Assembly (NCBI RefSeq): GCF_005434945.1
Contig: NZ_SKCH01000004.1
Coordinates: 1-64,000 of the forward strand
Reading direction: 5' to 3'
Origin: Prescottella subtropica
GTDB taxonomy: Bacteria > Actinomycetota > Actinomycetes > Mycobacteriales > Mycobacteriaceae
Length of the DNA stretch: 64,000 nucleotides
Shown here: in pieces, positions 1 through 64,000 of the stretch
How positions within the stretch are numbered: the stretch's first letter is position 1
How the letters are laid out: each line of letters starts with the position of its first letter
Notes under the pieces: model-generated
Database searches by the model: none
The model's input: only the letters and a program-made list of their open reading frames with translations
Told to the model about the DNA's origin: nothing
Translations under genes and position numbers: made by a program

Positions 1-1
1 G

Positions 2-133
2 AACTTCAAACTCGCGGTGATCGCGGAGGGCATCACGTACCGGTATCGGGCGGGTGCCACCACCGGTGACGGGTTCGCCCTCGCTTGTGAAGCCGTTCCA
101 CCGCTGGTCGCCGCCGGACTCGCCGCCCTCTGA
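2..133 (+). CDS. C-terminal fragment of a phosphotransferase-like protein (partial)
   Basis: The window opens inside a forward reading frame that ends at TGA 131-133, leaving 43 residues. The visible stretch FKLAVIAEGITYRYRAG followed by a short hydrophobic tail resembles the C-terminal helices of the aminoglycoside phosphotransferase/choline kinase-like family often found beside acyl-CoA dehydrogenases. That assignment rests on recall of the FKLA-x-I-x-x-G-I-x-x-R pattern only. The kinase core lies outside the window, so no catalytic residues can be checked. A palindromic repeat cluster starts four bases after the stop. Confidence 0.45.
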   Translation, partial: NFKLAVIAEGITYRYRAGATTGDGFALACEAVPPLVAAGLAAL

Positions 134-136
134 CCT

Positions 137-245
137 CCCGCGTTTCGCGCACTTACCGCGGTTTCCCGGCCCGGATCCGGCGCGCCAAGTGCGCGAAACG
201 CGGGGGACCGGGCGTCGGGGGCGCGATAGGTGCGCAAAACGCGGG
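137..245. repeat. Repeat family A, three copies (AAGTGCGCGAAACGCGGG)
   Basis: An inverted copy at 137-155 faces a direct copy at 187-204 with 18 matching bases, so the two can fold into a hairpin. A third, slightly diverged copy (TGCGCAAAACGCGGG) ends at 245. The same element recurs at 41803-41820 and 42379-42480. It always lies just after stop codons, so it is a dispersed intergenic palindromic element. It may also act as a terminator for the upstream gene. Confidence 0.75.
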
Positions 246-276
246 AACCCCGGAGCGGGGAGGCTCCGGGGTTCCC
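243..276 (-). terminator. Hairpin terminator of the POT transporter
   Basis: Perfect 14-bp arms at 243-256 and 263-276 enclose a 6-nt loop. The hairpin lies 26 bases past the stop of the leftward transporter gene. On the minus strand the hairpin is followed by a short T run (GCGTTTTG) contributed by repeat family A, which fits factor-independent termination only moderately. Confidence 0.55.
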
Positions 277-301
277 TCGTCACGGAAGAACAGGGTGTCC
301 G

Positions 302-1765
302 TCAGTGCACGCCGTGCATGAGGCGGCGAATCCACGGCGACAGGACGGCCAGGAGAACACCGATCGCGATGGAGGCGAGGCCGATCGTCGCGAAGAACGG
401 CACCGCATTGTCCTCGTCGTAGTATCCGGACAGGGTGCCGGCGAGGCTCGAGCCGAGCGCCAGCGACAGGAAGAACAGGGCCACCATCTGGGTGTGGAAC
501 GCCTGCGGCGCGAGCTTCGTCGACAGCGACAGACCCACCGGGGACAGCATCAGTTCCGCGAACGTGAACAGCAGCAGGATCCCGGCCAGTCCGAGGAGTG
601 GCGCACTGTTCGGGCCGCCCCCGGACATCGGGATGAAGCACAGGAACGCGACACCCATGATGCCGGTGCCGAGCGCGAACTTGATCGGCGTCGACGGCTG
701 CCGCGGACCCAGTTTCGTCCACGCGGCAGCGAACACACCCGCGAAGACGATGATGAACACCGGGTTGATGGACTGCACCCACGTCGCCGGGAACTCCCAC
801 CCGAACAGGTTCCGATCGAGCCAGGTGTCGGCGAGGATCGCGACCGTCGTGAACTGCTGCTGGAACAGCGACCAGAACGCGGCACTCGCGATGAACATCG
901 GGATGAACGCGATCACCCGGCTGCGTTCGACGGCCGTGATGCGGCGACTGGTGAGGATCACCGCGAAGTACGCGACGGTCGCGACGACCGTGAGCGCGAC
1001 CACGATGTCCGACAGGTTGTCGGCGCGGACCACCCCGGTCAGAGCGAGCACCACGACCGCGACGACGGCGACGACCGCCACGCCGATCACCTTCGGGCGG
1101 GCCGATGCCGGCAGCGGGTTCGGCACGCGCGAGCCGATGCCGTGCAGGTTGCGTCGCCCGATCGTGTACTGGATCAGGCCGAGCGCCATGCCGACCGCGG
1201 CGGTCGCGAAGCCGATGTGGAAACCGAAGTCGTCCATCGCCCAACCGGTGACCAGCGGCCCGATCAGGCCGCCGATGTTGATGCCCATGTAGAAGAGGGA
1301 GAAGCCGGCGTCGCGGCGGTCGTCGTCGGCTGAGTACAGGTCGCCGACGAGGGACGTGGCATTGGCCTTGAGGCCACCGCTACCGAACGCGATCAGGATC
1401 AGGCCCACACCGACACCGGCGAACCCAGGCAGCGCCGACAGCGCGATGTGCCCGAGCATGATCAGGCACGCACTGTAGAACAGGGTGCGTTCGGAGCCGA
1501 GGATCCGGTCCGCGATCCACGCCCCGAGAATCGTCGACAGGTAGACGGTGCCGCCGTACGCGCCGACGATGCTGGTCGCGGCCACCTTGTCGAGGCCGAG
1601 TCCACCGTCGGTGGTCTGGTAGTACAGGTAGTACAGCAGGATGCCCTGCATGCCGTAGAACGAGAAGCGTTCCCACATCTCGACGCCGAACAGATTTGCC
1701 AGCGCGAACGGCTGCCCGAGGAACTTCCTGCCGGACTCGGATTGTTGATCGACCGTGGAACTCAT
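302..1765 (-). CDS. POT/PTR-family proton-coupled peptide transporter
   Basis: This 487-residue integral membrane protein fits the proton-dependent oligopeptide transporter family (DtpT-like MFS), which imports di- and tripeptides. The N-terminal signature is clear: NLFGVEMWERFSFYGMQGIL around residues 15-35 carries the family E-x-x-E-R-F-S-F-Y-G motif. FSLFYMGINIGGLIGP near residue 155 is the second POT signature. About 14 hydrophobic segments are visible. The ATG at 1765 is chosen because the family motif follows at the normal distance. An upstream in-frame extension would run through the neighbouring gene. The ATG overlaps the stop of the upstream DUF3054 gene by four bases (ATGA), so the two are probably cotranslated. 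Substrate is inferred from family. Confidence 0.88.
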   Translation of the reverse strand: MSSTVDQQSESGRKFLGQPFALANLFGVEMWERFSFYGMQGILLYYLYYQTTDGGLGLDKVAATSIVGAYGGTVYLSTILGAWIADRILGSERTLFYSACLIMLGHIALSALPGFAGVGVGLILIAFGSGGLKANATSLVGDLYSADDDRRDAGFSLFYMGINIGGLIGPLVTGWAMDDFGFHIGFATAAVGMALGLIQYTIGRRNLHGIGSRVPNPLPASARPKVIGVAVVAVVAVVVLALTGVVRADNLSDIVVALTVVATVAYFAVILTSRRITAVERSRVIAFIPMFIASAAFWSLFQQQFTTVAILADTWLDRNLFGWEFPATWVQSINPVFIIVFAGVFAAAWTKLGPRQPSTPIKFALGTGIMGVAFLCFIPMSGGGPNSAPLLGLAGILLLFTFAELMLSPVGLSLSTKLAPQAFHTQMVALFFLSLALGSSLAGTLSGYYDEDNAVPFFATIGLASIAIGVLLAVLSPWIRRLMHGVH

Positions 1766-2151
1766 CGGGCACTCCGATCGCGTTGCCGGGCGGCGACCCG
1801 GAACAGTGCGCGCCACCCGATGAGGAACAAGGCGAGGACCGACGCCGCGACGAGAACGAACGAGAAGGCGGTGCCCTGGCCGCTGACCACCCGCAACCCC
1901 ATGCCCACGACGAGCGCGCACACCCACACGAGAACACCGGTGGGCACCACGAGACGGGCGTCGAACTTGCCGCGGTGGAGCAGCAGCGTCGCGACCCAGC
2001 CGACGGCCGCGCCGGTCAGGAACGGCCACGCGGTCGTCAGGAGGCCGGCGGCGTCGACGCCTTCCTGGTGGCTCCGGCGACCCGCGGCAGCGAACGCGAG
2101 CACCAGCAGGACGTCGACGACGGCGGCAGGTACGTACTTTTTCACGACCAC
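1762..2151 (-). CDS. DUF3054 family membrane protein
   Basis: A 129-residue protein with four predicted membrane segments, matching DUF3054, a small actinobacterial membrane family without known function. Typical features are the N-terminal V-D-V-L-L-V-L-x-F-A-A-x-G-R-R-S-H segment, a GRRSHQE motif after the first helix, and WPFLTGAAVGW in the second. It begins with GTG at 2151. It is the first gene of a two-gene leftward unit with the peptide transporter and overlaps it by four bases. The coupling suggests coexpression, but a functional link to peptide uptake is only inference. Confidence 0.75.
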   Translation of the reverse strand: MVVKKYVPAAVVDVLLVLAFAAAGRRSHQEGVDAAGLLTTAWPFLTGAAVGWVATLLLHRGKFDARLVVPTGVLVWVCALVVGMGLRVVSGQGTAFSFVLVAASVLALFLIGWRALFRVAARQRDRSAR

Positions 2152-2221
2152 CAGACTAAAGGCAGTGGTAGATCGCCCGACGCGGCAACGGAGAACCGAG
2201 AAGTCGGTTCCCGTTCCGGTT

Positions 2222-2590
2222 CTAGTCCTCCTCGATGCCGAGTTCGGCCGACCGGGTGAGGGCGGTGTCCAGGGCGTCGGCGTCGAGGACGATGCGCTGC
2301 AGGGTCTTCGCGGCGACGAGCAGTGCGCCGAGATCGGTGCCGTACACGCTGACCATGCCGGCCTCCGGATCGAAGCCGACCGCGTCGAGCGTGTCCGACG
2401 CCTCGTCGGTCAGGGCCGCGCGCAGGGCCCCGGTGAAGTCGTATCCCGAGCCCTCGATGCCGTGGGCGTCGAGCGCCGGACGGTGCCGGTGGTACTCCGG
2501 CCCGCCCGGCGAGTAGATGATGCTCGAGCTGTCGGCGCCGTGCACGAGGAGAACGGGTTCGAGGCCGGCGAAGTCGTCGGGGGTCGTCAT
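2222..2590 (-). CDS. Imm51-like immunity family protein, orphan
   Basis: A 122-residue acidic soluble protein. The segment EGSGYDFTGALRAAL, followed by FDPEAGM and a terminal helix-rich region, resembles the Imm51 immunity family, whose members show G-N-G-Y-D-W and F-D-P-E-A-x-M signatures and neutralise polymorphic toxins. That match is by recalled motif. No cognate polymorphic toxin, WXG100 protein or secretion gene is adjacent; neighbours are YceI and DUF3054. It may be an orphan immunity gene or a domesticated relative. The start ATG at 2590 is the first of the frame. The stop lies 70 bases before the DUF3054 start. Confidence 0.55.
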   Translation of the reverse strand: MTTPDDFAGLEPVLLVHGADSSSIIYSPGGPEYHRHRPALDAHGIEGSGYDFTGALRAALTDEASDTLDAVGFDPEAGMVSVYGTDLGALLVAAKTLQRIVLDADALDTALTRSAELGIEED

Positions 2591-2641
2591 GGCAGGGACC
2601 GTAGCGAACCCGACCGACAGTTCTCGTTCCGCTGCGGCGGA

Positions 2642-3193
2642 TCAGGCCTGCAGGCCGGCCTCGAGCTCGAGGTTGATGGTGATCTTGTCGCCGACGACGG
2701 CGCCGCCACCCTCGAGCGGCATGTCGATGCTGATGCCGAAGTCCTTGCGGTTGATGGTGGTGGTGGCCTCGAAACCGGCGACCGGGCCGTTGCCCATGCC
2801 CGGGTTGACACCGAGGAACTCGACGGCCAGTTCGACCGGGCGGGTGACGCCGTGCAGCGTGAAATCGCCCTCGACGACGAGGTTGTCACCGGCCGGCCGG
2901 ACCGCGGTGGACACGAACGTCGCGGTGGGGAACTGCTCGACGTCGAAGAAATCGGCCGACGCGATGTGCCCGTCACGCTGTGCGTTGCGGGTGTTGACCG
3001 ATGCGACCTGGATCTCGGCCCGCACGGCCGGGACACCGTTCTCGTCGACGGTGATGGTGCCGGTGAAGTCGTCGAACGTGCCGCGCACCTTGCTCACCAC
3101 GAGGTGGCGGACGGTGAAGCCGACGGTCGAGTGGACCGGGTCGACGGCCCACGTGCCGGCGGACAGGTTCGGAAGGGTGATGCTGGCGGTCAT
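2642..3193 (-). CDS. YceI family lipid-binding protein
   Basis: A 183-residue protein of the YceI lipocalin-like family, which binds long amphiphiles such as polyisoprenoids. It starts WAVDPVHSTVGFTVRHL, the family hallmark, followed by VRGTFDDFTGTI and near the end the NRKDFGI motif. There is no signal peptide, as is common in actinobacterial members, so it is likely cytosolic. ATG at 3193 is preceded by GGAGGAG and is preferred over an upstream in-frame codon that would read through the operator-like palindrome. It stands alone, with a MarR-style inverted repeat 22 bases upstream. Confidence 0.9.
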   Translation of the reverse strand: MTASITLPNLSAGTWAVDPVHSTVGFTVRHLVVSKVRGTFDDFTGTITVDENGVPAVRAEIQVASVNTRNAQRDGHIASADFFDVEQFPTATFVSTAVRPAGDNLVVEGDFTLHGVTRPVELAVEFLGVNPGMGNGPVAGFEATTTINRKDFGISIDMPLEGGGAVVGDKITINLELEAGLQA

Positions 3194-3214
3194 GGGGGAG
3201 GCTCCTCCGGATGT

Positions 3215-3230
3215 AGTTGAGAATTCAACT
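3215..3230. promoter_or_regulatory. Inverted repeat upstream of yceI, MarR-type operator candidate
   Basis: AGTTGA and TCAACT form perfect 6-bp arms around GAAT. The site lies between the yceI ribosome binding site and its likely promoter. The TTGA-N4-TCAA form is typical of MarR-family operators, but no MarR gene is present nearby, so the regulator is unknown. Confidence 0.4.
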
Positions 3231-3291
3231 TCCTCAACCATGTCATCGCCGGAGCCATTCCGGCATCGAGTGTGACGTGAGTCACCATTCA

Positions 3292-3301
3292 GGGGGGGGG
3301 G
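3292..3301. repeat. Ten-base G homopolymer tract
   Basis: Ten consecutive G residues lie upstream of a secreted-protein gene. Such tracts can slip in replication and change promoter spacing. Alternatively this may be neutral, or its length may be a sequencing uncertainty. Confidence 0.6.
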
Positions 3302-3505
3302 CTTCGCTCGGCGAACTTTCTCGCCCGTTTCCTACTGCCCGGTAAGTATGCCGTGATACGTTCGCCGGGTTCCGACTCTCTACCGCTCGTTCACCCGCAC
3401 GGGCTGCCGTGGATTCGCTTCTGCCGATCCGTTTTTCGTATCGACGAGGCCGGGCAGGGCAGCGCGCCGATCCTGGAAGTCATCCCGGAAGTCAAGGAGA
3501 AGACG

Positions 3506-4126
3506 TTGTCGAAGAAGGTCCGTATCACCCGCTCCATCGGTGCCGCCGCGGCGGTCGCCGCCGCATCCGCTCTCGTCCTGCCCGGAATCGCCTCCGCCGC
3601 CGACGCCACGGTGCCGGCCCCGAAGATCTCCGCGACCACCGACGGTGACGTCATCGACATGACCCTCACCCAGACGAGCAAGGGGCAGAGCGTCATGTGC
3701 GTCCCCCTCGTCCTCGACGCGGAGTCGGCGCTGCCGCTCGCCGCCACCGCACCGGACCAGTGGCCGAACTTCGTCGAACTCCTCGGCTCGGTCTACTACA
3801 TCGGCACTCCCACCTCCGACGCGGCGCCGACATCGGAGAGCACCACCGGCGCTGCCGAGGGCGAGGTCAACCCGGACCTGCTCAAGCCGATCACCCCCGG
3901 CGCGTACGCCGTCGTCGGTGCGTGCGTGGACGCCGACCCCAACAAGCAGGACAAGATCCTGTCCTACAGCTACCAGATCGTGTTCTCTCCCGGCGGCGTC
4001 GGCAGCCTGGGCCAGGCCCTCGGACTCGGCAGCGCCACCCTGAAGACGGACGGCGCCGCCAAGATCATCGCCAACCTGCTGACCAGCGGTGCCGGCAGCA
4101 GCATGCTGTCCGGGGCGCTCAGCTGA
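3506..4126 (+). CDS. Small secreted protein, actinobacterial family of unknown function
   Basis: A 206-residue exported protein. The TTG at 3506 is preferred because AAGGAG sits eight bases upstream and the resulting N-terminus is a textbook signal peptide: K-K-V-R-I-T-R, a hydrophobic A/V-rich core, then a GIASA-A cleavage region near residue 31. The upstream frame lacks these features. The mature part has two cysteines and a C-terminal tail rich in G, L and S. It resembles the product of 23602-24216 in length, signal peptide, cysteine pair and the pattern G-x-G-S-x-x-x-x-L-x-x-G-S near the end, so the two are probably paralogues. The 3' end overlaps leuA by eight bases, tail to tail. Function unknown. 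Confidence 0.75.
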
Positions 4127-5834
4127 CGTGAACTCCGGCGGTGGCCACGATTCCGGTGGCCGCCGCCAGGACTGCCTGCAGGGCCGACGCCGTCACCGAC
4201 TGATCGAAGCCGACGCCCCACCGGCGACGGCCGCCGCTGTCGCACAGCGCGAACGTCGCCGCCCGGCCCGCGCTGCCCTCGCCCACCGATTGCTGGACCA
4301 GGGACAGCACCTCCACCGGGTGACCGTGGTCGGTCAGGATCTTCGTCAGCGCCTCGACCGGTCCGCCGGCGAATGCCGTCCCGTCGATCACGGAACCGCC
4401 GAGGTCCGAGCGCAGACGCAGGCGATCGCAGTCCTCGAGGTGCTCGACCGACCACTGCCCCAGCCGGCCCGTGAACCCGTACTCGGCCAGCAACAACTCC
4501 CACAACTGTTCGGCGGTGATTTCGGTGCCGCTGTCATCGACGGCGTCCTGCACTCGGCGCGCGAAATCGATCTGCAGCGGCCGCGGTAGGTCGACGCCGT
4601 ATCCCGTCTGCAGCAGATACGCCATACCGCCCTTGCCGGACTGGCTGTTCACCCGGATCACAGCCTCGTAGTCGCGTCCGACGTCCCGCGGATCGATCGG
4701 CAGGTACGGCACGTCCCACGGTGTCTTCCCGGGATCGAGTCCGGCCGCCTCCGCGGCCGCATAGTGGTGGGCGAAGCCCTTCTTGATCGCATCCTGATGT
4801 GTCCCCGAGAATGCGGTGTATACGAGGTCGCCGCCGTACGGGTGCCGGGGGTGCACCTCGATCCTGTTGCAATGCTCCACTGTTCGGCGCACCTCGTCGA
4901 TGTCGGAGAAGTCGATCATCGGGTCGACACCCTGTGCGTGCAGGTTCAGTGCGAGCGTCACCAGGTCGACGTTGCCGGTGCGTTCACCGTTGCCGAACAG
5001 GCAGCCCTCGACACGCTGCGCGCCGGCCAGTACCGCCAGTTCTGCGCAGGCGACACCGGTCCCGCGATCGTTGTGCGGATGTACCGACAGGATCACCGAA
5101 TCGCGTCGTGTCAGATGGCGGTGCATGTACTCGATCTGGTCGGCGTACACGTTCGGTGTCGAAACCTCTACTGTCGCAGGGAGGTTGTGGATCACGGGGC
5201 GGTCCGGTGACGCATCCCACAGCTCGGTGAGGCTGTCGCACACCTGCAGGACGTAGTCGGGCTCGGTCAGGTTGAACACTTCGGGGGAGAACTCGAACCG
5301 CACCCCGGGCTGTGTGTCACCTCCGCGGGCGACATCCTGGGCGGCATCGACGATCAAGCGGTGCAACGCTTCCCGGTCCTGACCCAGGACGACGTCGCGC
5401 CACGTCGGGGCTGTCGCGGTGTACATGTGCACCACCACGGATCCGAGTCCACGGACGGACTCGTACGTCCGGGCGATCAGGTCGGTGCGGGCGGCGGTGA
5501 ACACGACGATCGTGACATCGTCGGGTACCAGGTCGTGCTCGACGAGGTCGCGCACGAAGTCGAAGTCGGTGCGACTCGCCGACGGGTAGCCGACCTCGAT
5601 CTCCTTGTAGCCCATGGCGATCATCAGTTCGAACAGTCGGCGTTTGCGGGCCGGGTCCATCGGCTCCGCGAGTGCCTGGTTGCCGTCGCGCAGGTCGACC
5701 GGCACCCACAGTGGGGCCTCGGTGGTGCGGACGGTGGGCCAGATGCGGTCGGTGAGCGGCACCGGGACGCGTTCGCTGTACGGGCGGTAGCGGTGGCTCG
5801 GCATGGGGGAGGGGCGTTGGGGGTTCCAGTTCAT
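4119..5834 (-). CDS. leuA: 2-isopropylmalate synthase
   Basis: LeuA condenses acetyl-CoA with 2-ketoisovalerate in the first committed step of leucine synthesis. The 571-residue protein has the HMGL-like TIM barrel first, with DLRDGNQAL near residue 48, the metal-binding HPHNDRGTG near 255 and FGNGERTGN near 283. A C-terminal regulatory dimer domain follows from about residue 440 and is the site of leucine feedback in this family. The long N-terminal extension starting [11 protein letters not shown] matches actinobacterial LeuA. The gene is divergent from a GntR-family regulator with a perfect TTGTC-N-GACAA palindrome between them, which suggests dedicated control. It overlaps the secreted-protein gene at the 3' end. 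Confidence 0.93.
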
Positions 5835-5885
5835 GGTGGATGCTCCTGCGGGATCGGCGTGTCGGCTAAGCTAGAGGAAAGCAAC

Positions 5886-5896
5886 TTGTCTGACAA
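5886..5896. promoter_or_regulatory. FadR/FCD-type GntR operator
   Basis: TTGTCTGACAA is a perfect 5-1-5 palindrome that fits the T-N-G-T-N3-A-C-N-A consensus of FadR-subfamily GntR regulators. It lies 14 bases before the gntR start and 52 bases before leuA, so one bound dimer could control both divergent genes. Confidence 0.6.
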
Positions 5897-5910
5897 CCTG
5901 AGGAGTTGGC

Positions 5911-6594
5911 GTGCCTGCTGCACTCAACCGGAATCTGCTCGCCGATCAGGCCGCCGACCAGCTACGACGCCGGTTGCAGTCGGGGGAGTGGGCGATCGGC
6001 ACGAAGCTGCCCGGTGAGACCACTCTCGCCGCACAGCTCGGCGTCGGACGGTCCACGATCCGGGAGGCGCTGCGCATGCTCGCCGGACAGGGGATGCTGC
6101 GGCCGCGGCAGGGGGCCGGGGTGTTCGTCGAACGCACCGAACCCGAGGCCGACGGCTGGGAGGACGTGCTCCGACGCGGGGCGATCACCGCCGTCGTCGA
6201 GGTGCGCGCCGCGCTCGAGATCGAGGCGGCCCGCCTCGCAGCGCGGCGTGCCACCGACGCCGACATCACCGCGATGCGACGGGCCCTCGATCTGCGGGCG
6301 GCAGCTGCGGAGGCCTCCGACCGCGAGTTCGTCACCGCCGACATCGCCGTCCACCGGGCGATCGTCGACGCCGCACACAACCCGGTGCTCTCGGAACTGT
6401 TCGCGACGTTCGTACCGCGACTCGCGGACGCCATGGTCGAGATGATCGGTCTGCTCGGGCTGCGGGACCGGGACACCGAACCGAACTCCGACGAGCACGC
6501 CGACCTCGTCGACGCCATCGCGTCCGGTGACGTGGAGGCTGCCGCCCGGATCAGTCGCGCGCACCTCGAGGGGATGGCCGGAGACCTGGGCTGA
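5911..6594 (+). CDS. GntR family regulator, FCD (FadR) subfamily
   Basis: A 227-residue regulator. Residues 10-72 form the winged HTH with LPGETTLAAQLGVGRSTIRE and the wing RPRQGAGVFV. The rest is an all-helical FCD ligand-binding domain with EVRAALEIEAARLAA, the metal-type residues D-x-x-x-H in DIAVHRAIVDAAHN, and a late H in RAHLEG. FCD members bind small organic acids, often with a metal. The gene starts with GTG 5911 after GAGGAG and is divergent from leuA. A branched-chain or acid effector is therefore plausible but not shown. Its end overlaps the leftward membrane-protein gene by 44 bases. Confidence 0.85.
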   Translation: MPAALNRNLLADQAADQLRRRLQSGEWAIGTKLPGETTLAAQLGVGRSTIREALRMLAGQGMLRPRQGAGVFVERTEPEADGWEDVLRRGAITAVVEVRAALEIEAARLAARRATDADITAMRRALDLRAAAAEASDREFVTADIAVHRAIVDAAHNPVLSELFATFVPRLADAMVEMIGLLGLRDRDTEPNSDEHADLVDAIASGDVEAAARISRAHLEGMAGDLG

Positions 6595-7675
6595 TCGTCT
6601 CCTCGTCGAACTCGATGTCCCCCTGCTGTCGGCCCCGGAACAGGAATGCGAAGACGATCCAGCCGACGATCGCGACCAGGATGAAACTCACCATGCGGTA
6701 CACGAACGCCGCCGCCACTGCCTGCGATGCCCCGATCCCCGCGGCCGTCGCGAGCGTCGCGATCAGGGCCGCGTCCACGTACACCAGACCGCCCGGCGCA
6801 CCCGGGATGGTGGCGACCGCCTTGCCCGCTGCGAACGCGATGAGCAGGCCCGCCGGTAGCGGGTCGGCGCCGATCGCCAGACAGGCCGCGCCGAGGCACA
6901 CGATGTCCGCGACCCGGTGCACCGACGCCCACACCACCGTCCATGCCGCGTCCCGCTTGCCGAGCCGCACCGAATCGAGTTGCTCGATCGTGGTCCGCAC
7001 CGCATCCATGCCGGTGTCGGCGGGCTTGCGTCGCAGCCGGTTCACCCGGGCGAGCACCCACCGGGCCACACGTCCGACGACGTCCGGATGCGCCGACACG
7101 TAGCGGCCCGCACAGCCGAGCGCCACCAGCCCCGCCACCGAGAACACCAGTGTGAACGGGCTGATCGAACCGCCGACCAGCAGCGCGCCCGCCATACCGA
7201 TCGCGGCCAGCCCGGCCGCCGCCACCACCCCGGAGATCGCGAGCTGCCACGACGCGACCACCGGCGTCGCACCCCAGCGGCGGGTCTCCCGGTACGTGAA
7301 CGCCGTCGAGAACACCTGCCCGGCCGGCAGTGTCAGCGACATCGCCGTCGACCCGTAGATCACCGACACCGACCTGCCCTGGCTCACCGACACGCCACCG
7401 GCGTGCAGCAACTGCTTCTGGACGCGGCTGTACCCGCTCAGCGACACCGCCTGCGCCGCCACGGCCACCGCGAGCCACCCCCAGTGGATCTCGGTGAGCG
7501 CCTGCCACGAGTCGTGCAGCTGCGGCCACAGATAGGCGCCCTCACCTGCGAGCAGTGCCACCAGCAGGACGCCGGTCACCCACTTCACCCACCGGAACCG
7601 GCCGCGAGGACGGCCCACACCGCCGGGATCCGTTTCGGGCTGTGCCACGCGCTCAGCGTAACGAGGATCGGTCAC
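6551..7675 (-). CDS. Flippase-like/lysylphosphatidylglycerol synthase TM-domain protein (UPF0104)
   Basis: A 374-residue integral membrane protein with about eight hydrophobic helices after a polar N-terminus of roughly 30 residues. The pattern fits the UPF0104/YbhN superfamily of flippase-like domains: SGYSRVQKQLLHAGG near 80, GSTAMSLTLPAGQVFSTAF near 110, and the C-terminal GAPGGLVYVDAALIATL that corresponds to the family P-G-G-x-G-x-x-E-A region. Here D replaces the usual E. Members move or modify lipids; the substrate cannot be named. The GTG start at 7675 overlaps the stop of the upstream cyclase gene by four bases (GTGA), so the pair is cotranslated. Confidence 0.7.
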   Translation of the reverse strand: MTDPRYAERVAQPETDPGGVGRPRGRFRWVKWVTGVLLVALLAGEGAYLWPQLHDSWQALTEIHWGWLAVAVAAQAVSLSGYSRVQKQLLHAGGVSVSQGRSVSVIYGSTAMSLTLPAGQVFSTAFTYRETRRWGATPVVASWQLAISGVVAAAGLAAIGMAGALLVGGSISPFTLVFSVAGLVALGCAGRYVSAHPDVVGRVARWVLARVNRLRRKPADTGMDAVRTTIEQLDSVRLGKRDAAWTVVWASVHRVADIVCLGAACLAIGADPLPAGLLIAFAAGKAVATIPGAPGGLVYVDAALIATLATAAGIGASQAVAAAFVYRMVSFILVAIVGWIVFAFLFRGRQQGDIEFDEETISPGLRPSPRGARD

Positions 7676-9231
7676 GGCGAGTGTGGGTACAGCACCGGCC
7701 AGGCCAGGTGCGTGTTGCGGCGCCGGCCCCGCAGCTGCACCTGGTCGCCGAGTTCCCAGTGCGCCTGCTCCTCGTCGTCCGCGAAGTACAGGGCGCTCGT
7801 CGACGCGAGCGTGCGGCTCGGCCGCAGCTTCGCGAGCTCGGTGAGACGGGCCGCCTCGTTCACCGGATCCCCGATCACCGTGTACTCGAACCGCTCGGCC
7901 GCACCGATGTTGCCGGCGACCGCGAGCCCCGCCGACACCCCGATCCCGATGTCGAGACCGGTGATCTCGTCGAGCGCGAACCGCAGCTCGCGGGCCGCGG
8001 CCAGCGCCGCCGTCGGTGCGTCCGGGCGGTCCAGCGGGGCGCCGAAGATCGCGAGCGCGGCATCGCCCATGAACTTGTTGACGAACCCGTGATGCCGGTC
8101 GACGACGTCGACGATCACCCGGAAGAACTCGTTGAGCAACTCGACGACCTCACTCGGCGGGCGTTCCGCCGCGGCCCCGGTGGAGCCGACCATGTCGACG
8201 AACAGCACCGCCACGAACCGCGTCTCACCGCCCAGCTCGGTACCGAACTGCAGGGCGCGCCGGGCCACGTCCTCGCCGACATGCTGGCCGAACAGTTCCC
8301 GCAGCAGCTTCCGCTCGTCGGACTCGCGCATCATCCTGTTGAAGCCGACCTGCAGCCGGCCGAGTTCGGAACCGTCGAACACGTCGACCCGCACGTCCCG
8401 TTCGCCGCGCTGCACCCGCTCGATCGCCCGGCGCAGCTGCCTGATCGGATCGGAGATCTGGCTCGCCGTGAGCATCGACAGCGCGAACGCCTGCCCGATC
8501 GTCATGATCGCCAGCAGCAGGATTGCCCACGCCAACGCGCCCGGCGCGAACTCGAGTTCCGTCGTCAACTGGGTGACACACAGCAGGACGATGCCGATGA
8601 CCGGCATCAACGTGCCCAACCCCCACGTCATCGCCATGCGGGTGCCGACACCGGGCGCCATCGTCCGATCGAACTGGCCCTCGCTCAGCGCCTGTGCCGC
8701 CACCGGCCGCAGAATCCGCTCGCCGAGCATGTACGTGAAACCGAACGTCGTCGTCGCGGCCATACAGACGGTGATGACGACCGCGATCGCCAACTCCGGC
8801 ATCTCCTCGATGGTGAGGAACACGAACAGCACGCCGCCGAGGAACCACAACCCCAGATGCACGATCGCCTGCCGCAGCGGTGCGTGCAACGCCGCCATCT
8901 GCTCCGTCCGGTTCGGTGGGCCGCCCCGCAACTGCCATCGGATCACCGACCGCAGCATCATCGCCGCCGCCGACAGGCTCACCACACCCGCGAACACCAG
9001 GTAGGCGCCGAAGATCGCGACGTTGCGGACCCGGTCGGCGATGATGTTCGCGGACTCCGGAAGCGGGATGCCGTACCGGACGAACGCGAACACCAGCACC
9101 GCGCCGATCAGGTTCGCGCCCAACATCGAGAGCATGTAGAGCGGCCAACGACTGCGAATCGTCAGCGTCACTGCTCGATACGATGCCCACACGACCTTTA
9201 ATTTAGCGGGACATTCCGCGCGACCGGGCAA
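7672..9231 (-). CDS. Membrane-bound class III adenylate/guanylate cyclase with HAMP domain
   Basis: A 519-residue protein like the mycobacterial cyclases Rv1318c-Rv1320c and Rv3645. About six membrane helices fill residues 30-270. A HAMP linker (ISDPIRQLRRAIERVQRGER) follows near 275. The catalytic domain covers 335-510. Active-site parts are visible: the metal-binding FVDMVGST, NKFMGDAALAIFG with the second Asp and a purine-selecting Lys, and TVIGDPVNEAARL with the transition-state Asn and Arg. It should be active and make cAMP. The start is uncertain: GTG codons at about residues 13-14 follow an AAAGG that is too close, so the longer frame from 9231 is kept. Coupled to the flippase-like gene by a 4-base overlap. 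Confidence 0.88.
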   Translation of the reverse strand: MPGRAECPAKLKVVWASYRAVTLTIRSRWPLYMLSMLGANLIGAVLVFAFVRYGIPLPESANIIADRVRNVAIFGAYLVFAGVVSLSAAAMMLRSVIRWQLRGGPPNRTEQMAALHAPLRQAIVHLGLWFLGGVLFVFLTIEEMPELAIAVVITVCMAATTTFGFTYMLGERILRPVAAQALSEGQFDRTMAPGVGTRMAMTWGLGTLMPVIGIVLLCVTQLTTELEFAPGALAWAILLLAIMTIGQAFALSMLTASQISDPIRQLRRAIERVQRGERDVRVDVFDGSELGRLQVGFNRMMRESDERKLLRELFGQHVGEDVARRALQFGTELGGETRFVAVLFVDMVGSTGAAAERPPSEVVELLNEFFRVIVDVVDRHHGFVNKFMGDAALAIFGAPLDRPDAPTAALAAARELRFALDEITGLDIGIGVSAGLAVAGNIGAAERFEYTVIGDPVNEAARLTELAKLRPSRTLASTSALYFADDEEQAHWELGDQVQLRGRRRNTHLAWPVLYPHSP

Positions 9232-9301
9232 CGCACACCGTGCCGCGCCGGTCGACGTGCGATCGGCGACACGAACACGGCCGTCCCGATACGCTCGCGC
9301 G

Positions 9302-10366
9302 GTGAGCGAGAAGAGCCCGGACGAGGCCGTCCCCCCGCTCGTCCGTGTGAGCGCAGCCTGGGCGTGGCGGCTGCTCGTCCTGCTCGCCGCGGTCCTCGCC
9401 TTCGGCTACGTCGTCTCCACCCTCGAGACCGTCGTCATCCCCGTCGCACTCGCACTGCTGATGGCGGCGTTCCTCGTTCCGGCCGTCGACCGGATGCACC
9501 GGCGAGGGATGCCGCGCTCGGCCGCGGTGCTCCTCGCCGTCGTCGGCGCGATCGGGATCGTGGGGGCGATCCTGTCGTTCGTCGTCGAACAGTTCGTCGA
9601 CGGCCTGCCCGGGCTCAGCGACCAGTTCACCACCAGCATCACCAAAGCGCAGGAGTGGTTGAGCGACGGACCCCTGCATTTCAGCGAGGACCAGATCCGC
9701 CGCATCGGCGACAGCATCGTCAAGGTCGTCCAGGACAACCAGGAGGCGCTCACCACCGGGGCGCTCACCACTGTCACCGTCGTCGGGGAGATCTTCGCCG
9801 GCGCGTTCCTCACCCTGTTCACCCTCGTGTTCTTCCTGTACGGCGGCGACCGGATCTGGGAGTTCGTCACCCGACTCGTCCCGCGCGACACCCGCGGCCG
9901 GGTCCGTCTGGCCGGCCGGCAGGGCTTCCACTCCCTCGTCGGCTACACCCGGGCCACCGTCGCCGTCGCCGCGGTCGACGCCGTCGGAATCGGCACCGGC
10001 CTGGCGATCCTCGGCGTCCCGCTCGCGTTGCCGCTGGCGTCGCTCGTCTTCGTCGGCGCGTTCGTCCCGATCGTCGGCGCGTTCGTCACCGGCTTCCTCG
10101 CCGTCCTCGTCGCGCTCGTGACCGAGGGCATGCTGACGGCGGTGATCGTGCTCGGCCTCATCGTCGGCATCATGCAGTTGGAAGGGCACGTGCTGCAGCC
10201 ACTGTTGCTGGGCCGTGCCGTCCGCGTGCACCCGCTCGCCGTCGTCCTGTCGATCACCACCGGCATCGTCCTCGCCGGCATCGTCGGCGGCCTGCTGGCG
10301 GTACCGATCGTCGCGTTCCTCAACACCGCCGTCCGATCGCTGTGTGCCGACGAACCGGACGGCTGA
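9302..10366 (+). CDS. AI-2E family transporter (TqsA/PerM-like)
   Basis: A 354-residue membrane protein of the AI-2E/PerM exporter family. After a short cytoplasmic tail it has two helices (LLVLLAAVLAFGYV and VVIPVALALLMAAFL), an amphipathic stretch at about 90-150, and a C-terminal block of helices with GFHSLVGYTRATVAVAAVD and PIVGAFVTG, both typical of the family. Substrates vary from autoinducer-2 to ions and are not predictable here. GTG at 9302 is chosen over the upstream frame start because the extension would be Arg-rich and lacks a ribosome site. It is divergent from the cyclase gene and 15 bases upstream of the DUF1707 gene, so probably cotranscribed with it. Confidence 0.85.
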   Translation: MSEKSPDEAVPPLVRVSAAWAWRLLVLLAAVLAFGYVVSTLETVVIPVALALLMAAFLVPAVDRMHRRGMPRSAAVLLAVVGAIGIVGAILSFVVEQFVDGLPGLSDQFTTSITKAQEWLSDGPLHFSEDQIRRIGDSIVKVVQDNQEALTTGALTTVTVVGEIFAGAFLTLFTLVFFLYGGDRIWEFVTRLVPRDTRGRVRLAGRQGFHSLVGYTRATVAVAAVDAVGIGTGLAILGVPLALPLASLVFVGAFVPIVGAFVTGFLAVLVALVTEGMLTAVIVLGLIVGIMQLEGHVLQPLLLGRAVRVHPLAVVLSITTGIVLAGIVGGLLAVPIVAFLNTAVRSLCADEPDG

Positions 10367-10381
10367 CCTATCCTTGCCCCC

Positions 10382-11032
10382 ATGGAGGCGAGAGATCTAC
10401 GAGTGTCCGATGCCGAACGGGAACACGTCGGTGAACTGCTCCAGCGTGCCGTAGGACAGGGCATGCTCTCGCTCGGCGAGTTCACCGAACGCATGGACAC
10501 CGTGCTCGCCGCGAAGACCCGCGGCGAACTCAACGCCGTCGTCGTGGACCTGCCCGGCATGCAGATCGACCCCGGTTACCTGGCCGGTCCGCCCGCCACC
10601 CCCGTAGCACCCCCGGCCCCCGCCACCACGGTCCCCGCTCCGGTACCGGCCGTCGGCCCGCACGGTCAGCCGTACGTCATCCGCGGCCGCATGTCCACGA
10701 TCACCCGTAAGGGTCGCTGGCACGTGCCGCCCGCCCTGCACCTCGACACCCGACTGGGCAGCACCACCCTCGACTTCACCGAGGCCGTCATGCAGACCCA
10801 GGTGGTGCACCTGACGGTCGACGACATCGCCGGCTCCGTCACCCTGATCCTGCCGCCCGAGGCCACTGCCGACTTGGGCGACATCGACTCCGTCGCCGGA
10901 TCGACGTCGAACAAGGTGCGCACCGGCCCGCCCTACGGCCCGCTGCACGTCGTCGTCCGCGGCCGGATCCGTTTCGGGTCGATCACCGCCCGCTACTCGT
11001 ACGGCACCGCACTGCGACGCATGCTCGGCTGA
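10382..11032 (+). CDS. DUF1707 domain protein with LiaF-like C-terminus
   Basis: A 216-residue soluble protein. Residues 5-52 match DUF1707 (SHOCT-like): LRVSDAEREHVGELLQRA followed by G-x-L-S-L-x-E-F-x-E-R-M and A-K-T-R-G-E-L. A Pro/Ala-rich linker spans about 65-95. Residues 100-216 form a beta-rich domain of the cell-wall-active/LiaF-like type with L-D-T-R-L-G-S-T-T-L-D-F and a repeated G-x-I-x-F-G-S-I. DUF1707 proteins are common in Actinobacteria and usually sit with membrane sensors or regulators; no molecular function is established. It follows the AI-2E permease by 15 bases and likely shares its promoter. It is convergent with the HTH gene. Confidence 0.78.
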   Translation: MEARDLRVSDAEREHVGELLQRAVGQGMLSLGEFTERMDTVLAAKTRGELNAVVVDLPGMQIDPGYLAGPPATPVAPPAPATTVPAPVPAVGPHGQPYVIRGRMSTITRKGRWHVPPALHLDTRLGSTTLDFTEAVMQTQVVHLTVDDIAGSVTLILPPEATADLGDIDSVAGSTSNKVRTGPPYGPLHVVVRGRIRFGSITARYSYGTALRRMLG

Positions 11033-11045
11033 GCGCCGGCCGTAT

Positions 11046-11729
11046 TCACTTCAACTGCGTCGGTTCGATCCGGACGCAGCAGTACCGCTCGTGGGGGGCC
11101 AGGCGGGCCCGCCGCGACGTGCACTGCGCACCGTCGAGCAGACCCTCGACGAGCCCCAGATTCATGCCGCACACCAGGGCGGTGTGCTGTTGCGCGAGTG
11201 CATGGAACGGGCAGTTGCCCAGCACGATGTCCGTGTCCTCGGTCCGCGGCTCGTAGCCGCAGCGGGCGAGCGCCGCGAGGATGCCGGCATCCGTGGGGTC
11301 GGTGGCGGCGCCGACGGAGCGCCCCAACTCGGCGGCCCGGGCGTTCAGGCTCTCCCGCGGGGACCGTCCGGTGGCCTCGGCGTCGTCGACGGCCTGCGCG
11401 AGGAGCTGCCCGGCCAGCTCGTACGACCGTTCGGGTAGTTGCACCGTGATCGGGTGGTCGCTGCGCCGATAGAACTTCGACGGCCGGCCCGCGCCGGGGC
11501 CGCTGCGGCCACCGCGGCGGGCGAATTCGATCGTGAGCAGCCCAGCGTCGGCGAGCTTGTCGAGGTGGAACGCGGCGGTCTGCCGGGGGATACCGAGTGC
11601 CTCCGACGCCTCGTCGCGCCCGACGGGGTCCGGCTGTGCGCACACGTAGTCGTACAGCCTCCGGCGGGCGGGTTCGTCGAGGGCTGCGACGGCGGTGATG
11701 TCCGGGTTCGCGTGCATACCCACATTCAT
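11046..11729 (-). CDS. ArsR-like HTH regulator with C-terminal cysteine cluster
   Basis: A 227-residue regulator. Residues 12-90 carry a winged HTH with DEPARRRLYDYV and RQTAAFHLDKLADAGLL. The C-terminus holds five cysteines at about 173, 187, 203, 217 and 218, in NCPFHALA, VCGMN, QCTS and RYCCVRI. That arrangement resembles SufR-type regulators that ligate an iron-sulfur cluster and suggests a redox, metal or NO-responsive repressor. The ligand is inferred, not seen. It is divergent from doxX-folE. The shared 86-bp region holds a 50-bp palindrome that ends at the doxX start codon, so it is the natural candidate to repress that operon. Confidence 0.72.
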   Translation of the reverse strand: MNVGMHANPDITAVAALDEPARRRLYDYVCAQPDPVGRDEASEALGIPRQTAAFHLDKLADAGLLTIEFARRGGRSGPGAGRPSKFYRRSDHPITVQLPERSYELAGQLLAQAVDDAEATGRSPRESLNARAAELGRSVGAATDPTDAGILAALARCGYEPRTEDTDIVLGNCPFHALAQQHTALVCGMNLGLVEGLLDGAQCTSRRARLAPHERYCCVRIEPTQLK

Positions 11730-11765
11730 ACTCGCATTCTAAAACTTGTGAGTGTTGACTTTATG

Positions 11766-11815
11766 GACTCTCTCCTTCTAACGTCAATGAGAGTTGACGT
11801 TAGAAGGAGAGAGTC
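11766..11815. promoter_or_regulatory. Perfect 22-bp inverted repeat ending at the doxX start
   Basis: Arms 11766-11787 and 11794-11815 are exact reverse complements around a 6-nt loop (TGAGAG). The right arm contains the AGAAGGAGAG ribosome binding region and ends directly against the ATG at 11816. In RNA the stem would bury the ribosome site; in DNA it is a large operator. Either use would keep doxX-folE off by default. The divergent HTH regulator is the likely DNA-binding partner. Confidence 0.8.
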
Positions 11816-12247
11816 ATGTCCACCAGTGCCCCCACCAGCAAGTTCATCGATTCGTCACGCCTGTCCGAGCCCGGCTACCAGGCGTTCCTGCTGCTGCGGA
11901 CCGTGTTCACCGCGGCACCGATCCTGTTCGGCCTCGACAAGTTCTTCAACGTGATGACGGACTGGCCGCAGTACCTCGCACCGTGGATCGACGGCATCCT
12001 GCCCGGCAGCGCCCAACAGGGCATGTACATCATCGGCGTGATCGAGATCGTCGCCGGCGTCCTCGTCGCGATCGCCCCCCGCTACGGCGCCCTCGTCGTC
12101 ACGGCCTGGCTGGCCGGCATCATCGTCGACCTGCTGACCCTGTCCGGGTTCTACGACGTCGCACTGCGCGACTTCGGCCTGCTCGTCGGCGCCCTCGCCC
12201 TCGCCCGACTGGCGGTCGTCTACACCGGCCCGAAGGCGCTGCGATGA
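11816..12247 (+). CDS. DoxX family membrane protein
   Basis: A 143-residue protein with four membrane helices, matching the DoxX/SURF4-like family: LLLRTVFTAAPILFGLDKFF in the first helix with the conserved G-x-D-K-F, then GMYIIGVIEIVAGVLVAI, ALVVTAWLAGIIVDLL and RDFGLLVGALALARL. DoxX proteins have been tied to quinone, thiol or oxidative-stress functions in actinobacteria (MRC complex in mycobacteria), so a redox role fits a Cys-rich regulator next door, by inference. The start ATG at 11816 abuts the right arm of the palindrome. The stop overlaps folE by four bases (ATGA), indicating coupled translation. Confidence 0.82.
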   Translation: MSTSAPTSKFIDSSRLSEPGYQAFLLLRTVFTAAPILFGLDKFFNVMTDWPQYLAPWIDGILPGSAQQGMYIIGVIEIVAGVLVAIAPRYGALVVTAWLAGIIVDLLTLSGFYDVALRDFGLLVGALALARLAVVYTGPKALR

Positions 12248-12879
12248 GCCTCGCCGACCTCCCCGAACCCGACCTCACCGGCATCGACGCCGCGGTACCG
12301 GCCCGGCTCCGATCCGGCCGCCAGGTCCCGGACGTCGACCAGGGCGCCGCGGAGCAGGCCGTCGCCGATCTGCTCCGGGCCCTCGGCCGCGACCCCGACA
12401 GCGTGCACCTCGCCGAGACCCCGCAGCGGGTGGCAGCCGCCTACCGGGAACTGCTCACCCCGCGGGACTTCGACCTCACCACGTTCCCCAACGACGCCGG
12501 CTACGACGAACTCGTCCTCGCCCGCGACATCCCGATGACGTCGCTGTGCGAACACCACATGCTGCCGTTCCGCGGCGTCGCCCATGTGGCATACCTGCCC
12601 GGCGAACGCATCCTCGGGCTGTCGAAACTCGCGCGGGTCGTCGAACTGTTCGCCCGCGACCTGCAGGTGCAGGAACGGCTCACGATGCAGGTCGCCGACT
12701 GGCTCGACGACCACCTGCATCCACGAGGAATCGGGGTGGTGATCGAGGCCGAACACCTGTGCATGTCGATGCGCGGCGTCCAGGCCACCGGCACGAAGAC
12801 CGTCACCTCCGCCGTCCGCGGCCTGCTCCGGGAACGCGAATCGGCCCGACGCGAATTCCTCGACCTGATCCGGGGCTGA
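12244..12879 (+). CDS. folE: GTP cyclohydrolase I, type IA
   Basis: FolE converts GTP to 7,8-dihydroneopterin triphosphate, the entry to folate and other pterins. The 211-residue protein has TSLCEHHMLPF at about 99-109 and EAEHLCMSMRG at about 168-178. These give the zinc ligands C102, H105 and C173 and mark the zinc-dependent FolE-I type. RGVQATGTKTVTSAVRG follows. ATG at 12244 overlaps the doxX stop by four bases. This location with doxX, rather than in a folate operon, suggests a second, conditionally expressed FolE paralogue. That cannot be verified without the rest of the genome. Convergent with mmpL3. Confidence 0.9.
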   Translation: MSLADLPEPDLTGIDAAVPARLRSGRQVPDVDQGAAEQAVADLLRALGRDPDSVHLAETPQRVAAAYRELLTPRDFDLTTFPNDAGYDELVLARDIPMTSLCEHHMLPFRGVAHVAYLPGERILGLSKLARVVELFARDLQVQERLTMQVADWLDDHLHPRGIGVVIEAEHLCMSMRGVQATGTKTVTSAVRGLLRERESARREFLDLIRG

Positions 12880-12898
12880 CCCGGACCGGGCGTCGCGC

Positions 12899-15442
12899 TC
12901 AGTCCTTCGACCGGCGGGCTTCCTCGATCCGGGCGAGCAGTTCACTGACACTGAGCGCGACGTCCGTGCCGGTGCGATGCCGGCCCGGAACCTCGTCGTC
13001 CGGCCGGGCCACGGGTTCCGGCTTCGGCGCCGGCCCGGACTCGGGTTCCGGCGTCGGGGTCACCGCCGGGACGGTGCCCGTGTTCGGTGCCCGCAGCGCC
13101 GTGAGCCACGCCACCTCGTCACCGTCGTCGCGCCGCGCCTGCTGCAGGGCCGGTGCCGGTGTGGGTGCGGGTGCAGGCTTCGGACGGCGGGTCGCCGACC
13201 GGGCGCGCGGCGCCGCCGAGATCCGGGGGATCGGCTGCGTGAGGGGATCGTTGCCGACCGTCGCGACCTGCGGGACGTCGTCGGCGACGAGTTCGCTCTC
13301 GAGTACCGGTTCGCCGAGGCCGATCTTCTGCTGGACCCGCTTCATCCACGCCGGTGCCCACCAGCAGTCGTCGCCGAGCATCTTCATCACCGCGGGCACC
13401 AGGAACATGCGGATCAGCGTCGCGTCGATGACGAGTGCGGCGATCATGCCGTACGCGATGTACTTCATCATCACCAGTTCGGAGAAACCGAACGCGCCGG
13501 TGACGACGATGAGGATCAGCGCGGCCGCGGTGATGATGCGGCCCGTGTGCGCGGTGCCGACCCGGATGGCCTCGGTGGTGCTCGCCCCGAGCGACCGGGC
13601 CTCGACCATGCGGGAGAGCAGGAACACCTCGTAGTCGATGGACAGGCCGTAGATGATCGCGACGATGAGCACCAGCACCGGCGACGTGATCGGACCCGGC
13701 GTGAAGTTCAGCAGACCCGACCCGTGCCCGTCGACGAAGACCCACGTGAGAATGCCGAGCGTGGCACCCAGGCCCAGCGCGCTCATCAGCACCGCCTTGA
13801 TCGGCAGCACGATCGACCCGAACGCCAGGAACATCAGCAGCGTCGTGATCGACAGCACCAGGAAGATCATGAGCGGCAGGTTGTCCAGCAGGGCGGCGAT
13901 GGAATCCTGTTCGATCGCCGGGGTGCCGCCGACCAGCACCGTCGCGCCGTCCGGGACCGGCATCGCACGCAGGTAGTCGATGGTCTCGGCGGAGTTGTTG
14001 CGGTCCACCAGACCGGCCTTGAGGACCTGGACGCCGTCCTTTGCGGGGCCGGTGACGGTGAACTTCTCCACCAACCCGGGGGCGCCGCTCGCGGTCTGGA
14101 GGATCTGGCCGACCTGCATACCGCTGGCACCCTCGATGACCAGTTTGACCGGTTCGGTGCGCTGGCCCGGAAACAGTTCGTCGAACTGCTCCTGCGCGAC
14201 CCGGGTCGGGTTGTCCGACGGCAGGTAGTCCTCGTTGATGCCGCCGAACTTGATGCCCGCCATCGGGATGATCAGCAGCAGCAGACCCACCACGATCGGG
14301 ATCGTCACCTTGAGCGGGTGCCGCATCACCCAGCGGGTGAGGCGTCCCCAGAAGCTCGCCTCGATCTCCTCGGCCGACTTGATCTGGCCGAACCGTTTCA
14401 GGCCGAACTTGTCGATCCGGCGGCCCAGGATACTCAGCATCGCCGGCAGCACCGTCACCGACGTGAACGCCGCCAGCAGCACCGTCGCGATCGCGCCGTA
14501 CGCCACCGACTTGAGGAAGCCCTGCGGGAACAGGATCAGCCCGCCCAGGCTCACCGCGATCATCGTCGACGAGAACAGGACCGTCCGGCCGGCGGTCATC
14601 ACCGTGCGGCGCACCGCCGTGCGGGTGTCGTAGCCCTCGCCGAGTTCCTCCCGGAACCGGCTCACGATGAACAGGCCGTAGTCGATCGCCATGCCCAGGC
14701 CGATCAGCGACACCACCGACGCCACGAACGCGTTGACCTCGGTGAAGTGGGTGATGACCCGGACGATACCGTTGGCCCCGACGATCGTCAGGCCACCGAC
14801 GATCAGCGGTAGCGCCGCCGCGATCACGCCGCCGAACACGAAGAACAACAGCACCGCGACCGCGGGGATCGCGAGCAACTCCATGCGCTTGATGTCGTTG
14901 GCCATCGTGTCGTTGATGGCGCTCGCCACCGGCTGCATGCCGGCGAGTTGCACCTCGACGCCGTCGATCGCGAACGAATCCCGGACCGCACGAAAGTTGT
15001 TGGTGATCGCGGTGTCGGTGTCGCCCTTGAGCGCGATACTCGCGATGGCGTGACTGCGATCCGGTGTCGCCAGGGCCGGTAGCCGTGGCGTGTTCGGAAT
15101 CGAGAAGTAACTGCCGTTGACCTTCGCGATCTCGTCGGGATGATCCCGCAGCACCTGCTGCAGGCTGTCGGAGACCTTCGCGCCGAACGCGGGATCGTCG
15201 ACGGTCGTGCCCTCGGGGGCGGTGTACATCGCGACGACGTCACCGCCCGTGTCCCGGCCGAACGTGCCGTCCGCGAGTTTCGCGGCCGCCACCGACTCCG
15301 AGCCGGGATCGTCCCAACCGCTCTGACTGAGGTGATCGGCCAGACCGGATCCGTAGGCGCCCAGCGCCAACAGTCCCGCAACCATGACCGCGATGACGGT
15401 GAACCGAGCTCGGTAAACCAGATCTCCCCAGCGAGCGAACAC
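12899..15442 (-). CDS. mmpL3: MmpL3-type trehalose monomycolate transporter (RND/MMPL)
   Basis: An 847-residue RND-type transporter. MmpL3 exports trehalose monomycolate for mycomembrane assembly and is essential in mycobacteria. The N-terminal TM1 (FTVIAVMVAGLLALGAYGS) precedes a periplasmic porter domain. The proton-relay pairs are visible as D254-Y255 in GLGMAIDYGLFIVSRF and D603-Y604 in YGLSIDYEVFLLSRM, equivalent to the functionally required pairs of the M. tuberculosis protein. A Pro/Ala-rich cytoplasmic tail follows residue 740. It is shorter than the mycobacterial protein (about 940). The order mmpL3, NYN gene, trmB, two P-loop/membrane genes and pckA is that of Rv0206c-Rv0211, which supports the name. 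Confidence 0.88.
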   Translation of the reverse strand: MFARWGDLVYRARFTVIAVMVAGLLALGAYGSGLADHLSQSGWDDPGSESVAAAKLADGTFGRDTGGDVVAMYTAPEGTTVDDPAFGAKVSDSLQQVLRDHPDEIAKVNGSYFSIPNTPRLPALATPDRSHAIASIALKGDTDTAITNNFRAVRDSFAIDGVEVQLAGMQPVASAINDTMANDIKRMELLAIPAVAVLLFFVFGGVIAAALPLIVGGLTIVGANGIVRVITHFTEVNAFVASVVSLIGLGMAIDYGLFIVSRFREELGEGYDTRTAVRRTVMTAGRTVLFSSTMIAVSLGGLILFPQGFLKSVAYGAIATVLLAAFTSVTVLPAMLSILGRRIDKFGLKRFGQIKSAEEIEASFWGRLTRWVMRHPLKVTIPIVVGLLLLIIPMAGIKFGGINEDYLPSDNPTRVAQEQFDELFPGQRTEPVKLVIEGASGMQVGQILQTASGAPGLVEKFTVTGPAKDGVQVLKAGLVDRNNSAETIDYLRAMPVPDGATVLVGGTPAIEQDSIAALLDNLPLMIFLVLSITTLLMFLAFGSIVLPIKAVLMSALGLGATLGILTWVFVDGHGSGLLNFTPGPITSPVLVLIVAIIYGLSIDYEVFLLSRMVEARSLGASTTEAIRVGTAHTGRIITAAALILIVVTGAFGFSELVMMKYIAYGMIAALVIDATLIRMFLVPAVMKMLGDDCWWAPAWMKRVQQKIGLGEPVLESELVADDVPQVATVGNDPLTQPIPRISAAPRARSATRRPKPAPAPTPAPALQQARRDDGDEVAWLTALRAPNTGTVPAVTPTPEPESGPAPKPEPVARPDDEVPGRHRTGTDVALSVSELLARIEEARRSKD

Positions 15443-15453
15443 GTATCGACTCC

Positions 15454-16110
15454 TCAGCGACTGACGAGCAGCGCGGACAGTGGACGGAACGGCTGCAGCC
15501 AGGCGCCCTCGTCGGGCAGAGACTCGAGGCTCACCCGAGGCAGCGGCTCACGGAACACACCCGGAATGTCCTCGAGATCGACGAACTCGAGGACCTCCGA
15601 GGAGACCGCCCAACTCGCATGCTCCCGGAACCCGAGCACCTGCACCGGAACCCCGGCTGCGGCGATGTCCTCCAACGGTTCCCGGAACGCCTGGCCGTCG
15701 GCGGACGCGACCATGACACCGGCCAGGCCCTCACCACGACGCATCGCGATGTGGTGGAGCATGTCGGAGTCGACGTCGCTGTCCTCCTCCACCTTGGGCT
15801 TGGCGAACACCGCGAAACCCACGTTACGCAAGGCTTCGACCCACGGGCGGACGACATCGGCGCTACCGGGGGCGATGTTGGTGAACACCGTCGCCTCGGG
15901 CTCGAGCGTCGCCGACTCGGTCGCGGACAGCTCCGCAGTCCGGGACAGCAGCCAGCGGCCCAGGGCGTCGAACCGCGGACGGTACGCGGCCGTGGGGCGG
16001 CCGCCGAGGATCGCACCCAGACCCATGTCGAGGTTCGGGGCGTCCCACACCAGCAACACCCGCTTGTTCCGCGCGGTGTCCTGGCCGTTGCCGCCTTCAC
16101 TGAGACTCAT
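15454..16110 (-). CDS. NYN domain protein (Rv0207c-like putative RNase)
   Basis: A 218-residue protein with an NYN (PIN-like) nuclease fold. LLVWDAPNLDMGLG near residue 18 holds the first acidic residues. SDVDSDMLHHIAMRR near 120 and GVMVASADGQAFREPL near 140 supply the others. NYN proteins act on RNA in the families studied; this one is uncharacterised. It sits between mmpL3 (11 bases downstream) and trmB, whose TAA stop shares one base with this ATG (TAATG). The cluster order matches Rv0206c-Rv0208c. Its conserved place beside mmpL3 suggests co-regulation, but its substrate is unknown. Confidence 0.78.
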   Translation of the reverse strand: MSLSEGGNGQDTARNKRVLLVWDAPNLDMGLGAILGGRPTAAYRPRFDALGRWLLSRTAELSATESATLEPEATVFTNIAPGSADVVRPWVEALRNVGFAVFAKPKVEEDSDVDSDMLHHIAMRRGEGLAGVMVASADGQAFREPLEDIAAAGVPVQVLGFREHASWAVSSEVLEFVDLEDIPGVFREPLPRVSLESLPDEGAWLQPFRPLSALLVSR

Positions 16111-16874
16111 TACTTGATCTTCCCCCAAATGAGTTCCGTGATGGTGCTTCCGACCCTGTGCGCCTTGTCCTCGAACTTCGTGACCGGGCGCTCGTGCGTC
16201 ATCGGCGACTCCCAGTCCAGCTCGGTGAGCAGCGGTTCCGCGTCGCCGGCCTCGCGGATCGCCTCCGCGTACTCGGCGTGATCGGTCGCGACGTGCAACA
16301 CGCCGCCCGGCTTCAACCGGCTCGCGATCAGCGCGAACGTCGGCCCCTGCAGCAGCCGGCGCTTGTGGTGCCGGGCCTTGGGCCACGGATCCGGGAAGAA
16401 CACCCGCACACCCGTCAGCGATTCCGGCGCCACCATGTGCTCGAGCACCTCGACGGCGTCGCCGCGCAGCACTCGCACGTTCGAGAGTTCGTTGCGCTCG
16501 ACGAGCTGCAGCAGCTGTGCCAGACCCGGCCGGTACACCTCGACGGCCATCAGGTTCACGTGCGGCTCGGCCTTCGCCATCGCCGCGGTCGCGGTGCCGG
16601 TGCCGGAGCCGATCTCGACGATCAGCGGGGCCTCGCGGCCGAACCACGCCGTGGTGTCGATCAGGTCGTCACCGACGTCCCGGCCGATCTGAGGCCACTG
16701 CCGATCCCATGCGGACTGCTGCGGCTCGGTGAGCGCGCCGCGGCGGGACCGGAAGCTGGTGACCCGCGGATACAGCCGCGACCCCTTCCCGGATTCTTCT
16801 CGTGGGGTGGTGTCGGACTCGATGCTCGACTCGGCCACAGGCTCGGCCGAGGTTTCCTGGTCGGGGTGGTTCAC
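16110..16874 (-). CDS. trmB: tRNA (guanine-N7-)-methyltransferase
   Basis: TrmB uses S-adenosylmethionine to make m7G46 in the variable loop of tRNAs. The 254-residue protein has a variable acidic N-terminus, YPRVTSFRSRRGALT near 55 (family lead-in), the SAM motif VEIGSGTGTATAAMA near 105, VFFPDPWPKARHHKRRL near 175 (the catalytic/tRNA-binding signature), and a C-terminal ATDHAEYAEA. GTG at 16874 gives a length close to other actinobacterial TrmB proteins; the frame remains open further upstream without a convincing start. It heads the leftward trmB-NYN-mmpL3 unit with minimal spacing. Confidence 0.9.
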   Translation of the reverse strand: MNHPDQETSAEPVAESSIESDTTPREESGKGSRLYPRVTSFRSRRGALTEPQQSAWDRQWPQIGRDVGDDLIDTTAWFGREAPLIVEIGSGTGTATAAMAKAEPHVNLMAVEVYRPGLAQLLQLVERNELSNVRVLRGDAVEVLEHMVAPESLTGVRVFFPDPWPKARHHKRRLLQGPTFALIASRLKPGGVLHVATDHAEYAEAIREAGDAEPLLTELDWESPMTHERPVTKFEDKAHRVGSTITELIWGKIK

Positions 16875-17073
16875 CGCACCATTGTCACGTATGTCCGCGA
16901 GTACGGGCCGACTTGGGCGGTTGCAGTCGGTCGATAATCTGGACGATTTGGTCCGATTCGACGGTGCCGAGCAGGGTTTTCGCGGCATCATGGCTGGTGA
17001 CAGCGTTCCCGATCCTCCGATCGGGCATCGGCGTCGTCGGTCACGGACCAGGGGGAAAGCGGGGGAGAACACA

Positions 17074-17769
17074 GTGGTGGGCACGTGCGAACTGCTGCAT
17101 CGGGTCGGCTCCGACGTCGGTGGGGCGGCGCGGCAGGCGGCGTCGGACCTCGCGGCGCCGATCCGTATCCAGGTAGCAGGACGGGCCGGTGTCGGCCGCA
17201 GTTCGGTGGTGCGACTCCTCGAACAGGCGGGGTGGGACGCCGTCGACATGTCACTCGTCGAGACCTCACCGGTGGACGCACCCGGCAGCGACGATCCGAC
17301 GCTCGACGGTGACGTGATCGTCTACGTACTGTCCGGTGCGCCGCGCACCCCCGACGTCGCGGCACTGCGGGCCGCACCGGCCGGGGTCACCGTCGCGGTC
17401 GTGGGCAAGGCGGACCTGCAGCGGTCGTGGGCGGAGGCGACCCGGATCGCCGTCGAAACCGAATCCGGGACCGGGGTGCCGACGCTGCCGCTCGTCGCGC
17501 ACGACGCCGCCGCGTCCGGTGGTGAGGACGGGCGGGCACGTGCCCTCGACGCCGTCGCCACCGCGGTCCGCACGGCGGGTGCCTACCGCGCCCGGTCGGC
17601 GCTGACGGCCCTCGCCGAGGCCGCGGCCCGCGGGCCGGACCGGGACGTCCTCGAGAACTATCTGCGCAGCGCCGAGGCCGCCCGGCTGCGCGCGGCCTCG
17701 GCCACGGTGGCCGGAGACGGTGCGGCGGGTCGGCGGCGCCGCGAGCTCGCGGCACGGGTGCGCCCGTGA
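17074..17769 (+). CDS. P-loop GTPase-like protein (Rv0209-like)
   Basis: A 231-residue protein with a P-loop-like GRAGVGRSSV near residue 36. The usual Walker A lysine is an arginine here. VIVYVLSG (after an acidic DGD) and VAVVGKADLQRS near 95-115 resemble the G3 and N/TKxD (here GKAD) nucleotide motifs of small GTPases. An Arg/Ala-rich helical tail follows. Position and partner match M. tuberculosis Rv0209. GTG at 17074 is chosen for the GGGGGAG seven bases upstream; the frame is open upstream but lacks a start with a site. The stop overlaps the next gene by four bases (GTGA). Nucleotide binding is inferred; the altered lysine leaves activity open. Confidence 0.6.
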   Translation: MVGTCELLHRVGSDVGGAARQAASDLAAPIRIQVAGRAGVGRSSVVRLLEQAGWDAVDMSLVETSPVDAPGSDDPTLDGDVIVYVLSGAPRTPDVAALRAAPAGVTVAVVGKADLQRSWAEATRIAVETESGTGVPTLPLVAHDAAASGGEDGRARALDAVATAVRTAGAYRARSALTALAEAAARGPDRDVLENYLRSAEAARLRAASATVAGDGAAGRRRRELAARVRP

Positions 17770-19202
17770 CGCCGGACCGGTCGGACCCGCCCTGGTTCCC
17801 GCTCGACGCGCAGCGGGTCGTCGAACGCTGGGATCCGGACGGGCTGCAGCGGTGGCGAGACCGGACCTCGGGCGGGCGGGCCGTACACGTCGTCGCGGTA
17901 CCCGGCATCGACGCCGGCCCGGTCCTCTCGGCGCTGGCCGGGCAGGACCCGGTGACCGACGCCCGGGACGGCGGCGCCGCCGTCGTCGTGCCGGTGCTCG
18001 ACGGGGCGTCCGTGCTCGGACGCGACGAACTGGCCGCGCTCGATGAGGCCGCCGCCGGCGTCGAACACGTGCTCTTCGTGCTCACCGACGTCGGCGAACC
18101 GGGCCGTGACGCCGTGCACCGTCGTGACGAGGAACTGCTCCGGGCGCACCACACCCGATATGCGGACGCGCGGATCCTGACCGATGTCGACGCGTTGACG
18201 GCCGCCGTGTCCGACGCACTCGCCGCCGATCCCGCCACGACCGCCGACCGGGGCGACCGGCGGGCGGTGTCGGTGCTGCTCACCCGGACGTGCCGTCGGA
18301 TCGGGCAGGTGGCGGACGCCCTGCGCGCCGGCAACGACACCGGCACCGTCGAGTTGCGGGCCCGACGCGCGCGGCTCGTCGCAGCCCGGGACGGCGGACG
18401 CGTCGAACGGTCCGCGGAGCTGCGGGCCGAGGTGCAGCGGGCCCGGATGGACCTGCTGCACGAGGCGGGTGCCCGGGTGCGTGCGGTCGCGGCGACCGCC
18501 CGCGCGGAGATCGACCGGGCCGGACGCGTCGAGTTGCGGGACTACCCGGTCCGGATGGCGGAACTGTCGCGGGCGGCGGTCGCCGACGTCGACGCCGTGG
18601 TGTCGCCGCGACTCGCGGACCTCGCCGTCCGGGCCGGTACGTCGGACCTGCCGCCGGCCGCGGCCCCGCCGATCGAGCTGGGGTTCGCGGGTCCGGAACC
18701 GCGGCACCGGGGTGTCGAGGACCGGGTGATGGTCGTCGTCGGTGCGTCCGCCGGTGTCGGATTGGGGCGTCTGGCGGTCACCCCGATCGCGATGGTCCCC
18801 GCCCTGGACATCGCGACGATCCCGGTCACCCTCGCGCTCGGCGGGGCGGCCGCGTGGGGGATAGCCCGGTCGCGCCGGCTGGCCGCGGACCGGGCGCACG
18901 TGCGGCAGTGGGCGGCCGAGGCCACCGCGCACCTGCGGGCGCAACTCGAACAGCGGGTGCTGGGCCGGATCCTGGAAACCGAGGCGGCCGTCGGCGCACG
19001 GATCCTCGCGGACGGGCGGGCCGCCGGACTCACCGCCGACGAGGAACTCGCCGCCGTCGACGCCGAACTGCGCCGGCTCGCCGCGCAGCGCACCGGGCGG
19101 ATCGGCTCGTGTGAGCGGGATCGGGCCGCACTCGCCGCCGTCCTCGCGTCGCTCGGGGACCGGACGGAACCGGATGCGGCCGCGGTGCGTCCAACCCCGT
19201 GA
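17766..19202 (+). CDS. Helical membrane-associated protein paired with a GTPase-like gene (Rv0210-like)
   Basis: A 478-residue protein starting at GTG 17766 within the stop of the preceding gene. The N-terminal third has HVVAVPGIDAGPVLSALAG and FVLTDVGEPG, a degraded P-loop-type fold. Residues 170-280 are long Arg/Glu/Ala-rich helices likely to form coiled coils. A hydrophobic hairpin covers about 318-365 (VMVVVGASAGVG, then LDIATIPVTLALGGAAAWGI). Helices return to the end. This order of GTPase-like head, helical bundle and membrane hairpin recalls bacterial dynamin-like proteins such as IniA/IniC, an inference from architecture only. It matches the M. tuberculosis Rv0210 position between trmB and pckA. 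Confidence 0.55.
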   Translation: MTPDRSDPPWFPLDAQRVVERWDPDGLQRWRDRTSGGRAVHVVAVPGIDAGPVLSALAGQDPVTDARDGGAAVVVPVLDGASVLGRDELAALDEAAAGVEHVLFVLTDVGEPGRDAVHRRDEELLRAHHTRYADARILTDVDALTAAVSDALAADPATTADRGDRRAVSVLLTRTCRRIGQVADALRAGNDTGTVELRARRARLVAARDGGRVERSAELRAEVQRARMDLLHEAGARVRAVAATARAEIDRAGRVELRDYPVRMAELSRAAVADVDAVVSPRLADLAVRAGTSDLPPAAAPPIELGFAGPEPRHRGVEDRVMVVVGASAGVGLGRLAVTPIAMVPALDIATIPVTLALGGAAAWGIARSRRLAADRAHVRQWAAEATAHLRAQLEQRVLGRILETEAAVGARILADGRAAGLTADEELAAVDAELRRLAAQRTGRIGSCERDRAALAAVLASLGDRTEPDAAAVRPTP

Positions 19203-19234
19203 CGACAGTTGCACGGCCCCGAACGGGAGACATC

Positions 19235-19540
19235 ATGATCACGACGGACGAGTTGACGGGCGACCTGGCGACCCTCGACCCGGGCACCTTCGACACCGAC
19301 GCGGACGCCGTCCGGTTGACGGAGCTCCAGTACGACATCGACGGCGACGGCATCCTCGACACCGTCACGTTCGAGGCGGGTGACACGCTGGTCGTCGCGA
19401 CCGACGTCGACGGGGACGGGGACGCCGACCACGTCACGATGGTGGGAGGCGCCGGCGGGTATGCGGCCTGGGAGTTCCATCGGGACGCCGACGGCGGCCA
19501 CCGGTGGGAGCAAGTCGACGACGGCCGTCTGGACGACTGA
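19235..19540 (+). CDS. Small acidic protein with DxDGDG calcium-type motifs (DUF6802-like)
   Basis: A 101-residue, strongly acidic protein. It carries two calcium-loop-like motifs, YDIDGDGILDTVTFE near residue 38 and TDVDGDGDADHVTM near 62, with the D-x-D-G-D-G-x-x-D pattern. A final EFHRDADGGHRWE segment follows. Short actinobacterial proteins of this form have been grouped as DUF6802; I assign that by recall. There is no signal peptide. ATG at 19235 is preferred for its GGGAGA. A GTG at 19199 overlapping the previous stop is a possible alternative start and would imply coupling to the upstream pair. Calcium binding is inferred. Confidence 0.6.
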   Translation: MITTDELTGDLATLDPGTFDTDADAVRLTELQYDIDGDGILDTVTFEAGDTLVVATDVDGDGDADHVTMVGGAGGYAAWEFHRDADGGHRWEQVDDGRLDD

Positions 19541-19834
19541 CCGAATAGGTGGGTGAGCTGCCGGTATCGGTGACCGGACCGGTCTGAATCGTTCCTGTGA
19601 CCTATCCGACGACACCCGGTTCCCCCGAGTTCGACGCGCGGCGTTAACCTCTATTCAGGACACCCGGCACCCGTGTCCTTCGTTCTTTGTCCGCGGTGGC
19701 ATACGCGGGCGGCAGGCGGAGTGGGCGGGCTGCACCCCGCAGAGAGGGGGAAGTCGGATTCGACCCATCGGCCCCACATGATGCGGGGGCTGTCGTGGTC
19801 TATCCGGTTCCCGGCCCCACCCCAGGAGAGTTTG

Positions 19835-21664
19835 ATGACCTCAGCGACCATTCCCGGTCTGAACGGAACTGACGACACGCTTCCCACTGAGCATGCTGAG
19901 CTGCTCGCCTGGGTTCGCGAGGTGGCCGAGCTGACCCAGCCCGACCGTGTCGTCTTCGCCGACGGTTCCGACGAGGAGTGGGACCGTCTGACCACCAAGC
20001 TCGTCGAGGCCGGGACGTTCACCCGACTGAACGACGAGAAGAAGCCGAACTCGTTCGTCGGTAACTCCGATCCGTCGGACGTCGCCCGCGTCGAGTCGCG
20101 CACCTACATCTGCTCGCGCGACGAGATCGACGCCGGCCCCACCAACAACTGGATGGACCCGGCCGAGATGCGCGGCCTGATGACGGGCCTGTACAAGGGC
20201 TGCATGCGCGGACGCACCATGTACGTCGTGCCGTTCTGCATGGGCCCGCTCGGCGCCGACGACCCGAAGCTGGGTGTCGAGCTCACCGACTCCGAGTACG
20301 TCGTCGTGTCGATGCGCATCATGACCCGCATGGGTTCGGCCGCGCTCGAGAAGCTGGGCACCGACCGCCCGTTCGTGAAGGCGCTGCACTCCGTGGGTGC
20401 GCCGCTCGCCGACGGCCAGGCGGATGTTCCCTGGCCGTGCAGCGACACCAAGTACATCACCCACTTCCCCGAGGACCGCGAGATCTGGTCCTACGGTTCC
20501 GGCTACGGCGGCAACGCGCTGCTCGGCAAGAAGTGCTACTCGCTGCGTATCGCGTCGGCCATGGCCCACGACGAGGGCTGGCTGGCCGAGCACATGCTGA
20601 TCCTCAAGCTGATCTCGCCGGAGGACAAGGCTTACTACGTCGCCGCGGCGTTCCCGTCGGCGTGTGGCAAGACCAACCTGGCGATGATCCAGCCGACCAT
20701 CCCCGGTTGGCGCGCCGAAACCCTCGGCGACGACATCGCGTGGATGCGTTTCGGTGAGGACGGCCGCCTGTACGCGGTCAACCCGGAGTTCGGTTTCTTC
20801 GGCGTCGCGCCGGGCACCAACCACGAGTCCAACCCGAACGCCATGAAGACCGTCGAGGCCGGCAACACGCTGTACACCAATGTGGCGCTCACCGACGACG
20901 GTGACGTGTGGTGGGAGGGCCTCGACGGGACCCCCGAGCACCTCGTGGACTGGAAGGGCAACGACTGGACCCCCGAGTCCGGCGAGAAGGCCGCCCACCC
21001 GAACTCGCGCTACTGCACCCCGATGTCGCAGTGCCCGATCCTCGCCCCCGAGTGGGACGACCCGCAGGGTGTGCCGATCTCGGCGATCCTGTTCGGTGGC
21101 CGCCGCAAGACCACGGTTCCCCTGGTCAGCGAGGCGTTCGACTGGCAGCACGGCACCTTCCTCGGTGCGACGCTGTCATCCGAGCAGACCGCGGCCGCCG
21201 AGGGCAAGGTCGGCGCCGTCCGCCGCGACCCGATGGCCATGATCCCGTTCATCGGCTACAACGCCGGTGACTACATCAACCACTGGATCACCCTCGGCAA
21301 GAACGCCGACGCGGACAAGCTCCCCAAGATCTTCTACGTGAACTGGTTCCGTCGCGGCGACGACGGCCGCTTCCTGTGGCCCGGTTTCGGTGAGAACTCC
21401 CGCGTGCTCAAGTGGATCATCGACCGCATCGAGCACAAGGCCGACGCCGTCAGCACCCCGATCGGCTACGTGCCGACCGCCGCCGACCTCACCCTCGACG
21501 GCCTCGATGTCGACGCCGCCGACGTGAACGAGGCCCTGGCCGTCGACGTCGACGAGTGGAAGGCCGAGATCCCGCTCATCGAGGAGTGGCTCGAGTTCCT
21601 CGGCGAGAAGGTGCCGTCGGGTGTCCGCGACGAGTTCGAGGCCCTGAAGCAGCGCCTGGGCTGA
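19835..21664 (+). CDS. pckA: Phosphoenolpyruvate carboxykinase (GTP)
   Basis: PckA interconverts oxaloacetate and phosphoenolpyruvate using GTP, the gluconeogenic entry point in actinobacteria. At 609 residues it has the normal length of the GTP-dependent class. The hallmark kinase motif [12 protein letters not shown] with the reactive Cys is near residue 275. [11 protein letters not shown], the oxaloacetate-side [12 protein letters not shown] and [13 protein letters not shown] also match. ATG at 19835 follows CAGGAGAG at a good distance; the frame is open upstream but has no signal. About 290 bases upstream are non-coding with no clear regulatory motif. It closes the block that parallels Rv0206c-Rv0211. 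Confidence 0.96.
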
Positions 21665-21684
21665 TCCGCCCGTTCGTGATGTGA

Positions 21685-21731
21685 CCGAATGTCACATCGG
21701 TTCAGTTGGACTGAACCGATGTGACATTCGG
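21685..21731. repeat. Repeat family B hairpin (CCGAATGTCACATCGG...)
   Basis: Perfect 21-bp arms at 21685-21705 and 21711-21731 enclose a 5-nt loop, 20 bases past the pckA stop. The same arm sequence recurs at 57189-57235, 35 kb away, with a different loop. It is a dispersed palindromic element that may double as a pckA terminator. Confidence 0.8.
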
Positions 21732-21904
21732 CGTTTCAGGGGGTGGGGGTACGGCGGGATCGGTGCACACACGACGCCCTTCTGCGTATACGTTCGTATG
21801 TGAGTGGACCCGATGACATGCGGACGTCGACAAGATGGTGCAATAACACCAACCGATACAGACACCGACCCGGCAGCGAGCCGTGGCCACGAGGAGGATC
21901 CGGC

Positions 21905-22837
21905 ATGGGGATCTACAACAACGTCACCGAACTGGTCGGACGCACCCCGCTGGTGCGCCTGAACCGTGTCACCGAGGGCGCCGGCGCCCAGGTCGTGGCG
22001 AAGCTCGAGTTCTACAACCCGGCCAACAGCGTCAAGGACCGTATCGGTGTCGCGATCATCGACGCCGCCGAGGCGTCCGGTGAACTGCAGCCCGGCGGCA
22101 CCATCGTCGAGGGCACGTCCGGCAACACCGGTATTGCGCTCGCGATGGTCGCGGCGTCCCGCGGCTACAAGGCGATCTTCACGATGCCCGAGACGGCATC
22201 CACCGAACGTCGGGTGATGCTGCGCGCGTACGGCGCCGAGATCGTCCTCACCCCCGGCGCCGAGGGCATGGCCGGTGCCGTGAAGAAGGCCGAGGAGATC
22301 GTCGCGCAGACCGACAACGCCGTCCTCGCCCGCCAGTTCGGGAACCCCGCGAACCCCGACGTCCACGCCCGCACCACCGGCGAGGAGATCTGGGCCGACA
22401 CCGACGGCGCCGTCGACATCTTCGTCGCCGGCATCGGCACCGGCGGCACCCTCACCGGCACCGGCCGCACCCTCCGCAAATACAAGCCGGAGGTCACCGT
22501 CGTCGGTGTCGAACCCGCCGACTCACCCATCCTCACCGGCGGCAACCCCGGCCCCCACAAGATCCAGGGCCTCGGCGCCAACTTCGTCCCCGACGTCCTC
22601 GACCGCGACATCTACGACGAGATCATCGACGTCCAGTTCGACGACGCCATCACCACCGCCCGCAGCCTCGGCACCGACGAAGGCATCCTCGGCGGCATCT
22701 CCGCCGGCGCCAACGTGTGGGCGGCACTGCAACTCGCCAAGCGCCCCGAGAACGCCGGCAAGACGATCGTCGTCGTCGTCCCCGACTTCGGTGAGCGCTA
22801 CATCTCCACCCCACTGTTCGAACACATCCGAGGCTGA
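21905..22837 (+). CDS. cysK: Cysteine synthase A (O-acetylserine sulfhydrylase)
   Basis: CysK replaces the acetyl group of O-acetylserine with sulfide to give cysteine. The 310-residue protein shows the PLP lysine in [13 protein letters not shown] near 42, the substrate loop [15 protein letters not shown] near 70, the PLP phosphate-binding [13 protein letters not shown] near 178 and [12 protein letters not shown] near 262. ATG at 21905 follows GAGGAGG. It stands five bases before cysE, so both enzymes of cysteine synthesis are cotranscribed and could form the cysteine synthase complex; the very C-terminal Ile of CysE, seen here, is what docks in CysK in that complex. Confidence 0.95.
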
Positions 22838-22842
22838 AAACC

Positions 22843-23421
22843 ATGACCGTCCTGCGCACGATCCGGGAAGACCTCCAGGCGGCACGAGGCCACGACCCGG
22901 CCGCGCGCAGCGACGCCGAGAACGCCGTCGTCTACTCCGGACTGCACGCCATCTGGTCGCACCGGGTCGCGCACCGCATGTGGGCCGTACCCACACTGCG
23001 CGGCCCGGCACGCGTCCTGTCGCAGTTCACCCGATTCCTCACCGGCATCGAAATCCACCCCGGCGCCACCATCGGCCGACGCTTCTTCATCGACCACGGC
23101 ATGGGCGTCGTCATCGGCGAAACCACCGAAATCGGCGACGACGTCATGATCTACCACGGCGTCACCCTCGGCGGCCGCTCCCTCGCCAAAACCAAACGAC
23201 ACCCCACCATCGGCAACCGCGTCACCATCGGCGCCGGCGCCAAAGTCCTCGGCCCCATCGTCATCGGTGACGACAGCGCCATCGGAGCCAACGCCGTCGT
23301 CACCCGCGACATCGCCCCCGACCACATCGCCACCGGCATCCCCGCCTCCATGCGACCCCGCAAGAAACACGAACAACTCGTCGACCCGACGTCCTACATC
23401 GACCCGGCCATGTATATCTGA
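22843..23421 (+). CDS. cysE: Serine O-acetyltransferase
   Basis: CysE acetylates serine with acetyl-CoA to supply CysK. At 192 residues it is the short EpsC-type enzyme. An N-terminal helical part (1-60) leads to a left-handed beta helix of hexapeptide repeats: [40 protein letters not shown] and [18 protein letters not shown]. The catalytic His in [10 protein letters not shown] and YHGVTLGG are in place. The C-terminus ends in Tyr-Ile, consistent with insertion of the tail Ile into the CysK active site. It is transcribed with cysK. Confidence 0.94.
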
Positions 23422-23458
23422 GGTTTGCCCGAATTCCGGGACCTCCTGGATGTTTCAG

Positions 23459-23505
23459 CTGAAGGGTCCCTTCGTTCGCTCCTGGCGCACGAAGGGACCC
23501 TTCAG
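23459..23505. repeat. Repeat family C hairpin, copy 1
   Basis: Perfect 17-bp arms at 23459-23475 and 23489-23505 (core GAAGGGTCCCTTC) with a 13-nt loop lie 37 bases past the cysE stop. Related hairpins occur at 24235-24283 and, shortened, at 32286-32306. It likely terminates cysK-cysE. Confidence 0.75.
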
Positions 23506-23601
23506 CCCGTTTCCGGCGATGGCGTGGCACGATAATGCCGATCCTCACGCTTGTCCGTGGGGATCGTTTCGGGGAGCCACATCGTGTACGGAGGGAACAA
23601 T

Positions 23602-24216
23602 ATGAAGCTTCGCAAGACGAAGAAGGTTGCGGCGAGTGTGGTCGCGTCGGCAGCGATGGTCGCGGGTCTCGCGGTTGCCGGAACGGGCACCGCGGCAGCA
23701 GCCGACAGCTACAAGGGGCCGGAGCTCAAGGTCGAGCAGGGCGACTTCGACGGCAAGAACGTCGAGCTGACGCTGACGAACCCGAACGTGTGGGACTCGA
23801 TCGGCGACGGTTCCAGCTGCACGTCGGCGCTGCTCGACGGTGCGCAGGGCCTCGAGGCGTTCGTCGCCTACAACAACAAGGACTTCGGCAAGCTCATCGA
23901 CATCATGCTGTCGCCGGGCCTGCGTCTCGGCCCCGCGGCGAGCAACGGCATCACGAGTCACGGTCCGAACTCCGACACCAAGACCGTCAAGGTCGACAAC
24001 GGCGTCTACATCTACCTCGGCACCTGCGGCGGCATCAAGTCCCTCGAACCGGGCAACGTCGGTGTCTCCCTCAAGCCGGTCATCGTGCCGTCCGGTATCG
24101 GCAGCATCGAGCCGGGCCTCGCCTTCGGCAGCACCGTCCTCGAGTCCGGGGCCGACCTCGCGGCTCTGCTCCCGCTGCTCGGCTCGCTCGCCGGTGGCGC
24201 GGGCGCCGGCAGCTAG
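23602..24216 (+). CDS. Small secreted protein, paralogue of the 3506-4126 product
   Basis: A 204-residue exported protein. MKLRKTKK leads a hydrophobic core and a GTGTAAAA-D cleavage region near residue 34. The mature domain has LTNPNVWDSIGDGSSC and YLGTCGG, giving two cysteines about 75-80 residues apart that may pair. The C-terminal PSGIGSIEPGLAFGSTVLESG and a G/A-rich tail mirror the other secreted protein in this window. I do not recognise a named domain. ATG at 23602 follows GGAGGG; the frame is open further upstream without a signal. It sits alone between two family C hairpins, which would terminate transcription on both sides. Confidence 0.75.
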   Translation: MKLRKTKKVAASVVASAAMVAGLAVAGTGTAAAADSYKGPELKVEQGDFDGKNVELTLTNPNVWDSIGDGSSCTSALLDGAQGLEAFVAYNNKDFGKLIDIMLSPGLRLGPAASNGITSHGPNSDTKTVKVDNGVYIYLGTCGGIKSLEPGNVGVSLKPVIVPSGIGSIEPGLAFGSTVLESGADLAALLPLLGSLAGGAGAGS

Positions 24217-24234
24217 TCTGCACCTTTCTCGTAT

Positions 24235-24283
24235 CAGCTGAAGGGGTCCTTCGTTCACGGCGAACGAAGGACCCCTTCAGCTG
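24235..24283. repeat. Repeat family C hairpin, copy 2 (left edge of the island)
   Basis: Exact 22-bp arms at 24235-24256 and 24262-24283 around a 5-nt loop, beginning CAGCTGAAGGGGTCC. It lies 18 bases past the secreted-protein stop and 34 bases before the operator of the XRE-ImmA-PIN module. It serves as terminator and marks the left edge of the accessory island. Confidence 0.8.
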
Positions 24284-24316
24284 TGTGTGGGTGGCGGAAC
24301 GTTCCGCGGAGAAGTA

Positions 24317-24351
24317 CCCTTGAATCAGGTTTGATTGAACTGATTCAAGGG
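24317..24351. promoter_or_regulatory. Operator of the XRE-ImmA-PIN module
   Basis: Perfect 12-bp arms (CCCTTGAATCAG and its complement) at 24317-24328 and 24340-24351 flank an 11-nt spacer that itself contains TTGATTGAA, a further half-site-like element. The right arm ends eight bases before the XRE start and covers its ribosome site, as expected for autorepression. Confidence 0.72.
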
Positions 24352-24359
24352 GTGTGGTG

Positions 24360-24692
24360 ATGTCGGGGATCGGTGAACGAATCGTCGAGGCGCAGGGGCG
24401 GGCGAGGCTGAGTCAGCGCGCGCTTGCCGACGAAACAGGGATCTCGCAGCCCACGCTGTGTCGGATCATCGCGGGTGCACGCGAGCCGAAGACGAACGAA
24501 TTGCTTGCAATCGCGATCGCTACGGGATGCACGGTGGGGGAGATCACCGGTCGGTCTAAGGTCGCCGAACGTGTTCAGATGGCGGCCCGGGCCACGAACG
24601 GCGCGAGTATGGAACAGATGCGGCGAGCGCTGCTCCACTACCTCGAACTCGATGCGTATCTCGACGATCAGGGAATCGCAGTAGCGCGATGA
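24360..24692 (+). CDS. XRE family HTH regulator of an ImmA/PIN module
   Basis: A 110-residue protein with an N-terminal Cro/CI-type HTH: GERIVEAQGRARLSQRALAD, then TGISQPTLCRIIAGAREPKT at about 25-48. A C-terminal helix may dimerise. ATG at 24360 is preferred over two GTG codons just before it because of the distance to the AAGGGG in the right operator arm. The stop overlaps the ImmA-type gene by four bases (ATGA). In known ImmR/ImmA pairs the XRE protein is the repressor that the metalloprotease cleaves; the same logic is likely here by inference. The palindrome upstream supports autoregulation. Confidence 0.85.
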   Translation: MSGIGERIVEAQGRARLSQRALADETGISQPTLCRIIAGAREPKTNELLAIAIATGCTVGEITGRSKVAERVQMAARATNGASMEQMRRALLHYLELDAYLDDQGIAVAR

Positions 24693-25516
24693 GTGCAGAG
24701 ACAGAAGGCGCAGTTGCCGCTCGGCAGTTCCGTAGGGATCACCATCTGGGGACGCAGCCACTCGGCGATCTGATCACCATCATCGAGCAGACAACGGGTA
24801 TCGACGTCGCGGTGCTCGATGCCGGGCCGGACGAGCACGGTCTGACGATGCGAGACCCGGCGCGCGGTGCCGTCTTCGTTGCGGTTGCTCGTACCGACCG
24901 GCCTATGCGCCAGCGCAGTACGCTAGCCCACGAGTTGGGGCACATCCTGTTCGAGGATTGGACCACGCAGCCGGTCGGGAGCGCGGGGCCGAGGCCGTAC
25001 GAGGAGATCAGGGCGGACGCCTTCGCCAGGCATCTCCTCATCCCGGTCGAAGGATTGGCAGAGGTCCTGAGAGCGTCCACCGGGCTGGACGTAGACACCC
25101 TGTCATTGGTCGTCCAACGTTTCGAGGTCTCTCCGGCGGTGGCCGCGATCGCACTCGAGCAGGGCGGGTACATCGATCCGGCGACCAAGGACGCGTGGCG
25201 CAAGCTCACGACACCGGGGTTGGCGGGGAGATACGGCTGGTCGGACCAGTACCGTGCGCTGCAGCACGACTCCATGCAGGCCCGCGCCCCGCAGCGTCTC
25301 CTGGCTCGTGCGATCGAGGGATACATCGAGAACGTCGTGTCGCCGCAGACCATCGCAGCACTACGGAGGGTCGACGCTCGTGAGGTGGAGGACGAGTTGC
25401 GTAGCGTGGGTGTCGAGCCACGCCCGCTGACGGCTGACTGGGGGGATGCGTCCGCGCTGCCGGCAGTCGACGTGGACCTCAGCGAACTCGACATGCTCGA
25501 GGATCCGGGCTGTTGA
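24689..25516 (+). CDS. ImmA/IrrE family metalloprotease
   Basis: A 275-residue protein with the zinc protease signature LAHELGHILFEDW (HExxH) near residue 78 and a downstream IRADAFARHLLIP glutamate-helix region typical of ImmA/IrrE (DUF955) proteins. Relatives cleave a partner XRE repressor on receiving a signal such as DNA damage. The C-terminal 130 residues (after about 150) are a helical extension I do not recognise and may be the sensor. It is coupled by 4-base overlaps to the XRE gene upstream and the PIN gene downstream, so three proteins are made together. Confidence 0.87.
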   Translation: MSAETEGAVAARQFRRDHHLGTQPLGDLITIIEQTTGIDVAVLDAGPDEHGLTMRDPARGAVFVAVARTDRPMRQRSTLAHELGHILFEDWTTQPVGSAGPRPYEEIRADAFARHLLIPVEGLAEVLRASTGLDVDTLSLVVQRFEVSPAVAAIALEQGGYIDPATKDAWRKLTTPGLAGRYGWSDQYRALQHDSMQARAPQRLLARAIEGYIENVVSPQTIAALRRVDAREVEDELRSVGVEPRPLTADWGDASALPAVDVDLSELDMLEDPGC

Positions 25517-26133
25517 GCACGCGGCCGATCATCGATGCCGGCCCAGCGCTCAACTTTCTCGCCATCAACAAGGAACGGCTCCTGTTCAGCGTGCTCGGGC
25601 AGATCAGTACCCCCGAAACAGTCGAGCAGGAGGTCCTCCGGTACGCCAGATCGGGGACTGGCACGCGATTCGCTCGGGTCGAGTCGGTGTGGAACAAATT
25701 GACGCCGAAGTGGATTCAGGTCATGTCCGACGACGTCGTACCCGATCTCGACGCTGCAGTGGCGCGTATCAGTGGGCTGCCGCTGGTGCAGCGTAGGGGG
25801 AGCGCTAAGGACCTCGGCGAGCTGATGGTGATCGCCCATGCCGTCGTGGCGGCAGAGGCCGGCCGACAGGTGACGGTGATCATCGACGATCAGGACGGTG
25901 CCCGCACCGCGACGGTCGAGATGCGGCGACTGGAACGGCTACGGCAACAGGGAACACAGTGCGGGTCCATCACCCTGGTGAACACCGGCACGATCCTTCA
26001 ACGCGCCGCGGGCGGTGAGTACCTGCCCGACAAGGGCGTGATGCGGGACGTGTACCGAAGACTCAGGGAGTGCGACGACGGCCTGCCGCCGATCGAGCGG
26101 ACTCCGCTGCTCTCCACGGAACTCTGGAGGTGA
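25513..26133 (+). CDS. PIN-like nuclease of the XRE-ImmA module
   Basis: A 206-residue protein with PIN-type features. IIDAGPALNFL puts the first Asp at residue 8, TVEQEV gives Glu40, SAKDLGELMVIAHA gives Asp100/Glu103, and VIIDDQDGAR gives Asp125/126/128, together an acidic PIN active site. The C-terminal 60 residues are an extra, uncharacterised part. It begins with TTG 25513 inside the stop of the immA-type gene (TTGA), so it is the last and probably lowest-translated member. PIN proteins are RNases in toxin-antitoxin systems; here it is the likely effector, held in check or released through XRE and ImmA. That role is inferred from the operon. Confidence 0.68.
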   Translation: MSTRPIIDAGPALNFLAINKERLLFSVLGQISTPETVEQEVLRYARSGTGTRFARVESVWNKLTPKWIQVMSDDVVPDLDAAVARISGLPLVQRRGSAKDLGELMVIAHAVVAAEAGRQVTVIIDDQDGARTATVEMRRLERLRQQGTQCGSITLVNTGTILQRAAGGEYLPDKGVMRDVYRRLRECDDGLPPIERTPLLSTELWR

Positions 26134-26136
26134 GAC

Positions 26137-26163
26137 GGGCCGGTCCGTTGCCCGGACCGGCCC
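26137..26163. terminator. Bidirectional hairpin between the PIN gene and mod
   Basis: Perfect 11-bp GC arms at 26137-26147 and 26153-26163 with a 5-nt loop (TTGCC) fill the 39-bp gap between two convergent genes. No T run follows on either strand. Confidence 0.6.
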
Positions 26164-26172
26164 ATCATCGGA

Positions 26173-28875
26173 TCACACTTCGAACACCTTCATGACCTCG
26201 TCGCCGTAGTCGTTGATGACTTTGACCGCGATCTTGCCGGTGTCGGGCTTGACGAACGGCCGCGATGTGGTCGAGTACAGGCTCGACCACGAGTCCGCGT
26301 CGATGTCGGCCCGCAGTGCGGTTTTCAGCCGCTTGTACGGGTCGTTGCCGCCGGTGAAGTAGCAGTGCCGGACGAAGAACGACTCCTCGTTGTAGTTGGT
26401 GTCGATCATCCACAGCGCGATGCGTCCGGTGTCGTTGCTGCGCACCTCGCCGGTGGTGGGGTCGTAGACGTCGACGCCGAGCAGGTCGACGACGATGTCG
26501 CCGGTATCCGTGGTGTGCAGTTCGATGTCGGGTTCACCGAAGACGGTGAACAGGTTGCCGGCGCCGGTCTTCTTCAGGTCCTCACCCATGAGCAGATCGG
26601 AGTTCATTCGCACCATCAGGACCGGGATGCGGCCGAGTTTGCGTTCGCCCGCGACGTTCGCGAAGCTCTCGTCGCTGGCGGCGACTGTGATGCCGTCGTC
26701 CTCGGTGACTCCGGTGGCCTGCGGATCGAACGAGAAGCCGAGGATGCACAGCAGATCGACACTGCTGTCCCGGATCGCTTCGCGGGCAGCGTTCTTCACG
26801 AACTGCGGGTCGACGGTTCCGTACTGCGGGCCGATCGCGAGTGCGACACGTCCCGACGCGGTGCTGTCGCCGCCGGGGCGTTCGCCGACGGCCTGCACGT
26901 ACTCTCCGGCGTAGCTTTCGACGAACGCAAACGTGATGCGCTCGTTCCGCTTTCCGTTCTGGATGCCGGCCTTGGCGAGGTTGTCGAGGATCGACCGCTC
27001 GAAGTCGGGGTTCTCGGGATCGGTAGCGGCCTTGGCTGTGCTGATGGTGTCGCGGTCCTCTTCGGCTACATCGCCGGGGAAGGAGATCGACCGGTGTGGT
27101 GACAGGCTCTCGACGGTGAACGGTCCGGTGACACGGACCTTCTTCTTGTCCTCGTAGGGGCGGTCGTAGAGGTACTCGAAGTCGGCGTGACGTTTGATTG
27201 CGGCGTCGATCTCTTCGCGGGACATACCCTCGACGATGTCAGGGTTGTTCGAGATCGACTTGAGCGTGACGTGCTGGACGCGCTCGTACACGAAGCCGTA
27301 TCGAATGTCGTGGCCGGCAGACTGATTCGGGGCCGCAGGCTTGCCGCTCAGCGCGGCTTCCTTCGCACGCCCCTCCGTGGAATCGGCCATGAGGTAGTAC
27401 GGGAACTTCGCCCCCATCAGACGCTGACGCGCCAACGCCAGCGCGACCCGGGACGTGTCCATCGTGATCCAACGTCGGCCCCACTGCTCGGCGACGAAAG
27501 CCGTTGTGCCCGAACCGCAAGTAGGATCGACGACAAGATCGCCGGGATCGGTACACATGAGCATGCAGCGCTCGATGGCCGTGGAGTCCGTCTGTACCAC
27601 GTAGATGGGTTTGCCTGAGAAGCCGCGCTCGCCGAGGCCCAGCCAGACGTTGGTGAAAGAGATGTATGGGAAGTCGTCCAGGTACCGCTTGTATTCAAGT
27701 GTATTGCCAAGCCGGACAAGACGTCCGGCATGCCGCAGGTTTTCAACACCGTGAGGGGTTGTCTTCCAATGGGAATTGCTCGGAGGACGGTGTGTGCGAC
27801 CTTCGAACTCGACCTCGAACGAACCCTCTTTCGTGACGCCTGTGCTGATCAATGGAGTTCCGTCGAGAATGCGTCCGCCATCGACCCGGCCGGCCTTCTT
27901 CTCCGCAGCAGTCATCGATCGAATAGTTCCGTCGGCGAGTTCGACGGCTGTATAGCCACTTGTGCCCTGGCCGCCATAGATCTTCGGATCATGTAGTTGG
28001 TGGTACTTCAGCTTCTTCGTGTCACGCGCATACCAGAGGATCAAGTCGTAGACGCCATCCAAGGCTGCCGAACTGAACCCACCCGTTTTCGTGAAGACGA
28101 TCTGGCTGACGAAGTTCTCACTCCCGAAGACCTCGTCCATCAAACTTCGCACGAGGTGCACGTTCTCGTCGCCGATCTGCACGAAGCAGGATCCGCTCTC
28201 GGTGAGCAGGTCTCGTGCGACGATCAGTCGGTCCCGCAGATAGGGCAGGTAGGAGTGGATGCCGAGTTCCCAGGTGTCGCGAAAGGCCTTGATCTGCTCG
28301 GCTTCTCGGGCCGCATCTTCGAGTTTGCCGTCCTTGACGTCCCGCTTGCGTGCCGAGGCCTGCCAGTTGGAGCCGAATTTGATGCCGTACGGCGGGTCGA
28401 GGTAGACCATCTGCACCTGGCCGCGCAGCCTCTCGCGCTCCGCGAGCGAGGTCATTGCCTGCAGTGAGTCGCCGAGGATCATCCGGTTGGACCAGTTGGC
28501 CTGATGCTCGTAGAACTCGATCTGCGACAGCTCGTCGAGACCGTCGAATTCGTCGAACAGCGACAGTTCCGGTTCGTCCTCGGGGCGTTCGGCGGTGCGG
28601 CGCAAGTTCTCCACGAGCACCCGTGGGTCGATCTTCTCCTGAATGTAGATCGGCGGCGCATCCACGACCAGATCGTCAGCATCCTGCTGGTCCTTGCCGC
28701 GCCATACCAACTGTGGGTCGAGACTTGGATCACGCTGATAGCGAACGGGTTCGAGCTTCTGTGAGCTGTGGTCGACGAAGTCGTGTGCGTCGGCGGTCGG
28801 AATGTTGGTCCGCTTGTCCTGATGCTGGATCGCATCCACCGGGGTCGGTCCGGTCGACTTGCTGTTACGCGCCAC
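26173..28875 (-). CDS. Type III-style site-specific DNA methyltransferase (Mod), beta class
   Basis: A 900-residue amino-methyltransferase, much longer than a classical Mod (about 640). VYLDPPYG (D160-P-P-Y) is catalytic motif IV. VVDPTCGSGTTAF (450-458) is the SAM-binding motif I and comes after it, the beta-class order. The region between, about residues 258-425, is the target recognition domain; its DNA is clearly AT-richer than its surroundings. Residues 540-900 are an extension with no motif I recognise, common in the Mod-like partners of large Res helicases. GTG 28875 overlaps the 3' end of res by 11 bases, so res is translated first, opposite to the usual mod-res order. It should methylate adenine or cytosine to protect host DNA. 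Confidence 0.87.
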   Translation of the reverse strand: MARNSKSTGPTPVDAIQHQDKRTNIPTADAHDFVDHSSQKLEPVRYQRDPSLDPQLVWRGKDQQDADDLVVDAPPIYIQEKIDPRVLVENLRRTAERPEDEPELSLFDEFDGLDELSQIEFYEHQANWSNRMILGDSLQAMTSLAERERLRGQVQMVYLDPPYGIKFGSNWQASARKRDVKDGKLEDAAREAEQIKAFRDTWELGIHSYLPYLRDRLIVARDLLTESGSCFVQIGDENVHLVRSLMDEVFGSENFVSQIVFTKTGGFSSAALDGVYDLILWYARDTKKLKYHQLHDPKIYGGQGTSGYTAVELADGTIRSMTAAEKKAGRVDGGRILDGTPLISTGVTKEGSFEVEFEGRTHRPPSNSHWKTTPHGVENLRHAGRLVRLGNTLEYKRYLDDFPYISFTNVWLGLGERGFSGKPIYVVQTDSTAIERCMLMCTDPGDLVVDPTCGSGTTAFVAEQWGRRWITMDTSRVALALARQRLMGAKFPYYLMADSTEGRAKEAALSGKPAAPNQSAGHDIRYGFVYERVQHVTLKSISNNPDIVEGMSREEIDAAIKRHADFEYLYDRPYEDKKKVRVTGPFTVESLSPHRSISFPGDVAEEDRDTISTAKAATDPENPDFERSILDNLAKAGIQNGKRNERITFAFVESYAGEYVQAVGERPGGDSTASGRVALAIGPQYGTVDPQFVKNAAREAIRDSSVDLLCILGFSFDPQATGVTEDDGITVAASDESFANVAGERKLGRIPVLMVRMNSDLLMGEDLKKTGAGNLFTVFGEPDIELHTTDTGDIVVDLLGVDVYDPTTGEVRSNDTGRIALWMIDTNYNEESFFVRHCYFTGGNDPYKRLKTALRADIDADSWSSLYSTTSRPFVKPDTGKIAVKVINDYGDEVMKVFEV

Positions 28876-31800
28876 GCTGCACCTCGTTGAAATCCAATAG
28901 ATCCGGGTTGCCGATGATCGGCTGGTCGTCGTAGAGACGCGCGATCGCGTCGTTCAGGTCGGCGCGGGCCGCGGTCATGTCGGTGATCTCGACATACCCC
29001 CACCTGCCGAACCCGCCGTGGTTGTTCACCGCCGGGCACCACTGATCCCGCGCGGTGCGCGCCTTCTCCCGCGTCGGGCCGGGACTCTTCTGTCCGCCGG
29101 AGACCTCGACGATCAGATGCCGGTCGAAGTCCTCGCCCTCGACACGCTGCAATCGCAGCAGGAAGTCCGGGACATAGGAATGGCTGCGTCCGTTGTGTAC
29201 GTACGGGATCTCGAATCCCAAACGGTCGTTCTTTGCGTACGCCGCGACCCTCGGATGCAACTCGCACTGCAGCGCGAGAATCTGCTCCCACGTATTTCCG
29301 TCGATGCCGTCGAGCACGACGTGGCTGACCTCCGACTTCTCCGTCGGTTCTGCGTGCTTGCGGGTGAGGAACCGGATGTCGGCGGTGGAGCCGACCGGGT
29401 CGAACCGGCGCAGCACCGCGCGTAGACGTCCGCGTCGGCTGCTCTCCTGCACGGAGATCGCGTTGACGATGTCCTCGCAGGCGCGGGCCCGCAACTGCGT
29501 CGAGGTGACCAGGCTGCCGACACTGCAGCCGTCTCGGACCGCGACGCAGTCCGTCAGCCACCGCTGTGCGATCCGGACGAGCTGCGGGAATCGCCACGGC
29601 GCACGATTGTCACCCTCCTGGAAGTGCCTCTCCAGCAAGTGTTTCGCGAGAGCGAAGGCGATCTCCTGCCGTCGGATCGCATGCGGATCGGTGTCCTCGA
29701 CCCGTTCTGCCGAGCCGACGACACCCTCGACGTCGGTCCGGGTCGGAACCTCGTTGACGCCGATCACGAACGTCGGGAGGTCGGTCGTGTCGAACAGCAG
29801 TTCGGGGTCGGGAACCTCCATGCGGTAGCCGTCGAGTCGCGGGAACTCGATCCGCAGATGCTCTCGTCCCTCGAGTGAACGCACCTCGAGTGCGGGAGGT
29901 TTCGGCGTCGGTTCCTTCACCACGCGATCGGAGGGGATGAAGGCGAACGGGATTCCGTAGACGTTCGCGTACTCGGGTTCGAACAGACCCTCGTCGTTCA
30001 CGTCGTACGAGCGGCGGCGCAGACCGCGACCGACCACCTGCTCGCACAGCAACTGACTGTTGAATGCGCGGATACCGAGAATGTGGGTGACGGTGTTCGC
30101 ATCCCAGCCCTCGGTGAGCATCGCGACGCTCACCACGCAGCGCACGCCGGCACCGAGCAGTCCAGGTTTGCCGACCGTGTTCATCACCTCACGCAGGATG
30201 TCCTCGTCGGTGATTTTCTCCGTGTCGGCGCCGGGGTGGTCGAGCCGATACTGCGCCTTGAACGCCTCGATCTCCGCGGCCGCTGCGGTCTTGAAGTCAC
30301 CCTTGAGTGCCTCGCCGGACTCGAGTTGCGCCGAGTCGACCAGGATCGTGCGGGGCCGAGCCAACGGCGCACCGTTCTCGACATTGCTGAACAGCGTGAG
30401 TTGTCCGGGGCGGTGGACGGTGGTGCCGTCGATCTCGATGTCGGTTCCAGCAATCCAGCCGTACACCAGCTTGGACACGACGGTGTTGGGGCACACCACG
30501 ATGAAGACCGGTGGCGTCTGGCCGAGCGGTGCCAGTTCACGCTGCCAATGCTCGTACGAGCGCTGGTAGCTGGTGTACAGGCTGCGCAGAGCACCCTCGA
30601 GGACTTCCGGGGGAATCCAGCCGGTATGAGTATCCTTGCCGGACTTGCGTTTCGGAAGATCTTTGCCGACGTGCGACCACAGGTTGAGGTAGGTGACCAG
30701 TTCGCCGGCTGCATCGTCGTCAACGGGAGTCCGCGGCACCTTGACGATGCCGGCCTCGATGGCGTCCATCAGTGAGAAATCGCTGACGGTCCAGGGGAAG
30801 ATGAACCCCTCCTGGTAGCCGGATCCGGACAGGTAGAACGGCGTCGCAGACAGGTCGTAGACCTGCTTGACCCCGAGTTTGCGGGTGATCGCCTGAATTC
30901 CTTTGAACCAGACACGCGCCTCGACGTTCGCGTCTGTTTCGTCCTTCGACAGCTTGCCGGTGCCGACGGGCTTGTCCTGGTAGCAGTGATGCGCCTCGTC
31001 GTTGAGTACGAGGATCTCTCCCTTGACGGAACCGAAGCCGCGGAGGACTCGCGCGACTATCGCGTCGGGCGTTTCCTTGAAAGGGTCCTCGGACTTGCCG
31101 GCCAGCAGCACCTTCCGTGTGGTTGCGCTGACACCCTTGATCTCCTTGGCATCCCGAGGCAGGAAAGCGTGATAGTTCGTGACGATGATCTGGGCCTGTG
31201 TGAGCGCACCCTGCAGATCGGCGGGGATGAGGTCGCGGGCCGAGTAGTAGTTGCCCGGGTCGCTGGGTTGCAGCACCCGCAGACGATCGCGGATCGTGAT
31301 ACCTGGTGCGACGACGAGGAACTTGTTCGTGAACCGTGCATCGCGCGGTGCGAAGGCCTTGTTCAGCGTCTGCCACGCGATGAGCATCGCCATGACCACG
31401 GTCTTGCCCGATCCCGTGGCCATCTTCAGGGCGACGCGGGGCAGGCCGTTGTTGTGCTCGTCATTGGCCTCGGCAAGTCGTTGCCGCCAATCGTTGTACC
31501 CGTGACGGCCGGCGACCTCGGCAAGGAAGATCGCGGTCTCTGCGGCTTCACGCTGGCAGAACAGGACACGGTTGTCGCGGGTGGGGTCGGCCCAGTGCTG
31601 GAGCAGTTTGCGGCTGATCGGCGTCGCGCGTTCGTAGTCGCGTTGGCGCCACTGCGCGACATCCCGGCGCAGGCTGTTGATCAACGTGTTGCGTTCGGTG
31701 CGCTCCCGAGTTCCGAGATCGAACTGTTCCTGGACGCCGACCCCACGCTTCCGAGTCGGTGCGATCGGAATGAACGACTCGCTGGGACGACGACCATCGG

Positions 31801-31897
31801 CGATCTCACCCGTCGGACCGAAATCACCCACGACGAAGTGCTGCGCGGGCGGCTCGTACGGAGAGTTCAGGATCGGATTCTCGATCGCCTCGGACAC
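28865..31897 (-). CDS. Type III-style restriction enzyme Res subunit (SF2 helicase-nuclease)
   Basis: A 1010-residue protein. The SF2 motor shows Walker A ATGSGKT at 160-166, Walker B NDEAHH at about 299-304 and motif III SATP at 350-353; GRGLRRRSYD near 630 is motif VI. The C-terminus has VPDFLLRL at about 909 and LIVEVSGGQK at about 928-937, a PD-(D/E)xK-like nuclease in which the lysine position is shifted. The form fits the BPTD_3080-type restriction endonucleases paired with long Mod proteins, named from memory. GTG 31897 follows a GGTGGGG. It is the first gene of the leftward res-mod operon; a 16-bp palindrome lies 20 bases upstream. Confidence 0.87.
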   Translation of the reverse strand: MSEAIENPILNSPYEPPAQHFVVGDFGPTGEIADGRRPSESFIPIAPTRKRGVGVQEQFDLGTRERTERNTLINSLRRDVAQWRQRDYERATPISRKLLQHWADPTRDNRVLFCQREAAETAIFLAEVAGRHGYNDWRQRLAEANDEHNNGLPRVALKMATGSGKTVVMAMLIAWQTLNKAFAPRDARFTNKFLVVAPGITIRDRLRVLQPSDPGNYYSARDLIPADLQGALTQAQIIVTNYHAFLPRDAKEIKGVSATTRKVLLAGKSEDPFKETPDAIVARVLRGFGSVKGEILVLNDEAHHCYQDKPVGTGKLSKDETDANVEARVWFKGIQAITRKLGVKQVYDLSATPFYLSGSGYQEGFIFPWTVSDFSLMDAIEAGIVKVPRTPVDDDAAGELVTYLNLWSHVGKDLPKRKSGKDTHTGWIPPEVLEGALRSLYTSYQRSYEHWQRELAPLGQTPPVFIVVCPNTVVSKLVYGWIAGTDIEIDGTTVHRPGQLTLFSNVENGAPLARPRTILVDSAQLESGEALKGDFKTAAAAEIEAFKAQYRLDHPGADTEKITDEDILREVMNTVGKPGLLGAGVRCVVSVAMLTEGWDANTVTHILGIRAFNSQLLCEQVVGRGLRRRSYDVNDEGLFEPEYANVYGIPFAFIPSDRVVKEPTPKPPALEVRSLEGREHLRIEFPRLDGYRMEVPDPELLFDTTDLPTFVIGVNEVPTRTDVEGVVGSAERVEDTDPHAIRRQEIAFALAKHLLERHFQEGDNRAPWRFPQLVRIAQRWLTDCVAVRDGCSVGSLVTSTQLRARACEDIVNAISVQESSRRGRLRAVLRRFDPVGSTADIRFLTRKHAEPTEKSEVSHVVLDGIDGNTWEQILALQCELHPRVAAYAKNDRLGFEIPYVHNGRSHSYVPDFLLRLQRVEGEDFDRHLIVEVSGGQKSPGPTREKARTARDQWCPAVNNHGGFGRWGYVEITDMTAARADLNDAIARLYDDQPIIGNPDLLDFNEVQRGA

Positions 31898-31916
31898 TGG
31901 AACACCCCACCTTGCC

Positions 31917-31932
31917 GCCGTCTATAGACGGC
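31917..31932. promoter_or_regulatory. Palindrome in the res promoter
   Basis: GCCGTCTATAGACGGC is a perfect 16-bp palindrome centred on TATA, 20 bases upstream of the res start. It shares the C-x-T-C-T-A-T-A-G-A-x-G core with the second palindrome 39 bases away and is the likely operator for the divergent XRE regulator. Confidence 0.75.
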
Positions 31933-31956
31933 ACTCGACAACGGGGTGGATTTTAG

Positions 31957-31970
31957 CCATCTATAGATGG
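31957..31970. promoter_or_regulatory. Palindrome in the XRE regulator promoter
   Basis: CCATCTATAGATGG is a perfect 14-bp palindrome 36 bases upstream of the regulator start. The TATAGA inside could serve as its -10 box, so binding here would repress the regulator itself. Centre-to-centre distance to the other site is 39 bases. Confidence 0.72.
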
Positions 31971-32006
31971 TCGACCTCGGGCGGATCGCTCGGAAGCCTC
32001 GTTCGA

Positions 32007-32291
32007 GTGTCTGATTCCGTCGTCGAGAAACAGCTCGCGGCGATCCTCGGCCGTCGGCTGCAACAACTGCGCGTGGCGAAGGGGCTCAGTCAGGACGCGG
32101 TCGCGAACGAAGCCGGAATCAGTCGGCAGCACTATCAACTGCTCGAGAGTGGCTGGGGCAAGCGTGAGGGGAAGACGCCGGCGAACCCGCGGTTGTCCAC
32201 CCTGATCGCCCTCAGCAGGGTCCTCGATACGACCGTTCCCGCACTGGTGAACGACATCTTCGGCTCGCTCGACGCCGACGTTTACAGCTGA
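32007..32291 (+). CDS. XRE family controller of the restriction locus
   Basis: A 94-residue HTH protein divergent from res. LGRRLQQLRVAKGLSQDAVA and EAGISRQHYQLLESG give the Cro/CI-type HTH at about 10-50. A short insertion (GKREGKTPANPR) comes before the last helices. GTG 32007 is the start; the frame is open far upstream but there it runs through the operator and res. It resembles the C proteins that time restriction in type II systems, but sits on a type III-style locus. Two related palindromes between the genes suggest it binds both promoters. The stop codon lies inside a shortened family C hairpin. Confidence 0.75.
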   Translation: MSDSVVEKQLAAILGRRLQQLRVAKGLSQDAVANEAGISRQHYQLLESGWGKREGKTPANPRLSTLIALSRVLDTTVPALVNDIFGSLDADVYS

Positions 32292-32306
32292 ACGGTCCCT
32301 TCAGCT
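32286..32306. repeat. Shortened family C hairpin at the right edge of the island
   Basis: AGCTGAA and TTCAGCT (7-bp arms) enclose CGGTCCC. The left arm contains the TGA of the XRE gene; the right arm contains the stop of the convergent permease gene. The outer bases match the family C hairpin at the left edge of the island (24235-24283), but the inner stem is missing. It may act as a bidirectional terminator. Confidence 0.6.
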
Positions 32307-34247
32307 CTTTCCCGGGCCGGCCGGTAACGCCTGCAGCGTGCGGTGTCGGCGGGCGTCGAAGGGGACGATGGTGGCGACGGTGTGGGGGAGGTCGCTGACG
32401 AGTCCGGCGAGGTGGTCGGCGGTGCGGTCGTGGAGGAGGCGGCCGAGGAGGGGGCTGTAGGTGCGGCGGGGGAGGAGGATGCTGATTTCGGTGCGGGGTG
32501 CTTCGGTGCGGGCGATGAGTTTCAGGAGTGCGTGGCCGAGGCGGCGGTCGGGGCAGTCCATGACGTCGAGGGGGATGTCGAGGCTGCTGTTCTCCCATTG
32601 ACGGGCGAGGTGGGCGGCGTGGGCGTCGTCGAGGGCGAAGTGGACGGCGCGGAGGCGGCTGGGGCGGAGGCTGCGTCCGTAGCGGAGGGCTTCGACGGTG
32701 GCGAGGTCGTAGGCGTCGACGAGGACGAGGACGACGTGGTTCGAGTAGACGGCGGGCGAATCGTCTTCGGTGTCATCGAGTTTGCGGAGTTCGACGGCTT
32801 CGTCGCGGTATTCACGGTTGAGGCGGATGAGGACGAACACGAGGGTGGGGAAGACGAGCAGGACGACCCAGGCGCCGTCGGTGAATTTGGCGACGGCGAA
32901 CACGAGGACGACGATCGCGGAGGTGATGCCGGCGGCGAGGTTCGATGCGACACCCCACCGCCAGTGGGGACCGCGCACCCGCGAATGATGCCGGGCCATA
33001 CCGAGTCCGGCCATGGTGAACCCGGTGAACACGCCGATCGCGTAGAACGGGACGAGGGAGTTGACGCGGGCGTCGGTGACGACGAGCAATACGATCGCGA
33101 CGGCCGTCAACATGATGATGGCGTTGGAGAACACGAGGCGGTGGCCGCGTCGGCGCAGTTGGCGGGGCAGGAAGGCGTCGTCGGCGACGAAGCTGGCGAG
33201 GAACGGAAAACCGTTGAAACTGGTGTTGGCTCCGGTGAACAGGATCAGTGCGGTGGCGGTCTGCACGACGACGAACAGGATGTCGCCGAGGGTGCCGGAC
33301 CCGAACACGATGCGGGCTTCCTGACTGATCACGGACGGGTAGCCGGAGAGGTACGGGGTGGCGTGGGTGAGGTAGGCGAGCAGGGAGACGCCGGCGACGA
33401 GGAACGCGAGGATCGATGCCATGACGACCAGGGCGCGTCGGGCGTTGGGGCCGGCAGGTTTACGAAAAGCGCTGACGCCGTTGCTGATCGCCTCCAGACC
33501 GGTGAGGGAGGTGCCGCCGTTCGCGAATGCCCGCAGGATCACCAGCACCGTCGCCCCCATGACGAGGCCGTCACCGTCACCGTGGCCGACGGGGACGGTC
33601 CCGGTCAGGGTCGTCGGATCGATCCGGTCGAGGGTGCCGAGCGCGGCGCGCACGACGCCGACGACGATGACGACGGCGATCGACGCGGTGAAGAAGTACA
33701 TGGGGAATGCGAAGGCCCGACCGGCTTCTCGTAGTCCGCGCAGATTCCCGTACGCGAGGAGCAGCACGGCGCCGACGGTGATCTCGAGGCTGTACGGGCC
33801 GAGCGCCGGGATCGCGGACACCACCGCGACGGTGCCGGCCGCGGACTGCACGGCGACGGTCACCACGTAGTCGATGAGCAGGGCGACGGCTGCGATCTGG
33901 GCGATCCGGGGACCGAAGTTCTCCCGCGCGACGACGTACGAGCCGCCGGCGCGGGTGTACAGCATGACGACCTGCCGGTACGACAGGGTCAGCAGCAGCA
34001 GGATGACGAGGATGGCACCGGTGATCGGCAGCAACAGCACGAACGCCCCCATTGCGGCGAACGGCAGCAGTTCGATGAGCGCCTGTTCCGGACCGTACGC
34101 CGACGACGAGATGCAGTCCGGGGACAGCACCCCCAGCGCCGTCGTCTTCGACAGCCGTTCGTGGTGCAGGCGGGCAGTGGTGAGCGGCGGACCGAGGAGA
34201 CGACACTTGATCCGGTAACCGAGCCTCTCGGGCAGGATGGGGTCCAC
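32301..34247 (-). CDS. APC family permease, KimA-like potassium importer
   Basis: A 648-residue protein with about 12 membrane helices up to residue 475 and a cytosolic C-terminal domain of some 170 residues. DCISSSAYGPEQALIELL near 45 and TRAGGSYVVARENFG near 98 match the APC fold of KimA (YdaO), a proton-potassium symporter whose cytosolic part resembles universal stress proteins and binds cyclic di-AMP in Bacillus. The tail VVLVLVDAYDLATVEAL with LRAVHFALDD fits such a domain. GTG 34247 follows GGAG. No convincing c-di-AMP riboswitch is seen upstream. Its stop lies inside the hairpin shared with the XRE gene. Confidence 0.72.
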   Translation of the reverse strand: MDPILPERLGYRIKCRLLGPPLTTARLHHERLSKTTALGVLSPDCISSSAYGPEQALIELLPFAAMGAFVLLLPITGAILVILLLLTLSYRQVVMLYTRAGGSYVVARENFGPRIAQIAAVALLIDYVVTVAVQSAAGTVAVVSAIPALGPYSLEITVGAVLLLAYGNLRGLREAGRAFAFPMYFFTASIAVVIVVGVVRAALGTLDRIDPTTLTGTVPVGHGDGDGLVMGATVLVILRAFANGGTSLTGLEAISNGVSAFRKPAGPNARRALVVMASILAFLVAGVSLLAYLTHATPYLSGYPSVISQEARIVFGSGTLGDILFVVVQTATALILFTGANTSFNGFPFLASFVADDAFLPRQLRRRGHRLVFSNAIIMLTAVAIVLLVVTDARVNSLVPFYAIGVFTGFTMAGLGMARHHSRVRGPHWRWGVASNLAAGITSAIVVLVFAVAKFTDGAWVVLLVFPTLVFVLIRLNREYRDEAVELRKLDDTEDDSPAVYSNHVVLVLVDAYDLATVEALRYGRSLRPSRLRAVHFALDDAHAAHLARQWENSSLDIPLDVMDCPDRRLGHALLKLIARTEAPRTEISILLPRRTYSPLLGRLLHDRTADHLAGLVSDLPHTVATIVPFDARRHRTLQALPAGPGKS

Positions 34248-34336
34248 GGCTGCTCCGTCCGATACGACGACCCGAACCGATGACGCTCCTTCCAGTTGTA
34301 CTCGCGGCGGTCGGGGCCGGCACCCCGGATACGCGT

Positions 34337-34369
34337 CAGGCGCGGCCCCGAAATCCGGGACCGCGCCTG
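34337..34369 (-). terminator. Hairpin terminator of the aldehyde dehydrogenase gene
   Basis: Arms 34337-34350 and 34356-34369 pair over 14 bases with one wobble position and a 5-nt loop, 14 bases past the dehydrogenase stop. It separates that gene from the permease that follows on the same strand. Confidence 0.6.
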
Positions 34370-34382
34370 CACGGACGTCGTC

Positions 34383-35831
34383 CTATCCGGTGTAGCCGGG
34401 CGGCATGAGGACGGACTTGAGTTCGCAGTACGCCTCGAGGCCCTCCGGTCCGCTCTCGCGGCCGATGCCGGAGTTCTTGTAGCCGCCGAACGGGGAACCG
34501 GGATCGAACGCATACCAGTTGATGGCGTACGTGCCGGTGCGGATCTGCTTGGCGACCTCGATGCCCTTGTCGATGTCGGTGGTGTACACCGACCCGGCCA
34601 GGCCGTAGTCCGAGTCGTTGGCGATCGCGATGGCCTCGTCGAGGGTGTCGTAGGGGAGCACCGACAGGACGGGGCCGAAGATCTCCTCGCGGGCGATGGT
34701 CATCGAGTTGTCGACGTCCGCGAAGATCGTCGGCTCGACGAACCAGCCCGTGTCGAGGCCGGCGGGGATGCCGCCGCCGAGGACGACGCGGGCGCCTTCG
34801 GCCTTGCCCTTCTCGATGTAGCCGAGGATCTTGTCGCGCTGCTTCTCGGTGATGATGGGGCCGAGTTGGGCGCCCTCGTCGCCGGGGCGGCCGACGGGCA
34901 TGAATCCGGCGAACTGCGTCATCGCCTCGAGGATCTCGTCGTAGCGGGACCGCGGCGCGAGGATGCGGGTCTGGCCGACACATGCCTGACCGGTGTTCAT
35001 CAGGCCCGACATCACCAGCATCGGCATGGTGGCGGCGACGTCCATGTCCTCGAGCAGGATCGCGGCCGACTTGCCGCCCAGCTCGAGAGAGCAGCGCTTG
35101 AGCTGCTCGCCGGCGATCGCGGCGATGCGGCGGCCGACGGCGGTGCTGCCGGTGAAGGTGACCTTGTCGACGTCGGGGTGCGAGATCAGGTATTCGCCGG
35201 TCTCGGCGCCGCCGGGCACGACCGACAGGACGCCCTCGGGCAGGCCGGCCTCGGCGAAGATGTCGGCGATCTGGTTCGCGGCCAGCGGGGTCTCGGGGGC
35301 CGGCTTGAGGACGACGGTGCAGCCGGCGAGCAGAGCCGGGGCCAGCTTGTTGATCATCAGGAACAGTGGGACGTTCCAGGCGATGACGGCGCCGACGACA
35401 CCGACCGGTTCACGGAGGACACGGGTCTGGCCGAACGGGCCGGTGCGGGTCTCCTCGAACGCGAACTCGGTCGCGAGACCGGCGTAGTAGTTCAGCGTCG
35501 CGAGCGACGGCATCTTCTGCATCATCTCGACGCCGCCCGCCGGGGCACCCATCTCGTCGGAGAGGGTGGCGATCAGGTCGGCGCTGCGCTCCTCGATGAG
35601 CTTGGCGACGTTGGCGAGGATCTCGCCGCGCTGGGCGGGCGACGTCTCGGCCCACGCACCCGACCCGAGGGCGGTGCGGGCCGCGGCGACGGCGGCGTCG
35701 ATGTCGGCCGGGGCCGCGACGGGAACGCTGCCGACGCGCTCCTCGGTGGCGGGGGAGAACACCTCCAACCGCTGGTCGGTGGCCGGGGCCACCCATCGTC
35801 CGCCGATGAAGAGTTTGTCGTAGTCGGTCAT
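34383..35831 (-). CDS. NAD(P)-dependent aldehyde dehydrogenase (Rv0223c-like)
   Basis: A 482-residue member of the aldehyde dehydrogenase superfamily, oxidising an aldehyde to its acid. GAVIAWNVPLFLMINKLAPA near 145-165 and FTGSTAVGRRIA near 225 bind the cofactor. LELGGKSAAIL near 250 holds the general-base Glu, and NTGQACVGQTR near 281 has the catalytic Cys. The position beside a Rv0224c-like methyltransferase matches M. tuberculosis Rv0223c. A TnnAACnnGTTnnA box 40 bases upstream fits KstR, the repressor of sterol catabolism, so the substrate may be a sterol- or acyl-derived aldehyde; that is inferred. ATG at 35831. Confidence 0.9.
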   Translation of the reverse strand: MTDYDKLFIGGRWVAPATDQRLEVFSPATEERVGSVPVAAPADIDAAVAAARTALGSGAWAETSPAQRGEILANVAKLIEERSADLIATLSDEMGAPAGGVEMMQKMPSLATLNYYAGLATEFAFEETRTGPFGQTRVLREPVGVVGAVIAWNVPLFLMINKLAPALLAGCTVVLKPAPETPLAANQIADIFAEAGLPEGVLSVVPGGAETGEYLISHPDVDKVTFTGSTAVGRRIAAIAGEQLKRCSLELGGKSAAILLEDMDVAATMPMLVMSGLMNTGQACVGQTRILAPRSRYDEILEAMTQFAGFMPVGRPGDEGAQLGPIITEKQRDKILGYIEKGKAEGARVVLGGGIPAGLDTGWFVEPTIFADVDNSMTIAREEIFGPVLSVLPYDTLDEAIAIANDSDYGLAGSVYTTDIDKGIEVAKQIRTGTYAINWYAFDPGSPFGGYKNSGIGRESGPEGLEAYCELKSVLMPPGYTG

Positions 35832-35871
35832 CAGTTCATCCCTCGCTCGTGTGGAGTGCCCTGGGTCACAC

Positions 35872-35885
35872 TAGAACACGTTACA
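35872..35885. promoter_or_regulatory. KstR-type box (TnnAACnnGTTnnA)
   Basis: TAGAACACGTTACA fits the KstR consensus TnnAACnnGTTnnA at every fixed base. It lies 40 bases before the aldehyde dehydrogenase start and just past the stop side of the upstream ROK gene. KstR controls sterol catabolism in rhodococci and mycobacteria. Confidence 0.6.
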
Positions 35886-35908
35886 GGTCGAGGGAACAGG
35901 CCGGCCGG

Positions 35909-36796
35909 TCAGGCGTCGTCGATCGCGGCCAGTCCGGCGCCCGAGAGGGTGCCGAGCACCCCGAGTTCGGCGGGGGCGAGCCGCAGATCGTGCAGGAACG
36001 ACAGCCGGGCGTGTGCGGCGGCGGACGCCGTCATCGGCTCCCACAGCGCCGGACCGGACTGCGCGAACCCGCCGCCGATCACGACGACGTCCACGTCGAG
36101 CAGGGCCGCGGCCGACGCGAACGCCCGCCCCAGCGCGATCCCGGCCCGCTCGAGCGCCGCCGCCGCGGTGGGCTCGCCGAGTTCCGCGTCGACGGCCAGG
36201 TCGGCGCCCGTCGCCCCGCTCCACCCGTTCGCCCGCGCCCAGCGCAGCGCCCCCGAACCGCTCGCGACGGCCTCGAGGCAGCCGACGGCGCCGCAGCCGC
36301 AGCGGTCGTCGGCGTCCGGCACCACCATGTGCCCGATGTGGCCGGCGTTGCCGGTGCGGCCGCCGTCGATCCGGCCGCCGCGGATCAGCCCGCCCCCGAC
36401 ACCCGTCGACACCACGACACCGAGCAGATCCGGGATGCCCCGGCCCGCACCGAGCCGATGTTCCGCGTACGCGGCGGCGGCCCCGTCGAGCACGAGCCGC
36501 ACGGACGCGTCCGGGAAGAGTCCGCGGACGGCGTCGACCAGCGGGAACCCGTCACACCACTGCCTGATGTTGAGCGGCGCGACCACACCCGCGACGGTGT
36601 CGACCGGTCCGGCCGACGCGATCCCCACCGCCGTCACCGTCTGCCCGTCCGCCACTTTTCGTAACAGGCCCGCGCACGCGTCCCACACCCCGGACGCCGG
36701 TGTCGGGACGGTGACCGGGTCGTCGAGGGTGCCGTCCGGGCGGACCCGGGCCGCCGCCATCTTGGTGCCGCCGACGTCGAGGGCGAGTGCGGTCAT
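35909..36796 (-). CDS. ROK family sugar kinase
   Basis: A 295-residue sugar kinase-type protein. ALDVGGTKMAAARV at the start is the phosphate-binding loop. GVVVSTGVGGGLI near 127 is the second ATP motif. GNAGHIGHMVVPDADD followed by CGCGAVGCLE near 150-175 is the ROK zinc-binding signature. The usual N-D pair before the active site reads LDGAAAAYAE here: the catalytic Asp is kept and the Asn is lost. Glucose, N-acetylmannosamine or a related sugar is possible. ATG at 36796. It is leftward between the methyltransferase and the aldehyde dehydrogenase, and is not part of the M. tuberculosis order at this site as far as I recall. Confidence 0.82.
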   Translation of the reverse strand: MTALALDVGGTKMAAARVRPDGTLDDPVTVPTPASGVWDACAGLLRKVADGQTVTAVGIASAGPVDTVAGVVAPLNIRQWCDGFPLVDAVRGLFPDASVRLVLDGAAAAYAEHRLGAGRGIPDLLGVVVSTGVGGGLIRGGRIDGGRTGNAGHIGHMVVPDADDRCGCGAVGCLEAVASGSGALRWARANGWSGATGADLAVDAELGEPTAAAALERAGIALGRAFASAAALLDVDVVVIGGGFAQSGPALWEPMTASAAAHARLSFLHDLRLAPAELGVLGTLSGAGLAAIDDA

Positions 36797-36815
36797 GCGC
36801 TCGAGGCTAGTCCGC

Positions 36816-37580
36816 TCAGCGCTTGCGCAGCACCAGGACGAGATTGCTGACCAGCACCTCCCGCAGCACCGGGATCTTCACCATCCACCACGCCCAGCGC
36901 GGGTGGTAGCGCGGGAACGCGGCCAGGACGTCGCCTCCGGTCTGTGTTCGCGCCCAGCGCAGCCCGTCCTTCGCGCCGACGTCGAACAGGGACACCCCGA
37001 ACCGGTTCTTCGGCTCCTTGCCCTGCGTGCGGGCGTACCGGCGGGCCGCGTACTCGCCGCCCAGGTAGTGCCACGGCCCGGTCTCGTGGCCGCCGAACGG
37101 CCCCCACCACAGCGTGTACGACAGCACCGTCAGTCCGCCCGGTCGGGTGACCCGCAGCATCTCCTCGGCCATCACCCACGGCTGCGCGACGTGCTCGGCG
37201 ACGTTCGACGAGAAGCACACGTCCACCGATCCGGTGCGGATCGGCAGGGCCAGCCCGGACCCGCGGATCGAATCGCCGACGCTCAGTCCGGCCGCGTGCA
37301 TCTCCGACGGATCCGGTTCGACGGGGACGTACCGGGCCCCGGCGGCGGCGAAGGCGTCGGCGAAGTAGCCGGGGCCGCCGCCGACGTCGAGGACGGTGGT
37401 GCCGGTGAGGTCGCGGTCGGTGAGCCCGCGGTGCAGGTCGCCGATCAGTTCGACGGAGTCACGGGCCAGGGCGCCGTAGAACAGGTCCGGATCGGTCTGT
37501 TCGTACCGGAAGTCACTCAGCAGTCCGAACGACCGTTTCAGGGTGGCGCGTCGGGCGAAATGTCGGGTCACGCGGGTCAC
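36816..37580 (-). CDS. SAM-dependent methyltransferase (Rv0224c-like)
   Basis: A 254-residue class I methyltransferase. TTVLDVGGGPGYFADAFAAA near 62 is the SAM-binding motif; VDVCFSSNVAEHV near 118 and MLRVTRPGGLTVLSYTLW near 142 are motifs II/III of the Methyltransf_11 group. The C-terminal hydrophobic helix VLREVLVSNLVLVL may associate with the membrane. GTG at 37580 is chosen because the length then equals that of M. tuberculosis Rv0224c (254 as I recall it); a second GTG three codons later is possible. It is divergent from the glycosyltransferase (Rv0225-like), the conserved arrangement. Substrate unknown, perhaps a lipid or glycan. Confidence 0.82.
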   Translation of the reverse strand: MTRVTRHFARRATLKRSFGLLSDFRYEQTDPDLFYGALARDSVELIGDLHRGLTDRDLTGTTVLDVGGGPGYFADAFAAAGARYVPVEPDPSEMHAAGLSVGDSIRGSGLALPIRTGSVDVCFSSNVAEHVAQPWVMAEEMLRVTRPGGLTVLSYTLWWGPFGGHETGPWHYLGGEYAARRYARTQGKEPKNRFGVSLFDVGAKDGLRWARTQTGGDVLAAFPRYHPRWAWWMVKIPVLREVLVSNLVLVLRKR

Positions 37581-37662
37581 GGGAGGAAACCTTACGGCTC
37601 GGCGAGCCGATAAGGTGTCTCGCAGGCGACCGTCCGAGCGGAGGCAGTGAGGAGGCACGCAC

Positions 37663-38880
37663 GTGCGAGAGGTTCTCCTGCTGTGCTGGCGCGACACGGG
37701 GCATCCCCAGGGCGGCGGCAGCGAGCGGTACCTCGAGGAGGTCGGCGCCGGACTGGCCCGCCGAGGCATCACAGTCACCCTCCGCACCGCCGCCTATCCG
37801 GGTGCGCCCCGCGAGGAGATCGTCGACGGCGTCCGCATCGTGCGCGGCGGCGGACGCCTCACCGTGTACCCGCGTGCGCTCGCCGCGATCGTCGCCGGAC
37901 GCCTCGGGTTCGGCCCGCTCGCCGGACTACGCCCCGACGCCGTCGTCGACACCCAGAACGGCATCCCCTTCTTCTCGACGGCGGTGACCGGCGCCCCCGT
38001 CACCGTGCTCGTGCATCACTGCCACCGCGAACAGTGGCCCGTCGCCGGCCGGCTCATGGGACGCGTCGGCTGGTGGATCGAATCGTGGCTGTCGCCGCGC
38101 GTGCACCGCGACAGCCAGTACCTGACGGTGTCGCTGCCGTCCGCCGACGAACTCGCCGACCTCGGTGTCGAACGTGACCGGATCGCGGTGGTACGCAACG
38201 GCGCCGACGCGATCCCGGACACCGTCACCCCCGGCGGCAGCCGCACCCGCACCCCGCATCCGAGCCTGTGCGTGCTGTCGAGGCTGGTGCCGCACAAGCA
38301 GATCGAGGACGCCCTCGCCGCCGTCGCGCAGTTGCGCCGCAGCATTCCCGGACTGCACCTCGACGTCATCGGCGGCGGCTGGTGGGAACACAACCTGCGC
38401 GAGCACGCCGACACCCTCGGCATCGCCGACGCCGTCACCTTCCACGGGCACGTCCCCGAGGGGCGGAAGCACGAATTACTGTCCCGCGCATGGGTGCACG
38501 TCATGCCGTCCCGCAAGGAAGGGTGGGGGCTCGCGGTCGTCGAGGCCGCCCAGCACGGGGTGCCCACCGTCGGCTACCGCAGCTCCAAGGGGCTCACCGA
38601 CTCGATCGTCGACGGCGTCACCGGACTGCTCGTCGACGGTGGTGGTGAGCGTGTTGCGGCGCTCACGACGGCCGTCGACACCCTGCTGCTCGACCCGGAC
38701 CTGCGCGCCGACCTCGGCGACAAGGCCCGCATCCGGGCGTACGAGTTCTCGTGGGAACAGACCGCCGCCGGGGTGCACGCGGTGCTCGCGGCGTCGGCGG
38801 AGGGCCGGCGAGTCTCGGGGCTCGTCAGCGTGCCCGACGCGACCAGCGTGTCCGGGTCCACCCCAGCCCCACGGCGCTGA
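37663..38880 (+). CDS. GT4-type glycosyltransferase (Rv0225-like)
   Basis: A 405-residue GT-B enzyme. The N-terminal domain starts LLLCWRDTGHPQGGGSERYLEE, with the G-G-G-S-E-R nucleotide-sugar loop. The C-terminal domain has CVLSRLVPHKQIEDAL near 205, VTFHGHVPEGRK near 262 and MPSRKEGWGLAVVEAAQHG near 285, the E-x7-E motif of GT4. GTG at 37663 follows GAGGAGG. It is the homologue by position and fold of Rv0225. Neighbours make mycomembrane and arabinogalactan parts, so an envelope glycan or glycolipid is the likely acceptor by inference. The 3' end overlaps the leftward membrane-protein gene by 56 bases. Confidence 0.85.
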   Translation: MREVLLLCWRDTGHPQGGGSERYLEEVGAGLARRGITVTLRTAAYPGAPREEIVDGVRIVRGGGRLTVYPRALAAIVAGRLGFGPLAGLRPDAVVDTQNGIPFFSTAVTGAPVTVLVHHCHREQWPVAGRLMGRVGWWIESWLSPRVHRDSQYLTVSLPSADELADLGVERDRIAVVRNGADAIPDTVTPGGSRTRTPHPSLCVLSRLVPHKQIEDALAAVAQLRRSIPGLHLDVIGGGWWEHNLREHADTLGIADAVTFHGHVPEGRKHELLSRAWVHVMPSRKEGWGLAVVEAAQHGVPTVGYRSSKGLTDSIVDGVTGLLVDGGGERVAALTTAVDTLLLDPDLRADLGDKARIRAYEFSWEQTAAGVHAVLAASAEGRRVSGLVSVPDATSVSGSTPAPRR

Positions 38881-40558
38881 CGACCAGCATCCCCGCCCAC
38901 ACCAGGTGCGCGACCACGGCCGGCCATCGCGTCGGCGGCGGTGCGTGCGTGGCGTCCGGAACCCGGTACAGGGCTAGTTCGTCGTCCCCCCAGGCTTTTT
39001 CGAGCCGATCGAGGGTGCGCTGCGACTCCCCGATCGGTCCCGGCGTGGTGCGTTCGACGAGCACCCACCCGACGTGCTCGTCGGCGAGATCCCGCGGCGA
39101 CGACCCCGCCAGCAACAGCTGTTCGACGCGGGACGCCCGCGCCCCCTCGCCCGCGACGGCCGACGCCTGTCCGACGACGAGCTGTCCGGTCTGCAGCACG
39201 TCCACCGGCAGCATCCGTGGCGCCGGATCGAGGACGGGGGCGTCCCCGCCGTACGGGAAGATGCGGAACATGCCCGCCGGGAGAACGGCGACGTCGCCGG
39301 AACCGTCCGTCGCGGAAAGGGTTTCGGCGACCCGCTGCCACGACGTCGGATAGTGGACGGGTCTCAGGGCGCCCCCCACCCCCCACACCAGGTCGGGTAG
39401 GGCCACCAGCACCACGGCGATCGCGGCGACCGGCGACGCGGCCGGCCGGGCGGTGCGCGCCGTGACGGCTCGTGCCCCCGCCGCCGCGGCCAGCGCGTAC
39501 AGCGGCACCGCGAGCGCCACCCACTTCTGAGTGTCGCGCAGCAGCCCCGCCCCCGGCACCTGCCCGACGGCCCACTCGCCGGCCGTCAGCCCCCACCCCG
39601 TCGCCCCCAACGCCGGCAGCAGTACCGCGAGCGCGGCGAGCACCCCGAGCGTCGCAATCACCGGATGCCGCCGCCTGCGCCACAACGCCGGCAACCCACA
39701 CGCGACCACCGCCAGCAACAGCACCGTCCCCACCAGCGCCCACCACGACGTCCGCGACCCCGGCACTGCGTCCGCATTCCAGATCCCGCCCAGACCGGCG
39801 ACACTGCCGAGCGTCCCGAGTCCCGGCTCGGCGCGCGCCGCGAACGCCGCCACCCCCGCCGGATCCGATGTCGCCCCGGCCCCACCACCCGCCGCGAGCA
39901 GCGACACCGTCAGCCACGGCGCCGACGCGAGCAGCAGGCAGCACGCTGCCCGTGCGCCTTTTCGGTAGTCCCAGCTACCAAAAAGGCGCACAAGCAGCGC
40001 AGCTGCCAGGACCGCGGCCAGCAGGGCGCCGGTCGGGGTGAGGGCTGCCGCGGCGAGGCTCAGGGCCAGCGCCCACCAGCCGCCCGGTCGGCCGCGTCGG
40101 ATCGCGACGGCCGCGCACACGATCCACGGCAGCGCCGCATAGCCGGTGAGCAGACTCCAATGGCCCTGCAGCAGCCGTTCGGCGACGTACGGATTCCACA
40201 GCGTCACCGTCGACGCCACCAGTTGCGGGCCGAGCCCGGCGCCGGGCAGCATGACGGCCGTCATCCGCGCCGCACCCCAGCCCGCGAGCCACAGCGCCCC
40301 GACCAGAATCGTCTTCACCACGATCCCGCCGTCGACCACCGTGCTCAGCGACGCGATCAGCCAGTCCTGCGGGACCGCCCGCGCCGCCGCGTCCGCCACC
40401 CCCAACGCCGTATCCGTGACGTACGAGCGGGGCGTGCTCACCGCATCCCGCAACAGCAGATAGCCGGGACCGAGCAGCGGCCCGAGAATCACGACGGTCA
40501 GCGTCAGGCTGTACAGCGACGGCACCGCGCGGACGAGAATCGGGTGCCGGGGCGTCAT
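38825..40558 (-). CDS. Polytopic membrane protein, GT-C-like (Rv0226c-like)
   Basis: A 577-residue membrane protein with about 11-12 hydrophobic helices, the size of M. tuberculosis Rv0226c (576 as I recall). ATLWNPYVAERLLQG-type sequence near 125 (TLWNPYVAERLLQGHW) and GLLRDTQKWVALAVPLYAL near 380 resemble extracytoplasmic loops of GT-C glycosyltransferases that also occur in AftD-like proteins. A periplasmic domain covers about 425-530. The function is not known. Unusually, codons for residues about 190-202 are a palindromic repeat (39952-39991) read in frame as VRLFGSWDYRKGA. ATG 40558 is 32 bases from the divergent flippase start. Confidence 0.75.
   Translation of the reverse strand: MTPRHPILVRAVPSLYSLTLTVVILGPLLGPGYLLLRDAVSTPRSYVTDTALGVADAAARAVPQDWLIASLSTVVDGGIVVKTILVGALWLAGWGAARMTAVMLPGAGLGPQLVASTVTLWNPYVAERLLQGHWSLLTGYAALPWIVCAAVAIRRGRPGGWWALALSLAAAALTPTGALLAAVLAAALLVRLFGSWDYRKGARAACCLLLASAPWLTVSLLAAGGGAGATSDPAGVAAFAARAEPGLGTLGSVAGLGGIWNADAVPGSRTSWWALVGTVLLLAVVACGLPALWRRRRHPVIATLGVLAALAVLLPALGATGWGLTAGEWAVGQVPGAGLLRDTQKWVALAVPLYALAAAAGARAVTARTARPAASPVAAIAVVLVALPDLVWGVGGALRPVHYPTSWQRVAETLSATDGSGDVAVLPAGMFRIFPYGGDAPVLDPAPRMLPVDVLQTGQLVVGQASAVAGEGARASRVEQLLLAGSSPRDLADEHVGWVLVERTTPGPIGESQRTLDRLEKAWGDDELALYRVPDATHAPPPTRWPAVVAHLVWAGMLVVSAVGLGWTRTRWSRRAR
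39952..39991. repeat. In-frame palindromic repeat inside a membrane-protein gene
   Basis: Arms 39952-39968 and 39975-39991 (GTGCGCCTTTTYGGTAG and complement) pair over 17 bases with one mismatch around a 6-nt loop. It encodes about 13 residues that interrupt a run of hydrophobic Ala/Leu residues with a polar RLFGSWDYRKGAR segment, between two membrane helices. The composition differs from the surrounding codons, indicating insertion of a mobile palindromic element. Confidence 0.75.
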
Positions 40559-40590
40559 GGGCGGCACTGTACGTGGTGCATCATGGGCGG

Positions 40591-41805
40591 GTGCCACGTC
40601 AATCCCTGTCCGGCTCGACGGTCGCCGGGATGACACTGGTGACCCTCGGGTCGATGACGGCGAACATTGCCGCCTACCTCCTGGCCCTGCCCGCCCTGCG
40701 CTGGCTCGGCCCCGCCGGCTACGGCGAATTCGCGAGTCTCCTCGCCGCCCAACTGGTCCTCGCGGTGCCGGCACTGGCCCTGCAGACTGTCGTCGCCCGC
40801 GACGTCGTGCACGGACGCTCCGCACACGAGTTGCGGACCCTCGGGTATCGGTGCGCCGCGATCGTCACCGTCCTCGCCTGCGCGCTGGTCCCGGTGCTGT
40901 CGTGGGCGCTGCACACGAGCCTCGCCGCGACCGCCGCCGCCCTCGTCGCCGCACCGCTGCTGGTGCTGCTCGCCACCGAACAGGGACTGCTGCAGGGGAC
41001 GGGCCGGTTCGCGGAACTGAGCGTCGTACTGGCCGCGGCCGGGGTCGGCAAAGTGGTCCCGGCCGTCGCCGTCCTCGCGGTCGGCGGCGGACCCGGTCCC
41101 GCGCTTCTCGCGGCCGCCGTCGGCACCGGTGTCGTGGCCGTCGCCGCCCGGACGGTGACGGGCCGTTCGGGCACACCGTCCGACGACTCCGGCATGCCAC
41201 TCGGTGTGGCGACGGTACTGCGGGCGTCGCAGGTGCAACTCGCGCTGATCGCGCTGTCGTCGATGGACCTGGTGATCGCCCGCGCAGTCCTCGACTCCCA
41301 CGACGCCGGCCTGTACGCGGCCGGGGCGGTCGCCACCAAGGCGGCATTCTGGCTGCCACAGGCCATCGGCGTCGTGCTGTATCCGCGGATGGCGAATCCG
41401 CAGCAGTCGGCGTCCGCGGTCCGCTCGGCGCTCGGGGTGCTCACCGCGCTCGGGGTGGTCCTCGTCGGCGGGGCCGCGATCTGCGCGCCCCTCGCCCCGA
41501 TCCTCTTCGGCGACGATTACGCGTCGGTGCAGGACGTCCTGTGGATGTTCGCGTGGAACGGCGCCGCCCTCGCCGTCCTGCAGGGGGCGCTGCTGTCCGC
41601 GATCGCCGGGGAACGCACCCGCCTCGCCGTCGTCGCCTGGGTGGGACTCGCCGTCGAAGCGGCACTGATGTTCACCGTCGCCGACACCGTCCGCCAATTC
41701 GTCACCGTCGCCATGGTCGTCGCCACCGTCACCGCCGCCGTCGCCGCAGTCCTGGCGGTGCGGGCGGTACGCGTCGCGTCCGCCCCGCCTGCCACTCCGC
41801 GCTAA
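40591..41805 (+). CDS. Polysaccharide/oligosaccharide flippase (MOP superfamily)
   Basis: A 404-residue protein with about 12 membrane helices. LRWLGPAGYGEFASLLAAQL near 37-55 is the classic first signature of polysaccharide-synthesis flippases (MOP/Wzx-like). QVQLALIALSSMDLVIARAVL near 208 and ILFGDDYASVQDVLWM near 308 match the family's second half. Such proteins flip lipid-linked glycans. GTG 40591 is chosen over an upstream in-frame codon because the family motif begins soon after. Its TAA stop (41803-41805) is the first three bases of a family A repeat. It lies inside the conserved Rv0226c-Rv0227c interval, so it seems to be a lineage-specific addition. Confidence 0.8.
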   Translation: MPRQSLSGSTVAGMTLVTLGSMTANIAAYLLALPALRWLGPAGYGEFASLLAAQLVLAVPALALQTVVARDVVHGRSAHELRTLGYRCAAIVTVLACALVPVLSWALHTSLAATAAALVAAPLLVLLATEQGLLQGTGRFAELSVVLAAAGVGKVVPAVAVLAVGGGPGPALLAAAVGTGVVAVAARTVTGRSGTPSDDSGMPLGVATVLRASQVQLALIALSSMDLVIARAVLDSHDAGLYAAGAVATKAAFWLPQAIGVVLYPRMANPQQSASAVRSALGVLTALGVVLVGGAAICAPLAPILFGDDYASVQDVLWMFAWNGAALAVLQGALLSAIAGERTRLAVVAWVGLAVEAALMFTVADTVRQFVTVAMVVATVTAAVAAVLAVRAVRVASAPPATPR

Positions 41806-41820
41806 GTGCGCGAAACGCGG
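41803..41820. repeat. Repeat family A copy at the flippase stop
   Basis: TAAGTGCGCGAAACGCGG begins with the TAA stop codon of the flippase. It matches the copies at 137-204 and 42379-42480. Confidence 0.75.
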
Positions 41821-41895
41821 AGGGCAGGCGCGCCGGGCAGCGACACCGATGTAGGCATACCGGACTTCGGGGTGATCCCGTGCGACGCTGACCGG

Positions 41896-42378
41896 ATGCG
41901 GAGTGTGCAGAGGTGGGTGTACGGGGTGGCGGCGACGCCGCTGGTGTTGTTCGTCGTGGCGATCGTCGTCGGCGTGGTGATCGGGGATTCAGCGGGCTTC
42001 CTGTATGACGTCGCAGGTAACTGGGCGCTCGTCCTGGCATTCGGCTCGGTCCTCTTCGTGCCGTCGATGCTGCTCACTGCGTACGGCGCCTATCTGCTGC
42101 CGCAGCCGCCGGTGTTCGGGCGCGTCGTTGCGACCGTCGGACTCGCGCTGCCGGCCGCATTTCTACCGCTCATCCTTGTCGGTCTCGTGGATTCGGTGAT
42201 CACCGACCGTTCGGACTGGCCCGACGACGGCACCTCGTGGGCACCGAAACTGTCGACCGCCGGCACGATCGTCGCCACCACCCCGTTCGTACTGCTCAGC
42301 GTTGCCGCGATGTATGGGATCTGGCTGGTCTGGTCGCGGCGGCCGGTGCCGGCGACCACCCCCGCCGTCACCCCGTAA
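41896..42378 (+). CDS. Small four-helix membrane protein, unknown
   Basis: A 160-residue protein with four predicted membrane helices: LVLFVVAIVVGVVIG near 15, WALVLAFGSVLFVPSMLL near 45, VGLALPAAFLPLILVGLV near 82, and TPFVLLSVAAMYGIWLVW near 132. A periplasmic or cytosolic loop rich in Asp/Trp (TDRSDWPDDGTSWAP) sits between helices three and four. I recognise no family. ATG 41896 is chosen because the upstream part of the frame runs through a family A repeat. It is bracketed by family A repeats (41803 and 42379), so it may have moved with them. Confidence 0.6.
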   Translation: MRSVQRWVYGVAATPLVLFVVAIVVGVVIGDSAGFLYDVAGNWALVLAFGSVLFVPSMLLTAYGAYLLPQPPVFGRVVATVGLALPAAFLPLILVGLVDSVITDRSDWPDDGTSWAPKLSTAGTIVATTPFVLLSVAAMYGIWLVWSRRPVPATTPAVTP

Positions 42379-42480
42379 TAAGTGCGCAAAGCGCGCCCGG
42401 CGCAACAGGTTTCCCGCGTTTCGCGCACTTAGCGCGACGGATTCGGCAGGTTTCCTCGCGTCAAGTGCGCGAAACGCGCG
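42379..42480. repeat. Repeat family A, three copies
   Basis: A direct, slightly diverged copy at 42379-42395 touches the preceding TAA. An inverted copy at 42413-42431 and a direct copy at 42462-42480 can pair over about 17 bases. The arrangement mirrors that at 137-245. Confidence 0.72.
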
Positions 42481-42541
42481 GGGAGGCGGGTGCGCCGACG
42501 CACCCCACCCGCACGACCCCGAGCGCCCCGTCCACACAAAA

Positions 42542-42579
42542 AACGGCACCCCGCACGAATCGTCGTGCGGGGTGCCGTT
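42542..42579 (-). terminator. Rho-independent terminator of the DUF3068 gene
   Basis: Perfect 17-bp arms at 42542-42558 and 42563-42579 with an ATCG loop lie 14 bases past the stop. On the minus strand the stem is followed at once by TTTTTTGTG, a proper T run. This is the best-formed terminator in the window. Confidence 0.85.
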
Positions 42580-42592
42580 CTACGAAAACTGT

Positions 42593-43738
42593 TTACTGGC
42601 GGGGCGGTTCGGTGAATCCGTCCTTGCCGAGGTTGACCGTGGGGAATTCTTCGGTCTTGTCGGTGGTCCAGTCGTGGTCGCCGGTCTGGCCGGGGCCGTC
42701 GGCGGGCGGATTGCCGGGGCCGCCGGCTGCGGCGGCACCCTTGTTGCCGCGTCCGCCGCGGAGTCCGAGGAAGGCGCCGGCGGCGAGGGAGATCACGCCG
42801 AGGACGGCGGCGACGATGGGGAGGGTGCGGCCGAACAGCGACAGCTTGTCCTGGCCGTCCTTGGCCTGCTTGATCTGGTATTCGATGGTGTTCTCGTCGA
42901 ACGGCAGCGTCACCTTCAGGACGGTGACCTCGGGCTTGGCCTTGTCGCGGGCGTAGTACTGGTACAGCTTTTCCTGGCCTTTGACGACGACACCGGTGAC
43001 GGGGTCGACCCACACGTCGCGCTGGTTCTGGTACCAGCGGGTCATGGTGATGGGCTGCTCGTCGCCGGGCACACCCCAAGTGGAGGCGGGCAGTGTCAGC
43101 TTGTTGGTGGGCTCGGGCACCACCTTCGACAGATCGGTGGGTTCGATCTTCTGGCTGTAGTGGTACACCTTCATGCCGTTGATTTCGGTTTCCTCGACGA
43201 AATCGATGTCCTGGCTGGTGCGGATGTTCAGGTCGAAGTAGGGGTAGCTCTTCTGTTCGGCGCCGAACGGCCACTTGTACTGCAGGCCGGTGTGGCTGAC
43301 CTTGGTGGCCGGGCTGGTCGTCGACGTCTGGATGGTGCCGACGGGCGGTTCGACGGGCATGGAGCTGACGCGGTCGAGGGTGACGGTGTCGACGGTCGCG
43401 GACAGCAGTCCGGTGTCGCCCTGCTTGTCGGTGCGGATCAGTGTCTGACCGGCCTGCACGGACACGACCTGCGAGTCGGACGGCTCCTGCGTGATCACGT
43501 AGCGCTGCGCGACGATCGGCACGTTCGTGTTCACTTCGGCCTTGCCGGCGAGCAGGGCCTTCGAGTCGAGCACGTCACCGGTGCCGGTGGCGATCGTGGT
43601 GACCTCGAGGTCGAGGGGCGTCTTCTTGAGTTTGTCCACCGTGAACGCGGGGATCATGATCGCGATGGCCAGCAGGAAGGTCCCGAGGCCTACCAGGACG
43701 CACGCAAGTATCCGGCTCGGGCCTGAGCGCTCGGCCAT
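42593..43738 (-). CDS. DUF3068 envelope protein (Rv0227c-like)
   Basis: A 381-residue protein with an N-terminal membrane anchor (ILACVLVGLGTFLLAIAIMI), a periplasmic domain of about 280 residues, and a second membrane helix near 325 (TLPIVAAVLGVISLAAGAFL) followed by a Gly-rich cytosolic tail. This is the DUF3068 layout found only in mycolic-acid bacteria. Rv0227c is conserved and reported as needed for growth; its function is not settled, though the family has been described as porin-like. ATG 43738 fits a typical start; the frame is open upstream. It is divergent from the acetyltransferase gene, as in M. tuberculosis. Confidence 0.82.
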   Translation of the reverse strand: MAERSGPSRILACVLVGLGTFLLAIAIMIPAFTVDKLKKTPLDLEVTTIATGTGDVLDSKALLAGKAEVNTNVPIVAQRYVITQEPSDSQVVSVQAGQTLIRTDKQGDTGLLSATVDTVTLDRVSSMPVEPPVGTIQTSTTSPATKVSHTGLQYKWPFGAEQKSYPYFDLNIRTSQDIDFVEETEINGMKVYHYSQKIEPTDLSKVVPEPTNKLTLPASTWGVPGDEQPITMTRWYQNQRDVWVDPVTGVVVKGQEKLYQYYARDKAKPEVTVLKVTLPFDENTIEYQIKQAKDGQDKLSLFGRTLPIVAAVLGVISLAAGAFLGLRGGRGNKGAAAAGGPGNPPADGPGQTGDHDWTTDKTEEFPTVNLGKDGFTEPPRQ

Positions 43739-43905
43739 GCTGTCTCCTAACTCAACGTTCTTGAATTGAGGTGCCCCTACCGCCAGCGCGCACGCTACAC
43801 GGGTCGTGAGCCCAGACACTAACAGTCTCGGTGTCCTGTTTGCGTCGGAGCACCGCATCCCATCTGCTTTCGGCGGGATGCCGGGTGCGGGCACACTGAA
43901 CGGCG

Positions 43906-45096
43906 ATGAGCATTCGTGACACCGCCCCGGTCGGTAATCCGCGCGCGTTCGTGCCCGCACTGGAGGGGATGCGTGGGTTCGCGGCGTTCGGGGTGCTGGT
44001 GACGCATGTGGCGTTCCAGACGGGTGCGGCGGGGGATCCGGTGATCGGGCGGATCTGGGGGCGGTTCGATCTGGCGGTGGCGGTGTTCTTCGCGCTGTCC
44101 GGGTTCCTGCTGTGGCGTCCGCATGCGGCGGCGGCCCGCGGGCTCGGGGTCCCGCCGACGATCGTGAAGTACTGGTTCAACCGGGCCGCCCGCATTCTGC
44201 CCGCCTACTGGGTGGTGGTGGTGCTGGTGCTGGCGTTCCTGCCGGCGGCGAGCGGCGGCTGGACGGTGTGGGCGGCGAATCTGGGGTTGGTGCAGGTGTT
44301 CGTGCCGCTCACCCTCACCGAGGGGTTGACGCAGATGTGGTCGCTGTCGGTGGAGGTGGCGTTCTATCTGGTGCTGCCGATCGTCGCGTTGGCGATGGTG
44401 CGGCTGCGCGGCGGGTACGCCCGACTGCGGATCCCGGTGCTGCTGGGGCTGTCGCTGGTCAGCCTGTCGTGGGCGTTCCTGCCGGTACCGGCACCGGACG
44501 GTATCCACCACGACAACTGGCTGCCCGGCTACATTCCGTGGTTCGCGGCGGGCATGCTGCTCGCCGAACTCGCGATGGTGAGCGGCACCCGGATGCACCG
44601 GTTGGCGGGGCGTCGACTCGTCATGGCGACGATCGCGGTGGTCGCGTTCGGGTTGTCGACGACGTGGCTGGCCGGGCCGGAGGGTCTGGTGCGGCCGGAG
44701 CCGTGGCAGTACGCCACGAAGATCGTGCTCGGTGCGGTGCTGAGTGTCGCGTTGCTGGCGCCGCTGGTGCTGGCCGGGCACCGGCACCGGATCCTGGCGA
44801 GTCCGGTCGCGCTGGCGGTGGGCCGCTGGTCGTACGGGCTGTTCATCTGGCATCTGGCGGTGCTGACGATCGTGTTCCCGATGTTCGACATCCCCCCGTT
44901 CGCCGGCCGTTTCTGGTTCGTCCTCGCGGTCACCACGGTGCTGAGTGTCGCGGTGGCGTCGGCCAGCTACGCGCTGGTGGAAGAGCCGGCGCGGCGGGCC
45001 GTCCAGCGTTGGGAGAAGCGTCGCCACATCGGCGACCGGGACAGCGGCAGGGCGGCGACACCCGCGCAGACCACCCCGGTCAGCGCGCACAGCTGA
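43906..45096 (+). CDS. tmaT: Acyltransferase 3 family protein, TMM acetyltransferase-like (Rv0228)
   Basis: A 396-residue AT3 membrane protein with about ten helices. The conserved start RAFVPALEGMRGFAAFGVLVTH carries the R-G (MRG) and catalytic His of this family. FALSGFLLWRPH and YWFNRAARILPAYWVVVV follow, and the TQMWSLSVEVAFYLVLP region holds the second E-x-x-F-Y motif. TmaT of Corynebacterium acetylates the mycolate of trehalose monomycolate before MmpL3 export, and Rv0228 is its mycobacterial counterpart. Position between DUF3068 and aftD supports orthology; the name is an inference. The 3' end overlaps aftD by 130 bases, tail to tail. Confidence 0.78.
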   Translation: MSIRDTAPVGNPRAFVPALEGMRGFAAFGVLVTHVAFQTGAAGDPVIGRIWGRFDLAVAVFFALSGFLLWRPHAAAARGLGVPPTIVKYWFNRAARILPAYWVVVVLVLAFLPAASGGWTVWAANLGLVQVFVPLTLTEGLTQMWSLSVEVAFYLVLPIVALAMVRLRGGYARLRIPVLLGLSLVSLSWAFLPVPAPDGIHHDNWLPGYIPWFAAGMLLAELAMVSGTRMHRLAGRRLVMATIAVVAFGLSTTWLAGPEGLVRPEPWQYATKIVLGAVLSVALLAPLVLAGHRHRILASPVALAVGRWSYGLFIWHLAVLTIVFPMFDIPPFAGRFWFVLAVTTVLSVAVASASYALVEEPARRAVQRWEKRRHIGDRDSGRAATPAQTTPVSAHS

Positions 45097-48000
45097 ATCA
45101 GCAGCGAGTACCCGACGTAGCCGTCGGGTGCCCGCCACGGTCCGGTCGACAGCAGTACGGAGGCAACTGTCAGGGATGCACCCGCGGTGCCGACGAGGAC
45201 CCGGGCCGCGAACGTGTTCCCGCGCCACCGGGTCAGTGCTGCCGCGCCGGCTGCGACGAGCAGCGTGACGACGGACCCGACGATCCCGGCGACGAGTGTC
45301 GCGACCGCGAGGACCCCGACGAATCCGGCGACGGCGCTGCGGTAGGTGCGCGGGGCGGGGCCGTCGAGAGGTGTCCGGCGGGGCCGCACCCACGCCAGCA
45401 GTGCGAGGGGAATCAGCAGCAGCAGCCCGAACGCGAGTCCGGCGCGATACCAGCGGTCGGTCGCGAATTCGAGGGTGACGACGCCGTCGGTGCCGGCCGG
45501 GACGATCCAGCCCTGCTGCCAGCCGCCGACGACGATCGGCTGCAGTTCGGTGCCGTCGGGTGCGGTGGCGATCCAGCCGACGTTGGTGCTCTCGGGGACC
45601 ACGAGCAGCCGGTCGGTGCCGGATGCGGTCACGGCGAGTTCACGCAGGTTCTCGGTCCAGCGGCCGACGGTCGGCGGGGTAACGGACGGGGTGGTGGCCG
45701 CCGGGGTGACGGTCAGTTGCAGGTTGTCGACGGTGAACGCGGGTCCGGGGGCGACGACGACGTCCTGACGGCCCGACGGCAGCGGCACCGGGTCGGGGCT
45801 GCACACGGTCGCGGTGACCGGCTGCCCGGACGCCAACTGCTGCGCGGTCGCGGTGACCGACAGGTGCACTGTCGATCCACCGAGCGAGATCACGGGTCCG
45901 GTGTCGCAGCCGACGGTGACGGGCCGCTGGGACGGTGCGGTCGCGGTGCCGGGGACGGGGGTGCCGTCGGCGCCGAGGGCGACGATCTCGGCGAGCCCGG
46001 GCGGCTGGGCCTGCAGGAACCCGAGTCCGGTGCGGTCGAGGACGTCGTCCCACCGCACCAGCGACAGCACGATCCGGTCGGTGACATGCGGTTCCAGTTC
46101 CACGGTCTGCGGGGAGTCGTCGAGGTCCCGGGTCTGCGGTCCGTTACCGAGGTCGACGGCGATCCGGGTGGGTGCGGCGGGGAGCGTGCCGGTGCTCGCG
46201 GTCAGTTGCAGTCCGGTGACGAGGGTCGGCTGCGGCAACCGGATCGTCAGCGTCGGCAGACCCTCGGTGCGCGTCGCGGTCGTGGCCGGCGCCGTCCACG
46301 ACGTCGCGGGATCCCCGTCGACGGCGGCGCGGGCGGTGCCGCGCGGTTCGACACCGTCGGCGGGGCCGCTCGCGGTCACCGCCGCGGGGTCGGTGAGCAG
46401 CGCGTCGAGTCCGGCACCGGGACGTGGCCGCACCGTCAGCGACGGGGTGACGGCGGTCGCGTCCGGCACCTGCAGGGTGCGGGTGAACGTGCCGGGTTCC
46501 TCGGGCGGCAACCCGAGGGCGGGTGTGCAGTGGACGCGGTCGGGGCCGTCGACGCAGCCGGCACGCCCGGGCAGTTCCGGGCCGAGGTCCCAGCCGCGGA
46601 CGTGGGCGCCGTCCGGGGTGGGGGGCAGCACGGTGCGGTGCACGATCGGGACGGGCACCTTGCTGCCGGACGAGTAATCGTCGACGGACAGTTCGCTGAT
46701 CCCGAACTGGTAGCCGGGGGAGCCGTCCTCGGTGTGGGTGGCGAGGATCCGCAGCCAGTCCGTGGTCCCGGACGGCAGCGACACGGACACCGGTTCGCCG
46801 GGCTTGTCGATCCGCACCGACGTCGACCCGTTCGCGGTTTCGATGCGAATCCATTTCACGGGGGTACCGAACGCGGCGGGACTGGTCGTCACGTGCAGCA
46901 TGCCGCTGGTGATCGGGGTGTCGAGGTCGGCGCGCAGCCACTGCCCGCGGGCGGTCTCGAGGCCGTTGCTCAGCCAGGCGGTGGCGGGGTCGCCGTCGAC
47001 GGTCGCGGCCGGTCCGCTGCCGGGGGCGGTGCCGCCGAGTTGGGTGGCGTCGGCCGCGGAACTGGACACCGTCAGTGTCGCCCCGGACCATTCGCCTTCG
47101 ACGAGGTGCGCGCCCGGCACCGGATAGTCGGCGACCGCATTGTGGGTGCGGCGGGCGTCGTCGGGGCTGCGGAGAGCGGAGGAATGGTTGTCGACCTGAC
47201 CGAAATCGGTTTCCCGGTCGGTGGGGGTGTCGGTGACGGTCACCTCGCCGACCGGCAGTCCGGCGCGGTCCGCGTCGGAGGCGAGGAGCGCCGGCCCGGT
47301 GACGGTGACGGTGCCGTTGCCGGCGAGCCGCAGCAGCGATTCGGACCCGCCCTGCACGACGGGCACCGCATCGAGATCGACGGTGTACGGGCCGGGCGGC
47401 GGTGTCGGACCGGTCGGGGACGTCACCCGGTAGATCTCGATCGCCGGATATGCGGGCCGCAGTCCGCTGTCGGCGACGATGTCGTCGGCGGCGGTCGCGG
47501 GGGCGATGTCGTCCCCGAACCGGGCGACCTTCTCGAGGCCCGGCGACCCGGAGATCGTCCGGTGCACCAGGATCGGGCGCGCCGACCGGGACGTGTCCGG
47601 GTCGAGATCGTTGCGGACCACGACGTAGCGGACCCCCTGCGCGAGGAGGGTGTCGGCGAGCCCGTCGGACGGGCGGCCGTCGGAGATGATCCGCTGCACC
47701 GAGTCGAGGGCGCGGATCGCGCCGGGCGGCACCAGCGGGACCGCGTCGCGCACCGCCCACGGCGTCGACGCCAGCGCCTGCAGCGGCTCGTCACGGGTCA
47801 GGCCCCAGACCTGCGTGCCGAACGGGGCGCCCGGCACGACGAGGGCCCGTTCTGCGTCCGCGCCCGTCGTGCCGGACGCGTGGTCGGACAGCCACCGGGC
47901 GGCGTCGTGCCAGTACGACGGGACCGCGTCGTAGGCGCCGCGGGGGGCGAGCCGGCCCGTCCAGACGAGGGAGGTGGTGAGGGTGAGGGCGACGAGCAGC

Positions 48001-49256
48001 ACGCTGGTGACCGCGACCGTCGGCTGTCGTTCGGGATGCGCGAACGCGGACCGCCAGCGGCGCCACGGCACCGACCCGGGCAGCGGCACCCGCGCCAACA
48101 GGTGCGCCAACCCGAGGACGAGCGGCAGCCGGACCAGGGGCTCGAGCTTGTGGACGTTGCGCAGCGGCGCGCCGGTGCCGTCGAGGAACGCCCGCACCTG
48201 CTCGGCGATCGGGGAGCCGAGATCGCCGACGTACCCGGCGCCGAGTCCGGCGATGCCGACCAGCAGGATCAGCGTCAGCCGACCCTTCGCGGGCATGCGC
48301 CGCATGCACAGTCCGGCCAGTCCGGCGGCCGCGATCAGCCCGGTCGCGACGACCGCGACCGGTTCGGTGACCAGGACGGTGCCGGCGACGCGTTCGGGGG
48401 ACACGAACGGTGTCCAGCTGTCGGTGCCGCGCAGCACCTCGGTCAGCGACGTCCACTGGGTGGTGACACCGGACGATTCGATGAAGTCCAGGAACGGGGG
48501 GCTGACCCGGCTCAGCAACAACAGCGGCACGATCCACCACAGCGTCGCCAGCAGCAGGCACGGAATCCACCACGCGGTGAACACCCACCAGCGCCGGTCG
48601 GGTCGGTGCACGATCCACCACAGGCCCGCTACCAGGCATGCGGCGGCGGTGGCGACGGCGTTGACGGCGCCCATGAACGCGACCGCGACGGCGGATTGCG
48701 CGGCGAGTACCCGCAGGCTCCTACCGGTGCCAGGCCCGCGGCCGGGGGTCGTCGCCAGGATCACCGGCAGCAGCACCCACGGCGCGAGCATCATCGGCAG
48801 GGATTCGGACGAGATGGAGCCGAGGGTGGTGAGGACACGCGGTGACAGCGCGAACGCGACCGCGGCGACGATGCGGGAGCTGCGGGAGCCGATGCCGAGG
48901 GCTTCGGCGACGCGGACGACACCCCAGAATCCGGCGGTGATCAGCAGTGCCCACCACAGGCGTTGGGTGATCCACGGCGGAATGTGCAGCAGCTGCCCGG
49001 ACGCGAAGAACGCGCCGTGCGGGAAGAAGTAGCCGTACGCCTGGTTCTGCACTTGGCCGAGCGGCGCGATCGACGACCACTGGTGGGCGGCGCGGGTGAG
49101 GAACCCGATCGGGTTCTCGGTGAGGTCGTATTTGGTGTCGGCGACGATCCGGCCGGGCGCCTGCAACAGGCATGCGGCGAACGCGACGAACCCGGCGCCG
49201 ATCAGCCAGCGCCGGGTGAGGGGTTCGGTGGACGGCTCAGCGGCTGCCGTATTCAA
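44967..49256 (-). CDS. aftD: Alpha-(1->3)-arabinofuranosyltransferase AftD
   Basis: A 1429-residue GT-C enzyme that adds arabinose branches to arabinogalactan and lipoarabinomannan from decaprenyl-phosphoarabinose. The N-terminal third is polytopic; DTKYDLTENPIGFLTRA near 40-57 is the first periplasmic loop where the GT-C acidic residue lies. A long periplasmic part (about 440-1270) includes two carbohydrate-binding-like signatures, VDGDPATAWLSN near 760 and VDGDPATSWT near 990. Five or so helices close the protein. Length matches Rv0236c (about 1400). TTG 49256 is the likely start and lies inside the upstream DUF2613 gene. Confidence 0.9.
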   Translation of the reverse strand: MNTAAAEPSTEPLTRRWLIGAGFVAFAACLLQAPGRIVADTKYDLTENPIGFLTRAAHQWSSIAPLGQVQNQAYGYFFPHGAFFASGQLLHIPPWITQRLWWALLITAGFWGVVRVAEALGIGSRSSRIVAAVAFALSPRVLTTLGSISSESLPMMLAPWVLLPVILATTPGRGPGTGRSLRVLAAQSAVAVAFMGAVNAVATAAACLVAGLWWIVHRPDRRWWVFTAWWIPCLLLATLWWIVPLLLLSRVSPPFLDFIESSGVTTQWTSLTEVLRGTDSWTPFVSPERVAGTVLVTEPVAVVATGLIAAAGLAGLCMRRMPAKGRLTLILLVGIAGLGAGYVGDLGSPIAEQVRAFLDGTGAPLRNVHKLEPLVRLPLVLGLAHLLARVPLPGSVPWRRWRSAFAHPERQPTVAVTSVLLVALTLTTSLVWTGRLAPRGAYDAVPSYWHDAARWLSDHASGTTGADAERALVVPGAPFGTQVWGLTRDEPLQALASTPWAVRDAVPLVPPGAIRALDSVQRIISDGRPSDGLADTLLAQGVRYVVVRNDLDPDTSRSARPILVHRTISGSPGLEKVARFGDDIAPATAADDIVADSGLRPAYPAIEIYRVTSPTGPTPPPGPYTVDLDAVPVVQGGSESLLRLAGNGTVTVTGPALLASDADRAGLPVGEVTVTDTPTDRETDFGQVDNHSSALRSPDDARRTHNAVADYPVPGAHLVEGEWSGATLTVSSSAADATQLGGTAPGSGPAATVDGDPATAWLSNGLETARGQWLRADLDTPITSGMLHVTTSPAAFGTPVKWIRIETANGSTSVRIDKPGEPVSVSLPSGTTDWLRILATHTEDGSPGYQFGISELSVDDYSSGSKVPVPIVHRTVLPPTPDGAHVRGWDLGPELPGRAGCVDGPDRVHCTPALGLPPEEPGTFTRTLQVPDATAVTPSLTVRPRPGAGLDALLTDPAAVTASGPADGVEPRGTARAAVDGDPATSWTAPATTATRTEGLPTLTIRLPQPTLVTGLQLTASTGTLPAAPTRIAVDLGNGPQTRDLDDSPQTVELEPHVTDRIVLSLVRWDDVLDRTGLGFLQAQPPGLAEIVALGADGTPVPGTATAPSQRPVTVGCDTGPVISLGGSTVHLSVTATAQQLASGQPVTATVCSPDPVPLPSGRQDVVVAPGPAFTVDNLQLTVTPAATTPSVTPPTVGRWTENLRELAVTASGTDRLLVVPESTNVGWIATAPDGTELQPIVVGGWQQGWIVPAGTDGVVTLEFATDRWYRAGLAFGLLLLIPLALLAWVRPRRTPLDGPAPRTYRSAVAGFVGVLAVATLVAGIVGSVVTLLVAAGAAALTRWRGNTFAARVLVGTAGASLTVASVLLSTGPWRAPDGYVGYSLLIQLCALTGVVCAGVAALPLSRSPMWRRFSQRWTARRAGSSTSA

Positions 49257-49410
49257 CCTGGTTCAGCAGCGACGAGTTGGCGTTCCCGGATCGGTCGATG
49301 GTCGGGAGAGTGTTGTCCTGGGCGGCCTGGGTGACTCCGAAGACGGCGCCGACACCGAGAACCGCACCGATCACGGCACTGGCAATGCCGGGGACAAGGA
49401 ACTTCGCCAT
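49237..49410 (-). CDS. DUF2613 small membrane protein (Rv0236A-like)
   Basis: A 57-residue protein, too small for many gene finders. It begins MAKFLVPGIASAVIGAVLG, one membrane or signal-anchor helix (residues 4-27), then TQAAQDNTLP, a polar stretch and the end NQVEYGSR. This is the DUF2613 pattern of Rv0236A, which lies immediately upstream of aftD in mycobacteria. ATG 49410 follows GGGAG. Its 3' end overlaps the aftD start by 20 bases, so the two are translationally linked. Function unknown; a role as AftD partner or in envelope biogenesis is inferred from the conserved coupling. Confidence 0.85.
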   Translation of the reverse strand: MAKFLVPGIASAVIGAVLGVGAVFGVTQAAQDNTLPTIDRSGNANSSLLNQVEYGSR

Positions 49411-49464
49411 CTCGGATCTCCCATGGTCGAGCCGCTGATTACTCAGGAAACGCAGATATCCGGG

Positions 49465-50580
49465 TCAAGGTATCACCTGCGGGGGTGTCCCGGCGTGGAC
49501 GTCCACACCGAGCGCCCCGAGCAGGGTGCCGAGTTTGGTGGTGGTTTCGTCGAGTTCGGCGACGGGGTCGGAGGCGGCGACGATGCCGCCGCCGGCCCAC
49601 GCGAACGCCCCGGTGCCGGCGGCGTCGATCTCGGCGCAGCGGATCGCGACCACCCAGTCGCCGTCACCGGCCGCATCGCACCAGCCGACGGCGCCGCCGT
49701 AGAAACGGCGGTCACCCTCGACGTCGCGGATGGTGTCGAGGGCCCGGCCGGTGGGGGTGCCGCACACGGCGGGTGTCGGGTGCAGGCGGGTCGCGAGGTC
49801 GAGGGAGTCGACGGAGGCGTCACGCAGCCGTCCGCGGATGGGACTGGCCAGATGCCACAGTTCGCCGGTGCGGGTCAGTTGTGGTGTCGCCGGCACGTCC
49901 AGGTCGGTGCACAGCGGCGCCAGGACGTCGCGGATCCAGTCGACGACGAACGCGTGTTCGGCGAGGTTCTTCGCGGACGCGAGCAGCGCGTCACCCTCGG
50001 CGCGGTCGGCGTCCGGGTCGGTGCGCCGCGGCGCGGACCCGGCCAGCGGGTGGCAGGTGACGGTCGTGCCGCGGCGGCTCAGCAGGATCTCCGGGCTGGC
50101 CCCGACGAGGCTGTGCCCGACGTAGCCGCGCCCGGCCGGGGTGAGGTCGACGGCGTACCCGTTCGCGGCCGGGTGCCGGGCGATCATGCGGGCCGCGAGG
50201 GCCTCGGGGGACAGGGGGGTGTCGGCGACGAGACGGACGGCCCGCGCGGCGACGACCTTGTCGAGGCCACCGTGTCCCAGCCGGTCGACGAGGCGCCGCA
50301 CCCGGTCCACATGTTCTGCGGGAGAAGGAAGTTCGTCGGCGACACGGACGGCCGGCAGCGGTGCGACGGCCGCGGGACGCCACGGCCCGTCCGTCCACGA
50401 CACCGTCTCGGGGGCGGTGAGCGCGGCCGGTGCCGCCGGATCGAACGGCAGCGCCCCGACGATCAGGTCGGCGCGTCCGGTGGTGAGTGCGGCGGCGGCG
50501 GCGGCCGCGGTGTCGAAGCGGTCCCGCGCCCCGATGGTGCGGAGAGTGCGATCGGGGCGGGAGAGGAGAAAGCCGTCCAT
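49465..50580 (-). CDS. Isochorismate synthase
   Basis: A 371-residue chorismate-utilising enzyme of the MenF/EntC/DhbC type that converts chorismate to isochorismate for siderophores or menaquinone. Typical blocks are GLDKVVAARAVRL near 108, VGASPEILLSRRG near 160, CHPLAGSAPRR near 176, ELWHLASPIRG near 236, LHPTPAVCGTPT near 265 and FYGGAVGWCD near 293. The Lys in DKVVAAR and the Glu in SPEILL are the expected catalytic residues. Divergent to it is a multidrug-type exporter, and a degenerate DtxR/IdeR-like box lies between, so a siderophore role is favoured; salicylate or DHB enzymes are not in the window. ATG 50580. Confidence 0.88.
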   Translation of the reverse strand: MDGFLLSRPDRTLRTIGARDRFDTAAAAAAALTTGRADLIVGALPFDPAAPAALTAPETVSWTDGPWRPAAVAPLPAVRVADELPSPAEHVDRVRRLVDRLGHGGLDKVVAARAVRLVADTPLSPEALAARMIARHPAANGYAVDLTPAGRGYVGHSLVGASPEILLSRRGTTVTCHPLAGSAPRRTDPDADRAEGDALLASAKNLAEHAFVVDWIRDVLAPLCTDLDVPATPQLTRTGELWHLASPIRGRLRDASVDSLDLATRLHPTPAVCGTPTGRALDTIRDVEGDRRFYGGAVGWCDAAGDGDWVVAIRCAEIDAAGTGAFAWAGGGIVAASDPVAELDETTTKLGTLLGALGVDVHAGTPPQVIP

Positions 50581-50657
50581 GATGCTGCCGACGATAGTCG
50601 TCGGCGCCGACGGTGGTCCTCACCCCCTACGCGTGAGGTGATCTGCCGCGAATCGGC

Positions 50658-50676
50658 TTAGCGTCGGCCTGCCTAC
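50658..50676. promoter_or_regulatory. Degenerate DtxR/IdeR-type iron box
   Basis: TTAGCGTCGGCCTGCCTAC matches 12 of 19 positions of the TTAGGTTAGGCTAACCTAA iron box, including TTAG at the left and CCTA at the right. It lies in the gap between the isochorismate synthase and the divergent exporter, 30 bases before the latter. The match is moderate, so the call is tentative. Confidence 0.4.
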
Positions 50677-50705
50677 CTGCGCCGGGGAGACAGGAGAACC
50701 GCCGA

Positions 50706-52322
50706 ATGAGCACACCGACAACCGAGGTCGCCCCACGTGGCGACGACGCCCCGACCGTCCGCGATTGGACCATCGTGATGGTCGTCTGCATGGGATTCTT
50801 CATGATCCTGTTGGCGAACACTGCGGTGAACGCGGCACTGCCCGCGATCATGAGTTCCTTCCGGGTGTCCATCGACGTGGGCCTGTGGGTGCTCAACGGC
50901 TTCCTGCTGGCCTATGCCGCGCTGCTGCTGGTCGGCGGCAGACTCGGTGATCTGTTCGGTCAGCGCCGCCTGTTCCTGGTGGGCGTCGTCTGGTTCACCG
51001 TCTTCTCGACCGCCGGCGGGTTCGCACCGAGCGCGGCGTGGCTGATCGTGTTCAGCGTCGCGATGGGCATCGGTGGTGCGTTGATGGCGCCGCAGACGCT
51101 CACGATCATCACCGGCATCTTCCCGGCGGGACGTCGCGGTGTGGCGATGGGGGTGTGGTCGGCGGTCTCCGGCCTCGCCGCCGTGACCGGGCCGATTCTC
51201 GGTGGCTGGCTGGTCACCGGTTTCGGATGGGAATGGGTGTTCCTGCTGAACATTCCGATCGGTGTCGTGGTGTTCGCGCTGGCGATACGACTCGTGCCCG
51301 ACCTGCATTTCGGCACCGCGCGGTCCCTCGATCCGGTCGGGGCCGTGCTCTCCACGACCGGTCTGGCACTGATCGCCTTCGGCCTGATGGAGGGCTCACG
51401 GTACAACTGGGGCCGGATCTGGGGGGTCGTGTCGATCCCGGCGATCCTCGCGCTCGGTGCCCTCACGGTCGCCGGATTCATCGTGTACGAGTGGCGGATG
51501 CAACGCCGTCCGGGCAGCGAACCACTCGTCCCGTTCAGTCTCTTCCGGGACCGGAACTTCGGTCTCATGAGCGGTGTCGGGTTCGCGACGTCGTTGGCGC
51601 TGGCCGCATTGATGATGCCGTTCACGATCTACCTGCAGACCGTGCTCGGACTGTCGGCGTTCGAGGCCGGTCTGGTCACGATCCCACTGTTCGTGGCGCT
51701 GTTGATGGTCGCCCCGTTCACCGGACGCCTGGCCGATCACCACACCGCCCGCTGGCCGATGGTCGGCGGTCTGCTCACTCTTGCGGGTGGGATCGCGGTG
51801 GTGGCGTTCACCCTGCAACCGGATTCCGGCCGCTGGGCATTCGTTCCGGGACTCGTCCTGATCGGTGCGGGCATGGGGTTGGCGTCGTCGCTGCAGACGA
51901 CGATCGCGATGCGCGGTGTTCCGAAGGAACTGGCCGGCACCTCGTCGGGCGTGTTCAACACGATGCTCCACCTCGGCCCGGTGCTCGGCGTGGCGGCGAC
52001 CGGCGCGATCCTGCAGTCGATGATGGGTGGCACCCTGCACGATGCGGCCGTCGAGAACAGTGCCGCCCTGCCCGCGCAGGCGCAGGCGCCGTTCGTCGCC
52101 GCGTTCGACAGTGCGTCGTCCGGGACCGCCGACAGTGCGTTGCATCAGGCGCCGCAAGCGCCGCCGGGGATACCCGAGCAGGTCGTCGACAAGGCGAAGG
52201 ACCTCGTGAAACAGACCTTCGACGAGGGTTTCACCAACGCTGTGAAGCCCAGTCTTCTGTTGCCGATCGGTGCCGTGACGATCGCTGCCGGGGCGGCGGT
52301 TGCCATACGGCGCCGCCTGTGA
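50706..52322 (+). CDS. MFS transporter, DHA2 (EmrB/QacA) type, 14 helices
   Basis: A 538-residue drug:proton antiporter-type exporter. DWTIVMVVCMGFFMILLANT is TM1 with the family D-x-x-x-V-N/A-N-x-A-L-P motif C-side (ANTAVNAALPAI). GGRLGDLFGQRRLFLVG near 78 is the MFS loop 2-3 signature. GAMGIGGALMAPQTL-like sequence near 118 (MGIGGALMAPQTLTII) and GPILGGWL near 158 (motif C) mark an antiporter. About 14 helices are visible. The tail has a loop with Pro/Ala/Gln (residues 440-495) before the last helix. It is divergent from isochorismate synthase and may export a siderophore or drug. It is convergent with the stress-protein gene, with a 2-base gap. Confidence 0.85.
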   Translation: MSTPTTEVAPRGDDAPTVRDWTIVMVVCMGFFMILLANTAVNAALPAIMSSFRVSIDVGLWVLNGFLLAYAALLLVGGRLGDLFGQRRLFLVGVVWFTVFSTAGGFAPSAAWLIVFSVAMGIGGALMAPQTLTIITGIFPAGRRGVAMGVWSAVSGLAAVTGPILGGWLVTGFGWEWVFLLNIPIGVVVFALAIRLVPDLHFGTARSLDPVGAVLSTTGLALIAFGLMEGSRYNWGRIWGVVSIPAILALGALTVAGFIVYEWRMQRRPGSEPLVPFSLFRDRNFGLMSGVGFATSLALAALMMPFTIYLQTVLGLSAFEAGLVTIPLFVALLMVAPFTGRLADHHTARWPMVGGLLTLAGGIAVVAFTLQPDSGRWAFVPGLVLIGAGMGLASSLQTTIAMRGVPKELAGTSSGVFNTMLHLGPVLGVAATGAILQSMMGGTLHDAAVENSAALPAQAQAPFVAAFDSASSGTADSALHQAPQAPPGIPEQVVDKAKDLVKQTFDEGFTNAVKPSLLLPIGAVTIAAGAAVAIRRRL

Positions 52323-52324
52323 GG

Positions 52325-52792
52325 TCAGTTGCCCGGCGGGACGATCAGCACCGGTCGGTGGCTGTGCCGCAGCACGTGGTCGGCGACGCTGGACTGCAGC
52401 AGTGAGCGTAGGCCGGTGGTGCCGCGGGTGCCGGTGACGATGATGTCGGCGTCGAGTTCGTCGGCGCATTCGACGATCGTCGCCCAGATCGCGGTCGACG
52501 ATTCGCAGCAGCGGCCCTCGGCGGCCATCCCGGACTGTCGGGCGAGTTCGAGGCCCTCGGCGTTGGTGGCTTTCGCGTCGGTGAGGGCGATGTCCTCGGA
52601 CGATTCGTCGGGCACCCATTCGGGCTGCATCACCCCGGACAGTCCGGACATGCGGGCGGCCTGGCGGACCATCGGTTCCCACGCGGTGGCGACGACCGCG
52701 CGGTTCGCGGACAGGAACCGTCCGGCGTATTCGATCGCGCGCTTGGCGTTGTCGGAGCCGTCGTAGGCAATGAGCATGAGATCTGCAGGCAC
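52325..52792 (-). CDS. Universal stress protein, ATP-binding type
   Basis: A 155-residue single-domain UspA-like protein. MLIAYDGSDNAKRAIEYAGR at the start carries the first ATP-contact Asp. DADIIVTGTRGTTGLRSLL and SSVADHVLRHSHRPVLIVP near 115-150 form the G-2x-G-9x-G(S/T)-type nucleotide motif. Such proteins are common in dormancy and hypoxia programmes of mycobacteria and rhodococci. GTG 52792 follows CAGGAGG. It is a single gene; no DevR-type box is obvious in the 130 bases upstream. Confidence 0.86.
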   Translation of the reverse strand: MPADLMLIAYDGSDNAKRAIEYAGRFLSANRAVVATAWEPMVRQAARMSGLSGVMQPEWVPDESSEDIALTDAKATNAEGLELARQSGMAAEGRCCESSTAIWATIVECADELDADIIVTGTRGTTGLRSLLQSSVADHVLRHSHRPVLIVPPGN

Positions 52793-52922
52793 TGTGACCT
52801 CCTGAAATCAGGTTCGACCGGAGTTCGCGGACGGTGACTCTCCGTCCCCCGAGATTACCTTGCCATTACCCGTGTCGCTCGGCTCGGGAACGGACCGAAT
52901 CCGTCTCCGCTACCGTCGAGAC

Positions 52923-54110
52923 ATGCGTATTCGACATGCGGTCGCGGTCGTGTTGGTGGCGGGTCTGGCGGCCGGATGCTCGTCGGGCGGCGGATCGGAC
53001 ACGACGACCGGCGCCCAACAGACGACCGAGTTGTCCGAGACGACGACACAGTCGACGACGACGCGCAGTGTGCCGCCCGCGCCGGGACCGTTCGGGTCGG
53101 CAATGTGCGGTCCGGGGCTGCTGCGGTCGCTCACCGAACGGCAGAAGCTGGCGCAACTGCTCACGGTCGGGGTCACCGGCACCGAGGACGCCCGGAAGAT
53201 CGTCGAATCCGAGCAGATCGGCGGCATCTTCATCGGCAGCTGGACCGACGAGTCGATGCTCGCGAACGGTGATGCTGCGGTGATCGCGGAGGAGAGCCCG
53301 ATTCCGCTGATGGTGACGATCGACGAGGAGGGCGGCCGGGTCTCGCGGGTCGACCAGTTGTTCGGTACGGACCCGTCGGCGCGGGAGGCGGCGCGGACGA
53401 TGACCCCCGAACAGGTGTACGAGATGGCGCTCGAACGAGGCCGGAACCTGCGGTCGATCGGTGTCACCGTCAACTTCGCCCCGGACGTCGACGTGAGCAG
53501 CCAGCCCGACGACACGGTGATCGGTGACCGCTCCTTCTCGGACGACCCACAGGTGGTGACGACGTATGCGGACGCGTACGCCCGCGGCATGCGGGATTCG
53601 GGAATCCTGCCGGTGCTCAAGCACTTTCCCGGCCACGGGTCCGCGTCCGGTGATTCGCACACCGGGGCGGTGACGACGCCGCCGCTCGAGCAGTTGCAGA
53701 CCTCCGACCTGGTGCCGTACCGGAACCTGGTCGACACGGGTGTCGGGGTGATGCTCGGGCATCTGAGTGTGCCGGGGCTGACGACGGACGGGCTGCCGGC
53801 GAGCCTGAGCCCGGAGGCCGTGGCCCTGCTGCGTGACGGCACCGGTTACGGGGCGCCGGCGTTCACCGGCCCGATCTTCACGGACGACCTGTCCGGGATG
53901 AAGGCGATCACCGACCGGTTCGACATCGCCGAGGCCGTCGAACAGGCACTGTCGGCGGGCGCGACGACGGCGCTGTGGCTGACCACCGACGACGTCCCCC
54001 GGGTGCTGGACCGGCTCGAGGCGGCCGTCGAGAAGGGCCGGCTGTCGCAGGAGCAGGTCGACGCGTCGGTGCTGACGATGGCGCGGGCGAAGGGCGTCGT
54101 CAGCTGCTGA
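52923..54110 (+). CDS. lpqI: Glycoside hydrolase family 3 lipoprotein, NagZ/LpqI-like
   Basis: A 395-residue lipoprotein. The signal MRIRHAVAVVLVAGLAAGC ends in the lipobox L-A-A-G-C, with the acylated Cys19, followed by a Ser/Thr-rich linker. The GH3 TIM barrel starts near 70. The N-acetylglucosaminidase signatures are KHFPGHGSASGDSH near 232, where the His/Asp pair acts as general acid, and TDDLSGM near 320 with the nucleophile Asp. LpqI releases N-acetylglucosamine from muropeptides in cell-wall recycling. M. tuberculosis Rv0237 lies in the same place between aftD and the TetR gene. ATG 52923. Confidence 0.88.
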   Translation: MRIRHAVAVVLVAGLAAGCSSGGGSDTTTGAQQTTELSETTTQSTTTRSVPPAPGPFGSAMCGPGLLRSLTERQKLAQLLTVGVTGTEDARKIVESEQIGGIFIGSWTDESMLANGDAAVIAEESPIPLMVTIDEEGGRVSRVDQLFGTDPSAREAARTMTPEQVYEMALERGRNLRSIGVTVNFAPDVDVSSQPDDTVIGDRSFSDDPQVVTTYADAYARGMRDSGILPVLKHFPGHGSASGDSHTGAVTTPPLEQLQTSDLVPYRNLVDTGVGVMLGHLSVPGLTTDGLPASLSPEAVALLRDGTGYGAPAFTGPIFTDDLSGMKAITDRFDIAEAVEQALSAGATTALWLTTDDVPRVLDRLEAAVEKGRLSQEQVDASVLTMARAKGVVSC

Positions 54111-54236
54111 CGGGACCGTCACCGGGCCGACGGTCGCCGCTCACCCGTTGTTCACGGACCCGAGAGGTTCCTTCGTGATGCTCACGAGCTGAGTGCCGGC
54201 CCGTCGGGGGTCGGCCGACGAGCTCGAGGAGTCTCC

Positions 54237-55814
54237 GTGTCCGAACCCCGTCGTGGTCTGTCCCGTCGTGCCCTGTTCCGTTCCGCCGCCCTCGGCGCGT
54301 TGGCGGTCCCCGTGCTGTCGGCGTGCTCGACGCCGTCGTCGGCGAGTTCGGTGGGTTCGGTGGGGCCGACGCTGGTGCGGCCGCGGCCGACCCTCACGCA
54401 CGGGGTGGCGTCCGGTGACGTCCGCCGGGACGGGGCGCTGATCTGGGCCAGGTCGGATCGTCCGGCGAAAATGATCGTGGAAACCTCTGCGTCCGAATCG
54501 TTCTCGAATGTCACGCGCGCCGAGAGTGGACTACTCACGCCGGCGTCGGACGGCACCGGGCGGTTGCGGCTGACGGGGCTGCCCGCCGGACAGCAGGTGC
54601 ACTACCGGGTGACACTCGAGGGCGACGACGGGGCCACGTCGGAGCCGGTCACCGGGGTGTTCCGTACCGCGCCGGACATGCCCGGCGACATCCGTCTGCA
54701 GTGGTCGGGCGACACCGCCGGCCAGGGCTTCGGCATCAACCCGGACCTCGGCGGCATGCGGATCTTCGACACGATGGCGTCCCGCGACCCGCACCTGTTC
54801 CTGCACTCCGGGGACGTCGTGTACGCGGACGGGCCGTTGAAGGAGACGGTGACACTGCCGGACGGTCGGGTGTGGCGCAACATCGTGACCGAGCCGAAGA
54901 GCGCAGTCGCCCAAACGCTCGATCAGTACCGCGGCCAGTACGCCTACAACCTCATGGACGAGAACTACCGCAGGTTCAATTCGTCTGTTGCGCAGGTGGT
55001 TCAGTGGGACGACCACGAGACCGTGAACAACTGGTATCCGGGGGAGATCCTCGACCTCGACGCGTACACCGAGAAGAACGTGGACGTGCTGGCGGCGCGC
55101 GCGTTCCAGGCGTTCCACGAGTGGCTGCCGATCGCGCCGTCGGAGGCGGTGGACGGGCGGATCTACCGCAAGATCGGGTACGGCCCGCTGCTCGACGTCT
55201 TCGTCCTGGACATGCGCACGTACAAGGATGCCAACGGCGCCAACACCGGGGCCGACGGCCGCATCCTCGGCCCGGAACAGACGCGCTGGCTGATCGACGA
55301 GCTCGGTCGCTCGACGGCCACCTGGAAGATCATCGCCGCCGATCTGCCGATCGGGTTGGTAGTCCCGGACGGGGACACCGCGTTCGAGGGGGTCGCCAAC
55401 GGGGATCCGGGTGCGCCGTCCGGACGGGAGCACGACATCGCGCGGGTGCTGTCGGCGATCAAGGCGAACCGGGTCACCGGCACGGTGTGGCTCACCGCCG
55501 ACGTCCACTACACGGCCGCACACCACTACTCGCCCGAGCGGGCCGCGTTCACCGATTTCGACGAGTTCTGGGAGTTCGTGTCCGGCCCGCTCAACGCCGG
55601 CGGGTTCGGTCCGAACGATCTGGATGCGACGTTCGGTCCGGAGGCTGTGTTCGTGCATGCGCCGCCCGCCCCGAGCGCGTCCCCGATGGACGGGTTCCAG
55701 CACTTCGGGGAGGTCGACATCGCCGGTGACACGGGCGAGATGACGGTGCGCCTGCTCGACGCGACGGGGAAGGTGCTCTTCACGCAGGTGCTGCCGCCGC
55801 CGTCGCGCTCCTGA
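54237..55814 (+). CDS. PhoD-like alkaline phosphatase, Tat-exported lipoprotein
   Basis: A 525-residue phosphatase of the PhoD family. The leader has the twin-arginine motif SRRALFRSAALGALAVPVLS and a lipobox ending at Cys30, so it is probably Tat-translocated and acylated. The N-terminal beta domain (LTHGVASGDVRRDGALIWAR) leads into the metallophosphatase core: LQWSGDTAGQ near 160, FLHSGDVVYADGPL near 186, QVVQWDDHETVNNWY near 255, and TADVHYTAAHHY near 420, which give the metal ligands. Such enzymes release phosphate from esters, often under phosphate limitation. GTG 54237; RBS AGGAG. It is 126 bases after lpqI. Confidence 0.86.
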   Translation: MSEPRRGLSRRALFRSAALGALAVPVLSACSTPSSASSVGSVGPTLVRPRPTLTHGVASGDVRRDGALIWARSDRPAKMIVETSASESFSNVTRAESGLLTPASDGTGRLRLTGLPAGQQVHYRVTLEGDDGATSEPVTGVFRTAPDMPGDIRLQWSGDTAGQGFGINPDLGGMRIFDTMASRDPHLFLHSGDVVYADGPLKETVTLPDGRVWRNIVTEPKSAVAQTLDQYRGQYAYNLMDENYRRFNSSVAQVVQWDDHETVNNWYPGEILDLDAYTEKNVDVLAARAFQAFHEWLPIAPSEAVDGRIYRKIGYGPLLDVFVLDMRTYKDANGANTGADGRILGPEQTRWLIDELGRSTATWKIIAADLPIGLVVPDGDTAFEGVANGDPGAPSGREHDIARVLSAIKANRVTGTVWLTADVHYTAAHHYSPERAAFTDFDEFWEFVSGPLNAGGFGPNDLDATFGPEAVFVHAPPAPSASPMDGFQHFGEVDIAGDTGEMTVRLLDATGKVLFTQVLPPPSRS

Positions 55815-55870
55815 CGGGTTGCTGCCGGGGCGGGTGATCCGATCCGGCAGAATGGGGGAGATACCCGCGT

Positions 55871-55888
55871 TCTTACTCTAGAGTAAGA
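55871..55888. promoter_or_regulatory. Autoregulatory operator of the TetR gene
   Basis: TCTTACTCTAGAGTAAGA is an 18-bp perfect palindrome 26 bases before the TetR start. The core CTTACTC-TR-GAGTAAG occurs again at 60033-60068 upstream of fabG4/fadA2. Confidence 0.78.
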
Positions 55889-55914
55889 TGGAGAGTCTTA
55901 CCTCTGGAGGAGAC

Positions 55915-56508
55915 ATGGCAGGCGGCACCAAGCGACTTCCGCGGGCGGTGCGTGAGCAGCAGATGCTCGACGCCGCGATCGAGGTGTTCTCCGACAACGG
56001 ATTTCACGACGCGTCGATGGACAAGATCGCGGCGACGGCGAACATCTCCAAGCCGATGCTGTACCTGTACTACGGCTCCAAGGACGAGTTGTTCTCCGCG
56101 TGCATCCATCGGGAGGGGCTGCGGTTCGTCGAGGCGATCTCTCCGGCCGGCGACCCCACGCTGCCGCCGCGGGAACAGTTGCGGGCCGCGCTCGCCGGGT
56201 TCCTCGGATTCGTCGACGAGAACCGCCGCTCCTGGATGGTGCTGTACCGGCAGGCGATCGGCCAGCAGTCGTTCGCCACGCAGGTCGGGGGCAGCCGCGA
56301 ACGGCTCATCGAACTGACCGCCAAACTGCTCGAGTCGAGCACCAAGGAACCGGAACCGGACACCGACTTCTCGATCATGGCGGTGGCACTCGTCGGTGCC
56401 GGCGAGGCGGTCGCCGACCGGGTCGCCGGCGGTGAGATCGAAGTGGCCGCCGCCGTCGATCTGCTCGACAAGCTGGCCTGGCGCGGCCTGGCCGGCACCA
56501 AGAAGTAG
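55915..56508 (+). CDS. TetR family regulator (Rv0238-like)
   Basis: A 197-residue regulator. The N-terminal HTH is RAVREQQMLDAAIEVFSDNG then MDKIAATANISKPMLYLYYG, with a typical recognition helix SKPMLYLYY. The C-terminal domain (about 70-195) has SWMVLYRQAIGQQSF and a helix-rich ligand pocket likely for an acyl-CoA or similar ligand, by context. ATG 55915 follows GGAGGAG. A near-identical palindrome upstream of itself and of the fabG4/htdX and fadA2 promoter region indicates that it controls both. Rv0238 occupies the matching place in M. tuberculosis. Confidence 0.85.
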   Translation: MAGGTKRLPRAVREQQMLDAAIEVFSDNGFHDASMDKIAATANISKPMLYLYYGSKDELFSACIHREGLRFVEAISPAGDPTLPPREQLRAALAGFLGFVDENRRSWMVLYRQAIGQQSFATQVGGSRERLIELTAKLLESSTKEPEPDTDFSIMAVALVGAGEAVADRVAGGEIEVAAAVDLLDKLAWRGLAGTKK

Positions 56509-56524
56509 CCGCCGGGCCGGCGCG

Positions 56525-56824
56525 CTACGCGGCGCGCCGGTTCCGGACGCGGCGTCCACGCAGCATGACGGCGCGCTCGGATTCGCCGACCCCACCCCAC
56601 ACCCCGAACGGTTCGGGCACCGCGAGGGAGTGCTGCAGGCAGGCGGCTGCGACGGGGCAGGACGCGCAGACGGCCTTGGCGCGGCGCTCACGCATCGTGC
56701 GGGCGTTGCCGCGTTCCCCGGTCGGCGGGAAGAAAACGGATTCGTTCATGCCCTGACAGCTGCCGTGGCGCTGCCACTCCCAGGTGTCGGCCAGCGGGGC
56801 GAGGTTCGGTCGGGTTCCGGTCAT
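56525..56824 (-). CDS. WhiB family iron-sulfur regulator (WhiB3-like)
   Basis: A 99-residue WhiB protein. Four cysteines that ligate a [4Fe-4S] cluster are at C23 (GSCQGM), C53 and C56 (AVCASCPV) and C62 (ACLQHSL). The FGVWGGVGESER turn comes next, then an Arg-rich basic tail RGRRVRNRRAA for DNA contact. NESVFFPPTGERGNAR resembles WhiB3 more than other members, as does the overall length; the paralogue is not certain. ATG 56824 follows GAGGAG. It is leftward and convergent with the TetR gene. The 180 bases upstream are AT-rich for this genome, as in many whiB promoters. Confidence 0.88.
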   Translation of the reverse strand: MTGTRPNLAPLADTWEWQRHGSCQGMNESVFFPPTGERGNARTMRERRAKAVCASCPVAAACLQHSLAVPEPFGVWGGVGESERAVMLRGRRVRNRRAA

Positions 56825-57399
56825 GGAATTCTCCTCTTCTCTGATACGGCTCACCCGTGGCGGCGCTGTCGGTCGACGTGCCGTCCGGGTTGTGGAAGCC
56901 GGGTGCATGGGCGGTGCGGACCGGCCGTGTCGGCCTGTCGGGTACTCCGCCGTCTCACTCTTCTTCTCGTGCATCTCGAAGTTTTGACCTACGCAACGTA
57001 CAACAAAATCTATGTCGACGAAAGCATATAAACTGTCTTAGCAGGTGAGGGTGGGTTCTCGGGCGATGCCCGATAGGTGCCGTGTACCCGTCGGCCGGTC
57101 GATATCGACGGCCCACTGCGTAACGTTTCAGGCAGCAAAAGCGATGAGCGGCGGCCGCAGTGTCGTACCGGGGCCGCCCGTCCGGTGACCGAATGTCACA
57201 TCGGTTCAGTCCAACGGAACCGATGTGACATTCGGCCGGATGCGCTCGGGGGAATCTTTGTCTGCCGCCGCACATTCGATGCACCCTCGGTGCTACCGTT
57301 GTCGCATCGACGGCGGCTCGAGTCATCAGCAGGTGACGGTGGGCGAACGTCGGACCCTCCCCTCCCCTCGAACGACCCAGACGGGATTTGAAGGCCACG
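56825..57399. other. Long intergenic region between whiB and merR
   Basis: About 575 bp without a gene. The part near 56985-57045 is AT-rich (ACAAAATCTATGTCG, AAGCATATAAACTG) and probably carries the whiB promoter. A family B hairpin lies at 57189-57235. The rest, up to the MerR gene, shows no open frame with a ribosome site. A long untranslated leader for whiB or a small RNA is possible; nothing in the sequence proves either. Confidence 0.55.
57189..57235. repeat. Repeat family B hairpin, second copy
   Basis: Arms 57189-57207 and 57217-57235 are perfect 19-bp complements (CCGAATGTCACATCGGTTC...) with a 9-nt loop. It shares its arms with the element after pckA (21685-21731), but the loop differs. 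Confidence 0.8.
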
Positions 57400-57699
57400 A
57401 TGACGCAGCAGTCTCCGCCCCGCTCCACTCGCGGAGTCTATGGAATCTCGGTCACCTCGGAGCTGACCGGAATAGGGCCGCAGACCCTGCGGCTCTACGA
57501 GCGCCGCGGCCTGATCATGCCGTCCCGCACGGACGGCGGTACCCGCCGTTACAGCGAGGACGACATCTACCGGCTGTCGCGGGTGTCGGAACTGGTGAAG
57601 GCCGGGGTCAATCTCACTGGCATCCGGCAGATCCTCGAACTCGAGGCCGCCAACAGCGAGTTGCTCGCCGAGAACGAGCGGCTGCGCGACGGACGGTAG
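57400..57699 (+). CDS. MerR family regulator (HspR-like HTH)
   Basis: A 99-residue one-domain MerR protein. GVYGISVTSELTGIGPQTLRL and YERRGLIMPSRTDGGTRRYS form the HTH and wing, then RVSELVKAGVNLTGIRQILEL leads into a coiled-coil helix (ELEAANSELLAENERLR). The start of the DNA-binding part resembles HspR, the heat-shock repressor, more than metal-type MerR: it has no effector domain and no Cys ligands. Targets are unknown; no gene is close upstream or downstream on the same strand. ATG 57400 is preferred to an upstream TTG. Confidence 0.78.
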   Translation: MTQQSPPRSTRGVYGISVTSELTGIGPQTLRLYERRGLIMPSRTDGGTRRYSEDDIYRLSRVSELVKAGVNLTGIRQILELEAANSELLAENERLRDGR

Positions 57700-57760
57700 G
57701 CGCCGGGCGGCCGGTGCACCGTTCCGGCCGTGGCTACGACCGGAACGGCACACGGCGGCG

Positions 57761-58633
57761 TCAGCGCACCGTCGCGGTGAGGTGCGGGTAGCCCTTCTTC
57801 GGGTTCTTCAGCGACAGGTCCCAGCCGTCGGGGGTCCGGTCGGTGTACAGGTTGACCGTGGCCGGCAGGACGATCGGCTTGCCGAACCGGACGGTGTACG
57901 TGAATGCGTCGGGCAGGCGTCCTTCGAGTGGGGCGAGTACCGCGGCGGCACTCCACATGCCGTGCGCGATGGTGCCGGGGAACCCGAATGCCTTGGCGCC
58001 GAGCGACGAGACGTGAATCGGGTTACGGTCACCGGACACGGCCGCGTACCGTCCGATGATCTTCTGATCGACCCGCAGGGTGCGGGTGGGTGGCGGCGGG
58101 ACCTCGTCCGTGTGTTCGGTCTTCGGTTCCTTCGGCGCCCCGGTGGGGTGCATCTTGAGGAACGTGCTGACCTGACGCCACACGAGTTCGCGTCCCACCG
58201 ACACCTCGCTGACGAGGTCCACCTGGGTGCCCTTGGGGTGCGGCCGCAGGTTGTCGGCGCGCACCGTCAGGTCCAGTGGTTCGCTCACCGAGATCGGGCG
58301 TCGCTGCTCGATCACGTTGTCGGTGTGCACGGAACCGATTGCGGGGAACGGGAACTCGCGGGAAGTGAGCAGACGCATCACCGTCGGGAACACGAGCGTG
58401 AACGGGTACGTGACCGGCAGGGTGTCGCCGAACCGCAACCCGCACACCTTCGCGTACGCGGCCAGATTGTCGTGATCGACGCGCACCCCCGACAGGGCCA
58501 GCGTCTCCTGCGGCAGGGTCCGTCGGCCCGCCGGCTTGACGAACGGCAGCGCCCCGAACGCGGCGCGAGCGTAGTTGTCGAGGGCGCCGGGCTGCTCGCG
58601 CAACTGCACGAGCACCTGCTTGCCGCCCGCCAT
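57761..58633 (-). CDS. htdX: MaoC-type 3-hydroxyacyl dehydratase HtdX
   Basis: A 290-residue double-hotdog protein. The C-terminal hot-dog carries the hydratase-2 signature RYAAVSGDRNPIHVSS near 205-220, with catalytic Asp and His, followed by GTIAHGMWSAAAVLAPL. The N-terminal half is the degenerate partner hot-dog. HtdX dehydrates (R)-3-hydroxyacyl thioesters in fatty-acid elongation. Rv0241c is the homologue by position and size (280). ATG 58633 shares a base with the fabG4 stop (TGATG), so both are cotranslated from the fabG4 promoter. It is convergent with the MerR gene. Confidence 0.88.
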   Translation of the reverse strand: MAGGKQVLVQLREQPGALDNYARAAFGALPFVKPAGRRTLPQETLALSGVRVDHDNLAAYAKVCGLRFGDTLPVTYPFTLVFPTVMRLLTSREFPFPAIGSVHTDNVIEQRRPISVSEPLDLTVRADNLRPHPKGTQVDLVSEVSVGRELVWRQVSTFLKMHPTGAPKEPKTEHTDEVPPPPTRTLRVDQKIIGRYAAVSGDRNPIHVSSLGAKAFGFPGTIAHGMWSAAAVLAPLEGRLPDAFTYTVRFGKPIVLPATVNLYTDRTPDGWDLSLKNPKKGYPHLTATVR

Positions 58634-59979
58634 CAGGCGCCCAGCAGGGACTGGCCGCACACCCGGACGATCTGGCCGGTGACGGCATTGGAGGCGGGGC
58701 TCGCGAAGTACGCCACCAGTTCGGCGACGTCGACGGTCTGACCGCCCTGCAGCAGCGAGCTGCCGCGGCGGCCGACCTCGCGGGTCGCGAACGGGATGGC
58801 CGCGGTCATCGCGGTCTCGATGAAGCCCGGCGCGACGGCGTTGATGGTGATCTTCTTCTCGGCCAGGACCGGTGCGCTGGCCTGCACGAGACCGATGACG
58901 CCGGCTTTGGAGGTGCCGTAGTTGGTCTGGCCGCGGTTGCCGGCGATGCCCGCGATGGACGACACGTCGACCACCCGGCCACCCTCGCGCAGCACGCCCT
59001 GGGCGACGAGCGTCTCGGTGATCTTCTGTGGGGCAAGGAGGTTGACGCCCAGGACGCTGTTCCAGCGGGACTCGTCCATGTTGGCGAGCGTCTTGTCGCG
59101 GGTGATGCCGGCGTTGTGGACGATGATGTCGGCGCCACCGTGGCGTTCGGTGAGGTGCGCGGCGAGCTTCTCGGCGGCGTCGGGTGCGGTGACGTCGAGC
59201 GCCAGCGACGTGCCGCCGACCTTGTTCGCGGTCTCCGACAGCGCCTGCCCGGCGGCCGGGATGTCGGCGCACACGACGGTCGCGCCGTCGCGGGAGAGAA
59301 CCTCGGCGATGGTGGCGCCGATGCCGCGGGCCGCACCGGTCACGACGGCGACCTTGCCGTCGAGCGGGCGGTCCCAGTCGGCGGGGGCGACCGAGTCCTC
59401 GGCGCCGACGCGGATGACCTGGCCGTCGACGAACGCCGACTTGGCCGACAGCAGGAACCGCAGCGTCGACTCGAGCCCGGACAGGCCGGTGGACGCGTCG
59501 GGGGAGACGTAGACGAGCTGGGCGGTGGAGCCGCGCTTGATCTCCTTGCCGACGCTGCGGGTGAAGCCCTCGAGGGCGCGCTGGGCGACCTGCTCGTCGA
59601 CGCCGGACGTCAGTTCGGGGGTGGTGCCGAGCACGACGACGCGGGCGCTCGGGGCCAGGTTGCGGATCACCGGCTGGAAGAATTCGAACAGCTGCACCAG
59701 TTCGGTGACCTGGCCGATGCCGGTGGCGTCGAACACGAGCGCGCCGTAGCGGTCGTCGTGCGGCTGCGCGGCCGGGTAGTCCGACAGCAGCTCCCGGACC
59801 GGTTCGGCGAGGCGGCCCTTGCCGCCGACGAGGATCGGGCCCGCGAGCGGCGGCTCGCCCTTCTTGTAGCGGCGCAGCTTCTCGGGCTGCGGCAGCCCGG
59901 CCTGCTTGGCGATGAATGCGCCCGGCGCGGACGAGAGGAACTGGGAGTAGAGGTCGGGAGCGCCCTTGCTGGCTGCCAC
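58633..59979 (-). CDS. fabG4: High-molecular-weight 3-oxoacyl-ACP reductase FabG4
   Basis: A 448-residue two-domain reductase, about 200 residues longer than ordinary FabG. The N-terminal domain (1-200) is a flavodoxin-like/degenerate SDR part, including [18 protein letters not shown]. The C-terminal SDR has [14 protein letters not shown] near 215, the HNAGITRD active-site lead near 290 and VSSIAGIAG plus YGTSKAG near 345, giving the Ser-Tyr-Lys triad. It reduces 3-oxoacyl thioesters for acyl-chain elongation with HtdX. Rv0242c is the homologue. GTG 59979 follows GAAGGTGG. It is divergent from fadA2 with an operator for the TetR between them. Confidence 0.93.
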
Positions 59980-60032
59980 GGTCCACCTTCTTTGTCGCTT
60001 GTCGGGCACCCGCGTGCATCCGGGTGCGGTAT

Positions 60033-60068
60033 CGACATTGAACTTACTCTGGAGTAAGTTCAATGTCG
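60033..60068. promoter_or_regulatory. TetR operator between fabG4 and fadA2
   Basis: Perfect 17-bp arms at 60033-60049 and 60052-60068 around TG. Its centre ACTTACTC-TG-GAGTAAGT repeats the core of the operator in front of the TetR gene (55871-55888), with one base changed in the middle. It lies 53 bases before fabG4 and 40 bases before fadA2. Confidence 0.78.
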
Positions 60069-60108
60069 AGTGTGACCGTATCCCCCGCCACTTCCGATGG
60101 AGACCGAC

Positions 60109-61446
60109 GTGAGCAGCAGAGCCCGTAACCGCAGCACCCAGCCGGCACCCGCAGCGCAGTCCGGTGGTCGTCAGCTGCGCCCCGTCGCCATCGTCGGCGG
60201 CAACCGTATCCCGTTCGCGCGTTCGGACCGGCGATACGCGCAGGCATCCAACCAGGACATGTTCACCGCCACCCTCGACGGGCTGGTGAGCCGGTTCGGT
60301 CTGCAGGACGAACGACTGGGCATGGTCGCCGGTGGCGCGGTACTCAAGCACAGCCGCGACTTCAACCTCATGCGCGAGTGCGTCCTGGGTAGCGCGCTGA
60401 GCCCGTACACCCCGGCCTACGACCTGCAGCAGGCGTGCGGCACGGGCCTGCAGGCGATCGTCACCGTCGGCGACGCCATCGCGTCCGGACGCATCGACGC
60501 CGGTGTCGGCGGCGGCGTGGACACCACGTCGGACGCCCCGATCGGCGTGAACGACGAACTGCGCGAATTCCTGCTGTCGGTCAACCGCGCCCGGACCACC
60601 ACGGACCGGATCAAGCTGCTCGGCAACGTGCGCCCGTCGATGCTCGGCATCGAGATCCCGCGCAACGGCGAGCCCCGTACCGGGCTGTCGATGGGCGATC
60701 ACGCGGCGATCACCACCAAGGAATTCGGCATCCGCCGCGAGGACCAGGACGAACTCGCCGCCGCCAGCCACCACAACATGGCCGCCGCCTACGACCGCGG
60801 TTTCTTCGACGACCTCGTCACCCCGTTCCTGGGTCTGACCCGCGACGACAACCTGCGTCCCGACTCGAGCGTCGAGAAGCTGTCGACGCTCAAGCCGGTG
60901 TTCGGTACCAAGCTGGGCGACGCGACCATGACCGCCGGTAACTCCACCCCCCTCACCGACGGCGCGTCGGCGGTGCTGCTGTCCACCGACGAGTGGGCGG
61001 CCGAGCGGAACCTGCCGGTGCTCGCGCACCTGGTGGATTCGGAGACTGCGGCCGTCGACTACGTGCACGGCGGCGACGGTCTGCTCATGGCACCCACGTA
61101 TGCGGTGCCGCGCCTGCTGGCCCGCAACGGCCTCACGCTGCAGGACTTCGACTTCTACGAGATCCACGAGGCGTTCGCGTCGGTCGTCCTGGCGACGCTG
61201 CAGGCGTGGGAGTCCGACGAGTACTGCAAGGAACGCCTCGGTCTCGACGGGGCCCTCGGCAGCATCGACCGCTCCAAGCTCAACGTCAACGGCTCGTCGC
61301 TCGCGGCCGGGCACCCGTTCGCGGCCACCGGCGGACGGATCGTCGCCTCCCTCGCGAAGATGCTGGCCGAGAAGGGATCGGGACGCGGCCTGATCTCGAT
61401 CTGCGCGGCCGGCGGCCAGGGCGTCACCGCCATCGTCGAGGTGTGA
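60109..61446 (+). CDS. fadA2: Acetyl-CoA acetyltransferase/thiolase FadA2
   Basis: A 445-residue thiolase. [11 protein letters not shown] near 110 has the nucleophilic Cys, [13 protein letters not shown] (with the catalytic His) is near 400, and ICAAGGQGV near 430 holds the second Cys. [10 protein letters not shown] carries the substrate-side His. Rv0243 is the homologue in the same divergent arrangement with fabG4. It may run beta-oxidation thiolysis, in opposition to FabG4-HtdX. GTG 60109 is chosen because GGAGA stands seven bases upstream; the ATG at 60097 has no ribosome site. A hairpin terminator follows. Confidence 0.9.
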
Positions 61447-61526
61447 TCGGCGGGCCGCCCGGAAGAAAAATCCGGCCGACTCGAAATGTCGGTGTAACAC
61501 CTTCCGTGTAGGCGCGATATCCCAGT

Positions 61527-61575
61527 CGGCCCCGTGTTGTTGCCTGACCCCCGACCTGGCAACGGCACGGGGCCG
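61527..61575 (+). terminator. Hairpin terminator after fadA2
   Basis: Outer arms CGGCCCCGTG (61527-61536) and CACGGGGCCG (61566-61575) are perfect. An inner GTTGCC/GGCAAC pair extends the stem. A pyrimidine-rich CTCTGTGTTCATT follows. It lies 80 bases past the stop. Confidence 0.65.
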
Positions 61576-61656
61576 CTCTGTGTTCATTACCCTTGAGCCG
61601 GTACGAGCACGCACGCGACGGCCCCGCACGGTGTCGATTCGGCAGGAGCCCACGTA

Positions 61657-63612
61657 ATGAGTGACGAACACGGCGGCAGCGCCGACACAGGAGAAAACCG
61701 TCCGGACGGTCCCGCGCCGGACGACAATCCGACCGAGGTCATGCCCGCGGTCCCGGCGGAGCCGGAGCCTGCCGAACCCGAGACTGCCGTCGCACCGGAA
61801 CCGGAGAACCCGGACCCCGAGGTTGCTACCGACCCCGAGGTTGCTGCCGAGCCCTCCGAACCGGAAGCGTCCGCCAAGCGCGGCTGGGTGAAGTACGCCG
61901 CCGTCGCGGGTGGGGTCGTGGCGGTCGCCGTGATCGCGTACGCCGCCGACTGGGTGGTCTCCGCGGACCGGGTGCCGCGCGGTGTCACGGTCGCGGGTGT
62001 GGAGATCGGCGGCGAATCCGTCGCGGACGCCGAGCAGACGCTGCGCACCGCGCTCGGCCCGCGGGTCGAGCAGGCCGTCCCCGTGCAGGCCGGTGACACG
62101 GACACCACGATCGTCCCGGCACAGGCCGGTATCGGCATCGACTGGGCCGCGACCGTCGAACGGGCGGGGGAGCAGCCGATCAACCCGTTCACCCGGCTGT
62201 CGTCGCTGTTCACCGCGCAGGAGATCGGGGTGGTGTCCACGGTCGACGACGCCGCGCTGACGGCGGCGATCACCGGCGTCGGACAGCAGGCGGATCGGGC
62301 GCCACGCGAGGGCAACGTCGTGTTCGACGGCACCGAGGTGGTGCCGGTCGATCCGCTGCCCGGACAGGCCCTCGACGTCGAGGCCGCGAAGGACACGTTC
62401 GTCGGGGACTGGGCGCGCGGCACCACCGTCGTGCTGCCGGTGGACACGGTCGAGGTCGCCGTCACCCAGGCGGGCGTCGACACCGCGGTCCGGGACGTCG
62501 CGGCGCCGGCGGTCGCGTCGGATCTCGTGGTGACAGGTAAGGACGGGGCGGTGGCGACGCTGCCGCGCGCCCAGGTCGGCGCGATCCTGAGTTTCGTGCC
62601 GGACGGGGACGGCGGGCTGACCCCGCAGTACAACACGGAGGCGGCCACCGCGCTCCTGGCGCCGCAACTCGCGGACACCGAGACGAAACCGAAGGACGCG
62701 TCGTTCTCGTTCGGGGGCGGTGCACCGCAGGTGGTGCCGTCGGTAACGGGCGAGATGGTGCAGTGGGCCAAGACGCTCGAACCGCTGCCGGCGCTGCTCG
62801 CGGCACCGGACGCGCGGACCACGCCCGCGGTCTACGAGCCGGCGGAACCGGCGCTGACCACGGACGGCGCGAAGGCCCTCGGTATCCGTGAGGTGATCTC
62901 CGAGTACACCACCGGCGGCTTCGAGTACGCGTCCGGTGTGAACATCCGGCTCGCGGCAAGTGAGATCAACGGGGCGATCGTGAAGCCGGGGGCGACGTTC
63001 TCCCTCAACGGCTACACCGGCCCGCGCGGGACCGCGGAGGGCTACGTGTCGTCCGGCATCATCAACAACGGCCGCCCGGACACCGCCGTCGGCGGCGGCA
63101 TCAGCCAGCTCGCGACCACCCTCTACAACGCCGCCTACTTCGCGGGCATGGACGACGTCGACCACACCGAGCACAGCTACTACATCTCGCGGTATCCGGC
63201 GGCGCGGGAGGCGACGGTGTTCGAGGGCGCGATCGACCTGCAGTTCCGCAACCCCGCGCAGACCGGTGTGGTGATCCAGACGATCGGTACCGGTTCGGAC
63301 ATCACGGTGCGGCTGTGGGGCACCAAGACGGTGAACGTCGAATCGGTGACCGGGGAGCGCAGCAACTACACGTCCCCGACGACGATCACACTGCCCGCCG
63401 GTCCGCACTGTGTGCCGTCCGGTGGCGCGCAGGGCTTCACCACCAGCAACACCCGCATCATCACCGACGCGAAGACCGGCGCGGAGATCTCCCGCCACAC
63501 CCGCACCGTCCGCTACGACCCGGTGCCGGTCGTCAAGTGCGTGTCGAACGAGCCGAAGCCGTCGGAGCCGGCCGCACCGGCGGAGCCCGGAGCGACCGAG
63601 CCCGGACGGTAG
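61657..63612 (+). CDS. VanW family cell-envelope protein
   Basis: A 651-residue protein. Residues 1-74 are a cytosolic Glu/Pro-rich tail (repeats of the type [10 protein letters not shown]). One membrane anchor follows at about 76-98. The extracytoplasmic part has two peptidoglycan-binding (YoaR-like) modules ([20 protein letters not shown] near 107 starts the first), then the VanW domain at about 420-590 with [29 protein letters not shown] and [17 protein letters not shown]. The tail is Pro/Ala/Glu-rich. VanW proteins accompany some vancomycin-resistance clusters, but the domain's activity is unknown; no van genes are present. ATG 61657; its stop touches the family D repeat. I recall no counterpart at this place in M. 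tuberculosis. Confidence 0.88.
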
Positions 63613-63687
63613 TCGCAGGGGTTGTCCGACGGTCGCAGGGGTTTTCCGTATGCAGAAGCCCTGCGACAGTGCCGGAAGCCCTGCGAC
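63612..63687. repeat. Repeat family D (GTCGCAGGGGTT), four copies
   Basis: Two direct copies at 63612-63623 and 63632-63643 face two inverted copies (AAGCCCTGCGAC) at 63656-63667 and 63676-63687. The first begins at the last base of the VanW stop codon. The set can fold into two alternative stems. Confidence 0.7.
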
Positions 63688-63710
63688 ACCGGTGAACAAC
63701 CCCCGGACAC

Positions 63711-63746
63711 ACGAGAGCCCCCGCACAACCGTGCGGGGGCTCTCGT
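63711..63746. terminator. Bidirectional terminator between VanW and the acyl-CoA dehydrogenase gene
   Basis: Perfect 16-bp arms at 63711-63726 and 63731-63746 with an AACC loop. It lies between two convergent genes, 15 bases from the acyl-CoA dehydrogenase stop. Confidence 0.75.
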
Positions 63747-63761
63747 CGTCGAACGGGTCGA

Positions 63762-64000
63762 TCAGAACGCGGCCTCGTCGAGTTCCATGATGTCGTTGTC
63801 GAGGTGCGACAGGACGGTGCGGGTCGCGGTCAGTTCGGGCAGGACGTTCTTCGCGAAGAACGACGCGGTCGCGACCTTGCCCTCGTAGAACGCCTTGTCC
63901 TTGTCGGCGGCGCCCGCGTCGAGTGCCGCCAGGGCGATCTCGGAGTGCCGCAGCAGCTGCCAGCCGACGAGCAGGTCGCCGACGGACATCAGGAAGCGGA
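63762..64000 (-). CDS. fadE5: Acyl-CoA dehydrogenase, FadE5-like, C-terminal part (partial)
   Basis: The leftward frame runs off the window end. About 79 C-terminal residues are visible, with [20 protein letters not shown], then a helical [24 protein letters not shown] and [21 protein letters not shown]. This resembles the C-terminal helical domain of long acyl-CoA dehydrogenases such as FadE5 (Rv0244c), which sits next to fadA2 in M. tuberculosis. The active-site Glu and FAD-binding parts lie outside. The name rests mainly on synteny, and the VanW gene is inserted between. Confidence 0.65.

Follow-up and report, generated by a model that had tools for sequence, protein, structure and literature searches.

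The stretch of Prescottella subtropica DNA analyzed here, 64,000 nucleotides in full length (the window), carries a two-gene restriction-modification (R-M) locus from which a small gene for an XRE-family regulator diverges. This arrangement raises the question of what the regulator controls. The initial annotation proposed a controller that times restriction after entry into a new host, in the manner of the C proteins of type II systems. The coordinates in Table 1 confirm the gene arrangement on which that proposal was built, namely res upstream of mod on the same strand with an 11-base overlap, a Mod of 900 residues and a divergent XRE of 94 residues. The analysis also supports its description of the locus as a type III-like R-M system that has an XRE regulator of its own, with palindromes resembling operators, and leads to a different view of what the regulator does.

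Table 1. Features of the island and of the res-xre intergenic region (positions in the window)
Feature	Position	Strand	Description
Inserted island	24285-32346	.	~8.06 kb; flanked by a conserved 221-aa gene and an amino-acid permease gene
HTH gene	24354-24692		Directly upstream of the island protease gene
ImmA/IrrE peptidase-like gene	24689-25516		capP-like, 1.2e-14
mod	26173-28875	-	900 aa, beta-class DNA methyltransferase; Pfam N6_N4_Mtase, 1.1e-27
res	28865-31897	-	1010 aa, SF2 helicase-nuclease, BPTD_3080 family
Operator O1, GCCGTCTATAGACGGC	31917-31932	.	Perfect TATA-centred palindrome, 16 bp, closest to the res start
Candidate res -10, TAAAAT	31950-31955	-	One base past O2 toward res; located by eye, putative role
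Operator O2, CCATCTATAGATGG	31957-31970	.	Perfect TATA-centred palindrome, 14 bp; in every clade A relative compared
Candidate xre -35, TCGACC	31971-31976	+	Abuts O2; TCGAC invariant in 9/9 clade A; putative role
Candidate xre -10, AAGCCT	31994-31999	+	7 bases before GTG; A and T invariant in 9/9 clade A; putative role
xre	32007-32291	+	94 aa, GTG start, single-domain HTH (Cro/CI type)

The inserted island and its res-mod operon

Homology between the window and its closest relative, L133 (genome G520), ends at position 24284 and restarts at 32347 in a blastn comparison, and these two points are 38 bp apart in L133. Both flanking genes are present in eight other genomes of the same genus, where they lie at most 140 bp apart in five (G520, G442, G421, G432 and G493) and 1.1-1.6 kb apart in three (G454, G502 and G529). 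The break in homology and the nearly joined flanks in relatives therefore indicate that ~8.06 kb has been inserted. Judged by its sequence, this type III-like R-M system was acquired horizontally. The island contains a set of HTH, ImmA/IrrE and 206-aa genes, followed by mod-res and xre. The three frames of the set (24354-26133) overlap and look like a separate regulator-protease-effector set, and the 206-aa protein has a weak PDC-S70 match and no Pfam match.

The Res protein belongs to the BPTD_3080 family of restriction endonucleases, matching the NCBIfam model NF046055 with 1152.1 bits (cut-off, 800) over profile positions 1-969 of 970; matches of PADLOC REase_III models were weak (best, 3.6e-5). 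None of the 28 aligned rows departs from the helicase motifs, P910-D911 or E931. The lysine of the ExK motif is absent from the nuclease site, where E-V-[ST]-G is found in 29 of 29 rows and K945 is invariant in 28 rows, so that in every aligned row residues 910-945 carry PD...E-V-[ST]-G...K in place of PD-(D/E)xK. By this alignment, Res is a predicted nuclease with a variant site. The Mod protein matches the PADLOC model MTase_III (PDLC03632) at 2.1e-269 and has DPPY at 160 and DPTCGSG at 450, which is the beta-class order (DPPY before the AdoMet motif) of type III methyltransferases. A predicted m4C type III system is listed for Bordetella pertussis (PMC8259958), and a literature search with most subscription journals outside its reach found no paper on BPTD_3080.

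Classic type III loci run mod-res and the locus in the window runs res-mod, for which reason we name the system type III-like. The initial annotation took the res-first order for a departure; we rejected it as a novelty, since it is the norm of the BPTD_3080 family. Among the best 80 of 572 confirmed res relatives from a scan of genome contigs, mod was detectable at 64 loci, downstream of res on the same strand at 62 and upstream at two. It was not found at the remaining 16, 15 of which have ~1.3 kb or less of sequence past the res match. In the 62 loci with the res-mod order, drawn from the same best 80, the two genes are separated by no more than 200 bases in 29, by 0.3-2.2 kb in 27 and by more than 2.5 kb in six. 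The intermediate gap (e.g., in L021, L022, L036 and L038) offers space for an extra gene. Relatives of Res with ~55% identity were also matched on plasmids of Rhodococcus (H1-H4).

Operator palindromes and promoter geometry

The GTG start of xre is consistent with the aligned homologues. In Pfam, the XRE protein matches HTH families only (HTH_3, 4.7e-9), with no WYL domain of the kind that defines CapW/BrxR. Its PADLOC matches are HTH_VI (1.8e-7), capH (3.2e-7) and Control_protein (2.2e-5), and in PDB an immunity repressor is the best match (0.0014), with C.AhdI at 0.003.

The two perfect TATA-centred palindromes of 16 and 14 bp reported by the initial annotation were confirmed, 39 bp being the distance between their centres. 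They have the central TCTATAGA in common, and O1 ends 19 bases from the res start codon and O2 36 bases from the xre start. A lone palindrome of this kind is not rare, as the window holds 23 perfect ones of at least 14 bp; shuffling the 109 intergenic bases 200,000 times gave one such palindrome in 1,508 cases and two in two cases. The exact CCATCTATAGATGG occurs once in the 4.4-Mb genome of the strain. Allowing up to two mismatches adds the neighbouring palindrome and a single site on contig C5; the latter is at chance level because a reversed control pattern scores the same count (3). A wide XRE regulon in this genome was thus rejected. Exact copies were present in two of 397 genomes of the order sample, the strain's own included (control, 0), and exact operator patterns of 20 and 19 bases matched no viral contig.

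Among res loci, exact CCATCTATAGATGG was found at three that have an XRE homologue, those of Nocardia (L002), Mycobacterium hubeiense (L003) and Jongsikchunia (L005), and it was absent from the 370 bases inspected upstream of 13 other res loci, all of which lack this XRE. The check proposed by the initial annotation, whether an XRE gene adjoins the nearest res-mod relatives, did not refute it: the XRE, with an exact operator, is present at these three of the four closest listed and absent from the fourth (L004). Overall it was seen in 3 of the best 80 of 572 relatives, the other 77 being without a detectable XRE homologue (nine of them have less than 0.5 kb of sequence upstream). A second perfect palindrome with the common core accompanies the first in the window, L002, L107 and L109, with centres 38-41 bp apart. 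Part of clade B of the XRE tree (see below) has a degenerate second copy by eye, and L005 has O2 only.

The operator keeps a fixed place with respect to xre: its last base lies at -36 or -37 (GTG = +1) in 19 of 19 xre genes. In clade A, CCATCTATAGATGG is exact before all nine xre genes, with 14 of 14 operator columns invariant, and 9 of 46 columns outside are invariant too; in clade B, CCATGTATACATGG is exact before six of ten genes and has one or two changes before the other four. These alignments were anchored on all 14 letters in clade A and on the first eight in clade B, and the conservation there is partly by construction; the exact 14-mer of clade A and its distance to GTG were seen first in unaligned sequences. 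L111 and L113 did not enter the operator count (broken xre; degenerate operator in L111), but L117 did; its XRE frame stops after 11 aa, and it was kept out of the XRE alignment and tree. The contigs of L110 and L005 are equal in length, and the two were counted once for XRE, operator and res.

When sequences are aligned on the operator, both the A and the T of the -10-like pair are invariant in clade A and only the T in clade B. This spacing fits a leaderless xre message whose operator has its centre at -42.5 or -43.5. Such a centre is the place of lambda OR2 on the PRM promoter.

On the cargo side, L003 has TAAGAT at the place that matches the candidate -10 element of res, and the cargo -10 element, as judged by eye, is weak in L005. 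The distance from O2 to the cargo start was measured in nine loci (L114 and L122 left out) and is 23 bases in L005, 36 in L121, 40 in L117, 42 in L119 and 43 in L115, and 59-131 bases in the window, L002, L003 and L112. An activator site near -42 would take up ~35 bases in addition to a leader, which makes repression the simpler reading: the 23-43 bases in five of the nine loci leave little or no room for an activator site and a leader with a ribosome site. At the longer spacing of the window, L002, L003 and L112, activation is possible.

Distribution and cargo of the XRE regulator

A protein search at E<=1e-9 found the XRE in 18 of 401 genomes of the family, at 19 places, and the loci of all 17 other genomes were compared with the window. 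Three of the 18 genomes have the XRE by res-mod, one by a res-mod remnant, six by BREX and eight by nothing recognised. The res-mod loci besides that of the window are L110 and L121, the res match of the latter spanning two frames. In L116, a deletion remnant of res-mod (8327-8500) lies beside the xre gene and operator; it comprises the C-terminal 21 residues of Mod (71% identical, E 5e-5), which adjoin the operator, and a res-like start recognized by eye. BREX operons are divergent from the XRE in L112, L114, L115, L117, L119 and L122, and those of L112 and L117 have different best PADLOC models for BrxA, BrxC and PglX, representing two lineages. The initial annotation had tied the XRE to restriction, and these BREX-adjoining relatives speak against that link.

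The group without recognised cargo includes L106, L107, L108, L109, L111, L113, L118 and L120, and some of these XREs look like solos by housekeeping genes, e.g., RNase PH in L118. Cargo was assigned by tblastn of all 17 loci, the queries being res, mod, the genes of the island and two BREX sets. A selection of open frames was also scanned with HMMs, but only in L106, L107, L108, L109, L112, L117, L118, L120, L122 and L183, which makes the assignment to this group weaker for L111 and L113.

Within the 401 genomes, res is present in 8 and the XRE in 18, with both in 3 (hypergeometric 0.004, phylogeny ignored); the BrxC model PDLC02479 is present in 14, four of which have the XRE (hypergeometric 0.002, phylogeny ignored). 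The pairing is optional in both directions, as five of the eight res genomes and ten of the 14 BrxC genomes are without the XRE. L187, which has a BREX system close to the paired ones, and two loci with res-mod, L188 and L189 (the latter on a contig equal in length to the Rhodococcus plasmid H2), gave no XRE match.

A wider search with a profile of the 18 XREs (358 genomes of the order, E<=1e-12) matched 12 genomes, six of them in other families; loci were compared for five of these six (G114 was left out, as was G266 of the same family). GGCATGTATACATGCC was found upstream of the XRE in L183 and an imperfect CCAGGTATAGGTGG in L182, L185 had no palindrome of 10 or more within 200 bp upstream, and L184 and L186 had no match to two XRE queries at E<=1e-3. 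The XRE of L183 (4395-4676) is a more distant one, from another family, and its divergent neighbour is a 362-aa protein without a Pfam match. The protein search matched no phage record, and among plasmids there were two weak matches, both in Microbacterium.

The XRE tree has two main groups, with support of 95/92 for clade A and 80/73 for clade B. Loci with res-mod fall in both clades, those with BREX in clade B alone; there L121 (res-mod) clusters with L118 and L122 (BREX) at 90/87. Each cargo label needs three changes on the tree, a number that is equalled in 152 and 162 of 500 shuffles, and the starred branches force only one change of cargo. The tree suggests exchange of cargo between XREs, for which the gene neighbourhoods are the stronger evidence: the XRE-operator cassette stands by both res-mod and BREX. 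In its sequence context, the XRE with its palindrome looks like a portable switch for defence genes, not a restriction-specific timer. Among the titles and abstract openings listed by a literature search with most subscription journals outside its reach, none reports this XRE with type III or BREX systems, and the term XRE occurs 0 times in the main text of a BREX census (PMC12839542).

Readings of the regulatory circuit

We consider it probable, by a modest measure, that a type III-like res-mod operon is here under the control of a portable XRE-operator cassette, with the XRE as a CI-like repressor of its cargo that also controls itself. The immunity repressor among the PDB matches was counted for such a function. 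An XRE dimer would bind O2, plus O1 where present. At O2 it would abut the upstream edge of the -35 region of the leaderless xre promoter, a position at which proteins of the CI type can activate or modulate their own genes; toward the cargo, the dimer would cover the promoter of the divergent defence operon and keep expression low. In a newly entered cell, joint expression of res and mod would last until the XRE has accumulated, and a later loss of the XRE would raise the whole system. Because res and mod overlap, one promoter could not time them apart.

The XRE might instead regulate only itself and travel along with cargo whose promoters, res-mod or BREX, it leaves untouched. An operator position fixed to the xre start and not to the cargo start agrees with this, as do the eight of 18 XRE genomes without recognised cargo, but the XRE is divergent from defence operons in both clades, and the window, L002, L107 and L109 have a second operator toward the cargo (degenerate in part of clade B), which renders this alternative rather unlikely.

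We regard the type II-style timing idea of the initial annotation, in which the XRE would first activate its own gene and then switch on res-mod, delaying restriction in a new host, as unlikely. The small HTH fold, which weakly resembles C.AhdI and the control proteins of PADLOC, the activator-like distance of the operator from the xre start and the inserted state of the locus all speak for it. C proteins are known from type II systems and from a single type I locus (PMC12707154). The C proteins of type II systems, including C.AhdI, C.Kpn2I and others, are likewise small HTH regulators of R-M genes and may activate or repress (PMC12707154, PMC6237814), but their genes lie upstream of the endonuclease gene and are co-transcribed with it, whereas xre is divergent from a joint res-mod operon, and its relatives also adjoin BREX. 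A C-protein timer separates endonuclease from methylase, and this makes restriction timing unlikely for overlapping res and mod, apparently read from one promoter, which would be delayed together. The operator is also too close to the cargo start for activation in five of the nine loci measured, spacings that fit promoter blocking. Highly improbable, finally, is a CapH-like repressor cut by the island ImmA/IrrE protease, with induction of res-mod by DNA damage: the capH match and the capP-like gene of the island point this way, but the protease has its own HTH partner directly upstream, and none of the 17 XRE loci has a homologue of it at E<=1e-4.

The favoured model, a CI-like repressor on a portable cassette, resembles several known controllers in part. 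CapW/BrxR, CapH+CapP and CapK+CapS adjoin diverse immune operons (PMC9122601, PMC13373217), and each comes with a component for sensing: single-stranded DNA binding in CapW, a protease on which CapH depends and, for CapS, a kinase (PMC13373217). CapW/BrxR stands by BREX and other defence systems and binds inverted repeats (PMC9122601, PMC13373217), as the XRE is predicted to do; unlike this WYL-domain regulator, the XRE has 94 residues with an HTH only and is divergent, and the 14-bp palindrome ahead of its apparently leaderless start keeps a constant position. CapH is likewise an HTH repressor of adjacent immune operons (PMC13373217), but the XRE loci have no adjacent protease homologue, that of the window lying beyond mod. 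The lack of a WYL match and of an adjacent protease homologue is the reason why we file the XRE apart from both. In the type I hsd locus of Mycoplasma gallisepticum, a C-family regulator also appears to repress a whole R-M operon that is not of type II (PMC12707154), but it lies upstream of the operon and is not divergent. Other BPTD_3080-family systems share the Res family and the res-mod order, and differ in that they mostly lack the XRE, as counted above.

A broader proposal is possible but doubtful: the XRE and its fixed operator may form a sensor-less controller family common to BPTD_3080 R-M systems and at least two BREX lineages of Mycobacteriales, with phage-like immunity or incompatibility between islands. 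Since the clade A operator does not vary between the genera in which it was found, an incoming island with this operator could be silenced by a resident XRE or titrate it. If true, defence islands would be pluggable into one simple regulatory circuit, and a sensor-less switch predicts regulatory cross-talk between an incoming island and a resident one. Such an HTH protein of 94 residues and its single fixed operator would contrast with the controllers that carry a sensing part (PMC13373217).

Two loci without recognised cargo have additional copies of the cassette or of its operator. L106 (7933-8562, genome G625) has two tandem XRE genes, and an exact operator occupies the usual position before each. 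L109 has two more exact copies of GCCATCTATAGATGGC (12496-12511 and 16586-16601), at ~3.5 and ~7.6 kb beyond xre. Another copy lies close to each of them, partial at the first and clear at the second, and the sites possibly make up a small regulon in this one genome.
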